From positions 1 to 38,239 of the IMG/VR virus record IMGVR_UViG_3300045452_000039: a DNA stretch of 38,239 nucleotides; one strand, 5' to 3'. This DNA comes from a virus. The first letter of the stretch is position 1; every line of letters begins with the position of its first letter. Both the position numbers and the translations under genes were made by a program. The notes under the pieces were generated by a model that made no database searches, was not told the origin of the DNA, and saw only the letters and a program-made list of their open reading frames with translations. This document shows, in pieces, positions 1-38,239 of this stretch.

Positions 1-117
1 TTGTCTCTCGCACACTTCGTTCAGCACAATCAAAGAGTGAGAACGCAAAATCATGAAAGTCATGAATTCATAGGTCGCGTCAGCCTGAAATCCAGTCACC
101 GGGGCATTAATTGACAT
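1..117 (-). CDS. Tail-region protein of unknown function, C-terminus outside the window
   Basis: This open frame is too short for a usual ORF cut-off because it runs off the left edge; 39 codons are visible. It starts at ATG 117-115 with the peptide MSINAPVTGFQADATYEF and continues with a hydrophobic stretch (FMTFMILRSHSLIVL). The start overlaps the end of the fibre gene by 11 bases, the same close packing seen throughout this late operon. I do not recognise the family. The position, last in a run of tail and fibre genes, suggests a tail or fibre-associated protein. It shows that the phage continues beyond the left edge. The frame is convincing because it is open to the edge and reads as ordinary protein; the function is unknown. 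Confidence 0.6.
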   Translation of the reverse strand, partial: MSINAPVTGFQADATYEFMTFMILRSHSLIVLNEVCERQ

Positions 118-964
118 CTAGCCGCTCTATCATGCCAGCGAGCTCCTTGACCGCCTCAATGAGGAGCCCAGCTAGGTTGCCATAGGCGACCGACAAAAGC
201 CCATCATCGTTGGCCTGCACAGCTTCGGGCACAACCGCGGCCAATTCCTGGGCGATCACTCCGATGCCGCGACGGCCAGTCTCGATACGCGTAAAAGAGA
301 CACCGCGCAGGCTCTTCACCAAATTGAGCGCATTCGAGATCGTGGCGACGTCGGTTTTGAGCGACGCATCAGAATAGGCCGTGATATCGCCCGTTGCCGT
401 GATCGTACCCGTAACCGAGACCGAACCGGTGAAGCTCTCACCCGCCTTGTTGGCAGGGGTGTAGCCCAGTGCCCCGGTTACATCTGCCGAAGCAAGCGAC
501 GCGCCGGTTGTAACCCGACCTTTCGCATCAACTGTCACCTTGGTGTAGGTGCCCGCTGCAACACCGCTGTTGGCCAGTGTTGCCGCAAACGACAGGGCAG
601 CAGATCCATCGAACGCCGCGCTGGTGCCAGTGACATCGCCGGTCAGCGCAATTGTACGGCCGGTCGCCCATCTGGTCGCAGTGGCCGCATTGCCCGTGCA
701 GGAGCCGGACGATCCGGTGATTGATCCGCTGGCCGTTATGTAGCCGCTCGGATTGGTTGAATTGTATGGCGTGAAGCCAAGCGCGGTCGTCACCATGGCC
801 GAGGTCAGATTACCAAATCCCACCTGCACCACGGTGCCACCTGCGGTTTTCGAATAGAGCTTCTGATCGGCCAAGTTGACCGCAAGTTCCCCCGCCTGGA
901 GCGATCCTGCTGCTGGAACGCTGGAAGCGGTCGAGGACCGTTTTAAGAGAATGGTGCTGGGCAT
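107..964 (-). CDS. Tail fibre protein with C-terminal S74 intramolecular chaperone
   Basis: A 285-residue fibre. Residues 1-45 (KRSSTASSVPAAGSLQAGEL, then LAVN and KLY) resemble the N-terminal module of major tropism determinant-like fibres, which docks the fibre to the virion. Residues 88-153 form a repeat-rich shaft module ([17 protein letters not shown]) also present in the next gene. From about residue 198 there is a peptidase_S74 domain: SDASLK holds the expected catalytic Ser198 and Lys203, and GVIAQE is the typical following motif. In this family the domain assists trimer folding and then cuts itself off just before the Ser. The start ATG overlaps the stop of the upstream fibre gene as TGATG, so the two are probably translationally coupled. 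Its likely role is host-surface recognition. Confidence 0.85.
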   Translation of the reverse strand: MPSTILLKRSSTASSVPAAGSLQAGELAVNLADQKLYSKTAGGTVVQVGFGNLTSAMVTTALGFTPYNSTNPSGYITASGSITGSSGSCTGNAATATRWATGRTIALTGDVTGTSAAFDGSAALSFAATLANSGVAAGTYTKVTVDAKGRVTTGASLASADVTGALGYTPANKAGESFTGSVSVTGTITATGDITAYSDASLKTDVATISNALNLVKSLRGVSFTRIETGRRGIGVIAQELAAVVPEAVQANDDGLLSVAYGNLAGLLIEAVKELAGMIERLDVN

Positions 965-2505
965 CAGAAAGTTCCGCCATCTAGAGTGATACCGTCAATC
1001 GATCCGCCGGTGATGGCCACACTGTTGGCAGCCTGCGTCGACATGGTGCCGAGCCCTGTGATGTCAGTATTGGGAATGGTCGCGGATGCCGTGAACGCCG
1101 CCGGGCCGTTGCCCTTGAGGTAGCCCGTGAGCGTGGTCGCGCCAGAGCCGCCTTTGGCCACGCCAAGCGTGCCGCCGATGTTCCCCAGCGTAAGGTTGGC
1201 TTCGTTGACATCGACCGTGGGATTGCCCGCCACCCCGTCGCCATTGGTGACTGCGATCTTGCTAGATCCAGCGGCGAGCGTCCGCCCGGTGACAGTGTCG
1301 GCAGCAGTCCGGACGACGAGGCCGTTCGTTGCGAGGTTGTGGAGCGCAAGCGCTTGACCCGTCAGAGCGATGCTGTCGGCCGCAACCGAGATACCGCTCC
1401 CGGCGCCCACATCAATGGTATTGCCGGTCTTGGTAAGGCCAGCCCCAGCAACGATCTGTCCGGCACCGTTGAACTGGACGAAGGTGATTGCCGTGGTGCC
1501 GAGCGTGCCACCCGCATCAACGGTGCAGAGAAAACCGACGTCGGCATTGACGGTGCCCTGCTCGACGAAAAGGTAGGCCGAGACATGTTCGGCCCAGGTA
1601 GAAAGGTCATCGGAACGGGCCCAGGCGCTCGCTGCAACAACATAGACGCCGTTGGCGGATGGCGTAGTCTGGTCTTTCACGAGCACACGATCGCCGGCAG
1701 CGAGGGCCACGCCATCAATGGTCATGGTGCCTGAGAGTGATGCGATATTGGCGGTCGTGGCGGCCTTCACCGAGGCTTTGGGATCAAGCCCCTGAACGGT
1801 CAGATCGACGTAGTTCTTGGTGGCCGCATCCTGCGCAGCGGTAGGATCAGCAAGTCCCGTGATCTTCTGGCTGTTCAGCGCAACTGCAGCAGTGGGCGCG
1901 GCCAATTGGTCGAGCCGGTTCGCGCGCACCCGAACGTCGGTGTAGTAGAGGTTGGTGCCTTCCGAGACATCCGTAGTGGTCAATGTAATGGCGCCAGTGC
2001 GGCCAGCTACCGAGGTGACCGGGAAGGTGATCGCGACATTGCTGGCGGCTGTTACGCGCCCCTTGGCATCGACCGTGACCTGACCGACTTGGCTGGCTGA
2101 ACCATAGGTGCCGGCCGTTACACCGCTATTGGCGAGCGTCGCCGCAATGGTCGCATTGGCGCTGCCATCAAACGAGACAGTACCCGTTACATCACCTGAG
2201 AGGCCCAACGTTCGTGCCGTGGCCAGCTTGGTCGCGGTGCCAGCATTGCCATCAATCGAGCCGGAGATGATCGAGCTGAAAGTCTTGGCCCCGGCGATGG
2301 TCTGGGCGCCGGTTGTCGCAACAAACGCGCCCGAGCCGCCGATGGCGATCACCGAGGTCGCGGTGCCGCCAGCACCGCCCGTGCCCACGCCGTAATAGAG
2401 CGTGTTATCCTGTTCGTTGAACGCAAGTTCGGCGTTGGCGAGAGACGCGGGGGCGCCTGCCGCACCGCCTGCGGCGCGGCGCTTGATACGAAGAGTATTG
2501 GCCAT
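964..2505 (-). CDS. Long tail fibre protein, repeat-rich
   Basis: A 513-residue fibre without the S74 chaperone. The N-terminus ([19 protein letters not shown], then ELAFN and LYYG) is a variant of the tropism-determinant-like docking module of the neighbouring fibre. Residues 83-153 repeat the shaft module of that neighbour ([25 protein letters not shown]). The middle has YYTDVRVRA and TKNYVD motifs common in phage fibre shafts; the rest is low-complexity Gly/Ala/Thr/Ser sequence. It ends in LDGGTF, nearly the same as the end of the upstream collagen-like protein (VDGGNF). It overlaps both neighbours as TGATG. It probably trimerises into a fibre for host binding; the receptor cannot be inferred. 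Confidence 0.8.
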
Positions 2506-2765
2506 CAGAAATTACCTCCATCGACCAGCCTGGCCGAATTCGTGTTGGTCCACCGGTTGTCGGGAGACGAAAAAATAAGGACGTCGCCGCCTTCGGGCTG
2601 GGCCAGCTCGACATCCGAGAGATCATTGAGTGCGCTAAGTGGCCCGGGCGGTCCTTGCGGCCCCTGTGGGCCGGTCGCGCCGGTTTCTCCGCGGGGGCCG
2701 GCAATGCCTTGGGGCTCGATGACGATGGTCTGCACCGTCTCGAGGATCTGGACGGTGCTGGTCAT
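2505..2765 (-). CDS. Short collagen-like tail protein
   Basis: An 86-residue protein. Residues 20-42 are collagen-like Gly-X-Y repeats ([20 protein letters not shown]), which in phage fibres form short triple-helical trimerisation segments. After this come [18 protein letters not shown] and a C-terminal VDGGNF. The latter part resembles small fibre-associated proteins seen beside tail fibres in many marine and soil phages (recalled, not searched). The start ATG overlaps the upstream stop as ATGA and its stop overlaps the long fibre start as TGATG, so three genes are coupled. It is probably a linker or cap between fibre and tail tip. Confidence 0.75.
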
Positions 2766-3073
2766 TCGACATCAAACGTGAAAGCCGGCAGGACTTCACG
2801 CTCCCCTTCACCATTTTCGAGACCGATAATCAGCCATACCCGGCCAGCCCCTGGTTTGAGGTGGGCCGTCTGCTCGTCAGTCCAAAGCACTTCGATTTCG
2901 CCCAAATTGGGCGGGCTGCGAACGGTGATAGCCGGCACAGCGATATTGGGGCTCTGATCGACCACGAAAGCAGTAAGCGCCGTCAGATCTCGACGAACCC
3001 CCGCAGCAAGGTCCGCAAACAAGGTGGCGCGCAGGCGCCGGGTGCCGCCGCGGCGGATAGTCAGCCTGGTCAT
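2762..3073 (-). CDS. Hypothetical tail-tip or fibre-associated protein
   Basis: A 103-residue protein starting at ATG 3073 (MTRLTIRRGGTRRLRATL). A longer frame to 3175 exists, but it would overlap the upstream membrane-protein gene and its extra 34 residues look out of frame. The sequence alternates hydrophobic and charged residues, suggesting a small beta-sheet domain, and ends in LPAFTFDVE. No signal peptide or membrane segment is visible. I do not recognise the family. The ATGA overlap with the collagen-like gene and position between lysis and fibre genes suggest a virion component. Confidence 0.6.
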   Translation of the reverse strand: MTRLTIRRGGTRRLRATLFADLAAGVRRDLTALTAFVVDQSPNIAVPAITVRSPPNLGEIEVLWTDEQTAHLKPGAGRVWLIIGLENGEGEREVLPAFTFDVE

Positions 3074-3128
3074 GGGTGCACCTGTTGGAATGTGGATGGC
3101 GGGAGCCGCAGCTCCCGCCCATGTCGCG

Positions 3129-3323
3129 TCAGCCGATGCGGGCGGTTGCCGTTTTGCGGAACAAGACGCCGCCAATGCCGGTCAGGGCCAGTACAACGGT
3201 CAGGACATCCGTCTGATCGAGGCCTTGCGGCAGGATGCCGAGCGTGCCGGCTACGCCCCAGAGGCTGCCGATGACGCCGGTCCAGATGGCCTTCGAGGTC
3301 CACCAGGGCTTCAAGTTTTCCAT
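3129..3323 (-). CDS. Small membrane protein, putative holin
   Basis: A 64-residue protein with two hydrophobic stretches, residues 11-31 (AIWTGVIGSLWGVAGTLGIL) and 40-56 (VLTVVLALTGIGGVLF), joined by a short loop, and a basic C-terminus (RKTATARIG). Two membrane spans in a tiny protein directly downstream of an endolysin gene fit a class II holin, which would form inner-membrane holes and time lysis. A good ribosome site (GGAGA, six bases before ATG) supports the start. There is a second small membrane protein on the other side of the endolysin, so which one is holin and which antiholin or spanin-like cannot be told from sequence. Confidence 0.6.
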   Translation of the reverse strand: MENLKPWWTSKAIWTGVIGSLWGVAGTLGILPQGLDQTDVLTVVLALTGIGGVLFRKTATARIG

Positions 3324-3402
3324 GTCACTTCTCCAATGAAAAACCCGCCAGAAGCGGCGGGCGGTTTATCCGGCTGCTTGGGCACAGCGGATGGGGGTGA
3401 GG

Positions 3403-3942
3403 TCAGGCTTCGTTCACCGAGAGCGCGCCGGTCGCGGCAAGCTCAACCGGCTTCGCGGTTGCGGGCGCCGCTTTGTAGACGGGCCGGCGTACAGCAATGC
3501 AGCGGTCCTTCGCGATGCGGGTAATGGTCACGCCATCGGACTGATTGCCGCCGAGTACATGGAAGGCGCCATAATCCTCACCGATGTAGATCCCGACATG
3601 GCCGGAGGTCTCGCCGCGGCGGAACACCAGCACATCACCCAGCTGCGGCTGGGCGCTGCCGTCCTTACCGAAATTAACCCAGCTGCGCGCCCAGAGCGGC
3701 TGGGCGGGCAACGCCTTGCCGGCACGCTTGGCGACAATAGCCACGAACAGCCCGCACCAGGGGATCTCGTCATGATTGTAGATCTTGGCGAGCCCCAGTT
3801 CCTTGGCCCAGCCCAGGATCACGGGATTATCGCCAGATCCCTGGACTTCTGCGGTCCCGTAAAGCTTGCGGGCTTCTGCCACCATCCTGGGGAGCGGCTG
3901 CAAGTCATCGATCCAGCCATAGGCCGGAGGCAAAGGGTTCAT
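3403..3942 (-). CDS. Endolysin, NlpC/P60-CHAP-like amidase or peptidase (TIGR02594-like)
   Basis: A 179-residue soluble protein with no signal peptide. The motif IPWCGLFVA gives the nucleophile Cys63, and SGHVGIYIGED supplies His115, followed by FHVLGGNQ; this Cys-His layout is that of the NlpC/P60 and CHAP superfamily, in particular the phage TIGR02594 group. It should cut peptide bonds in peptidoglycan at the end of infection. ATG 3942 is chosen over an upstream in-frame start at 4029 because AGGAGA lies seven bases before it and the upstream part would overlap the previous gene. The neighbours on both sides are small membrane proteins, forming a lysis cassette. Confidence 0.8.
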   Translation of the reverse strand: MNPLPPAYGWIDDLQPLPRMVAEARKLYGTAEVQGSGDNPVILGWAKELGLAKIYNHDEIPWCGLFVAIVAKRAGKALPAQPLWARSWVNFGKDGSAQPQLGDVLVFRRGETSGHVGIYIGEDYGAFHVLGGNQSDGVTITRIAKDRCIAVRRPVYKAAPATAKPVELAATGALSVNEA

Positions 3943-3959
3943 TGGAATTCTCCTGAAGG

Positions 3960-4175
3960 TTAGCGGCCCGAAAAGCCCTTGATGGCCGCGAATATCACCG
4001 CGAGCGCGGTCACAAGGGTCGAGAGCCATTTGACGAAGCGGACAACGCCGGTCGCAGTATTCCAGGCATCGAGCAGGTCCTTGAGCTCCTTGCGCACAGC
4101 CTTGAGCTCTTCCTGGACGGCTTCGAGATCAGCCCGAATGAGGGCCATTTCGACGGCCGGATCCTGCTCAGACAT
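3960..4175 (-). CDS. Small coiled-coil membrane protein, putative holin or spanin-like
   Basis: A 71-residue protein. Residues 8-38 are a charged heptad-like helix (LIRADLEAVQEELKAVRKEL), and residues 46-66 form one transmembrane helix (VVRFVKWLSTLVTALAVIFA) followed by a basic tail. This layout, a cytoplasmic coiled coil then a C-terminal anchor, is common in small phage lysis proteins encoded just before an endolysin. The start ATG 4175 overlaps the end of the fibre gene by eight bases. A longer in-frame extension to 4322 exists but lies wholly within the fibre gene and is rejected. The gap to the endolysin start is 17 bases, so the two should be co-transcribed. Confidence 0.65.
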   Translation of the reverse strand: MSEQDPAVEMALIRADLEAVQEELKAVRKELKDLLDAWNTATGVVRFVKWLSTLVTALAVIFAAIKGFSGR

Positions 4176-5313
4176 TGGCGCCTCCACCGCTGACCAGCGC
4201 CTGCCCAGCTGCGCGAAGGCCATCCACTTCTTGTTTGAGTTCCGCGATGGCCTGAAACGCGAGGGCCGCCAGCTTGGCATAGTCCACCGCGAGGAAGCCG
4301 TCGGACCGCGTACGCACGGCAAGCGGGAAGACCTGCTCTACGTCTTGGGCAATCACGCCGAAGTCGGCCTTGCGCACGAACAAGCCATCTTCTCCGCCGC
4401 GGGCCTGCAAATGCGTTTCGTTCCAGTCGAACGCCTTGCCGCCAATCGCGAGCACGATGCCGAGTGCTCCCTCGATCGGGCGGATATTCTCCTTGAGCCT
4501 CGCATCAGAGGCGAAGAAGGCAGTGACATCACCGGTGCTGCGGATTTCACCGGTCACGCCCGAGGCTGCAGTCCCGACCCCGAGCGAGCCCAGCTGATAA
4601 TTACCGGAAGTATTAAGCGCATTGGCCGTGCCTGCCACTGTCGCGGTGGTCGCTGTGCTGGCGCTTGCGGCATTGCCGCTGATCGAGATCCCCCAGGTGC
4701 CTGATGCGCCAACACCGCTGCGTGAGGGAACATCGAGATTGGTGCGGGCATCGGCGCCGGTGGCAGCCCCCGTACCGCCGCCAGCAATGGTGATTGAGCC
4801 GATAAGTTTGGAAGCCGAAAGCGAGGTGAGCCATGCTGGGTCAGCGTAACTCGAGGTTGAGAGCAATGCTGCGCTCGACTGAGAGGGAGCGCTAAGACCT
4901 ATCGTCCATGCGGCATATGTTCCGCTCCCGCCAACAGCGGTCACATTGACCGTGAGCGCGCCGGTGCCGCTGGTGTAGGCCGTAATCTGGCCATGCATCC
5001 AGTTGGTCGGCGTAGCCGTGCTTGTCACCGTCACCCACTGCCCGACCACAAACGCCTTGCCGGTTTGGACAGTGAGCGCCTTTGTGCCGGTGCCGATCGC
5101 GAGCGAGGTCGTGCTGGTGGCGCTGGTCCCGGGCGCATTTGTGGCCGTTGCCGCGCTTGCTGCCGCATTGCTGGCATAGCCATTTACTTCGCTGGCCAGC
5201 GAATTGGCTTCCGTAGCAAAGGTTGGCAGCGCCGAAAGGAAGGCATCTGCGCGCGCATTGAAATTTGTCGCGTCCGACCGGGTGGGCGGCGCGGGCAAGG
5301 CCGTGATAGGCAT
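4168..5313 (-). CDS. Tail fibre protein with C-terminal S74 intramolecular chaperone
   Basis: A 381-residue fibre. The N-terminal 50 residues (MPITALPAPPTRSDATNF, RADAFLSALPTFATEAN) are a typical virion-anchoring helix region of phage tail fibres. Residues 60-240 are Thr/Ser/Ala/Gly-rich shaft repeats. The S74 domain starts near residue 262: ASDARLKENI contains the catalytic pair Ser269 and Lys274, then DFGVIAQDVEQVFP, and it ends in a helical segment (AFQAIAELKQEVDGL). After trimer assembly the domain is expected to cleave itself off before Ser269. This is the second S74 fibre in the window and its anchor differs from that of the first, so the two are likely separate parts of the adsorption apparatus. 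Confidence 0.85.
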   Translation of the reverse strand: MPITALPAPPTRSDATNFNARADAFLSALPTFATEANSLASEVNGYASNAAASAATATNAPGTSATSTTSLAIGTGTKALTVQTGKAFVVGQWVTVTSTATPTNWMHGQITAYTSGTGALTVNVTAVGGSGTYAAWTIGLSAPSQSSAALLSTSSYADPAWLTSLSASKLIGSITIAGGGTGAATGADARTNLDVPSRSGVGASGTWGISISGNAASASTATTATVAGTANALNTSGNYQLGSLGVGTAASGVTGEIRSTGDVTAFFASDARLKENIRPIEGALGIVLAIGGKAFDWNETHLQARGGEDGLFVRKADFGVIAQDVEQVFPLAVRTRSDGFLAVDYAKLAALAFQAIAELKQEVDGLRAAGQALVSGGGANV

Positions 5314-5341
5314 GGCAGATCCTGCGCTGAGGGATGAAAGG

Positions 5342-6235
5342 TTAAGTGAGGCCTTCGATGGTCAGGCTGCAGTAGCTGACCGTCGGATAGGCAAGGTCGA
5401 TCGAGAATTCTTTGTAGAAGCCAAAGACGGTGAGGCTCTCGAAGCTTTCCGAACCAATCCAGAGCACGGGCGTCGCGCGGATCGAAGCAAGCGTGCGATG
5501 CACGTCATCAAGCGCATCAGTTTGCATGACGACCCGGGCTGACATGCGCTTGGCAAAGGCGCGCTCCACGACCGAAGTCACCCCGAACTGGTCGGTCTCT
5601 TTGCGCGAAAAGTCGATGATCCCGAGATCTACCCCGTGCTCCGTATCGCCAATGTCAAACTGACGGCCGACCAGCAGGGTCCCGCATTTGACGGCGTCGG
5701 CTGGATTGTCCCGCGTCAGGGTAACAGTCAGGACCCCCGTCTCGTAAACGGGCACATCGAGGAACAGCAGCCCGGTCTTTTTGCCAAGCGGCTCGAAGAA
5801 CCAGGCAAACCAGGTGTCGATCGCATTCCCGCCGATGTTGAGGCTCTGCGTCCGGCTGTAGATCTGATTACCAGAGACCGTGAGCGTAACGCTGGCACTC
5901 TCCGCCTCGATATCGATCAGCGCAAGACCATCAGCAGCGCCCGGAGCAAGCACGACCTGCAGCGAACCGGTACGTGTGGTTGCCGTGCCCACGCGCGCAT
6001 CGAACATGGCCCAGCGGTTGGTCGGCCCCAAGTCGAGCCACTTGGTCGGATCAGTGGCCGGATTCGCGCCGGTAGATGCCGCGAGCGCTTCGTACCTGCG
6101 GTGCGTCGAGGTCAGGATGACCCGGGCGCCGACAGCATAAGCCGTGCCAGATGCCCAGACAGCATAATCGTTCTCCGGAGCCGTGCTGCTGTTCAGCATG
6201 GCATCGGTCAATGTGGTCGGCCGGATCAGCTTCAT
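5342..6235 (-). CDS. Distal tail or baseplate protein, hypothetical
   Basis: A 297-residue protein whose start ATG overlaps the tape-measure stop as ATGA. Residues 20-67 (NDYAVWASGTAYAVGARV, RRYEALAASTGANPATDP, KWLDLGPTNRW) resemble carbohydrate-binding-module type 5/12-like repeats that are frequent in phage tail proteins. The rest looks beta-rich. In siphoviruses the gene after the tape measure usually encodes the distal tail protein, which caps the tube and carries the adsorption parts. Assignment rests on that position plus the CBM-like N-terminus; no direct family match is claimed. No long gpJ-like host-specificity protein is found in the window, so this protein or something beyond the left edge must serve that role. 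Confidence 0.6.
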   Translation of the reverse strand: MKLIRPTTLTDAMLNSSTAPENDYAVWASGTAYAVGARVILTSTHRRYEALAASTGANPATDPTKWLDLGPTNRWAMFDARVGTATTRTGSLQVVLAPGAADGLALIDIEAESASVTLTVSGNQIYSRTQSLNIGGNAIDTWFAWFFEPLGKKTGLLFLDVPVYETGVLTVTLTRDNPADAVKCGTLLVGRQFDIGDTEHGVDLGIIDFSRKETDQFGVTSVVERAFAKRMSARVVMQTDALDDVHRTLASIRATPVLWIGSESFESLTVFGFYKEFSIDLAYPTVSYCSLTIEGLT

Positions 6236-9200
6236 GCCGCGGTTCTCACTGCCAACGCATCGCCGTCCGGTGTCACGCGCTCGAGGATGCGGGCAGTTTT
6301 GCTGGTTCCAGAGGCAATGGCGGCAGAAGCAATCCGCTGCTCGTCGCGCAGGTCAGAAAGCTCCTGTTTGAGCGACGCCAGCCCATCGATCAGTACGGTT
6401 GCGCTGTCATTTGCCGAGGTGGTCGCTGTTGCTGTCTGGGTAGAGGCAAACTGCTCCCACCAGCTGGGGTTGGTCCACGCTGCCGCCGCCGCAGTCTCGG
6501 TCGGCAGCCCGGCCACCGCGTTGATGATTGCCACCGTCTGCTCAAGGCTCGCTGCCGTCTGCCCCTGAATGCGGGCGAGATCCTGCGCAGAGGTGGCCGC
6601 ATCGGCGGCTGCGTTCAATAGGGTCTGGCTGAGCCCGGGGAGCGACTTGGCCGCTTCCTGGTCACCACTGCGGGCCGCAAGCGTTGCGGCGTTGAACTCG
6701 GAGAGCGCCTGAGCGTAGGTCTTGGTGCCGCCATCCATGCTGCCACGGATCCGGGCAACTTCCGCGAGCAGGCCGTCGGTGATCTGCGTCCAGGCCGAGC
6801 GCAGCTTTTCGGCAGCAGCTGCCGCTTCATCGGCGGCTTTCTGCTGGTCCTGCAGCGCCCAGATCTGCTCCTGCAAGGCGCGGTTGCTTTCATCGAGCTG
6901 GGCCAGTTCGAGGGCGCGCAGGGCCGCTGTGTCGCCTTGCAGTTCGAGCAGCTGGCGCTCGAGGCCAAGGCGCTCGTCGACAATGGCCGCTGCACTGGCA
7001 GCATCCTGCGCCGCGCCGATCAGATCGGCAAAGGCAGGTGCCAGCTGGATCAGCGCGACATAGGCCGCACGCCCGGCCTCGGTGGTGAGGTCCTGTGCGT
7101 CGACCAGTGCCCGGAAGCCTGCGATGCTGTCGGGGAGCGTCAGGCCGAGGCTGCCGAATACCTGGTTCATCTGGGCGGTGAGCGCGGCGGTCTGTTCGGC
7201 CTTGGTGTAGAAGAGCGAGAAGTAGTCGCTGGTGGCAGACGCCATGTCGCTCGCCGAGCCGAACAGGTCGAAGAGGTTCATCTTGGCCGTAAGGCTCAGC
7301 CCCTCGACCGAGGTGCCAAGCAACGCCAGCGACGAGGTCACGGCCTCAATGCTGGAAGCCACCCGGACCAGCGTCTCGAAATAGCCTTCACCGACCTTCT
7401 GGAACTGCTCCAGTCCCGGGATCGCTGCCCGCGCGATGCTGTCGGCAGCAGCGCCGAAGACAGCGGTCAACTTCTCCTGGATCTGCTCGCCGGTAAGGCC
7501 TTTGAGATCGATCTTGCCGACGTTGACGACAAAGCCAGCGAGCCGTGATTGCACTTCGCCCAGTGACATGCCCAAGGGCCCTGCGGCAGCCGAGATGGCG
7601 TCATAGAAGCCCGAAAAGATCAGGCTGAACTGCTGCTCGAGCTCCGCGCTCGCTGCGGCATACTGGGTGGAGTAGCTCGAGCCCACGCTGATCCCGAAGA
7701 ACTTCTTCGTCTTCTTGACGTCGGTGTAATAGCTCGCGTCAAAACCACTCGAGAGGATCGATCCCAGCGACTGAGCGCCGCCGTAGATGCCCTGGCCGAT
7801 GATGCTGGTCTTGGTGCCAAAGAGCGCATTGACGATGCTGCCCAGCACCTTGCCGAGACCGCCCAGAAGCTTTGCGCCCAGGAAGCCGATGGCGGCACCG
7901 ATAGGCCCCGCAATGGCAAGGCCGATGCCCGCACCAATCAGCGAACCGGTCTTGCCACCGACGAAGTTCGAAACGCCGGTGAGCGCCGAGGTCAGCCCGC
8001 CGAGAATACCTGTCGCCTTGGTCCCGGTCTGGATCCCGGCTGCCGAGGCATCAATGCCGCCGGTGCGGATGATGAGATTGGTGAGCCCGCCGATATTGGC
8101 CTCGATGTTCTTCAGCGAAGCCAGCATGGCAGCGGAATACCGCATGGTCAGTGTATCGACCTCGCGCAGATGGTCGATCGACTTGGCGATACTCTCGGAC
8201 TTCGCCGTGCTGTCGCCGAACACCGTGCCAGTGCCGTCGTTGGTGACGGGCGGCTTGGCAGAGCCGCCGAACGCCCCGGAAATGGCAACACCCAGCGAAG
8301 CGATCACACCGGCCGTGACGGCACCTGCGGCGATGTTGAGTGGGAACGGCAGCGAGCGGATGGCGTTCACCACCGCTTCGACCGCCTTGATGCCGGTCGT
8401 GATAATCGAATTGCCCTGTTCGACACCGGCGCGTGCGGTATCCGAGGCTGCCATCGCGGTGTCGCTGGTGACCTTGGCGGCGGTTTGCACGCCAATGAGG
8501 CCGATCTTCACCGCGGCATTCTTGATCGCGATCGCGAGCTCGAAGGCACGGAAGACCTTCTCGGCCGCCAGCATCGCCTTGTAGCCGTCCGAGCCTTCCT
8601 CGAAGAACCCCTTCGCTGCCGATGCGAGGTTGCCATAGTGGTTGATCTCGGCCGAGGCCTGCGCTGCACGCGCATCGGCATACTGGAACGAAGTCTTGCC
8701 GTATTCGCGCTCGGCGTCGGCGACCCGCTTGGCGGATGCCGCCTGCGCCGAGGCAAAGCGGGTGATCTCGACCGTAATGCCGCCAATCGCGCCGCCGACC
8801 GAACCGAAGGCATCGGCCATGTTGCTGGCAGCCGCCTGCGTTGCCGAGACCATGTCCTCGAGGCTCTGCAGAAACTGTTCCTGCTCCTTCAACTGAAAAT
8901 CGTGCTCGATGAGCGCGGTCTTGGCGGCCCTGTAACGCTCCCAGGCAGCCGCGCCGCGTTCGAGCACGATCTGCTCTTTCTCGGCTTCAAGGTTCGCCAG
9001 TTCCTGGGCCTTGGTGGATTTGCCGAGCATTGCGATCTGGAGCTCGAGCGGTGCGACCGAATTGCGGATGAACTCCTTCTCAGCCTGCGCCTTCGTGGCC
9101 TTTTCCCAGGCCTCGCCCGCCTGCAGGATCGCGATACGCGCTTCGTCGGTCGGCGCCTTGACGGCGGCCATCGCCACTTCCATGCGCTTGATCTCGATCG

Positions 9201-10380
9201 GGGTCTTGCCGATCTTGGCGGTCTCGAGCTCGAGGTTCCGGGCAAAATCCTGCGCGGCCTTCAGCGCCTTTTCCGCCTCGGTGGTCTTGGGGCCTTTGGC
9301 GGTCTTGTCCGCCTTGTCGCCCCGGATCTCTTCGGCCTTGGCGGCAAGGCGCGCCTTGGCGGCTGCGATGGTGTTCTCACGCCACTTGGCCGAGAAGCTG
9401 TCCATCATCGACATGGCATCGCCAAAGGCGGCTGAGAATTCGCTCTGGATCTGGCCCGCCATGCGCGCGGTCGAACCGGCAAAGCTGTTTTCCATGCGCG
9501 GCAGAGCAACGCTCTCCACGCGCGAGATCGTCGTGAGGCCAACCCGCTCGAGGAGCGGGTTCACTTGGCCCGCGAGCCAGTTGATCGCGGCAATCGCCTT
9601 GTTCGCCATGAACTCGAGCGCTTGAAGCGCAAGGTTGGCTGCCCCAACGGCCGCTTCACCGATTACGCCGGGCAGCGAGGACCAGAGGATTTTGATCGCG
9701 CCGAACCCGCCAACCCAGCCGGCATAAATGAAGGCGATGGCGTACTTGCCAACCTGCATGATCGCGTCGAACGCCGTAACCGCCCAGTCCTTGAGGGTCG
9801 AGAACACCGATCCCAGGCTGAGGCCGTCCGAGACGGTCTTCCACAGCCCCTTCATGGTGTCGCCGACGGTGATCCCGACGGGTCCGAGCTTCTCCATCTC
9901 CTTCTTGGTGAGACCGAGGCTCTGGGCGTATTTGTCGAGTTCGCCGGTCTGCTTGACGCTCGACTGGAACATCTTGAACGCCCCAAACGCCAGCGCTGCC
10001 GCAGCGGCGGCGGCCAGCAAATAGGGATTGGTGAGCGCGGCGGCAGCCGAACTTGCAGCAAGGCCAACCAGCGCACGGGCCATCCCGCCAATGCCCATGC
10101 CGGCCTGCATGCCGATCTGGGCGATCTGCGTGCCCTGCTGCATGAAGACGGTCATCGGCTTCTGGCCCGAGAACAGACCCACAACCATGTCATTAAGCTG
10201 GTACACGAGGTTCTGGACCTGATGCCCGGCAAGCTTGGCCGAGCCGCCCATGCGGGTGAGACCGCCGCCGCCTGCCGAGCCCAGCGCCTTGTCCGCACGC
10301 GAGGCGGACTCCGTGATGTCTCCCATCGCGCCTGCCACCGAGCGCTTCATGTCAGCCATCTCCTTCTGGAGACGCGCCAC
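6232..10380 (-). CDS. Tail tape measure protein
   Basis: At 1382 residues this is the longest gene, as expected of a tape measure, which sets tail length and enters the host envelope. Residues 60-165 include VQNLVYQLNDMVVGL and several Ala/Gly-rich hydrophobic helices; later parts are long Ala/Glu/Gln helical stretches (for example LELAQLDESNRALQEQIW), more hydrophobic Gly-rich segments (IGAGIGLAIAGPIGAAIGFL) and coiled coils. The frame begins at GTG 10380, but the natural start seems to be ATG 10419: it overlaps the upstream stop as ATGA and has AGGAG eight bases before it. That reading meets TGA at codon 4 (10410-10408) and then continues in frame through EIELITNVARLQKEM. An alternative restart is ATG 10350, with AAGGAG nine bases upstream. 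Confidence 0.9.
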   Translation of the reverse strand: MARLQKEMADMKRSVAGAMGDITESASRADKALGSAGGGGLTRMGGSAKLAGHQVQNLVYQLNDMVVGLFSGQKPMTVFMQQGTQIAQIGMQAGMGIGGMARALVGLAASSAAAALTNPYLLAAAAAAALAFGAFKMFQSSVKQTGELDKYAQSLGLTKKEMEKLGPVGITVGDTMKGLWKTVSDGLSLGSVFSTLKDWAVTAFDAIMQVGKYAIAFIYAGWVGGFGAIKILWSSLPGVIGEAAVGAANLALQALEFMANKAIAAINWLAGQVNPLLERVGLTTISRVESVALPRMENSFAGSTARMAGQIQSEFSAAFGDAMSMMDSFSAKWRENTIAAAKARLAAKAEEIRGDKADKTAKGPKTTEAEKALKAAQDFARNLELETAKIGKTPIEIKRMEVAMAAVKAPTDEARIAILQAGEAWEKATKAQAEKEFIRNSVAPLELQIAMLGKSTKAQELANLEAEKEQIVLERGAAAWERYRAAKTALIEHDFQLKEQEQFLQSLEDMVSATQAAASNMADAFGSVGGAIGGITVEITRFASAQAASAKRVADAEREYGKTSFQYADARAAQASAEINHYGNLASAAKGFFEEGSDGYKAMLAAEKVFRAFELAIAIKNAAVKIGLIGVQTAAKVTSDTAMAASDTARAGVEQGNSIITTGIKAVEAVVNAIRSLPFPLNIAAGAVTAGVIASLGVAISGAFGGSAKPPVTNDGTGTVFGDSTAKSESIAKSIDHLREVDTLTMRYSAAMLASLKNIEANIGGLTNLIIRTGGIDASAAGIQTGTKATGILGGLTSALTGVSNFVGGKTGSLIGAGIGLAIAGPIGAAIGFLGAKLLGGLGKVLGSIVNALFGTKTSIIGQGIYGGAQSLGSILSSGFDASYYTDVKKTKKFFGISVGSSYSTQYAAASAELEQQFSLIFSGFYDAISAAAGPLGMSLGEVQSRLAGFVVNVGKIDLKGLTGEQIQEKLTAVFGAAADSIARAAIPGLEQFQKVGEGYFETLVRVASSIEAVTSSLALLGTSVEGLSLTAKMNLFDLFGSASDMASATSDYFSLFYTKAEQTAALTAQMNQVFGSLGLTLPDSIAGFRALVDAQDLTTEAGRAAYVALIQLAPAFADLIGAAQDAASAAAIVDERLGLERQLLELQGDTAALRALELAQLDESNRALQEQIWALQDQQKAADEAAAAAEKLRSAWTQITDGLLAEVARIRGSMDGGTKTYAQALSEFNAATLAARSGDQEAAKSLPGLSQTLLNAAADAATSAQDLARIQGQTAASLEQTVAIINAVAGLPTETAAAAAWTNPSWWEQFASTQTATATTSANDSATVLIDGLASLKQELSDLRDEQRIASAAIASGTSKTARILERVTPDGDALAVRTAA

Positions 10381-10407
10381 ATTGGTGATGAGCTCAATCT
10401 CGAGGGT

Positions 10408-10430
10408 TCAAGCCTTCATGGGTTGGGCTC
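10408..10430 (-). promoter_or_regulatory. Ribosome site and natural tape-measure start followed by an in-frame TGA
   Basis: On the minus strand AGGAG is followed after eight bases by ATG AAG GCT TGA. The ATG (10419-10417) shares bases with the upstream chaperone stop (ATGA). The TGA at 10410-10408 is in frame with the tape measure, and the codons after it read like a native N-terminus. This site therefore decides where tape-measure translation starts and whether it is impaired. Confidence 0.65.
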
Positions 10431-10895
10431 CTTCGAGATCATGAGCGAGCGGAAAGCATTGGTCACTTTCCGGGAAACCTCATCACGGTTGAGGCTGGAC
10501 GTTGCCGTCCAGGGCGGCGGGCAATCGGGTTCGCGGGCCCGTACCGTCTCGGCGACAAAGTCGACCGAGAGGCGGCGTAGGAGCCGCGTTGTCCAGGGCG
10601 GGAGATCTATTCCGGAACAGTGCTGCCAGTGATCGATCGACGCCCATGAGATGGGCACTGGCCCCATGGCGCCAGCCTCGCTCGGCCCAAGATCCATCAG
10701 ATGCTCGATGATCCAGGGCGTGCGGATTGGCGGCATGTCGGGTGTGAGATAGTCCACTGCCATGCGCTGCATGCGGGTCAGTGGTTCGGGATCGGGGTCT
10801 GTGCGACCTTTACTGCTGCTGCGAGGCTTGGGCGCGGTGCCTAGCCACGCCAATTGCCGGACGTAGAGGCTCAGCTCTGCCCTGAGCTCTTCGTA
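10416..10895 (-). CDS. Tail assembly chaperone, frameshift extension (GT-like T domain)
   Basis: This frame encodes 159 residues from the frameshift site to the stop. Its first codons (YEELRAELSLYVRQLAWLG) read as proper protein but have no ATG. The longest start-bearing version begins at TTG 10853 (145 residues) with no ribosome site. The frame sits -1 relative to the preceding chaperone and is reached through the slippery site at 10895-10901. In lambda and many siphoviruses such a second frame is made only as a C-terminal extension of the first chaperone; the T part binds the tail tube subunit while the G part coats the tape measure. Fusion at the heptamer would give 131 plus 159, or 290 residues. 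The stop overlaps the tape-measure start as ATGA. Confidence 0.8.
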   Translation of the reverse strand, partial: YEELRAELSLYVRQLAWLGTAPKPRSSSKGRTDPDPEPLTRMQRMAVDYLTPDMPPIRTPWIIEHLMDLGPSEAGAMGPVPISWASIDHWQHCSGIDLPPWTTRLLRRLSVDFVAETVRAREPDCPPPWTATSSLNRDEVSRKVTNAFRSLMISKEPNP

Positions 10896-10901
10896 AAATT
10901 T
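10869..10901 (-). promoter_or_regulatory. Programmed -1 ribosomal frameshift signal
   Basis: The heptamer A AAT TTT (10901-10895, minus strand, spaced in the zero frame) fits the X XXY YYZ rule for tandem -1 slippage: Asn-AAT and Phe-TTT would re-pair as AAA and TTT. Seven bases after it a stem forms between GCTCAG (10887-10882) and CTGAGC (10874-10869) with a seven-base loop; the zero-frame stop TGA (10873-10871) lies inside it. The -1 frame from here is open to 10416. Slippery site, spacing and hairpin all match the standard architecture. Confidence 0.75.
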
Positions 10902-11287
10902 GCCCAGTCATTGATGTGGGCGGCAACCTGGGCAGCAATGAACCCAATCGAGGGGTCAGCATAGGCCTTGCGGAACAGCTCCTGGCCTTCGAGACCATCG
11001 GCGGGCGGATAGGCAAAGCCGTTGAAGCTGACCGTGCAGGCGGCGAGGAAGTCGGCCTGTTCGGCGAGCTTTTCCTCGGCCGTCTGGTCCATCTTTCCGC
11101 GCTTCTTGATCTTGTCCATCAGCTGGTTCTGCTGGCGAGCCTGTGCGCGCTGGTAGACCTTGGAGCCAGGACCATAGACGGTGATCGAGAGACGCTTTCC
11201 CTTCTCGTCGAACAGCGGGGCATCGTCGCCGCCGACGAGTTCAACAGTGGAGGTCTCGGTGGCGGCAAGCTTGGTAATGTCAAACAT
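10871..11287 (-). CDS. Tail assembly chaperone (G-like)
   Basis: A 138-residue protein between the tail tube and tape-measure genes, the invariant place of the G-type tail assembly chaperone. It opens with MFDITKLAATETSTVELVGG, similar in style to tube-associated chaperones, has a basic central helix (VYQRAQARQQNQLMDKIKK) and ends NDWANFTKSSGQS. Lambda-like G proteins bind the tape measure during assembly and are absent from the finished virion. The last eight codons overlap the frameshift signal, so a minority of ribosomes should make a longer G-T fusion. The family is assigned by position, size and the frameshift rather than by a specific motif. Confidence 0.75.
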   Translation of the reverse strand: MFDITKLAATETSTVELVGGDDAPLFDEKGKRLSITVYGPGSKVYQRAQARQQNQLMDKIKKRGKMDQTAEEKLAEQADFLAACTVSFNGFAYPPADGLEGQELFRKAYADPSIGFIAAQVAAHINDWANFTKSSGQS

Positions 11288-11314
11288 GGGATATCTCCGT
11301 CAGGGTGTCAGGGA

Positions 11315-11776
11315 TCAGGGGGCGAGAACTTCGACGATGCCCACACCGGCGGTGTTGGTGGTGAGTTCGAGGGTCACAGAGGCGGTGGTGATCTGGTCGA
11401 CCGAACCGACGTTGACCTTGAAGCTCATGACCTGCGCCTGGAAGTAGTACTTGTCGCCGTTCTGGGTGGTGACGAGGAAGCTGTGGTCGCTGTCCGAGAG
11501 CGAGGCGGACTTCAGCAGGATCTGACCGGCATCGTCGGTATCGAGGCCGAGCTGAATGGTCATCGTGCCCTGATTGAAGCTGCCCTTCTTCTTGACCACG
11601 CCGCGGCTGCCGACAGGGTTGAAGGTGACGAGATTGAACTCGCGCCCGAACTCGCCAAGGTCGGAGACTTCGCCAACCACGGTCATGGTGAGCGCGTTGT
11701 AGCCGGTGGCATCGAAGGTCGCAGGGGTAGAAGCCGACACCTTCAAGGTGGTGCCGGCGGAAGTCCGAACGGTCAT
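11315..11776 (-). CDS. Major tail tube protein
   Basis: A 153-residue beta-rich protein (GTTLKVSASTPATFDATGYN, GEVSDLGEFGREFNLVTF, GSRGVVKKKGSFNQGTMTIQ, SFKVNVGSVDQITTASVTLE). The GE.SDLGEFGREFN pattern and the final ELTTN strand are typical of the long-tailed phage tube protein family, which stacks as hexameric rings. With no sheath gene nearby, the tail should be non-contractile. Upstream is the tail-completion gene, downstream the assembly chaperones, the standard siphovirus order. It is usually one of the most abundant virion proteins. Confidence 0.85.
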   Translation of the reverse strand: MTVRTSAGTTLKVSASTPATFDATGYNALTMTVVGEVSDLGEFGREFNLVTFNPVGSRGVVKKKGSFNQGTMTIQLGLDTDDAGQILLKSASLSDSDHSFLVTTQNGDKYYFQAQVMSFKVNVGSVDQITTASVTLELTTNTAGVGIVEVLAP

Positions 11777-11804
11777 GGCATTAGGTCCTTATGAAGGTGA
11801 GGCT

Positions 11805-12209
11805 TCAACGCGCCTCGTTGAATGAGACGCGGAAGTCCTGCGTCTGCATGTGGATGCCGGTCTCGTCGTCGAGGAAATCAGGACCGGCGGAATCTGTGTG
11901 AACGGTGACATCGCTGAGCCCGTCGATTTGGGGCAGGCGATCCGCAGCAGCCGCGCGGACAGCGGCGATTATGGCTTTGGCTTCGGGATAGGTCCGCGCC
12001 AGCACGGTCACCTGCACCCGTTCAGTCACCCGGCGTTTCGGCCCCGGCGAAGGCACATTCCGGTCGACGCTGCTGATGCTCGTTAGGGCGATGGCGGGGA
12101 GCACAGTGCCCTGCGGAAGGGTGCCTGCGGCAATTCTCTCAGGCTGCACAAGCGCCGTGACGCGCAAGTCACCCACCAGGAGGCTACGAACCGCAATCAC
12201 GCCGTTCAT
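11805..12209 (-). CDS. Tail completion/terminator protein (DUF3168-like)
   Basis: A 134-residue protein with the DUF3168 layout: an N-terminal helix (VIAVRSLLVGDLRVTALV), PAIALTSISSVDRNVP, RRVTERVQVTVLARTYPEAK, a helix with repeated Ala, then DVTVHTDSAGPDF and a final strand TQDFRVSFNEAR. Proteins of this family (lambda gpU-like) cap the head-proximal end of the tail tube. Its ATG overlaps the upstream gp10-like gene stop as ATGA. The gene order gp6-like, head closure, gp10-like, DUF3168, tube matches HK97-type phages. Confidence 0.8.
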   Translation of the reverse strand: MNGVIAVRSLLVGDLRVTALVQPERIAAGTLPQGTVLPAIALTSISSVDRNVPSPGPKRRVTERVQVTVLARTYPEAKAIIAAVRAAAADRLPQIDGLSDVTVHTDSAGPDFLDDETGIHMQTQDFRVSFNEAR

Positions 12210-12769
12210 TCGACATCGACCTCGAGAGCGGGCGCCTTGAGATCGCCGATCTGGACCCGGTGCGCGATATAGGCGCCCATGGCGGTGACCGCTTCCTCGG
12301 CTTTCTGCTCCAAAGCGGGCCGCAGGAAAGGTTTCGCCGCGTGCCCCGGATGCATGACCACAGGACCGACAAAGTTCTCGCCGATCTTGAGGCTGCCGCG
12401 CTTCAGCATCTTGTTCATCGTGCCGATGCTGACCTTGCGCGGGCCGTGCCGGGTCTGACGGACCGGCGTATCGGCGTCCGACACCGAGATCAGGTGGGGC
12501 GCGACGCCATATTCGATGAAGAGCCCGAGATAAGAGCCTTTTCCCCGCAGTTTGACGTAGGAGGACAGCTTCGCGCCATCGGTCCGTGTGCCGATACCGA
12601 TCGCCCGCTTCAGCTGGCCGGTCTTTACCGGCACATTGGCCTTGGCCTGCTGCTGGATCACCTTGGCGCCTGCGCGCAGGCCGCCACGGATGACGTTGCG
12701 CTCGAGGTTTTTAGGCAGCTGGTCGAGCAATTGCAGCAGTTCGGGGCCGCCTTTGAGCCTGAAGGTCAT
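12206..12769 (-). CDS. HK97 gp10-like head-tail/tail component protein
   Basis: A 187-residue protein. The region GGPELLQLLDQLPKNLERNV, then LRAGAKVIQQQAKANVPVKT and GQLKRAIGI is the hallmark of the HK97_gp10_like family, which acts in completing the head-tail junction. KPFLRPALEQKAEEAVTAMG near the C-terminus is the usual ending helix. The start overlaps the head-closure stop as ATGA and the end overlaps the DUF3168 start as ATGA, so the module is translationally coupled. Length is slightly above the usual 110-160 residues owing to a basic middle insert (PRKVSIGTMNKMLKRGSLK). Confidence 0.85.
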   Translation of the reverse strand: MTFRLKGGPELLQLLDQLPKNLERNVIRGGLRAGAKVIQQQAKANVPVKTGQLKRAIGIGTRTDGAKLSSYVKLRGKGSYLGLFIEYGVAPHLISVSDADTPVRQTRHGPRKVSIGTMNKMLKRGSLKIGENFVGPVVMHPGHAAKPFLRPALEQKAEEAVTAMGAYIAHRVQIGDLKAPALEVDVE

Positions 12770-13113
12770 GGTGCAGCTCCTTCACTCGAGTGTTCTTCGA
12801 CCATCAGCTCGATGGCTTCCCGCCGACCGAGCATCGAGGGACCGGCAATGATGTGGTGAACGCGGCCAGCGATGATCACCCGCATGTCGGGTGTGATGCC
12901 GGCGAGGTAGCGGATGCGGATACGGGCCGGACGACGCGCAATTTGGATCTGTTCGGCCATGCGCTCCGCACGCGAAGGCAGGATGTCCTTCACCTCGGCC
13001 CGGACGCAGGCAAACGGCGTCCATGTCACGGCCTCAGTCCCGTATTGGGGGTCATGCGTGACAGACTTGTGCTCGATCCGGATCCGGACCGAGAGCTTGG
13101 AGGCTAGATCCAT
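12766..13113 (-). CDS. Phage head closure protein (head-tail joining family)
   Basis: A 115-residue protein. RIEHKSVTHDPQYGTEAVTW, then FACVRAEVKDILPSRAERM, ARRPARIRIRYLAGITPDMR and VHHIIAGPSMLGRREAIEL follow the Phage_H_T_join/SPP1 gp16 pattern (oxidised start strand, W....VwA.v, R.a..I.IRY, GI...mRi...g..y.I..). These proteins form a ring closing the portal channel after DNA packaging. It overlaps the connector gene by 10 bases upstream and the gp10-like gene by ATGA downstream. The assignment is firm from pattern and position. Confidence 0.85.
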   Translation of the reverse strand: MDLASKLSVRIRIEHKSVTHDPQYGTEAVTWTPFACVRAEVKDILPSRAERMAEQIQIARRPARIRIRYLAGITPDMRVIIAGRVHHIIAGPSMLGRREAIELMVEEHSSEGAAP

Positions 13114-13646
13114 CGGGACTGGAGCTGGGCGACCAGCGTATCAAAGGCGAGACAGGTCGCACCTTCACGGTTTTCAAACATTGAAGCGGTTTTGACGAGA
13201 ATGGCGGCCCTTGCGATTGCAAGATCGGGGTCATTCTCGGCAAATCCGGCCGACAGCGTAACTTGGATCAGGCCATCAGGCCCAAGTTCAGGCCATGACT
13301 TGCCCGATGCGGGTCGGATACGAGTGAACCCATGCCGCTTGCGGGCAACATAGTGGCCTTCAGGCAGGATGGCGGTAGCACCATTAGCCGCCGTGTAGCG
13401 GATTTCGGCAACCACGCAGGGCCTGACCGGTACCGTGATCTCCTGGCTCCAGCTTTCTTGGCTAAGTTCGAGGGTCTGTTCGCATAGCTTGAGGCCCGTC
13501 CGCTGCTCGAGTTCGGCTTGCGCCGCATCGAGCTTGGCGCCGAGCAGCAGATCCTCGTCGTGCCCATCAAGGCGCAGTTGCTGGCGTGCTTCCTCGAGCG
13601 TCACGGCGCGATCCTGTGGCGGTTCTACCGTGACGATCTCGGACAT
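13104..13646 (-). CDS. Head-tail connector protein (gp6-like)
   Basis: A 180-residue protein. The N-terminal part VTLEEARQQLRLDGHDEDLL followed by LGAKLDAAQAELEQRTGL is the classic start of the HK97 gp6/phage_connect_1 family, a ring adaptor attached to the portal. The middle is beta-rich and the end carries a helix (AIARAAILVKTASMFENREG) typical of the family. The start ATG overlaps the stop of the small upstream gene as TGATG. Confidence 0.85.
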   Translation of the reverse strand: MSEIVTVEPPQDRAVTLEEARQQLRLDGHDEDLLLGAKLDAAQAELEQRTGLKLCEQTLELSQESWSQEITVPVRPCVVAEIRYTAANGATAILPEGHYVARKRHGFTRIRPASGKSWPELGPDGLIQVTLSAGFAENDPDLAIARAAILVKTASMFENREGATCLAFDTLVAQLQSRWI

Positions 13647-13918
13647 CAGGCTGCCTTCGTGCGGACGCTAGCGCCAGCCTTGTTGGCAATCGGCGTCTGC
13701 TCTGCGCCTTCCCCTGCCTGTGGGGGTTCCGCCGGCTGCGCGTCGGCCTTCGCGGTAGGCTCTGCCTTGGCCGCAACCGCGGCATCGACCTCAATGGCGA
13801 GGCCGCGCTCAATCAGGCTGCGCCCTGCCTGGTCATCAACCTCGAAGGTCCGGCCAGTGGTGATGTTCTCCGAGCTCACCGAGCTCACATGAATGGTATC
13901 GAGTGCCTGAAGGATCAT
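13646..13918 (-). CDS. Small capsid-adjacent protein, hypothetical
   Basis: A 90-residue protein starting at ATG 13918, with a strong AGGAGG five bases before it. An in-frame start at 13975 is possible but lacks a ribosome site. The first 55 residues (TIHVSSVSSENITTGRTFEV, QAGRSLIERGLAIEV) form a small beta-helix pattern of the type found between capsid and gp6-like connector genes. The remaining tail is rich in Ala/Pro/Glu/Lys and probably disordered. Possible roles are head decoration or a connector accessory factor; no direct family call is made. Confidence 0.65.
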   Translation of the reverse strand: MILQALDTIHVSSVSSENITTGRTFEVDDQAGRSLIERGLAIEVDAAVAAKAEPTAKADAQPAEPPQAGEGAEQTPIANKAGASVRTKAA

Positions 13919-13979
13919 GGCTGCCTCCTGTAAAAATCGAAAAGGAGGACTGGCCATCAGGCCAGCCCTCCCCAAATCA

Positions 13980-15344
13980 TCAGACCTTGGTGGCTGCCGT
14001 CGCAGCCGCCGCGAAGTCGCCCTTCACGAAGGCTTCTGGGCGGTAGACCGCGAGCGCGAGACGCTCTTCGGCGAGCACCGTCACCAGGTTCTTGCGGAAG
14101 TTCTGGTCGTCCTCGGTCGAGATCTCGACCACTGCGTCCATCCGGTCGAAGATCTGCGCGCCCAGCTGGAACGCCCCGGTCAGGAACTTGCCCGTGGCCA
14201 TCGACTGGGTGGACACCACCGGCTGACCCCAGAGCGTCGGGGTGATCGTCCCTTGCGGATTGCCGACAATGAACTGGCCCTGCCCGTCCTTCAGCAGCTC
14301 GATCGCCGCCCAGTCAGCGGGGTGCAGCACCACGCCGGTCGACATCAGCTCAGACAGCGCCGTCTGCAGCATGGCCAGGCGCAGCACGTCGATCCGGGTC
14401 ACCGTCGCCGGAATGGTGATCGGCGGGGTGAACGCGGTCGCCTGCGTGTAGATGCCGGCAAGATCCGTGCCCGTGCCGCTGCCATTCAGGAGCTGGTTTT
14501 CTTCGACCAGCGCCAGACCGTAGCGCAAACGCCCATCGATGTAGGACTGCAGCATCGGGACATCGTCGAGGATCTGGCGGGTTGCGAGCACCCAGTGCGC
14601 AATGGTCGTTACATTGCTAGCCACCACATCAAATTTGATGTCCGATTGCGGCTTCGTGGGCCCGGTCGTTTCCGAAACAGTCGCGGCAGAATTCGTGTAG
14701 CCGGTCTCCTTGACGTACTGCACCGAATTGCTGGCAGTCCGCCCCGGGGTGAGCAGGTCGCGGACCGTCATACGGCGCTGAAGCGGGGTCAGAATACCCG
14801 GCAACCGATCCGTCACGATCAGGTCACCAGCCGAGCCATTGGCATCACTGGTGAGCGCCGAGATGATGGCTTTCACCTCAACGCTGGCACGGCCACGAGC
14901 GCTGTTATTGCCAATGAAGGCCTGCACGATAGGATCGTTGACGACCATTTCGCCCATGGACTTGGGTCGATCCTGATCGTCCTCACTTACCCGGCGGGCC
15001 AGCTTCTGCTCGACCTCGTCGAGGCGGGCCTTGGCTTCATTGAGCGCGGTTAGCGCCTCATCAGCCAATTCCTTAGTAGCATTGGATAGGTCTTCGCCGC
15101 GCTGCGCCTTGCCGATGGCCTCCTCGGCCAGCGCTTTGACTTGATCATGCTTACTTTCAAACGCTGCCTTGATTTCGTCATGGCGGTTATCAAGGGTCGA
15201 ACGGATTTCAGCCTGACGGGCGTCGATCGATGCACGAAGATCAGCTTCGCGGGCATCCAGGTTCGACTTCACTTCGTTAAGACGCGCGTCGAGCACGCCT
15301 TTCACTTCGCCGGCAAGCTGCTCGGCGGTCTTTTGATCGCTCAT
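13980..15344 (-). CDS. HK97-family major capsid protein
   Basis: A 454-residue protein. Residues 1-105 are a long charged coiled coil (DARLNEVKSNLDAREADL, RQAEIRSTLDNRHDEI), matching the HK97 delta domain that acts as an internal scaffold and is removed by the prohead protease. From about residue 150 the HK97-fold body follows (GDLIVTDRLPGILTPLQRRM, TVRDLLTPGRTASNSVQYV, RQILDDVPMLQSYIDGRL, WAAIELLKDGQGQFIVGNPQ, RMDAVVEISTEDDQNFRKN). No separate scaffold gene exists in the window, consistent with the fused delta domain. The protease gene lies directly upstream. Confidence 0.93.
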   Translation of the reverse strand: MSDQKTAEQLAGEVKGVLDARLNEVKSNLDAREADLRASIDARQAEIRSTLDNRHDEIKAAFESKHDQVKALAEEAIGKAQRGEDLSNATKELADEALTALNEAKARLDEVEQKLARRVSEDDQDRPKSMGEMVVNDPIVQAFIGNNSARGRASVEVKAIISALTSDANGSAGDLIVTDRLPGILTPLQRRMTVRDLLTPGRTASNSVQYVKETGYTNSAATVSETTGPTKPQSDIKFDVVASNVTTIAHWVLATRQILDDVPMLQSYIDGRLRYGLALVEENQLLNGSGTGTDLAGIYTQATAFTPPITIPATVTRIDVLRLAMLQTALSELMSTGVVLHPADWAAIELLKDGQGQFIVGNPQGTITPTLWGQPVVSTQSMATGKFLTGAFQLGAQIFDRMDAVVEISTEDDQNFRKNLVTVLAEERLALAVYRPEAFVKGDFAAAATAATKV

Positions 15345-15369
15345 AATATGGTCCTGTATGGGAGTGGGG

Positions 15370-15996
15370 TCAGGCGCTGATTTGCGCCATCAGGGCCGAC
15401 AGGAAGTCGGAAGAGGTGCTGCCAGACTCACTCCGGATCAGCGGCGCCAGACCTTTGCCCGCAATTGCGGTGGCCTGACTTTTCGAGAACCCTGCCTCGC
15501 GCAGGAAATTCTCAAATTCTGGCAAGGTCGGAAGTCGTCCGTCCTCGACGAACGACTTCACCGATGTAATCACCGCGCGCTCGTTCATAGGGATGGTGAC
15601 AAGGCTGACCTCGTAAAGGGCAAGCTCGAGCAGCTGGCGGGTCTTGCCGACAATCTGCTCCCGAATGGTCTTGTAGCCGATCGAGAGCCCGCCAATCGCG
15701 CCGTCGCGCACGAGGGCATGGGCCTCCTGACCTGCGCGGGACGAAAGCGAGATCTGGCCTTTGACGACAAGGCCGTCGCGGCTCTCGGCAAAGTCTGTCC
15801 AGATACCGGCCGGGCGGGTCTGGTCGTGATACATCAGCATCGGCACCGAGGTACGGCCCTTCAATGAGCGGGCGAGCGCGCCGGGCACAATCACATCGCC
15901 GCCGGCATCGATATTGCCGTAGCCGGCAGCCAGTCCCTCGATCTGCCCATCTTCGGTGACGGCCTTGGTATCGAGGATGAAATCGAGATGGTTCAT
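15370..15996 (-). CDS. HK97-family prohead protease
   Basis: A 208-residue serine protease of family S78. VPMLMYHDQTRPAGIWTD provides the catalytic His57, and VRDGAIGGLSIGYKT provides Ser105. EGLAAGYGNIDAGGDVIVPG is the usual N-terminal strand region. In HK97-like phages it is packaged in the prohead, cuts the capsid delta domain and then itself. The start ATG overlaps the portal stop as ATGA; the capsid gene follows after 25 bases. Confidence 0.92.
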   Translation of the reverse strand: MNHLDFILDTKAVTEDGQIEGLAAGYGNIDAGGDVIVPGALARSLKGRTSVPMLMYHDQTRPAGIWTDFAESRDGLVVKGQISLSSRAGQEAHALVRDGAIGGLSIGYKTIREQIVGKTRQLLELALYEVSLVTIPMNERAVITSVKSFVEDGRLPTLPEFENFLREAGFSKSQATAIAGKGLAPLIRSESGSTSSDFLSALMAQISA

Positions 15997-17243
15997 GGGG
16001 TAGCTCCGGGATCTGCAGGCGGCAGCGCTAGCGGCGCGCCTGATCCAGTCTGGGTGATGGGCACGTTCTGCATCTGCATGCGGGGGACATCGCCGCCTTC
16101 GACGGGCGGCAGGTTTTCAAGCGCGCGGACCTCGTTGATGGTCATCACGCCGCTCCCCAGCATCGACTGGTAGAAAGAGGCACGCGCCGCGCTGTCACCG
16201 CGCAGCAAGCCTTCGAGGTTAAACTCTATGACCAGCCCTGCCTGCCGGTCGGCGGGCGAGAGCAACTGCTTGACGAGCGCCTGTTCGATGCGCTTCAGAC
16301 GCCGGCGCAGCGTGAACTTCTGGAACCCCAGCGTTTGCTGTTCGAGCCCGGTGCCCCAGCTGGTGGTCTTCTCGGTGTGGCCAACCATGAAGGGCGGAAC
16401 GCCAAAGAAGCGGCACACCTCCTCGACCGAGAACGCCCGGCTCTGCAGCATCTGCGCGTCTTCCGGACTGATCGAGAGCTGGACCCAGTCCATGCCCCGG
16501 TCGAGTAGCATCGGCCGCCCGGCATTGATCGCGCCGGCAAACTTCTCCTGCAACAGCTCCTCGGCCTGCTTGCGCTGGTCGAGGGTAAGGCTGTCAGCGG
16601 TCTTGAGCAGGCCAGAAGGCCGCACCCCGTTGCGGAACGTGTCGCCCGATGCCCGTTCGATCGCTTGCGCCAATCCGAAGGTTTGGCGGCCGAAGCTGAG
16701 GGTCGAGAGACCGCCCAGCGGGTTGCCGCCAAAGCCTCGGATGTGGAGCATGTTGTCCTGGCTGACGACACTGTGAATGCCGCCATCCGACCACTCGTAT
16801 TCGAGGCTGCCGTCGCGCAGACGGCGCACCGTCATCAGCTCAGGCGCGATGGGAACGCTGAGCGCCACCACCCGGCCATTACTGCCTCGGATGATCTCGG
16901 CATAGGCGTTGCCGCTGAGTTCAATCGAAGCACAGATGAACTCCCAGAAGTCGACCGCGGTCTGGTCGGCATTCGGGCTGTCATGCAGGATCCGGTAGAG
17001 CGGATGATCGCTAGCAACCGTCCTTGCACCGCCCCGGGTCCGGTAGACCATGAGCGGGAGCGAGGCGATCGTGCCGGCGAGCAAGTTGACGCAGGCCCAG
17101 GCTGAAGCAAGCCCCAGCACGGAGCTGGTCGATACCACTTCACCGGTCGTCGTCGTGCGGCTGCCTGCGGCTTGCACCAACCGTGGGTCAGTGAGGCCGA
17201 TGGAGCGCGCGAGGTAGCCGACCGCCTTTTGCAGCAGGTTCAT
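15993..17243 (-). CDS. Phage portal protein (HK97 family)
   Basis: A 416-residue protein with the phage_portal family pattern: SVLGLASAWACVNLLAGTIA, LPLMVYRTRGGARTVASDHP, LYRILHDSPNADQTAVDFWE, FMVGHTEKTTSWGTGLEQQ and FTLRRRLKRIEQALVKQLLS. It forms the dodecameric ring at one vertex, through which DNA is pumped by the terminase. It overlaps terL and the protease genes as ATGA on both sides. The C-terminal ASFYQSMLGSGVMTINEVRA, then ENLPPVEGGD, is also family-typical. Confidence 0.93.
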   Translation of the reverse strand: MNLLQKAVGYLARSIGLTDPRLVQAAGSRTTTTGEVVSTSSVLGLASAWACVNLLAGTIASLPLMVYRTRGGARTVASDHPLYRILHDSPNADQTAVDFWEFICASIELSGNAYAEIIRGSNGRVVALSVPIAPELMTVRRLRDGSLEYEWSDGGIHSVVSQDNMLHIRGFGGNPLGGLSTLSFGRQTFGLAQAIERASGDTFRNGVRPSGLLKTADSLTLDQRKQAEELLQEKFAGAINAGRPMLLDRGMDWVQLSISPEDAQMLQSRAFSVEEVCRFFGVPPFMVGHTEKTTSWGTGLEQQTLGFQKFTLRRRLKRIEQALVKQLLSPADRQAGLVIEFNLEGLLRGDSAARASFYQSMLGSGVMTINEVRALENLPPVEGGDVPRMQMQNVPITQTGSGAPLALPPADPGATP

Positions 17244-19063
17244 GATGCCAGGCTCTTCAGCCAGTCATCGATGGAGCCGGAGGTATCGCCTGCCATCGCT
17301 GCCCCCACTGCCATGCACAGCGCGACCGCTGCGTCGATCTTGTTGATGGCCCGCTGCTTGGAGAGCCACTTGTTGTCCCAGCGGTCGGTCTCGGTGACCG
17401 CCGACATCATGGCCGAGATGAGGACCGGATTGCGTTTGAGACGGATGCGGCCCTCAAGGATCAGTTCTTCGAGATGCCGGAGAGATCCCGGCATCCAAAG
17501 GCCTTCGGTCATCTCGCCGGCAGGCTTGGCCCGCTTGGTGCCGCCCTGTGGGTGCTCGACAAAAGCGAGATCGAGGCCGAGTTCGGCGACTTCTTCCTCG
17601 AAGCGCCGGAAGGCGTAACGGTCGTAGGCGACCGCCTCGACCCGGTAGTCCGACGCCATCTCGGCCAAGGCCTGTGCCACATGGCGAAAGCTGATGTTCT
17701 CGCCTGCTGGAGCGTTCAGAAATCCGTCGGCGACCCAGAGGTCGTAGGGCTGCTTGTCGCGCAGTACCCGTGCGCTGAGCGTATCGCCCGGCGTCCAGAC
17801 TTCGACCCATGCGTCAAAGCAGGGCTTGCCGTCCTTCTCGCCGCTGCGCTGTATGGCGGCCAGTGCGGTCAAATCCCGGTTCTGGCTGAGGTCGAGCCCG
17901 AGCCAAACGGACCCACCAGCCTTGGGTTCGAACTCTGCCAACAGCGGTTCGAGCGTGGCCCGGGCCATCCAGGCGGTCTCGGCATCGGTCCACACACAGA
18001 AGTGCAGCCGCAGAATCCCGTTCAATTGCCCCGGGATGGCTTTAGCCTGCGCCACGACTTCTGAGAGGTACTGCTCCGTGATTGTGACGCCCAGCAGCGG
18101 GTTCGCTTTGATCCAGCAACTGGGGTCGCTCAGCGGGTCGTCGCCTTCATCAAGCCCGCAGACATAGCTGAAGGTCGTGTCGTCGATGACCTGCCCTAGA
18201 AAGGTCGGGTCAGTCACTGCGTCAGGGTTACCAGCCGCTACCCGGATGGCGTGTTCGTGTTCCTCCCATGCGACCGAATTGCGGTCCGAGCCCGAGTTCG
18301 TGATCATGAACAGCAGCGGATCGCGGCGGAACTTGAAGCCGCGCTCCAGCATCTCGATGATCGAGCGATCCGGAAGCTCGTGAACCTCGTCCGCCAGCAC
18401 AAAATATGGCCTTGGGCCTGAGCCGGTCTTGCCGGTATCGCGCGACACCGGGCGAAAGAAACTGCCCGAGGACAGATGCGCGATGTTGAACTCGCGCCCC
18501 GGTCCGCCCGAAAACTCCAACCGCCGTGCCAGCGCCGGCGATTGCCGAACCATGCGCACTGCATCCCGGAACAGGATGTTGGCCTGTTCTTTCTTGGCCG
18601 CTGCCGCGTAAATTTGTGCGCCGGCTTCTTGGCAAGCGGTCATCCCGTAAATGCCAATCCCGCCAGCGACCGGCGACTTCCCGTTGCCCTTGCCCTGTTC
18701 GATGTAGGCGCGGCGGAACCGGCGGCGGCCGTCCTTGCGCTTCCAGCCGAACAGCGAGCCGACGATGAAGGCCTGGCTGGGCTGGAGCTGGAACGGCTGA
18801 CCTTCGAATTGGCCTTCGGACAGCTTCAGCACCTCCTCGAAGAAGGCGAAGGCGTGATTGGCGGCAGTCTGGTCGAACCAGATGCCGTCCTTGCGCTTCA
18901 GATCTGCGATATGCCTGTGACAGGCATTGCGAACGTGCGGCCCGGCGACGATCTCGCCTGCGACCACCGCCGTGGCATAGGCCAGCGTCCGGTCAGGCGA
19001 AGAAGCGGTCGGCGGGGTCCGCGCCTTCTTCTGGCGGCTGGGCCGCGATCCTGCTCCTGGCAC
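17240..19063 (-). CDS. Terminase large subunit
   Basis: A 607-residue packaging motor. The ATPase half has a Walker A-like QGKGNGKS (123-130) and Walker B VLADE (222-226) in YFVLADEVHELPDRSI. The nuclease half has the acidic triad candidates Asp391 (GLDLSQNRDLTA), Asp481 (VAYDRYAF) and Asp577 (NKIDAAVALCMA), as in HK97/lambdoid-type Terminase_1 proteins. The frame opens at GTG 19063, overlapping terS by 71 bases; no ATG lies nearer, and homologous sequence begins around residue 26, so the exact start is uncertain. It packages genome concatemers into the prohead through the portal. Confidence 0.93.
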   Translation of the reverse strand: MPGAGSRPSRQKKARTPPTASSPDRTLAYATAVVAGEIVAGPHVRNACHRHIADLKRKDGIWFDQTAANHAFAFFEEVLKLSEGQFEGQPFQLQPSQAFIVGSLFGWKRKDGRRRFRRAYIEQGKGNGKSPVAGGIGIYGMTACQEAGAQIYAAAAKKEQANILFRDAVRMVRQSPALARRLEFSGGPGREFNIAHLSSGSFFRPVSRDTGKTGSGPRPYFVLADEVHELPDRSIIEMLERGFKFRRDPLLFMITNSGSDRNSVAWEEHEHAIRVAAGNPDAVTDPTFLGQVIDDTTFSYVCGLDEGDDPLSDPSCWIKANPLLGVTITEQYLSEVVAQAKAIPGQLNGILRLHFCVWTDAETAWMARATLEPLLAEFEPKAGGSVWLGLDLSQNRDLTALAAIQRSGEKDGKPCFDAWVEVWTPGDTLSARVLRDKQPYDLWVADGFLNAPAGENISFRHVAQALAEMASDYRVEAVAYDRYAFRRFEEEVAELGLDLAFVEHPQGGTKRAKPAGEMTEGLWMPGSLRHLEELILEGRIRLKRNPVLISAMMSAVTETDRWDNKWLSKQRAINKIDAAVALCMAVGAAMAGDTSGSIDDWLKSLAS

Positions 19064-19475
19064 TCGGCGTCATCCCGAATTCTGCGGCATAACGCATCAT
19101 GTCCGCCGCCGCCTTGTTGGCGGTGCCCACCAGCGGGTTCTGGACCGCGTTGCCGTTCGATGTCTTGATCATGAGGCCGCCGGTCAGCTGGTCCTTCTCG
19201 GCCATCTTGGCGATGCCCCGTTCTGCCTGAACCCAGCGGCCATAGGCCATCGCGTAGGCGGCGAGCGCCGCCCGATCGATCTCGGAGAGGATCCCGAGAT
19301 TGTAGAGTTCGGTCGCCACCCGGTTCCATTCCTCGAGCGCATCGGCCGTCAGGTGGCGGGGCGGCGCCGGAATGGCTGCCTTGGCCTTCGCCTCCTTGCG
19401 GTTGACCTTCCGCTTGCCGGGATTGGAGGTCACAAGCTTCAGCTGCGTGGGTTTCGGCTTTCTGCCGGTAATCAT
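18993..19475 (-). CDS. Terminase small subunit (P27 family)
   Basis: A 160-residue DNA-recognition subunit. GRKPKPTQLKLVTSNPGKRK at the N-terminus, APPRHLTADALEEWNRVATE and LSEIDRAALAAYAMAYGRW are the P27-family signature. NPLVGTANKAAADMMRYAAE, then FGMTPSARSR is the common C-terminal helix block. It binds the packaging site and hands DNA to the large subunit. It is the first gene of the packaging/head operon; upstream is the divergent higBA pair. Confidence 0.9.
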   Translation of the reverse strand: MITGRKPKPTQLKLVTSNPGKRKVNRKEAKAKAAIPAPPRHLTADALEEWNRVATELYNLGILSEIDRAALAAYAMAYGRWVQAERGIAKMAEKDQLTGGLMIKTSNGNAVQNPLVGTANKAAADMMRYAAEFGMTPSARSRIAAQPPEEGADPADRFFA

Positions 19476-19510
19476 GGCCAGGCTCCTGCGCCTCGCACCT
19501 CCGTACTCAC

Positions 19511-19551
19511 GTCAAAGACTCTTTGACATGTAAAACGATGTTTGACATAAG
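19511..19551 (+). promoter_or_regulatory. Candidate higBA promoter with operator palindrome
   Basis: A perfect palindrome GTCAAAGACTCTTTGAC occupies 19511-19527. Its right half overlaps a consensus -35 TTGACA (19523-19528); 17 bases on lies CATAAG (19546-19551), a fair -10. The predicted transcript start falls at about 19557, which is the higB ATG, so the message may be leaderless. TTTGACAT also occurs twice, at 19522-19529 and 19541-19548. Antitoxins of this kind usually repress their own promoter, so the palindrome is a plausible HigA operator. Confidence 0.55.
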
Positions 19552-19556
19552 GCGCC

Positions 19557-19841
19557 ATGGATATCGAAAGCATCACCCACAAAGGGCTGCGGCGGTTTTT
19601 TGAGGCCGGCAACGCAAAGGGCCTGGTGGGAGATACAGCACGTATCCGTAAAATGTTGGCATTCATCAACGCTGCAGGCAGCTTCGACGAACTGGCTGTG
19701 CCGCCCAATTACGGGCTGCATGAACTGGTTGGCGACAAGACCGGCCGCTGGGCAATGACTGTGACAAAGAACTGGCGCCTGACTTTCATCAAGCTCGATG
19801 AAGTGACAATCGCTGACCTGGACTTGGAGGACTATCACTGA
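19557..19841 (+). CDS. higB: Type II toxin HigB, RelE/ParE superfamily
   Basis: A 94-residue HigB-like ribosome-dependent mRNA interferase. IESITHKGLRRFFEAGNAKG, ARIRKMLAFINAAGSFDEL, PPNYGLHELVGDKTGRWAM and VTKNWRLTFIKLDEVTIADL are characteristic; the W-x-x-x-V-TKNWRLTF strand carries the basic/aromatic residues used at the active site. DLEDYH is the usual end. The toxin gene comes first, and its stop overlaps the antitoxin start as TGATG, the typical higBA order. It lies on the plus strand between the minus-strand terS and methyltransferase genes, so it is independently expressed. It probably stabilises the prophage or blocks competing phages. Confidence 0.9.
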   Translation: MDIESITHKGLRRFFEAGNAKGLVGDTARIRKMLAFINAAGSFDELAVPPNYGLHELVGDKTGRWAMTVTKNWRLTFIKLDEVTIADLDLEDYH

Positions 19842-20143
19842 TGGCTATGACCATGCACCCCTCGCTGGCAGTTCATCCCGGTGACTGGCTGAAGAGCGAG
19901 GTCGTCGATCCCCACGGCGTGAGCATCAATCGGCTCGCGGCCTGCTTCCACGTGACCCGCCAGACGCTCAGCAATCTCTTCAATGGCCACACCGCTCTTT
20001 CGGCAGAAATGGCGATCCGGTTTGAGAAGGCTTTTGGCGTCAAGGCGGATACCTTGATGCGGATGCAGACGACTTATGATCTGGCTCAGGCCCGCGCCCA
20101 TGCCGACGACATCGTCGTCGATAAGGTTCTGGTCGCAGCCTGA
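19841..20143 (+). CDS. higA: HigA-family antitoxin
   Basis: A 100-residue HTH antitoxin. The start HPSLAVHPGDWLKSEVV is the hallmark HigA beginning; residues 27-52 (VSINRLAACFHVTRQTLSNL) form the helix-turn-helix, followed by SAEMAIRFEKAFGVKADTLM and a C-terminal helix (YDLAQAR). It should bind HigB and the palindromic operator upstream of higB. The stop lies only four bases from the convergent methyltransferase stop, so higBA and the methyltransferase share almost no intervening sequence. Confidence 0.9.
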   Translation: MAMTMHPSLAVHPGDWLKSEVVDPHGVSINRLAACFHVTRQTLSNLFNGHTALSAEMAIRFEKAFGVKADTLMRMQTTYDLAQARAHADDIVVDKVLVAA

Positions 20144-20147
20144 GAGG

Positions 20148-21401
20148 TCAGGCCGCCTCAGCCATTCCCCCGCCTGCGATTTCGTCAAAGGTGCGGCCGT
20201 CACCCTCAAGGGTTGCGGTCTTGCCTGAGAAATCCTGCCAGCGCTGGATGATCACATCGCAGTAGCGCGGGTCGAGCTCCATCAAGTGAGCAACACGGCC
20301 GTTCTTCTCTGCCGCAATCGCGGTGGTGCCTGAGCCGGCAAAGCTGTCGAGGACGATGTCGCCACCCTTGGTGTTGTTCAGAAGCTGGTATTCGAAGATC
20401 GCGACCGGCTTCATGGTCGGATGCTCACCGTTGCGCGACGGTTTGTCGAACTCGAGAACCGTGGTCTGCTTGCGGTCGTTGGCCCACAGATGGGCGGCGC
20501 CGTCTTTCCAACCATAGAGACACGGTTCATGCTTCCAATGAAAATCCTGGCGGCCCATCACCTGGGATGATTTCTTCCAGATCAGGCATTGCCGCACCTG
20601 CCAGCCGGCGTCGCGGGCCGCGCCCCGGAAGTTGTAGCCTTCGCTGTCGGCGTGCCAGATGTAGAAGACGGCACCGGGCTTCATCACCGTATCTGCGGTG
20701 ACATAGGCATCGCGCAAGAATGCCCGAAACTGCTCGTCATCCATGTTGTCGTTCTGGATGGTCAGCTTGTCCTTGGTACCGCCCTCGTAGGCGACATTGT
20801 AAGGCGGATCCGTCAACCACATGTCGACCAGCTGTCCGCCGGTCAGTTTTTCCATGTCATCTACGCTGGTACTGTCGCCGCACAGGAGGCGGTGTTTGCC
20901 CATCAACCAGACATCGCCCGGCTTTGTGATCGGGGCAACAGGTGCTTCGGGGATCTCGTCCGGGTCAGTCTCGCCCTCGGTCTTTTCGGCCAGAAGCTTG
21001 CCGAGTTCGTCATCCGAAAACCCGGTCAGCAGCAGATCAAAGTCGAAACCCTGCAGATCGCCAAGTTCAACGGCCAGCAGTTCGAGGTCCCAGCCTGCGT
21101 TCAGCGCCAGCTTATTGTCGGCAATGACGTAGGCGCGTCTCTGGGCCTCGCTCCAGCCCTTGGCGACCATGGTCGGGATCTGGGTCAAGCCCAGCTTGCG
21201 CGCCGCCAGCAGACGGCCATGGCCAGCAATCAGCCCGCCGTCCTCATCGACCAGGATCGGATTGGTCCAGCCCCATTCGCGGATCGAGGCCGCGATCTGC
21301 GCGACCTGTTCGTCCGAGTGCGTGCGGGAATTGCGCGCATAAGGCGTGATCTTCTCTATCGGCCAGAGCTCGCTGCTCTGGGCTGGCCAGTCCTGATCCA
21401 T
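20148..21401 (-). CDS. ParB-domain DNA methyltransferase (beta class, adenine-N6 or cytosine-N4)
   Basis: A 417-residue fusion. Residues 10-130 are a ParB/sulfiredoxin-type domain (KITPYARNSRTHSDEQVAQI, GGLIAGHGRLLAARKLGL). Residues 160-400 are the methyltransferase: catalytic DPPY at 198-201, then TMKPVAIFEYQLLNNTKGGD, and the S-adenosylmethionine-binding FAGSGTT near the C-terminus. Catalytic motif before the SAM motif marks the beta class. DPPY predicts transfer to an exocyclic amine; target sequence cannot be read from the sequence. No cognate restriction enzyme is nearby, so it is an orphan enzyme, perhaps protecting phage DNA from host restriction or altering host expression. It has AAGGA before its ATG. 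Confidence 0.9.
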   Translation of the reverse strand: MDQDWPAQSSELWPIEKITPYARNSRTHSDEQVAQIAASIREWGWTNPILVDEDGGLIAGHGRLLAARKLGLTQIPTMVAKGWSEAQRRAYVIADNKLALNAGWDLELLAVELGDLQGFDFDLLLTGFSDDELGKLLAEKTEGETDPDEIPEAPVAPITKPGDVWLMGKHRLLCGDSTSVDDMEKLTGGQLVDMWLTDPPYNVAYEGGTKDKLTIQNDNMDDEQFRAFLRDAYVTADTVMKPGAVFYIWHADSEGYNFRGAARDAGWQVRQCLIWKKSSQVMGRQDFHWKHEPCLYGWKDGAAHLWANDRKQTTVLEFDKPSRNGEHPTMKPVAIFEYQLLNNTKGGDIVLDSFAGSGTTAIAAEKNGRVAHLMELDPRYCDVIIQRWQDFSGKTATLEGDGRTFDEIAGGGMAEAA

Positions 21402-21471
21402 AGATGTCCTTGAAACGGGTTCGGCCGCGGTAGCCTTTTGGCTCGCGGCAGATATTCAGTTGCGTGGCGGG

Positions 21472-22008
21472 TTATCTGACCAAGAGGAGGTCGCCTGTTC
21501 CCGTGACCTGCAGATCAACTTCGCGCGGACGGAAATAGGCCAGTTGCGTGGCGGTCTTGCCATCGCACTCGACGATACCGCGCGCGACGACAAAACCCCA
21601 GCCGGCTGGCAGTGCGCCCTCACCATCGACGCGGAGATGCTGGATTTCTCTCTCGCCGCTATCATTGCGCGAGAGGCAAACCCATCTGGCACCTTGCTCT
21701 CCCGCGGTTATGGTCATGGCCTCATGCCCGACCATATCGTTCGACCAGCCATGATCGGCCCCATTGGGAAGCCAATGCCCGACAAAGTTGAAGGTCCGGC
21801 CCGGCACAGCGCCGGACGTGAGCGTAGTGACATCATGCACCGCCGGGTCGGTTACTTCGGTCGCGTCATTGCTGCTGCGCGAACCACCAAGGGTAAAGAC
21901 CCCATAACTGGCACTGGCCGGATTGAGCTGGAACGTGAAGCTTTCGCCCGGATCCAATTCGACCAGGTCTACCGAAAGGGCACTATAGCGGAAGGATTTG
22001 TTCAGCAT
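21472..22008 (-). CDS. Hypothetical phage structural protein
   Basis: A 178-residue protein starting at ATG 22008, whose first base is the last base of the upstream stop (TGATG). It is rich in Gly/Ser/Thr, with alternating strands (ESFTFQLNPASASYGVFTLG, RTFNFVGHWLPNGADHGW, RVDGEGALPAGWGFVVARG), and no membrane segment. This looks like a beta-sandwich found in head decoration or tail accessory proteins. I do not recognise the family. It is the last gene of a five-gene cluster of similar style (to 23277), upstream of the methyltransferase with a 70-base gap. Confidence 0.65.
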   Translation of the reverse strand: MLNKSFRYSALSVDLVELDPGESFTFQLNPASASYGVFTLGGSRSSNDATEVTDPAVHDVTTLTSGAVPGRTFNFVGHWLPNGADHGWSNDMVGHEAMTITAGEQGARWVCLSRNDSGEREIQHLRVDGEGALPAGWGFVVARGIVECDGKTATQLAYFRPREVDLQVTGTGDLLLVR

Positions 22009-22130
22009 CACAGCTCCTCCGGCTCGTGCCAGGTTTCGATGCGATAGACTGCACCTTCGTGCTCTCCTTCGCGCACCACTGGCGCGGGAGGAGATGAAGG
22101 CAGCTCGGACTGGTTCGGGGCGTCAGTCAT
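22008..22130 (-). CDS. 40-residue coupled small protein
   Basis: A short frame that would be missed by length filters. It encodes MTDAPNQSELPSSPPAPVVR and then EGEHEGAVYRIETWHEPEEL. It starts two bases after the stop of the upstream gene (22133) and ends with TGATG overlap into the next gene, so it exactly fills the gap in a coupled string. The acidic, Pro-rich sequence has no recognisable domain. The fit of both ends makes chance unlikely, though its function is unknown. Confidence 0.55.
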   Translation of the reverse strand: MTDAPNQSELPSSPPAPVVREGEHEGAVYRIETWHEPEEL

Positions 22131-22132
22131 CG

Positions 22133-22660
22133 TCACTTCATCACCACCGTCGAATAACCGACACCGTCGAAATACACCGCCTGGAAGGTGTAGGTCGTAA
22201 TGTTCAGGTTCGAATTGTAAGAGCCGGCCGGAACCGCGCCGATGTTCGTGCCGTTGATCGTCACGGAAGTCAGGAAGGAAGAATTACCGGTCTGATTGCC
22301 GGCGAAGTCAAAGCTGGTGGAACCTGCGTTCACTGACCAGATGCCCTTGATGGCGACAGATTTGTAGGTTGCAGGGGATGCGCCACCGAGAAGGTAGCCG
22401 CAGCTGCTGCCGGTGGTCGAATAGCCGGTGTAGGTGAACGACACTTTGCCGCCCGTGTCGTAAGATGCTTCTGTAATTGTTATTGTCGTGCTCGGAGTCG
22501 AGCTCTTGCCGTATAGATTGCTCAGCGAGATAGCGCCGCTTGCAACCCCGGCCAAATTTCTGACGCCAGTCTCGCCGAGCGAGATAACAGCAGAGCTAGA
22601 GCGCCCGAGCTCAGTGTTGACGGCAGAAAGCGAGATCGGGCCGCTCAACGGTAACGTCAT
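22133..22660 (-). CDS. Phage tail/fibre-like structural protein
   Basis: A 175-residue protein. Residues 1-50 (LPLSGPISLSAVNTELGRSS, VRNLAGVASGAISLSNLYGK) are a widely shared N-terminal module of phage structural proteins that anchors beta-rich appendages. The body (ITITEASYDTGGKVSFTYTG, GSTSFDFAGNQTGNSSF) is a Ser/Thr/Gly beta domain, plausibly an Ig- or lectin-like fold exposed on the virion. GGAG lies nine bases before the ATG. Its distance from the main tail cluster (over 16 kb) is unusual; a head fibre is one possible role. Confidence 0.7.
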   Translation of the reverse strand: MTLPLSGPISLSAVNTELGRSSSAVISLGETGVRNLAGVASGAISLSNLYGKSSTPSTTITITEASYDTGGKVSFTYTGYSTTGSSCGYLLGGASPATYKSVAIKGIWSVNAGSTSFDFAGNQTGNSSFLTSVTINGTNIGAVPAGSYNSNLNITTYTFQAVYFDGVGYSTVVMK

Positions 22661-22693
22661 TAGGACTGCTCCCGTTGTTTAATTACACCTGCT

Positions 22694-22918
22694 TCAGACC
22701 AGTTCGAGTTCAGTCAAAACCTTGGCGGTGTCGAGCAGCTGATCGGTCCTGACCGTAATCTCAATGGTGAAACTGTCAGCGGTCGCATTGGCGTAAACAC
22801 CGCCCTCATAGAGTTCCTGTTCGATCGTCTCGATCACCGAGACGATCCGGCTGCGGTCGAAGTTCTCCGGCAGCGTGCGAATCGCAAGGCGGATGGTGCT
22901 GATTAAACCCGAACTCAT
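22694..22918 (-). CDS. Small phage protein, hypothetical
   Basis: A 74-residue protein from ATG 22918, which overlaps the upstream stop as ATGA. SGLISTIRLAIRTLPENFDR, then VSVIETIEQELYEGGVYAN, DSFTIEITVRTDQLLD and VLTELELV suggest a compact alpha-beta domain. An in-frame start at 23020 lies inside the upstream gene and is rejected. I do not recognise it; coupling to neighbours suggests a component of the same particle or complex. Confidence 0.6.
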   Translation of the reverse strand: MSSGLISTIRLAIRTLPENFDRSRIVSVIETIEQELYEGGVYANATADSFTIEITVRTDQLLDTAKVLTELELV

Positions 22919-23277
22919 GCCACCTGCGCCTGCAGGCTGAAGTAGAGGACGAAGCCCTTCAGATAGGGCAGCCCCTTGGGCATCGCGATCTCGCGGGCGG
23001 TTTCCCGGTTGATGGTCCATCCCATCCAGCGGGTGATCGCCGATTCAATGGCCACGCTTAAATCCAGCCCTGCATGGACGCCGTTGTGGACGTCATCTGC
23101 GAAGTGGCGGCCGTGGCGGCTGTCGAGAAAATCCCGAACCCCTTCGGCTGTGCCTTCAGTTGCCGCCAGCACTGCCGGGAAGGTAATCGCCCACGCTGCA
23201 TCCGCATCCGTAAAGGCGCCGCTGGTGCCGTAGAAGCCCCAGGCTTCGTTGGTGGTTGGCAAGGTCGAGTTAGTCAT
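22915..23277 (-). CDS. Hypothetical phage protein
   Basis: A 120-residue protein (NEAWGFYGTSGAFTDADAAW, AEGVRDFLDSRHGRHFADDV, AITRWMGWTINRETAREIAM, PKGLPYLKGFV). The DFLDSRHGRHFADDV block with a nearby Trp-rich helix recurs in hypothetical proteins of alphaproteobacterial prophages and mobile elements (recalled). No catalytic motif is evident. Its ATG overlaps the stop of a possible 68-residue frame as ATGA, and its stop overlaps the next gene as ATGA. Confidence 0.65.
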   Translation of the reverse strand: MTNSTLPTTNEAWGFYGTSGAFTDADAAWAITFPAVLAATEGTAEGVRDFLDSRHGRHFADDVHNGVHAGLDLSVAIESAITRWMGWTINRETAREIAMPKGLPYLKGFVLYFSLQAQVA

Positions 23278-23480
23278 CTGCGTCGCTTTCGTTTTCGTGA
23301 GGCGACTACCGCTCTTATCGTGGCGACTATCCAGTCAATTCGACCGAATTCTGCGACTTTCTGCTTTCTGACCCCCGGTTCGAGTTTCGCGGTTGCGTGA
23401 AGTTTGGACCAAGCGCGGTGTCCCTCCCGAAACCGCCAGACTTTGCGAGGCCCCCCATGGGCTCTCACCCGATCGGCCAC
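23274..23480 (-). CDS. Possible small basic protein (68 residues)
   Basis: This frame fills the 187-base gap between the HNH gene and the 120-residue gene. It ends with an ATGA overlap onto the next start and begins 16 bases inside the HNH gene. The product is very basic (PRKVWRFREGHRAWSKL, AEFGRIDWIVATIRAVVAS, RKRKRRR) and could be a small nucleic-acid-binding protein. Against it: no clear ribosome site and other open frames in the same stretch. If it is not coding, this gap holds no other feature I can support. Confidence 0.35.
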   Translation of the reverse strand: MADRVRAHGGPRKVWRFREGHRAWSKLHATAKLEPGVRKQKVAEFGRIDWIVATIRAVVASRKRKRRR

Positions 23481-23731
23481 CCATCAGGCCCGATCCGGAC
23501 CTTCCGGCGCAGGCCAAACTGTTCGGCAGTGCGCATCGCATGATGTTCCGAACACAGACATCTTATGTTGCTGTCCTCGTCCGACCCGCCATGGGCGAGC
23601 GGCACGATGTGGTCAGGTACGGTCGCCTCGCGGACTATCCCGGCGAAGGCGCAATCACGGCAGAGGGGTTCGGCACGGAGACGACGCAAGCGCTGGGCGA
23701 CTGCACGGCGTCCGCGCAATCGTTCAGCCAT
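23465..23731 (-). CDS. HNH homing-type endonuclease
   Basis: An 88-residue HNH nuclease. LCRDCAFAGIV supplies zinc-binding Cys24 and Cys27; VPDHIVPLAHGGSDEDSN has the catalytic His41 and Asn55; IRCLCSEHHAMRTAEQ completes the zinc site (Cys58 or Cys60, His63 or His64). HNH proteins usually lie next to terS in HK97-type phages and help cos cleavage or packaging. Here about 4 kb, including methyltransferase and higBA, separate it from terS. Its usual adjacency suggests that this block was inserted later. Confidence 0.85.
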   Translation of the reverse strand: MAERLRGRRAVAQRLRRLRAEPLCRDCAFAGIVREATVPDHIVPLAHGGSDEDSNIRCLCSEHHAMRTAEQFGLRRKVRIGPDGWPIG

Positions 23732-23747
23732 GCATCATTCCCTGGGG

Positions 23748-23915
23748 TCAGATGGGTGCGTGAAGCTCTTCGAGCGCCATGGCGATCTTGGTCGCCACGA
23801 CGTCTTCAGCGCTCTGGCGCACTGCCGGATCGCGCGATGCGAGGTCGGCACGCAATAGATCAGGAAGCTTGCGCACGACTTCCGCGATGACAGCTCTGTA
23901 ATCTGTGTCGCTCAT
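23748..23915 (-). CDS. 55-residue acidic-basic helical protein, hypothetical
   Basis: A short frame reading MSDTDYRAVIAEVVRKLPDL, then LRADLASRDPAVRQSAEDVV and ATKIAMALEELHAPI. It is a fully alpha-helical amphipathic protein with no stop or low-complexity region, and ends 16 bases before the HNH start, so it should be the first gene of that operon. I do not recognise the family. No HTH or zinc motif is present; a small regulator or accessory factor of packaging is possible. Confidence 0.6.
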   Translation of the reverse strand: MSDTDYRAVIAEVVRKLPDLLRADLASRDPAVRQSAEDVVATKIAMALEELHAPI

Positions 23916-23986
23916 GGATTGTGCGATGCTCTACTAATCCGGTTGAGACAAGCTTCAGGGTGAAGCCATCCCCGGAAAACGAACAA

Positions 23987-24011
23987 CGCCCGGAAGCGTT
24001 TGCCCCGGGCG
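23987..24011 (-). terminator. Terminator-like hairpin at the end of the early block
   Basis: CGCCCGG (23987-23993) pairs with CCGGGCG (24005-24011) around an 11-base loop; read on the minus strand it is followed by TTGTTCGTTTT. This GC stem with a broken T-run is a plausible intrinsic terminator for the leftward early transcript. The flanking gene-free stretch 23916-24138 is otherwise AT-rich around 24060-24130 and might hold the promoter of the HNH/structural block (TTGACG on the minus strand near 24063), but no convincing -10 is seen. Confidence 0.45.
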
Positions 24012-24138
24012 CAGTTCTGAACTCTCTATTTCGGAAGCCCTACGCTTCAGCAACAGTCCCGTCAATCACTTCATTGCACTTTACCGTTCAGAATCATGTT
24101 TTTATTTTATCTTGCTTACCAAGAATCTTAAAACCGTC

Positions 24139-24708
24139 TCACCTGATCCGGAAGAACCGACACAGGGTATCAAGCCCAAGACGCAGGTTATGCAGGTCTG
24201 CAGGAAACCAACGCAGGGCCTCGACATCATGGCAGGCGAGGATGTGCACCAGCACGCTGGGACGCCGTCCTGCCCTGCCCGTGATGTCCTGATCGCAGCC
24301 CCGCAGCATGAGCGCCGCGCCTGCTGCCTGACGCCGGATCTTGTCGACCAGTTCCGGATCGGGATCCGGCGCACCGCCTCCAAAGATCCCCTCGTTGATG
24401 AGCAGACCCGTGACCGAACGCGGCTGGTCGATGGGCAATCCCATGACCGCATTGTGGCGTGCCATGAGCTCCCCGTAGAGCTCGCCAGCTGCGTACTGAT
24501 CGGGTGTGATCTTGCCCGCGAAGGAGAGCCGTCCCAGCGCTGTGCCGAGCCGTTCGTCCCGGGCCTGTTTGGCACCGATCCCGTAGTGGCGCTGCCGGGC
24601 GTCCAGGGCCGTGCCCATGATATCGCTCTGGCTTTCGCCGCGGCGCGGCTGAACCAGCTTGCCGGACGGGTGGCGCTTGCCCGCCTTGCGCTTACGCCCC
24701 CTTGCCAC
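24139..24708 (-). CDS. Hypothetical early protein, basic N-terminus
   Basis: A 189-residue protein starting at GTG 24708 with GGAGG five bases upstream; this start lies within the end of the 62-residue gene. Residues 1-25 are highly basic (ARGRKRKAGKRHPSGKLVQP). Later motifs are RQRHYGIGAKQARDERLGT, LYGELMARHNAVMGLPIDQP and GRRPSVLVHILACHDVEALR. No known domain is evident; the basic head suggests nucleic-acid contact. As the last gene of the early operon it may serve late transcription or packaging control, but this is inference. Confidence 0.6.
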   Translation of the reverse strand: MARGRKRKAGKRHPSGKLVQPRRGESQSDIMGTALDARQRHYGIGAKQARDERLGTALGRLSFAGKITPDQYAAGELYGELMARHNAVMGLPIDQPRSVTGLLINEGIFGGGAPDPDPELVDKIRRQAAGAALMLRGCDQDITGRAGRRPSVLVHILACHDVEALRWFPADLHNLRLGLDTLCRFFRIR

Positions 24709-24880
24709 GGCCGCCTCCGTATAACCGCTCACCGATTGCAATGAGCGCTTCACGCTCCATAGTGGTTAGCCGCTGATCACTGACCGAAATGGCCAGCATG
24801 CCGTTGCGCCAGCCGTCGCGGCGTAGCTGCTCGCCGTCACGCTGACTGGCGTGATGGTAGATCCGGGAGGTCATGCTCAT
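24692..24880 (-). CDS. 62-residue early protein, hypothetical
   Basis: A small protein (MTSRIYHHASQRDGEQLRRD, GMLAISVSDQRLTTMEREAL, IGERLYGGGRGKGA) whose ATG overlaps the upstream DUF6378 stop as ATGA. The C-terminal half is a likely helix (TTMEREALIAIGERLYG). The family is not recognised. Its stop overlaps the next gene by 17 bases, showing that it is part of a coupled string of small early genes. Confidence 0.6.
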   Translation of the reverse strand: MSMTSRIYHHASQRDGEQLRRDGWRNGMLAISVSDQRLTTMEREALIAIGERLYGGGRGKGA

Positions 24881-25134
24881 GCCCGGACCTCCTTCAGGAG
24901 CGCGGCATAGCCGATGACATCGACCACGCTGTCGACATGACCGGGATCATACGCCAGCCGGGCAAGCTTAAGGTCGATCATGCACAGGGCAACTTGTGAC
25001 GGCGTGATGGGCATGCCCAGCGTGATCGACCAGCGGTCGGCAATGGCGCGAAACTGTTCCGCCGGATCGCCGTAGTCGTCGCGGCGTTCTTCAAGCACCT
25101 TGGCGGTATGGCCGAGAATGGACCAGGTGGTCAT
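24877..25134 (-). CDS. DUF6378-like phage protein
   Basis: An 85-residue protein with the pattern VLEERRDDYGDPAEQFRAI, DRWSITLGMPITPSQVALCM and LKLARLAYDPGHVDSVVDVI followed by GYAALLKE. This YGD ... W ... K-ARL ... D-D-GY arrangement is that of DUF6378, small phage proteins of unknown function with an all-helical fold reminiscent of MazG-like nucleotide-processing proteins. The acidic/Lys arrangement could mean a role in nucleotide metabolism during replication, but this is a loose structural inference. ATGA overlaps link it to genes on both sides. Confidence 0.75.
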   Translation of the reverse strand: MTTWSILGHTAKVLEERRDDYGDPAEQFRAIADRWSITLGMPITPSQVALCMIDLKLARLAYDPGHVDSVVDVIGYAALLKEVRA

Positions 25135-25667
25135 CGCACACCTCCCCAGGTCTCAATGGCCCAGAGCAGAATGGCGAGTGCGTCAGCCTCGTTGTCATCC
25201 CGAGGCGCAAAGCCACGGGCACGCATGGCATCGATCACCGCGGCCTTGTCGGCATTGCCCTTGCCAGTGGCGAAGCGCTTGATCGTCCCGACCGGCACGC
25301 CTTGGTAGGCCACGAGGTGCTCTTCACACCAAGCCGAGAGGACTGCGAGCAGACCGCCGTAAATGTGGGCGGCATCGGTACCGGCATGTCGCCGGACCTC
25401 TTCGAAGTAGATCGCCTCGATCGGCCCTGCGTCCTGATCGAGATCTTCAAGCCAGCGCCGGAAACGCAGGAAGCGCATACCGCCACCATCGTAGCGGGTG
25501 TGCTTCAGCTGGACTGTGCCGCTGGAGGTGTAATCGTCAGCGGTCCGCAGCGCCCAACCGGTGCTGGTACCGAGATCGAGGGCCAGCAAGGATCCGCGCA
25601 CGATGGTCACGGGCCTTGCGGTCGGGGTTGCGCTGCGGACCGCCGCAGGCAAAGTCAGAATATCCAT
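25131..25667 (-). CDS. RuvC-like Holliday junction resolvase
   Basis: A 178-residue RNase H-fold nuclease. LLALDLGTSTGWAL carries the first catalytic Asp31; IEAIYFEEVRRHAGTDAAH carries the Glu; FAPRDDNEADALAILLWAIE carries the last Asp residues. IYGGLLAVLSAWCEEH is a typical RuvC-superfamily helix. Such phage enzymes resolve branched replication and recombination intermediates before packaging. GGAGA six bases before the ATG supports the start. The gene follows a repeat- and hairpin-rich spacer and overlaps DUF6378 as ATGA. Confidence 0.85.
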   Translation of the reverse strand: MDILTLPAAVRSATPTARPVTIVRGSLLALDLGTSTGWALRTADDYTSSGTVQLKHTRYDGGGMRFLRFRRWLEDLDQDAGPIEAIYFEEVRRHAGTDAAHIYGGLLAVLSAWCEEHLVAYQGVPVGTIKRFATGKGNADKAAVIDAMRARGFAPRDDNEADALAILLWAIETWGGVR

Positions 25668-25900
25668 GATGATTCTCCAATGGGGAATGGGTCGTGGTGC
25701 GGACGGCGGTGGTTTTGTGCTTGGCGGTACGGGCCACCGTCGTCCGGTCTGGGCATGGCCAAGTCTGGTGGTGACCTCGCCCGCGCGTGAACCCTACGCA
25801 CGTCAGGGGTAGGCCCACCCTGATGGGTGGCCTCCCCCTTACGTAGTAAGGGGGGTTTATCTACTAAGTCCTCCGATGGACTTATCTCACTGTAAAACAT
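25655..25900 (-). CDS. Possible 81-residue protein in the hairpin-rich spacer
   Basis: The frame starts at ATG 25900 with GGAGA seven bases before it, directly after the 13-bp hairpin, and its stop overlaps the resolvase start by 13 bases. It begins MFYSEISPSEDLVDKPPLLR and then turns into a Pro/Arg/His-rich, probably unfolded sequence (PDVRRVHARARSPPDLAMPR). The good ribosome site speaks for translation; the composition and the hairpin-bearing DNA speak against a folded protein. It may be a leader peptide that controls resolvase translation. Confidence 0.4.
   Translation of the reverse strand: MFYSEISPSEDLVDKPPLLRKGEATHQGGPTPDVRRVHARARSPPDLAMPRPDDGGPYRQAQNHRRPHHDPFPIGESSWIF
25811..25880 (-). 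repeat. Series of three inverted repeats in the primase-resolvase spacer
   Basis: Three hairpins follow each other. 25811-25833 pairs AGGCCCACCC with GGGTGGCCT (one bulge). 25834-25854 is a perfect nine-base stem, CCCCCTTAC with GTAAGGGGG, around GTA. Around 25863-25880 AAGTCC pairs with GGACTT, including a degenerate copy of the nearby GGAGGACTGAG motif (GGAGGACTTAG, 25864-25874 reversed). None has a following T-run, so terminators are less likely than protein-binding or RNA-level control sites. Confidence 0.55.
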
Positions 25901-25918
25901 GGTATTTTCTCCGATTTT

Positions 25919-26034
25919 GGAGGACTGAGTGAGGACCGAGTTCACTCAGTCCTCAGTCCTCCTAAGTTGCTGATTTTATTGAGGGAGGACCGAGTGAGGA
26001 CTGAGGACTGAGTGCTCAGTCCTGAGGACTGAGT
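25919..26034. repeat. Cluster of GGAGGACYGAGT repeats in both orientations
   Basis: At least nine copies of an 11-base motif lie in 116 bases. Direct copies: 25919-25929, 25931-25940 (C variant), 25984-25994 (C variant), 25996-26005, 26003-26012, 26024-26034. Inverted copies: 25944-25954, 25952-25962 and 26015-26023. They form a 13-bp stem at 25920-25954 with a nine-base loop, and a 9-bp stem with two-base loop at 26004-26023. The right end of the cluster encodes the last residues of the primase (ELSPQD). Iteron-like dense motifs beside a replication gene suggest an origin or initiator-binding site; a translational or transcriptional control element is the alternative. Confidence 0.75.
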
Positions 26035-28319
26035 TCATCTTCACCCCCTTCCGGGTAGACCCAGACAGAGGGGTTCTCGACGTCGAGACAGACCCCCGAA
26101 TGCGGACATTTGTAGTGGCTGGGCAGGACCGGCATGGTGGTGGTGACAAGCTCGCCGGTGGCCTCGTCGACATGCTCTTCCGGTATGAAGGCCATGCCCT
26201 CGACACAGAGATATCCGTAACGGGACCGAACCGCAGGATAACCAAATGGCGTGCCATCCCGGAGGAACTTCACGAACCCCTTGGTGGCCAGAACACTGAT
26301 CCGGTCCCGGATCGTGAACTTGCTGCCAAGGCCGCCCTTGTTCTCAAACTTCTCGGTGAACTGGGTGACGGTAAACAGCCTCCCGGCAGCCGCCTCATCA
26401 AGCAGCATGCCCAGGATCACATCGTGCTTGCGAATGCGTTCGGCATCGAAGCGCGCGCCCACTTCCTTGCGGACCAGACGCTCGTTCATCGGGTTCAGTT
26501 CAACCCACTGGCCGCCGACCTTGTCGATCAGTTTCGCCGGCAGAGCAGGCCCATTGCGCAGCTCGATCTCGAGCTTGCGCATGCTCATTTCCTCATCCGG
26601 CCGGTACATGATGAGCCCGGATGTGTAGAACCCACGCAGCGAAGTCGCGCCGGACAGGGCCTGAAACGGATCCTCGGCGACCTGTTTCTTGGTCAGCTTC
26701 TTGGTGTGGTGGGCAAGGATGATCCCGGCATCAGGTGCAACCGCGTCGCGCAGTGCTTCCACCCGCTGCTGCAGAAAGAACATCATCGCGGCATTGTCGT
26801 TTTCGCCGCCGCCATCAGGCCCGCCGTCAAACAGGTTCCGTATGGGATCGATGCTGATGATGTCTGGCGGCTCACCCGGAAAATGGGCTCGGATCGCATC
26901 GGCCACGAGGCCAACCCCGCGCTCATCGAGCAGCATGCGCAGCTTGGGCGTGATGACGAGATTGCTGCGCGCAGCCGCAATGACCTCAGGTGGGAGGTCG
27001 ATTGCCTGCAGCCGTTCGCGCAGATAATGGTACTGGATCTCGGCCTGCAGGCAGAAAATGCGCAAGGGGCGCGGCGGGGCGAAACCCAGAAACGGCAGAC
27101 CTGCGGCCATGTAAGCCTGAAAGCTGATGATGAAATCGGTCTTGCCGACCTTGGGCGCACCGCCGAGCACGAGCATTCCGCCGGGCGTCAGCAGCCGCGG
27201 CGCGACGAGATCGGGCGGCATCGGGCTCGTGTCATCGAGCAGTTCACCAAAGGTGTAGGCCGGTATCTGCGCCATAGGAGGCGGCTGGGGCAATCGGACC
27301 AGCGCAGGCCCATTGCGATCGACATGAAGGCGCCACAACCGATCGGATTCCGCCTTGAGACGCTCAACTGGCCAGCTGGGCCGTAGCATGGCGGCATTGT
27401 ACTGGCAGATAGCCTCCCAGCCCTCGTCCGGGCTGATCCGGCCTTCGTGCACCTGACGGATGAAGTGGCCGATGGCCGCACTCGCACCCTCAAAGCGCGA
27501 CCAGCTATCCGCGCCGCCTTCGTGCACCGCCGTTGTCAGCACATCGCTGATCGAGGGCTTTGCGTCAGGCACAGCCGCGTCGCTGCCGATCCCGGGCATG
27601 GCCGGCATCGCGGCTACCGCTTCGGCAATTGCGGCGAGGTCTACTTCATGGCCGGATTTATGGCGCAGGATCTGGACCAGCCGCTGATTGCCGCCCTTGT
27701 GGTAAATCGTGCCCGGAACCCGGATCGGCTGGTGCGCGGAGCGAAAATGCGTGTCGCCGGCAACCTTGGACGCGATGGTCCCACGAAGCGCGCAGACCTG
27801 CTCGACGTCGCTGCCGGTGGCAGGCTCGGATAGCTTCCACCAGACATGGAGCTTTTGCGCTCCTTCAGCCGTGCGCCCGCCGCTTTCGACGACAAGGCTG
27901 GGCTCGCCCAGATGCTGCGTCAGATAGGCAAGCTTGCCCCCGACATCGCCCGTGTCGATATCGACCACGATCGCCTGCATGGCCGCTACATCGGCTGACT
28001 TTGCCTGACCGCTCTCGGCAACCGTGCCCGGGATCACATAGACGGCCGCGCCCTCGCGCCCGGCCCAGTTGGCGAAGGTGACGAGCTTCTCAGGCGCAGA
28101 GCCATCGGCATCGATCCAGATATTGTTGGGCTTGCCCTCAAGCCCCTGACCCTTCTCGACGAAGCTGCGAACCGGGATCAGGCCGTCGCAATAGTCAAAG
28201 ACCACATCGAGAAAAGCTTCGATCTGCGCGCGGTCGGGCTCGAGGTAGAGCTCCTCGAGTGCCTCAGCGTCATTGAAATCGCGCCATGGATTGAAGTGGA
28301 CGATGTTGTCCTCGCTCAC
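26016..28319 (-). CDS. Primase-helicase: RepB/AEP-like primase fused to RepA-like ATPase
   Basis: A 767-residue protein starting at GTG 28319, which overlaps the nuclease stop as GTGA; an in-frame start at 28364 lies inside that gene. The N-terminal 250 residues look like an archaeo-eukaryotic-type primase (AIVVDIDTGDVGGKLAYL with the Asp pair, KLHVWWKL with His, HQPIRVPGTIYHKGG). The middle is a RepA/AAA_25-type hexameric ATPase with Walker A GGAPKVGKTDFI, Walker B DIISIDPIRNLF and GIILAHHTKKL. A winged-helix-like tail follows. Such fusions prime and unwind the phage origin. The last codons lie in the GAGGACTGAG repeat cluster. Confidence 0.88.
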   Translation of the reverse strand: MSEDNIVHFNPWRDFNDAEALEELYLEPDRAQIEAFLDVVFDYCDGLIPVRSFVEKGQGLEGKPNNIWIDADGSAPEKLVTFANWAGREGAAVYVIPGTVAESGQAKSADVAAMQAIVVDIDTGDVGGKLAYLTQHLGEPSLVVESGGRTAEGAQKLHVWWKLSEPATGSDVEQVCALRGTIASKVAGDTHFRSAHQPIRVPGTIYHKGGNQRLVQILRHKSGHEVDLAAIAEAVAAMPAMPGIGSDAAVPDAKPSISDVLTTAVHEGGADSWSRFEGASAAIGHFIRQVHEGRISPDEGWEAICQYNAAMLRPSWPVERLKAESDRLWRLHVDRNGPALVRLPQPPPMAQIPAYTFGELLDDTSPMPPDLVAPRLLTPGGMLVLGGAPKVGKTDFIISFQAYMAAGLPFLGFAPPRPLRIFCLQAEIQYHYLRERLQAIDLPPEVIAAARSNLVITPKLRMLLDERGVGLVADAIRAHFPGEPPDIISIDPIRNLFDGGPDGGGENDNAAMMFFLQQRVEALRDAVAPDAGIILAHHTKKLTKKQVAEDPFQALSGATSLRGFYTSGLIMYRPDEEMSMRKLEIELRNGPALPAKLIDKVGGQWVELNPMNERLVRKEVGARFDAERIRKHDVILGMLLDEAAAGRLFTVTQFTEKFENKGGLGSKFTIRDRISVLATKGFVKFLRDGTPFGYPAVRSRYGYLCVEGMAFIPEEHVDEATGELVTTTMPVLPSHYKCPHSGVCLDVENPSVWVYPEGGEDELSPQD

Positions 28320-29083
28320 CGAGGCATCTCCCAGCAGCGCGCGGCCCACGAGCAGAAACGGCACTCGAAGAAGTCGGGATTGTTGGTGAGGCGCGGGAGC
28401 AGTTCGCCGGCATCAGTCGCCTGCAGGATGCGCACTGCCTTGTCGCTCATGGTCTGGGCGAGTTCGGCATTGAACGGGACCAGCTCGTGGTGAAGTTCGG
28501 CAGTATCCTTGTTGATCGCAGTGAACAGCGCAGGCGATGCAGCAATGCCGGGAACGCTCGGCTCCATATAGGCCTGATAGAGCGCAATCTGGGCTGCATA
28601 GACGGGTTTTGATTTGGTGACGCCGTCCTTGACGCACGAACGCCAGTTCTTTGCGTTCATGGTCTTGCACTCCCAGAGCGCAGGCGATCCGAGACCAAGC
28701 GTTTCCGGTGCATGGGTGATGATGCCGTCGACATGGCCGCGCAGACGGCCACCAGCAGCCGAGAAGCCAAACTGCTCCCCGTCCGGTCGATTGCCCTTGC
28801 GGGTGAAAATCTCGATCCCAGCACTACGCAACCAGGCAATCGCCAGGTCTTCGAGCACGTGACCAATGGCAAAGATGCGCAAGGTCCGGCCCGAGAAGTC
28901 GCTGCCTGCGTCCTTAGGGGTGGCAGTAAACTCGAACTGAAGCGCGCGTTCACAGGCCACGCCGACCCGCGAGCCGCCGAGATAATCCCGGGGGCTGCGA
29001 TTGGCATTGTCGGCAACGAGTCGCTCATCGACCAGTGCGTTGAGGCGATCGGCGATCGTGGGGCGGTGATTGAAGTCCAGCAT
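28316..29083 (-). CDS. Cas4/RecB-like PD-(D/E)XK exonuclease with Fe-S cysteines
   Basis: A 255-residue nuclease. RIFAIGHVLEDLAIAWL (with His75), GRLRGHVDGII with Asp119, LWECKTMNAK with Glu138-x-Lys140, and YAAQIALYQAYM (Gln165) form the PD-(D/E)XK site. Cys44 and the C-terminal Cys241, Cys244 and Cys250 (ECRFCSWAARCW) match the four-Cys iron-sulphur arrangement of Cas4 and AddB-like nucleases. The likely job is DNA end resection for phage recombination with the RecA-like ATPase encoded nearby. It overlaps the primase gene and the DUF6511 gene, so all are co-expressed. Confidence 0.88.
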   Translation of the reverse strand: MLDFNHRPTIADRLNALVDERLVADNANRSPRDYLGGSRVGVACERALQFEFTATPKDAGSDFSGRTLRIFAIGHVLEDLAIAWLRSAGIEIFTRKGNRPDGEQFGFSAAGGRLRGHVDGIITHAPETLGLGSPALWECKTMNAKNWRSCVKDGVTKSKPVYAAQIALYQAYMEPSVPGIAASPALFTAINKDTAELHHELVPFNAELAQTMSDKAVRILQATDAGELLPRLTNNPDFFECRFCSWAARCWEMPR

Positions 29084-29511
29084 CAGAATGGGCAGTCCGC
29101 TGAAGTGATTGGAGCAGGCTGGGCGGCGGCCACGCGCATCGCCTCCTGAAACCCTTCGATCCCGGCCAGGATGAGCCCGAGCATCTGGTCTCTGGTCCAG
29201 GCAGCGGGCGGCACATTCCAGCCGATGCCATCAAGCATCTTCGCAACCGGCTCGAGCCCGGCTTCGATGGCAGCATTTTCGAGGGGGGTAAGATCAACCA
29301 TATCGGGCACCTTTCGTGCTCGGGCGTGGAAGAAACTCTGGCAGCTCATCGAGCAGAACCAGACGTCAGGCCCGGAGTGTTTGGTTCGTTGGGGCCCCAG
29401 CCAGCCGAAGCCCGATGCCGGGCGCCGGCAGATGGCGCAGAGCACCCCGCGCGGATGCCAGCGGCGCAGCCGCGCCTCGGCGGTGAGATTGGCTGGAGAA
29501 CCGGGTTGCAT
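29083..29511 (-). CDS. DUF6511-like zinc-finger phage protein
   Basis: A 142-residue protein. Cys25-x-x-Cys28 (VLCAICRRPASGFGWLG) and Cys53-x3-Cys57 (VWFCSMSCQSFFHARA) make a probable treble-clef zinc site. A helical C-terminal part (TPLENAAIEAGLEPVAKML, DQMLGLILAGIEGFQEAMR) follows. This layout is that of DUF6511 proteins, common in alphaproteobacterial prophages beside recombination genes and of unknown function. It lies between the DEAH helicase and the nuclease, so a DNA-processing accessory role is likely. Confidence 0.75.
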   Translation of the reverse strand: MQPGSPANLTAEARLRRWHPRGVLCAICRRPASGFGWLGPQRTKHSGPDVWFCSMSCQSFFHARARKVPDMVDLTPLENAAIEAGLEPVAKMLDGIGWNVPPAAWTRDQMLGLILAGIEGFQEAMRVAAAQPAPITSADCPF

Positions 29512-29523
29512 GGGTGGCCTCCA

Positions 29524-31218
29524 TCACGCGGCAAGCGACAGAGGCTGTGGTTCCGCCGCGCGGATCAGGCGACGAATGGCGTCCTGGTTAAAGCGGACCG
29601 AGAGCAGCGCGGAGGCATGATACCGGGTGAGCCCAAAGTCGTTGCGATACTCGGGCGGCAGGTAGGCCAGTTGCCGATCGCTTGGAGGTTGGCGAAGCCA
29701 GCCGCGGGTCTTGTGCGCGCTTTCGTCGGTCTCATATTCGTTGAGCCAGTCGTCTGCGGCTGCAAGGCAAACGCTGCGCTCGCCGATCGCCAGCAAGTGC
29801 GGCTGGCGCTTCGAGCGCCCGCCGACTGCGTACCAGCGTCCATCCAGAAAGAACGCGCCGCTCCAGGCATGAAATCCACTGGCAACAAAAGCTGCCTCAT
29901 CGCCGAAAACATCGACCCACTGGAAATTCGATCGGCCCAGAAGGTCGATCTCGGTCATAATGAAGCTGTCGAGCTGGCCGGACTGCTTGGCTCCGGCTTC
30001 GCCTTCCCCTTCCATTCGGTCCTGAACCGGCAGGAGACAGGCGCAGATCGGACATTCGTGAGTTCCGTGCGGGACCGTGGCGCCGCACTCGGGACATTCC
30101 TTGTCCTCACCGATGTAGCCCTCAAGATCCACATCCTGATCGAGCGTGCCATGGAGCAGCGTCGAGGTACCGAAGTCGAGCACGACACAGTCGGTCTTCA
30201 CCACACCGGGGTATTCTTCCGGGTTCACAATCCTTAGGCCCCGGCCGACCATCTGAATCATAGTCGACTTGAACGAGCTGGGGCGCAGCAGAACCACACA
30301 GGAGGTCGGCGGGTGGTCCCACCCTTCGGTGAGCACCGCAACATTGACCACGACCTGCGCCTCGCCCGCATCATAGGTGGCGAGCAAACGGCGGCGATCG
30401 GCTTCCGCCATCTCACCATGGACAACAATCGTCGTGACACCATGCTGGCGAAACGCAGCTGCGACATTGAACGCATGGTCGACGGTCGAGCAGAACACGA
30501 CCGTCTGCCGATCGCCAGCATGCTCTTTCCAGTGCGCGATCACCTGATCGGTAACCGGCTCCTTGTTCATGATCGCATCAACAGCGCTCATGTCGAAGTC
30601 GGAGGCTGTCTTGCGGACCTTATTCAGCTCTTCACGTACGCCCACGTCGATGACGAAAGTGCGCGGCCGGACGAGATGGCCGGATTCGATCAGCTCGCCG
30701 ATGCGGATCTGGTCAGCGACATTGGTGAAAATGTCCCGTAGCCCCTTGCGATCGCCACGGTTGGGCGTTGCCGTAACCCCGTAGATCCGGGCCATGGGAT
30801 TGAGGTGAAGCACTCGGTCAATGATGCGCCGATAGCTGTCAGCGACAGCGTGATGCGCCTCGTCAATAACCAAGAGGTCGAGCGAGGGCATCTCCTCGAG
30901 ATTGGCGGGGCGCGACAGCGTCGGGGCCATCGCGAATGTGACCTGGCCCTGCCAGTCCTTGGAATTGGCATCGACAACCGAGGTCGTCATGCCGGGATTG
31001 ACGCGGGTGAACTTGTCGCGGTTCTGGCTCGTGAGCTCATCGCGGTGCGCAAGGACACACGCCTTCCCAGCCCCGCCATCGAGCTTCTTGCCCGTAACGG
31101 CCGAGAGGATGATGGTCTTGCCGGTGCCGGTTGGCGCCACACCCAGAGTGTTGCCGTGAATATCGAGCGCAGACAGGCTGCGCTCGACAAACAGGGACTG
31201 ACGGGGGCGAAGGATCAT
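29524..31218 (-). CDS. DEAH-box superfamily 2 helicase with C-terminal zinc ribbon
   Basis: A 564-residue helicase of the UvrB/type III restriction-helicase group. Walker A is APTGTGKT (28-35), the DEAH box is at 119-122 (LLVIDEAHHAVADSYR), GVTATPNRGD is motif III and IQMVGRGLRIVNPEEYPG is motif VI. Around residues 393-412 two CxxC pairs (CPECG and CPICAC) make a zinc ribbon. The last 130 residues form an unrelated domain (RSNFQWVDVFGDEAAFVASG). Phage helicases of this kind unwind branched DNA during replication and recombination. MILRPRQSLFVERSL is the usual start. Confidence 0.9.
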   Translation of the reverse strand: MILRPRQSLFVERSLSALDIHGNTLGVAPTGTGKTIILSAVTGKKLDGGAGKACVLAHRDELTSQNRDKFTRVNPGMTTSVVDANSKDWQGQVTFAMAPTLSRPANLEEMPSLDLLVIDEAHHAVADSYRRIIDRVLHLNPMARIYGVTATPNRGDRKGLRDIFTNVADQIRIGELIESGHLVRPRTFVIDVGVREELNKVRKTASDFDMSAVDAIMNKEPVTDQVIAHWKEHAGDRQTVVFCSTVDHAFNVAAAFRQHGVTTIVVHGEMAEADRRRLLATYDAGEAQVVVNVAVLTEGWDHPPTSCVVLLRPSSFKSTMIQMVGRGLRIVNPEEYPGVVKTDCVVLDFGTSTLLHGTLDQDVDLEGYIGEDKECPECGATVPHGTHECPICACLLPVQDRMEGEGEAGAKQSGQLDSFIMTEIDLLGRSNFQWVDVFGDEAAFVASGFHAWSGAFFLDGRWYAVGGRSKRQPHLLAIGERSVCLAAADDWLNEYETDESAHKTRGWLRQPPSDRQLAYLPPEYRNDFGLTRYHASALLSVRFNQDAIRRLIRAAEPQPLSLAA

Positions 31219-31230
31219 CGCGGCGCCTCC

Positions 31231-31809
31231 TTATTGAGCCCAGGCAGGGCGCCCACCGGTGGCGGGAGCGGACTGGGGCGGCGCGGCGTAAGTCGCTGCG
31301 CCCGGGTGCTGTGCCGATCCCATCAGGGCCGCATATTCGCGGTGATCCGGGGTGACGGCCGTGCGGATGTCGTTCTTCTCATCGCCATTGCTGTCGGTGC
31401 CGACATCGATCTTCGCGACAAACTCGATCCCATCGAGATCGGCAAAGCCGCTGATCCTGCGAGCCGCCTGTGCTTCAGGGGTATCGTGCTTGTCGGAAAG
31501 GCCGCGCGAGGAGTTGAGGATCGAGCGGATGAACCCGCGCCCCATGTTTGCCCATTCCGGACCCTTCGGGCTATGCAGCCCAATCATGCTGAACACCTTG
31601 CGCCGGGCGAAGGGCCCCTCGAGCACCGTGTATTCGACATTGAGATAGACCGCGCCCGTCGTGCCGCGCGTCGCATAGCCGCCAGTCCAGCCCTGGGCCG
31701 GGTCATCAAACCCACCCGGGCGGATGGTCATGTGGACCTTAGCCAGCGTCCCCTTCGGGATCAGGTTGGTCGTCTGCTTGGCGTCGTTAAAATCATTCCA
31801 GCTGCCCAT
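31231..31809 (-). CDS. DUF669-like protein, putative phage single-strand DNA-binding protein
   Basis: A 192-residue protein. NDAKQTTNLIPKGTLAKVHM, AVYLNVEYTVLEGPFARRKV and FSMIGLHSPKGP, followed by LDGIEFVAKIDVGTDSNG, match the DUF669 strand pattern (K-g-t-..v.i ... L.f.vleGpfagRkvf ... l.G..f.akv.v). The tail (TYAAPPQSAPATGGRPAWAQ) is Pro/Gln-rich and ends in an aromatic residue, like SSB tails that recruit partners. DUF669 genes are usually next to a Sak4-type ATPase, as here. The SSB role is inference from the neighbours and the tail. Confidence 0.6.
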   Translation of the reverse strand: MGSWNDFNDAKQTTNLIPKGTLAKVHMTIRPGGFDDPAQGWTGGYATRGTTGAVYLNVEYTVLEGPFARRKVFSMIGLHSPKGPEWANMGRGFIRSILNSSRGLSDKHDTPEAQAARRISGFADLDGIEFVAKIDVGTDSNGDEKNDIRTAVTPDHREYAALMGSAQHPGAATYAAPPQSAPATGGRPAWAQ

Positions 31810-31824
31810 ATCGGGTCTCCTTGA

Positions 31825-32703
31825 TCAGTTCTGGTTGGGGTATTGGGGGGATGCAGGCGCGATGGGCGCTTCGGGCAGGCCGAACTCGAGGCGCTGCGTG
31901 GCGGGCACAACGGGCCCGCGGATCTTGGTCATGAGGCGCCCCAAGTGAGGCTCTTCGAGCAGGGCCAGCCGGCCGGAGCGATCTTTCGCCGGATAGCTCC
32001 ACGGGTTGAGGGTCTGGCAGATGAAGGCGCGCGAAGCGGTGCCCGCCTCGTCCTTGACCTCGGCCATGGTGAGCACTTCATCGACGATGCCCGGGAGTTC
32101 GAGGCCGGTCTTCGCACCGTCGATCTGCGGCTGGAACACCTTGCGATTGAAGTCGTCGAGCTTCTCGTCGAGGATTCCCACGAACCAGATATTCTTGGCC
32201 CGAGTATGCTGCAGGTGGGTCAGCCAGCCGATCATTTCGCGGCCGTGCAGACCGTAGGCGCCGCGCACATCGGGCTTGCCTGACTTGTCGGATGTCGCCT
32301 CGGGCTGCCCCTTGCACCACTGGAAGCAGAGACGGCCGGCGACCGTAATGCTGTCGATGAACACCGTGTCGTAGCGATCGAGCGATGAGGGGCTACCGAA
32401 CCTCGCGCAGACCGCATCGAAATGGGCCTGGCTGTAAACCTGATCATCGCGCAGCGAGGGATTGGGGCCGCCGATGAAGACCGCAAAGTCGCGGCATTCT
32501 TCCCAGGTGCGGGGACGAATGGTGTCGCCGCCCCAGCCTTCAATGGCGAGATCGCCCGCCTCAAGGTCGAAGAAAAGGGTCTTGGCCGGCTCAAGCGACC
32601 AGAGCAGACTGGTCTTGCCGATGCCGGACTTGCCGAAAATGACGCCCTTGATGCCGCGCGGTTCGGCAAGGCGCTGGTCGGCGCTGATAATGGGTAGAGA
32701 CAT
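31825..32703 (-). CDS. RecA-like ATPase (AAA_24/Sak4-type)
   Basis: A 292-residue protein from ATG 32703; a start at 32784 would add 27 unrelated residues. GVIFGKSGIGKTSLLWSLEP contains the Walker A GKSGIGKT (24-31); KTLFFDLEAGDLAIEGW follows; YDTVFIDSITVAGRLCF is Walker B. Phage AAA_24 proteins include Sak4 single-strand annealing recombinases and related ATPases. The neighbouring DUF669-like gene and Cas4-like nuclease make up a likely recombination module. Near the end TQRLEFGLPEAP and a Pro-rich tail suggest a disordered interaction region. Confidence 0.82.
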   Translation of the reverse strand: MSLPIISADQRLAEPRGIKGVIFGKSGIGKTSLLWSLEPAKTLFFDLEAGDLAIEGWGGDTIRPRTWEECRDFAVFIGGPNPSLRDDQVYSQAHFDAVCARFGSPSSLDRYDTVFIDSITVAGRLCFQWCKGQPEATSDKSGKPDVRGAYGLHGREMIGWLTHLQHTRAKNIWFVGILDEKLDDFNRKVFQPQIDGAKTGLELPGIVDEVLTMAEVKDEAGTASRAFICQTLNPWSYPAKDRSGRLALLEEPHLGRLMTKIRGPVVPATQRLEFGLPEAPIAPASPQYPNQN

Positions 32704-32737
32704 GAAAAAATGCGCTCCGTTCTGGTGGGGGTTGGGA

Positions 32738-33094
32738 TCAGGCCGCTGCAGCCAGTTCGATGAAGGCGAGCGGGCTTCGCGCATCGGGCGCTCGCGGCCG
32801 GGCGATCAGCAGGTAACTGAACTGCTCAGGCGCGATCCGGCGCTGGACGAGATGGGCAAAGCCGCGTTCGGCCGCCCAGCGAGCCCGGCTCGCCAGCCGC
32901 TCGAGGATCGTGCGATCAGGCTCTTTGAGGCGCTGTTTCGAGCCGGTGTCGATGTCCTTGACGAGGAACCCGCGGTGATACTCGAGGGTGTCACCCGGGG
33001 CCGCATCACCCAGCCACATGCACAGCTGGAGTTCGTTGAGCGAGACCTTGTCGGATTTACTGCCCGATGGTTTGATGGGGGAAATGTTGGTCAT
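32738..33094 (-). CDS. Hypothetical early phage protein
   Basis: A 118-residue protein from ATG 33094, with GAGG five bases before it; the GTG two codons upstream is too close to that site. VSLNELQLCMWLGDAAPGDT, LEYHRGFLVKDIDTGSKQRL, LERLASRARWAAERGFAHLV and RRIAPEQFSYLLIARP suggest an alpha-beta domain with a winged-helix-like C-terminal half. Similar small proteins precede the AAA_24 ATPase gene in related prophages (recalled). No specific function can be named; regulation of the recombination module is possible. Confidence 0.6.
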   Translation of the reverse strand: MTNISPIKPSGSKSDKVSLNELQLCMWLGDAAPGDTLEYHRGFLVKDIDTGSKQRLKEPDRTILERLASRARWAAERGFAHLVQRRIAPEQFSYLLIARPRAPDARSPLAFIELAAAA

Positions 33095-33127
33095 CTTCAC
33101 CTCTACTGGGGGAGCGGGAAAAGTGTC

Positions 33128-33670
33128 TCAGGCACTCGCAAGGCCGCAGGCGGCGAAGAGCGCGCGCAGCTCAGTGATGCGGCGGTAGATGCTGCTACGG
33201 CTGCCCAGTCCCTGACGCACAAGCTCGGCGACAGGATGCTCGGCGAGCCAGCCGCACAGCGCTGCTTCGGCTGCAGTCAGACGGGATCCGCAGCGTGCGA
33301 CATCGAGGCGTGCTTCGACCTCGCGGCGCGCATCGGCCGGCTGCCCGAACAAGGCACACAAGCCATGATCTTCCGGGATGCAGTCCGGCCGCAGCCCGCT
33401 GTCGTCCTGATCCAGTGAGCACGGCGTCATCCGGCGTTCGCGCAGGATCCTTTTGGCAATGCAGCAGGACTGGTTGGCGACGATGCGCCCGGCGAATGCT
33501 CCAAGGGTGCCGCGGGCCGGATCAAAGCTGCGAAGCCGGGCCAGCAGATCGACCAGGAGTTCCTGGCAGATGTCGCAGCGGGCATCAGCCGAGAGATCGA
33601 GCCGGCGTGCCAGTCGCTTTGCCGCTGTGTCCGCTTCGCGCTGGATGATGGCAAGATCGGCGCTGTTCAC
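33128..33670 (-). CDS. Sigma-70-like factor encoded in the early phage region
   Basis: A 180-residue protein with two sigma-like parts. Residues 5-80 resemble region 2 (ARCDICQELLVDLLARLRSF, then PARGTLGAFAGRIVANQSCC and IAKRILRERR), the segment that holds core polymerase and reads the -10. Residues 131-172 form a helix-turn-helix (LTAAEAALCGWLAEHPVAEL, RSSIYRRITELRALF), like region 4. The length is close to ECF-type factors. GTG 33670 overlaps the upstream stop as GTGA. A phage sigma could switch transcription to late genes, but target promoters could not be identified. Confidence 0.7.
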   Translation of the reverse strand: MNSADLAIIQREADTAAKRLARRLDLSADARCDICQELLVDLLARLRSFDPARGTLGAFAGRIVANQSCCIAKRILRERRMTPCSLDQDDSGLRPDCIPEDHGLCALFGQPADARREVEARLDVARCGSRLTAAEAALCGWLAEHPVAELVRQGLGSRSSIYRRITELRALFAACGLASA

Positions 33671-33834
33671 GCTGCACCGCCTTCCCAGGCAAGCACGGCA
33701 TCCAGATCATAAAGGCAGGTGTTGCCGACGCGTTGAACCTGCGGGCCCCAGCCGAGCAGGAACCACTGACGCAGGGTTTTGGGGGAGATGCACCAGCGCA
33801 TGCCGAGCTGCTGCTGGGTGAGATATGTCTTCAT
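33667..33834 (-). CDS. Small HTH protein, AlpA/excisionase- or Cro-like
   Basis: A 55-residue protein: MKTYLTQQQLGMRWCISPKT, then LRQWFLLGWGPQVQRVGNTC and LYDLDAVLAWEGGAA. The pattern T-Q-Q-L ... W-C-I-S-P-K-T-L-x-x-W followed by a wing and YDLDAVLAWE is that of HTH_17/MerR-like DNA-binding domains found in excisionases and AlpA regulators. It is the first gene of the early operon, and its stop overlaps the sigma-like gene start as GTGA. The AGGA ribosome site lies inside a hairpin stem. It probably controls early transcription or excision. Confidence 0.75.
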   Translation of the reverse strand: MKTYLTQQQLGMRWCISPKTLRQWFLLGWGPQVQRVGNTCLYDLDAVLAWEGGAA

Positions 33835-33840
33835 GGTGTC

Positions 33841-33868
33841 GTCCTGTTTTTTCTTGATGAAACAGGAC
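33841..33868 (-). promoter_or_regulatory. 5' leader hairpin that covers the ribosome site of the HTH gene
   Basis: GTCCTGTTT (33868-33860 on the minus strand) pairs perfectly with AAACAGGAC (33849-33841) around a 10-base loop. The 3' arm contains AGGA (33845-33842), which is seven bases before the ATG at 33834. When the stem forms, the ribosome site is hidden. This predicts translational control, for example by a protein, by transcription rate or by temperature. Confidence 0.6.
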
Positions 33869-34073
33869 TAGGAGAAGATATGGGAGGCGGTCGTCACCGA
33901 AGTGGGTGGCGCGCCCGCCAACCTTACACCAATGAATTACCGTGACTTTTTGGGCTGCCGTTGCGACCTCCCAACCTTTACCGACTTCCCACCGACCATC
34001 TCCCTCCCAACTGCCAACCAGTCGCCGCCCTGCCCCCGGCAGGGAACACGAATCGCCTTGCGCAACGGACACG
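33869..34073 (-). other. Gene-free early leader with G-rich direct repeats
   Basis: No coding frame is supported here. Read leftwards, variants of GGTTGG recur (GGTTGGCAG, GGTTGGGAGG, GGTTGGCGG) in a G-rich, C-poor run from about 34025 to 33910. The stretch must contain the promoter of the early operon, since a terminator lies just upstream at 34074-34096, but no consensus -35/-10 pair is convincing. The repeats could be regulator-binding sites or form G-quadruplex structures. Confidence 0.4.
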
Positions 34074-34096
34074 AAAAAGCCCGCTCGAGGCAGGCT
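34074..34096 (-). terminator. Rho-independent terminator after the leftward regulatory-region gene
   Basis: On the minus strand AGCCTGC (34096-34090) pairs with GCGGGCT (34084-34078) around CTCGA, with one T-G wobble. It is directly followed by TTTT. It lies 31 bases past the stop of the 230-residue gene and would end its transcript, making that gene a separate unit from the early operon. Confidence 0.75.
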
Positions 34097-34126
34097 GATT
34101 TCAGGTCGAAACATGGCATGATCTCG

Positions 34127-34819
34127 TCAGCAGGACATGGCGATCACCACCCGCGGTTCCAGATAATACCAGCCGCGCCGGCCAGGGGCCTTGAGGACAA
34201 TGTCCTGCCAGTCATTACGCGTGGAGAACAGGTGGCCGATCTTTTCCGAAGCGGAACACGCGGCTTCCAGGATCTTGCGGCAGTGCTGTTCGGGTTCGCC
34301 GCGCTTGGCAGCCTCATAGAGAAAGCTGATGCTGCGGGCCTGCATCTCGGTAAATTCCCAGAGGTCGTCCCCAAGGAAGAACCGGCGGAAGTCGGGGGGC
34401 ACCTGTTCAGGGTGGCCAAGCGTACCAAGAACTTCCTGCTCGAACTGGATACGGGCATCGTCTCGCACCAGAAGATCAGCTCGCTTGATCGTCCGCGCAT
34501 CACGGTCGTACGTCAGCTTGGCGTAGTCGCCATTAGGCAGCGAGAAGTCGGTGGGGTTCACCTCACCCTCGAGAAACAGGCGATAGATATCGTAACGTTC
34601 CAGGTCGGCGACGCCATCGAATATCACCTCTTGATACGCGACTGGCATCTGGCCCCAGTCCTCTTGTTCATAGGTGCCAAGCTCCATAGACCGCGCATAA
34701 ATGCGCACGGACAGCGGCAGCTTGCCATTCTCGACAACGTAGCGGAGGTCGGACTCAGACATATTCCAACGGGCAATGAGTTCGTCGAGCTCGTGATAAT
34801 CCTTCTTGATGCGCCCCAT
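34127..34819 (-). CDS. Hypothetical immunity-region protein divergent from the repressor
   Basis: A 230-residue protein from ATG 34819 (MGRIKKDYHELDELIARWNM) with AGGA seven bases upstream. An earlier ATG at 34852 lies in the promoter and lacks a ribosome site. The N-terminal 45 residues (LIARWNMSESDLRYVVENGK, LPLSVRIYARSM) look like an excisionase- or MerR-like DNA-binding unit in which a helix pair is followed by a wing. The remainder (DVADLERYDIYRLF-type acidic helices, FRRFFLGDDLWEFTEMQARS) is unrecognised. Direct opposition to the repressor, a shared operator and an own terminator place it where lambda-like phages have cro or an immunity gene. Confidence 0.7.
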   Translation of the reverse strand: MGRIKKDYHELDELIARWNMSESDLRYVVENGKLPLSVRIYARSMELGTYEQEDWGQMPVAYQEVIFDGVADLERYDIYRLFLEGEVNPTDFSLPNGDYAKLTYDRDARTIKRADLLVRDDARIQFEQEVLGTLGHPEQVPPDFRRFFLGDDLWEFTEMQARSISFLYEAAKRGEPEQHCRKILEAACSASEKIGHLFSTRNDWQDIVLKAPGRRGWYYLEPRVVIAMSC

Positions 34820-34847
34820 CTGCGATTCCTTTTGTTCCGCAAATGTT

Positions 34848-34888
34848 CTCATATCAGCTTGACAGGAGGCTCGCAATCCTGCTCTATC
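34848..34888. promoter_or_regulatory. Divergent overlapping promoters and putative operator of the lysogeny switch
   Basis: Leftward: -35 TTGCGA (34876-34871) and -10 TATGAG (34853-34848), 17-base spacing, serves the 230-residue gene. Rightward: -35 TTGACA (34859-34864) with a weak -10 (TCTATC, 34883-34888) serves the repressor. The two overlap, so both cannot be occupied at once. CAGGA-N9-TCCTG (34863-34881) is an imperfect palindrome covering both -35 elements and is the best candidate for the repressor operator. Confidence 0.55.
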
Positions 34889-34916
34889 CACACTCGTCAA
34901 TTTTTTGAGGATAGAT

Positions 34917-35588
34917 ATGTCGACAACTCTGCAGGAACGTCTGCGCGCGCGCATTCGCCAGCTTGGCATGAATGCTGCCGACGTTGCCTCGCTCGCCGGC
35001 GTAAACCGGTCCTTTGTCTACGACATCATCCGGGGGCGCTCGCAGTACCCCAACCTCGAGCGCCTCAAGAGTATTGCCGCGGCGGTGAAGGTGGACGTCG
35101 AGTGGTTGCTCCATGGCCAGGGTGACGTTCAGGGAGAAACACCTCTCGACGAAGGCGCAGAATCCGACTTCATCGGCATTGCTTACGTCAACGCTCGCCC
35201 TTCGATGGGAGGCGGATCAATCCTGGAAGAGGACGGCAAGCCGGGCCGTGACTTTCACTTCCGCCGGGCCTGGATCAAGGACCGCCTGAAAGCAGCCCCG
35301 TCGATGCTCCGCGTCATGCAGGTTGAGGGAGACAGCATGCTGCCCACCCTGGAGGACGGAGACACCGTGCTGGTCGACATGTCGCAGAAGATCCCCCAGC
35401 CGCCGGGCATCTTCGTCCTTCATGATGGGCTGGGGCTGGTTGCCAAGCGGCTCGAGCATGTGCCGATGAGCGACCCGCCACGGGTGCAGATCATATCCGA
35501 CAATACGCGCTACCCACCCTACGACTGCTCGGCAGACGAGGTGAACATCGTTGGGCGCATACGCTGGTATGGGCGTGAGATGTTTTAG
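34917..35588 (+). CDS. CI/LexA-like repressor, XRE HTH plus S24 peptidase domain
   Basis: A 223-residue lysogeny repressor, started at ATG 34917 with GAGGA five bases upstream. Residues 6-62 are an XRE helix-turn-helix (RIRQLGMNAADVASLAGVNR, VYDIIRGRSQYPNLERLKSI). Residues 125-220 are the S24 domain: VEGDSMLPTLEDGDTVLVDM has Ser140 and LGLVAKRLE has Lys177, the self-cleavage pair. The usual cleavage dipeptide Ala-Gly or Cys-Gly before it is replaced by Met97-Gly98 in ARPSMGGGS. RecA-induced self-cleavage would lift repression, so this substitution matters. It is the only plus-strand regulator and starts the right arm. Confidence 0.92.
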   Translation: MSTTLQERLRARIRQLGMNAADVASLAGVNRSFVYDIIRGRSQYPNLERLKSIAAAVKVDVEWLLHGQGDVQGETPLDEGAESDFIGIAYVNARPSMGGGSILEEDGKPGRDFHFRRAWIKDRLKAAPSMLRVMQVEGDSMLPTLEDGDTVLVDMSQKIPQPPGIFVLHDGLGLVAKRLEHVPMSDPPRVQIISDNTRYPPYDCSADEVNIVGRIRWYGREMF

Positions 35589-35592
35589 CCGC

Positions 35593-35642
35593 TTAAGGCG
35601 CCCTTAAAGACAACCGATGGGACGCTTTCCCCCTCGGGAAAG
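35593..35642 (+). terminator. Two tandem hairpins after the repressor gene
   Basis: TTAAGG-CGC-CCTTAA lies at 35593-35607, and CTTTCCC-CCTC-GGGAAAG, a perfect seven-base stem, at 35625-35642. They follow the repressor stop by 5 and 37 bases. Neither has a following T-run, so termination may be weak or the second may act in the leader of the next gene. The rest of 35589-35677 shows nothing else. Confidence 0.35.
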
Positions 35643-35677
35643 TAGATGTGTTCAGACCCTCAAAGGACTGAACTGCA

Positions 35678-35896
35678 ATGCACGACATCTCCGCGGGCGA
35701 GAGCCTAAACCCAGTCGACACCATGACCGACGACGAACGCTTCACCGAGTTGGGGCGGATCATTGCTGCTGGCATCATCCGGATGCACGCGAAGTCCAGT
35801 TCTATATCTGCAATACACGGAGATAGTTCGCTCGCTATCCCGCCCACCAAGAGCGTGAGTCGAACTCGGGGACGCCCCCGAGTTGGAGAACGCTAA
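35678..35896 (+). CDS. Small protein of the DUF2924/recombinase cassette
   Basis: A 72-residue protein: DTMTDDERFTELGRIIAAGI, IRMHAKSSSISAIHG, then a polar Ser/Arg-rich end (KSVSRTRGRPRVGER). A helix of type MTDDERF.ELGRIIA.GI.R.H is a recurrent first member of this cassette in sphingomonads (recalled). A second possible start is ATG 35723 (MTDDERF). Its TAA overlaps the DUF2924 ATG as TAATG. It may be a small DNA-binding or regulatory partner of the recombinase. Confidence 0.65.
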   Translation: MHDISAGESLNPVDTMTDDERFTELGRIIAAGIIRMHAKSSSISAIHGDSSLAIPPTKSVSRTRGRPRVGER

Positions 35897-36357
35897 TGCA
35901 GAAATATGATGATTCGCAGGTCCTTGCGCGCCTGGCCGCGCTGAAGACCATGACTGTGAAAGAGCTCAAGGCCGAATGGGCGAAGCTCATGGGCAGTGAA
36001 GCACCTAACAACAGCAGCCAGTTCATGATCCAGCGGCTGTCCTACCGGATACAGGAACTGGCCTTTGGCGGCATGAGCAAGGCGCTGGTCAGGACTCTCG
36101 ATGCCCTGGCCGACGAATACGAAGGCAAAAAGGTCCGCAAATCCGTGATCGCCGATCCGCGCAACCCGATCATCGGCACCCGCCTTGTGCGCGGTTGGAA
36201 CGGAACCGAGCATACAGTCACTGTGATGAAGGACGGGTTCGACTGGCAAGGGCAGCGGTTCAAATCGCTCTCGGCAATCGCCAAGACCATTACCGGAACC
36301 AACTGGAACGGATATCGTTTCTTCGGCCTCCGCGCGGCTGAGCGAGGTGCACGATGA
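35896..36357 (+). CDS. DUF2924 family protein
   Basis: A 153-residue protein matching the DUF2924 pattern: LARLAALKTMTVKELKAEWA, PNNSSQFMIQRLSYRIQELA, IGTRLVRGWNGTEHTVTVMK, GFDWQGQRFKSLSAIAKTIT and GTNWNGYRFFGLRAA. The last part resembles a small DNA-binding fold found in site-specific recombination systems. DUF2924 genes nearly always precede a serine recombinase, as here, with ATGA overlap. It may direct or control recombinase activity, for example as a directionality factor; this is inference from consistent linkage. Confidence 0.85.
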   Translation: MQKYDDSQVLARLAALKTMTVKELKAEWAKLMGSEAPNNSSQFMIQRLSYRIQELAFGGMSKALVRTLDALADEYEGKKVRKSVIADPRNPIIGTRLVRGWNGTEHTVTVMKDGFDWQGQRFKSLSAIAKTITGTNWNGYRFFGLRAAERGAR

Positions 36358-37676
36358 GCACGCCCGAAGCACCCCGCCGCATTCGCTGCGCCATCTACAC
36401 CCGCAAATCATCTGAAGAAGGGCTCGAGCAGGAGTTCAACAGCCTCGATGCCCAGCGCGAGGCCTGCGAGGCCTACATCGCCAGCCAGCGCGCTGAAGGC
36501 TGGCGTGCAATGCGCGAAGGTTATGACGACGGCGGGTACTCCGGTGGCAATCTCGACCGCCCGGGCCTCCGGAACCTGCTGGAGGACATCCGGGACGGGC
36601 TCGTCGATGTGATTGTCGTCTACAAGATCGACCGCCTGTCCCGCTCGTTGATGGACTTTGCCAAACTGGTCGAGGTGTTCGACGAGCATAAGGTGACCTT
36701 TGTCTCGGTCACCCAGTCATTCAACACGACAACCAGCATGGGGCGCCTGACGCTTAATGTCCTGTTGTCATTTGCCCAGTTCGAGCGGGAAGTGACTGGC
36801 GAGCGCATCCGCGACAAGATTGCTGCCAGCCGAGCCAAGGGCATGTGGATGGGCGGATTTGTGCCGTGGGGCTACGACGCCATCGACCGCAAGCTGGTGA
36901 TCAACGAGGCGGAAGCGGCACAGATCCGCTACATCTTCGAGCGCTTTGTCGAGTTGGGATCAGCCACCAGGCTCACCCGCGAGCTTGTCCGCAAAGGCAT
37001 CACCAACAAGCGCGGCCGGCCGATTGACAAAGGCTTCCTCTACAAGCTGTTCCGCAATCGGGTTTATCTTGGTGAAGCTGTTCATAATGGCACGAGCTAC
37101 CCTGGCGAGCATCAAGCGATCATCGGCCAGCCGCTCTGGGATAAAGTCCACTCCATCTTGAAAATCATTCCCCGCGTTCGAGCCAACAACACCCGCGCGC
37201 AGACACCGGCTATGCTCAAGGGACTTATCTTCACCGACACCGGCGTTGCGATGACGCCGACGCATACACGTAAGGGTGAGAAGCTCTATCGCTATTACAT
37301 CTCAATGGACGCCTTGCGGAACCGTGGCACCGAAGGCCAGTACTCGATCGTGCGCCTCAACGCGGGCGTCATCGAAAGCGCGGTCATTCAGAAGATCCGC
37401 CAGCTGCTGCGCACGCCCGAAATTGCAGCCAAGGCGTGCGCTGCACTCAGTGCTGCGAGATCGGGCCTCACCGAGAAGGATGTAGCCGAAGCGCTGGCGA
37501 CCTTCGACAGCTTTTGGGACAATCTGTTCCCGGCAGAGCAGGACCGCACAGCCCGGCTGCTCATCGAACGCGTTGTCATCAGCAAGGAAGGCATGTCGCT
37601 TGATCTGCGGACAAGCGGGCTTAGTTCGTTGGTCAGCGACATGTTGCAATTGCCCAAGCTGGACAAAGCCGCATGA
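36354..37676 (+). CDS. Serine recombinase, candidate prophage integrase
   Basis: A 440-residue large serine recombinase. IYTRKSSEEGLEQEFNSLDA holds the catalytic Ser19 of the resolvase domain; VYKIDRLSRSLMDFAKLVEV and FAQFEREVTGERIRDKIA complete it. Residues 150-260 form the Recombinase domain (VPWGYDAIDRKLVINEAEAA, LYKLFRNRVYLGEAVHNG). In place of the usual zinc-ribbon cysteines the sequence reads LKGLIFTDTGVAMTPTH; the change is seen in related proteins (recalled). The C-terminal part is helical. It lies at the phage edge and is the only integrase-like gene in the window. ATGA overlaps link it to DUF2924 and the 138-residue gene. Confidence 0.88.
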   Translation: MSTPEAPRRIRCAIYTRKSSEEGLEQEFNSLDAQREACEAYIASQRAEGWRAMREGYDDGGYSGGNLDRPGLRNLLEDIRDGLVDVIVVYKIDRLSRSLMDFAKLVEVFDEHKVTFVSVTQSFNTTTSMGRLTLNVLLSFAQFEREVTGERIRDKIAASRAKGMWMGGFVPWGYDAIDRKLVINEAEAAQIRYIFERFVELGSATRLTRELVRKGITNKRGRPIDKGFLYKLFRNRVYLGEAVHNGTSYPGEHQAIIGQPLWDKVHSILKIIPRVRANNTRAQTPAMLKGLIFTDTGVAMTPTHTRKGEKLYRYYISMDALRNRGTEGQYSIVRLNAGVIESAVIQKIRQLLRTPEIAAKACAALSAARSGLTEKDVAEALATFDSFWDNLFPAEQDRTARLLIERVVISKEGMSLDLRTSGLSSLVSDMLQLPKLDKAA

Positions 37677-38089
37677 GCGGAGCCGCCGGCATCACCACGG
37701 TCTTTATCCCACTCGTGATCCGAAAGCGGAACGGGCGGCCGCGCATTGCGCCGCCTGATGACTATGTCGCTGATGACGACAATGGCGGCGTAGACCCGCA
37801 CATAATGCGCGCCATTGCGCTTGCATGGAGCTGGAAACGCAAATTGGAGACCGGGGAAGCCTCCTGCAACCAGGACATAGCCACTGCTGAGGGGTTTACC
37901 GCTGCCTATGTCGGTCGGGTTGTGAGACTGGCTTATCTCTCGCCCGCCGTGCTCCACAAGCTGCTGATTGAGCGGAATGCTCCGGCCGCCAGGCTTAAGG
38001 ACTTATGGTCTGCGATTGATCTGCCTTGGGCGAAGCAGGAGGCGGTCATCTTTCGGACAGGCGGCAACCAATATGAACGCCCCCTTTGA
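37673..38089 (+). CDS. Recombinase-linked protein, hypothetical
   Basis: A 138-residue protein started by an ATGA overlap with the recombinase stop. IRKRNGRPRIAPPDDY is basic and Pro-rich; HIMRAIALAWSWKRKLETGE, IATAEGFTAAYVGRVVRLAY and LSPAVLHKLLIERNAPAARL resemble an HTH segment of the kind found in ParB- or resolvase-associated proteins. W-A-K-Q near the C-terminus is shared by homologues that follow serine recombinases (recalled). It may act as an accessory DNA-binding protein of the recombinase. Confidence 0.7.
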   Translation: MSGAAGITTVFIPLVIRKRNGRPRIAPPDDYVADDDNGGVDPHIMRAIALAWSWKRKLETGEASCNQDIATAEGFTAAYVGRVVRLAYLSPAVLHKLLIERNAPAARLKDLWSAIDLPWAKQEAVIFRTGGNQYERPL

Positions 38090-38113
38090 TTCAGCGCCTC
38101 TATGGGCGCTGAA
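38090..38113 (+). repeat. Perfect inverted repeat after the recombinase-linked gene
   Basis: TTCAGCGCC (38090-38098) pairs perfectly with GGCGCTGAA (38105-38113) around TCTATG. It begins at the base after the stop codon of the preceding gene. There is no T-run in either direction, so it may act as an mRNA-stabilising 3' hairpin, or as a binding or recombination site. Confidence 0.45.
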
Positions 38114-38239
38114 GACCGCTATGTCGGCTGTAGCCCGCATTACAATTTCGATGCGACCGAACTAGCGGGCGCCTCGCAAGGGCTTAACCCGGTCAACAGC
38201 GTTTACGTGACGGGCCAGGAGTGCGCCGGCTTGCTCAAG
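38102..38239 (+). CDS. Possible partial gene running off the right edge
   Basis: An open frame of 46 codons (GAEDRYVGCSPHYNFDATEL, GASQGLNPVNSVYVTGQECA) reaches the edge of the window. It begins with ATG in the loop of the hairpin and has no ribosome site, so the true start may differ. The sequence is unrecognised. It could be the end of the phage or the first host gene beyond it; the sequence does not decide. Confidence 0.3.
   Translation, partial: MGAEDRYVGCSPHYNFDATELAGASQGLNPVNSVYVTGQECAGLLK

Follow-up and report, generated by a model that had tools for sequence, protein, structure and literature searches.

The DNA analysed here, a single stretch of 38,239 nt (the window, to which all coordinates refer), carries on its minus strand the genes for a major tail protein, a G-like and a T-like tail assembly chaperone frame and a tape measure protein, in that order. 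Tail completion genes precede the major tail protein gene. This is the gene order of lambda-type G/GT systems, and the locus occupies the G-T position of lambda-like phages. The features are as follows.

11315..11776, minus strand: major tail protein gene (PHROG 158, E 9e-17), directly upstream of G
10871..11287, minus strand: G-like tail assembly chaperone ORF, 138 aa, with an ATG start and a GGAG Shine-Dalgarno (SD) sequence upstream
10908..10910, minus strand: TGA closing the -1 frame upstream of the heptamer
10895..10901, minus strand: slippery heptamer A AAT TTT, in frame with the G ORF
10871..10873, minus strand: 0-frame stop codon TGA of G
10869..10887, minus strand: candidate hairpin GCTCAG-GGCAGAG-CTGAGC, with a 6-bp stem and a 7-nt loop, 7 nt past the heptamer
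10888..10873, minus strand: competing stem register AGCTC/GAGCT, 5 bp with a 6-nt loop
10416..10895, minus strand: T-like -1-frame domain, 159 aa plus stop, the C-terminal part of the predicted GT fusion, with no SD of its own
10419-10416, minus strand: ATGA overlap of the T stop with the tape measure start; the family start is the ATG at 10419, with the SD AAGGAG
6232..10419, minus strand: tape measure protein gene (Pfam TMP_2, E 1e-13; PHROG 7740, E 3e-53), directly downstream of T

Sequence matches of the two chaperone frames are weak in the window. The G ORF matches PHROG 313 'Tail assembly chaperone' at E 6e-4, and T scores 15.2 bits against Pfam PF23812 (Phage_TAC_18), below the gathering cutoff of 27. 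T from the remote relative L432 reaches 62.6 bits with the same family, above the cutoff, and two other remote relatives come close to it. A protein search of phage records returned a single match for G, gp45 of Roseobacter phage CRP-6 (29% identity), and none for T. AlphaFold models of G and T have mean pLDDT values of 56 and 51, respectively, too poor for structural comparison.

On the minus strand, the G ORF ends with ...GAC TGG GCA AAT TTT ACG AAG AGC TCA GGG CAG AGC TGA. The initial annotation had placed a heptamer A AAT TTT in the zero frame at the end of the G-like gene, and it is found there exactly, at 10901..10895. Its 0-frame codons are AAT TTT and the -1 frame goes on with TAC GAA. 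G has near its end the in-frame X XXY YYZ heptamer expected of a lambda-type junction. Since the -1 frame is closed by the TGA at 10910..10908, opens only 6 bases upstream of the heptamer and then stays open to the TGA at 10418..10416, any -1 shift is confined to 10907..10871. The initial annotation also gave correctly the openness of this frame from the heptamer to 10416, the sequence YEELRAELSLYVRQ ahead of TTG 10853, and the length of the predicted fusion, 290 residues, of which 131 come from G and 159 from T.

Such a motif is rare in the window. Across its 22 main ORFs, X XXY YYZ heptamers occupy 13 of 8143 in-frame sites (0.16%), and AAATTTT occurs in frame a single time. The chance expectation for the allowed stretch 10907..10871, which holds ~12 in-frame positions, is ~0.02 heptamers.

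Conservation of the slippery heptamer

Several hundred loci were recovered by scanning viral contigs and bacterial genomes. We compared 90 unique junctions, the window included, which were found from the G protein sequence upstream of the site without use of the heptamer. AAATTTT is present in 86 of the 90, a count that does not stand for independent events as the junction sequences share ancestry. The 86 comprise all 85 close members and the more distant L424; the other four (L425, L426, L427 and L429) are all remote relatives. In the close members the wider context GCA AAT TTT ACG is also identical (85/85). The alignment check proposed in the initial annotation, conservation of the heptamer in homologous phages, thus comes out in its favour. 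The hosts include isolates of Novosphingobium, Sphingobium and Sandarakinorhabdus as well as metagenome-assembled genomes of Brevundimonas and Phenylobacterium.

The nucleotide sequence around the heptamer is held more tightly than the rest of the two genes. Among 55 representatives that are less than 95% identical, synonymous diversity reaches the minimum of the whole G/T reading between G codon 128 and approximately T codon 9, and is normal beyond. Codons GCA129, AAT130 and TTT131 of G and TAC1 of T are invariant in all 55, while GCA is rare at the other alanines of G and both TTC and AAC are commoner elsewhere in the gene.

An error can leave two ORFs in different frames that meet at a homopolymer-like run, and G and T might be a single gene split by a one-base indel or by a mistake in sequencing or assembly. 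The same arrangement recurs in all 90 unique junctions, which come from independent contigs and include those of Novosphingobium, Sphingobium and Sandarakinorhabdus isolates; a homologue with G and T fused in one frame did not turn up in this set. We reject this explanation, which has next to no chance of being correct.

Reading of the T frame

T overlaps the 3′ end of G in the -1 frame and, as in lambda-type systems, has neither a start codon nor a ribosome site of its own. Between the G stop and T codon 23, 7957 of 9917 pairwise differences affect the third codon position as read in the -1 frame, and for T codons 9-23 pN/pS is 0.09 in this frame versus ~3 in each of the others. This substitution pattern indicates that the -1 frame is under purifying selection right after the 0-frame stop.

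A separate T protein could be made by reinitiation or translational coupling after the G stop, starting at TTG 10853, which sits 18 nt past that stop, or at ATG 10772; the window has ATGs at -1-frame codons 42 and 45. However, no SD precedes TTG 10853 in the window, whereas both G and the tape measure gene have one, and codons 9-23 already evolve as a -1-frame protein. TTG 10853 is found in only 9 of the 90 junctions. In 69 of them no ATG, GTG or TTG occurs within the first 15 -1-frame codons, and in 67 no possible start precedes codon 40 (in the L171 group the first is codon 54); several remote relatives have none before codon 36-56. Because start codons are mostly absent, the conserved -1-frame peptide must be read from upstream. 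A start tied to termination of G is also at odds with L331, in which the G stop lies 21 nt further on and the heptamer is retained. The initial annotation had named, as the case that would count against it, homologues whose second frame has an ATG and a regular ribosome site; its proposal withstands this comparison, given the 69 junctions that are startless over 15 codons. We reject an independent T start as very improbable.

Motif exchange and the candidate downstream hairpin

A profile search of Sphingomonadales and other alphaproteobacterial genomes yielded 11 remote G homologues. In ten of them G has a canonical heptamer at its end, and T is open in the -1 frame. The motif itself varies. 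G GGA AAC is present in L425, L427, L428, L429, L430 and L434 (a weak homologue in which T is doubtful), where it lies upstream of the site in the window by one codon. L426 has G GGA AAG, which is lambda's own heptamer, a few codons downstream of the position of the window's site. T TTT TTG is found in L432, and A AAT TTT in L424 and L431. The remaining homologue, L423, has no canonical heptamer and shows T_TT.T alone; its downstream hairpin is the most stable of those folded for the 11 remote relatives (-19.8 kcal/mol). In these relatives the junction lies at the same place as the window's site or within a few codons of it. The device has been kept while the motif was exchanged, which is what selection on frameshifting predicts. 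A further candidate, L433 (E 3e-4), whose sequence is interrupted by a stop, was rejected as a chance match.

The variety of motifs also bears on transcriptional slippage, which might be suspected at an A/T-rich run within a G+C-rich gene and would place the shift in the transcript instead of on the ribosome. The GGGAAAC or GGGAAAG of the relatives contains no long run, and the exchange of motifs obeys the ribosomal X XXY YYZ rules. To our knowledge, runs of 3 A and 4 T are moreover shorter than those at established transcriptional slippage sites. This explanation is rejected as exceedingly improbable. The conservation of the heptamer, the startless T frame and the exchange of motifs give strong support to the central proposal of the initial annotation, a programmed -1 frameshift that joins two tail assembly chaperone frames. 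On this comparative sequence evidence, we put the probability that the site is a programmed -1 ribosomal frameshift of the lambda G/GT type at about 0.95.

The accompanying hairpin is less clear-cut. The described spacer of seven bases (ACGAAGA), 6-bp stem (arms 10887..10882 and 10874..10869) and seven-base loop are all present, but the register AGCTC/GAGCT, which excludes the 6-bp stem, is the one held in the 60-nt minimum free energy fold. The 6-bp stem can be extended by AGAG/CTCT (10890..10865). In 40 distinct sequences, at least five of the six pairs of the longer stem are retained in 39, and at least four of the five pairs of the shorter register likewise in 39; neither register is intact in every sequence. 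A hairpin is likely to form here, in one or the other of these registers.

Even with a genuine frameshift, the short stem may be a by-product of a Glu-Leu codon repeat in the T frame (GAG CTC ... GAG CTG), a reading that qualifies the ribosomal frameshift and does not compete with it. GAGCTC is self-complementary, and the E-L..E-L pattern is conserved as protein. Covariation is slight, consisting of two double changes, the stability of the 60-nt fold is ordinary when compared with dinucleotide shuffles (z -0.5), and a strong hairpin is absent in half of the remote GGGAAAC relatives. On the other side, synonymous recodings that keep the -1-frame peptide fold less stably at this point than the native sequence (the native fold has a mean z of -2.07 across 44 related sequences; P 0.0125 for the window), the low synonymous variation extends across the stem, and L014 shows a double change that replaces C-G by G-C. 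We consider an origin of the stem in the codon repeat unlikely, although it retains an appreciable chance.

Proposed mechanism, known systems and the tape measure start

In a programmed frameshift of this type, most ribosomes would translate G as far as the TGA at 10873..10871 and release the 138-aa chaperone. We infer that the remainder, whose tRNA-Asn and tRNA-Phe are paired with AAT TTT, move back one base to AAA TTT, probably aided by a hairpin a few bases downstream. The slipped ribosomes would then read T through to 10416 and produce the 290-aa GT fusion. By analogy with lambda, the G part may bind the tape measure protein and the T part recruit tail tube subunits, and the ratio of G to GT would be expected to matter for tail assembly. 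In E. coli, a host and context other than the present one, H_HH.U_UU.Y motifs, with A_AA.U_UU.U among them, rank with the -1 sites of highest efficiency (Sharma et al. 2014, PMC4066793).

Frameshifting in lambda G/GT and its wide conservation are established (review, PMC5009743). Like the lambda genes, those of the window lie between the major tail protein and tape measure genes, a -1 slip near the end of G would give a short G and a longer GT, and T has no start of its own. The window differs from lambda in its heptamer, A AAT TTT, in its candidate downstream hairpin and in its proteins, which are remotely or not detectably related to those of lambda. Lambda's motif reappears in the prophage relative L426.

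Other alphaproteobacterial phages also have a pre-tape-measure chaperone with a -1 frameshift. The Caulobacter phages phiCbK and Colossus have AAAAAAC and GGGAAAC at this frameshift, respectively (PMC3556154), and a frameshift is reported for the majority of the Rhodobacter capsulatus phages in one set (PMC8601537). The phiCbK motif differs from the AAATTTT of the window, whereas that of Colossus is also found in the window's remote relatives. A partial literature search found no paper describing AAATTTT in a tail chaperone gene.

The site is real and very likely functional, and represents a device already known from lambda and many tailed phages, so that the understanding of phage tails or of recoding is unchanged. 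It does correct the annotation, in which the 290-aa product would otherwise be missed and T mis-started at TTG 10853, as has apparently happened in CRP-6. The large and well-conserved A AAT TTT set, with its natural motif swaps, offers a comparative series for the trade-off between slippery motif and hairpin.

CRP-6 gp45 is a remote homologue of G, and at the gp45/gp44 locus (L435 2741-3171) too a -1 frame leads from one gene into the other. This frame opens at GTG GAT TTT ACG and continues as GFYECLTGELLEY into gp44, which the deposited annotation, showing no frameshift, starts from an internal TTG. From its sequence, an unannotated -1 frameshift probably joins gp45 and gp44 at G GAT TTT, a motif different from that of the window.

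At the other end of T, the stop codon overlaps the tape measure start (ATGA, GTGA or TTGA) in 62 of 79 relatives, with the SD inside the end of T; an SD is present at the tape measure start in 78 of 79. The overlap could couple translation of the tape measure gene to that of T. A wider possibility, which we hold rather unlikely, is that one alphaproteobacterial prophage lineage has repeatedly exchanged its motif (A AAT TTT, G GGA AAC, G GGA AAG, T TTT TTG and T_TT.T) at nearly one place, with hairpin strength tuned to the motif and the frameshift level being what selection keeps; L423, alone in having just a tetramer, would fit such tuning through its especially stable hairpin. In the 62 relatives with the overlap, the frameshift might by coupling also feed the output of tape measure protein.

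The window's own tape measure start (10419-10405, minus strand) reads ATG AAG GCT TGA ACC, with an in-frame TGA at codon 4, which is a Gly codon in the other 88 unique relatives. A GTG at 10380 on the same strand is unique to the window, its close relatives having GTC, GTT or ATC, and is a possible replacement start, with no good SD.

In L030, L044, L155 and L157, an extra ORF lies at or just past the end of T, before the tape measure start; it resembles HNH/NUMOD4-type endonucleases by eye only. The C-terminal part of T in L155 (2998-3477) and L157 (2998-3477) matches that of L030 (3393-3869) while the N-terminal part differs, which suggests recombination inside T.
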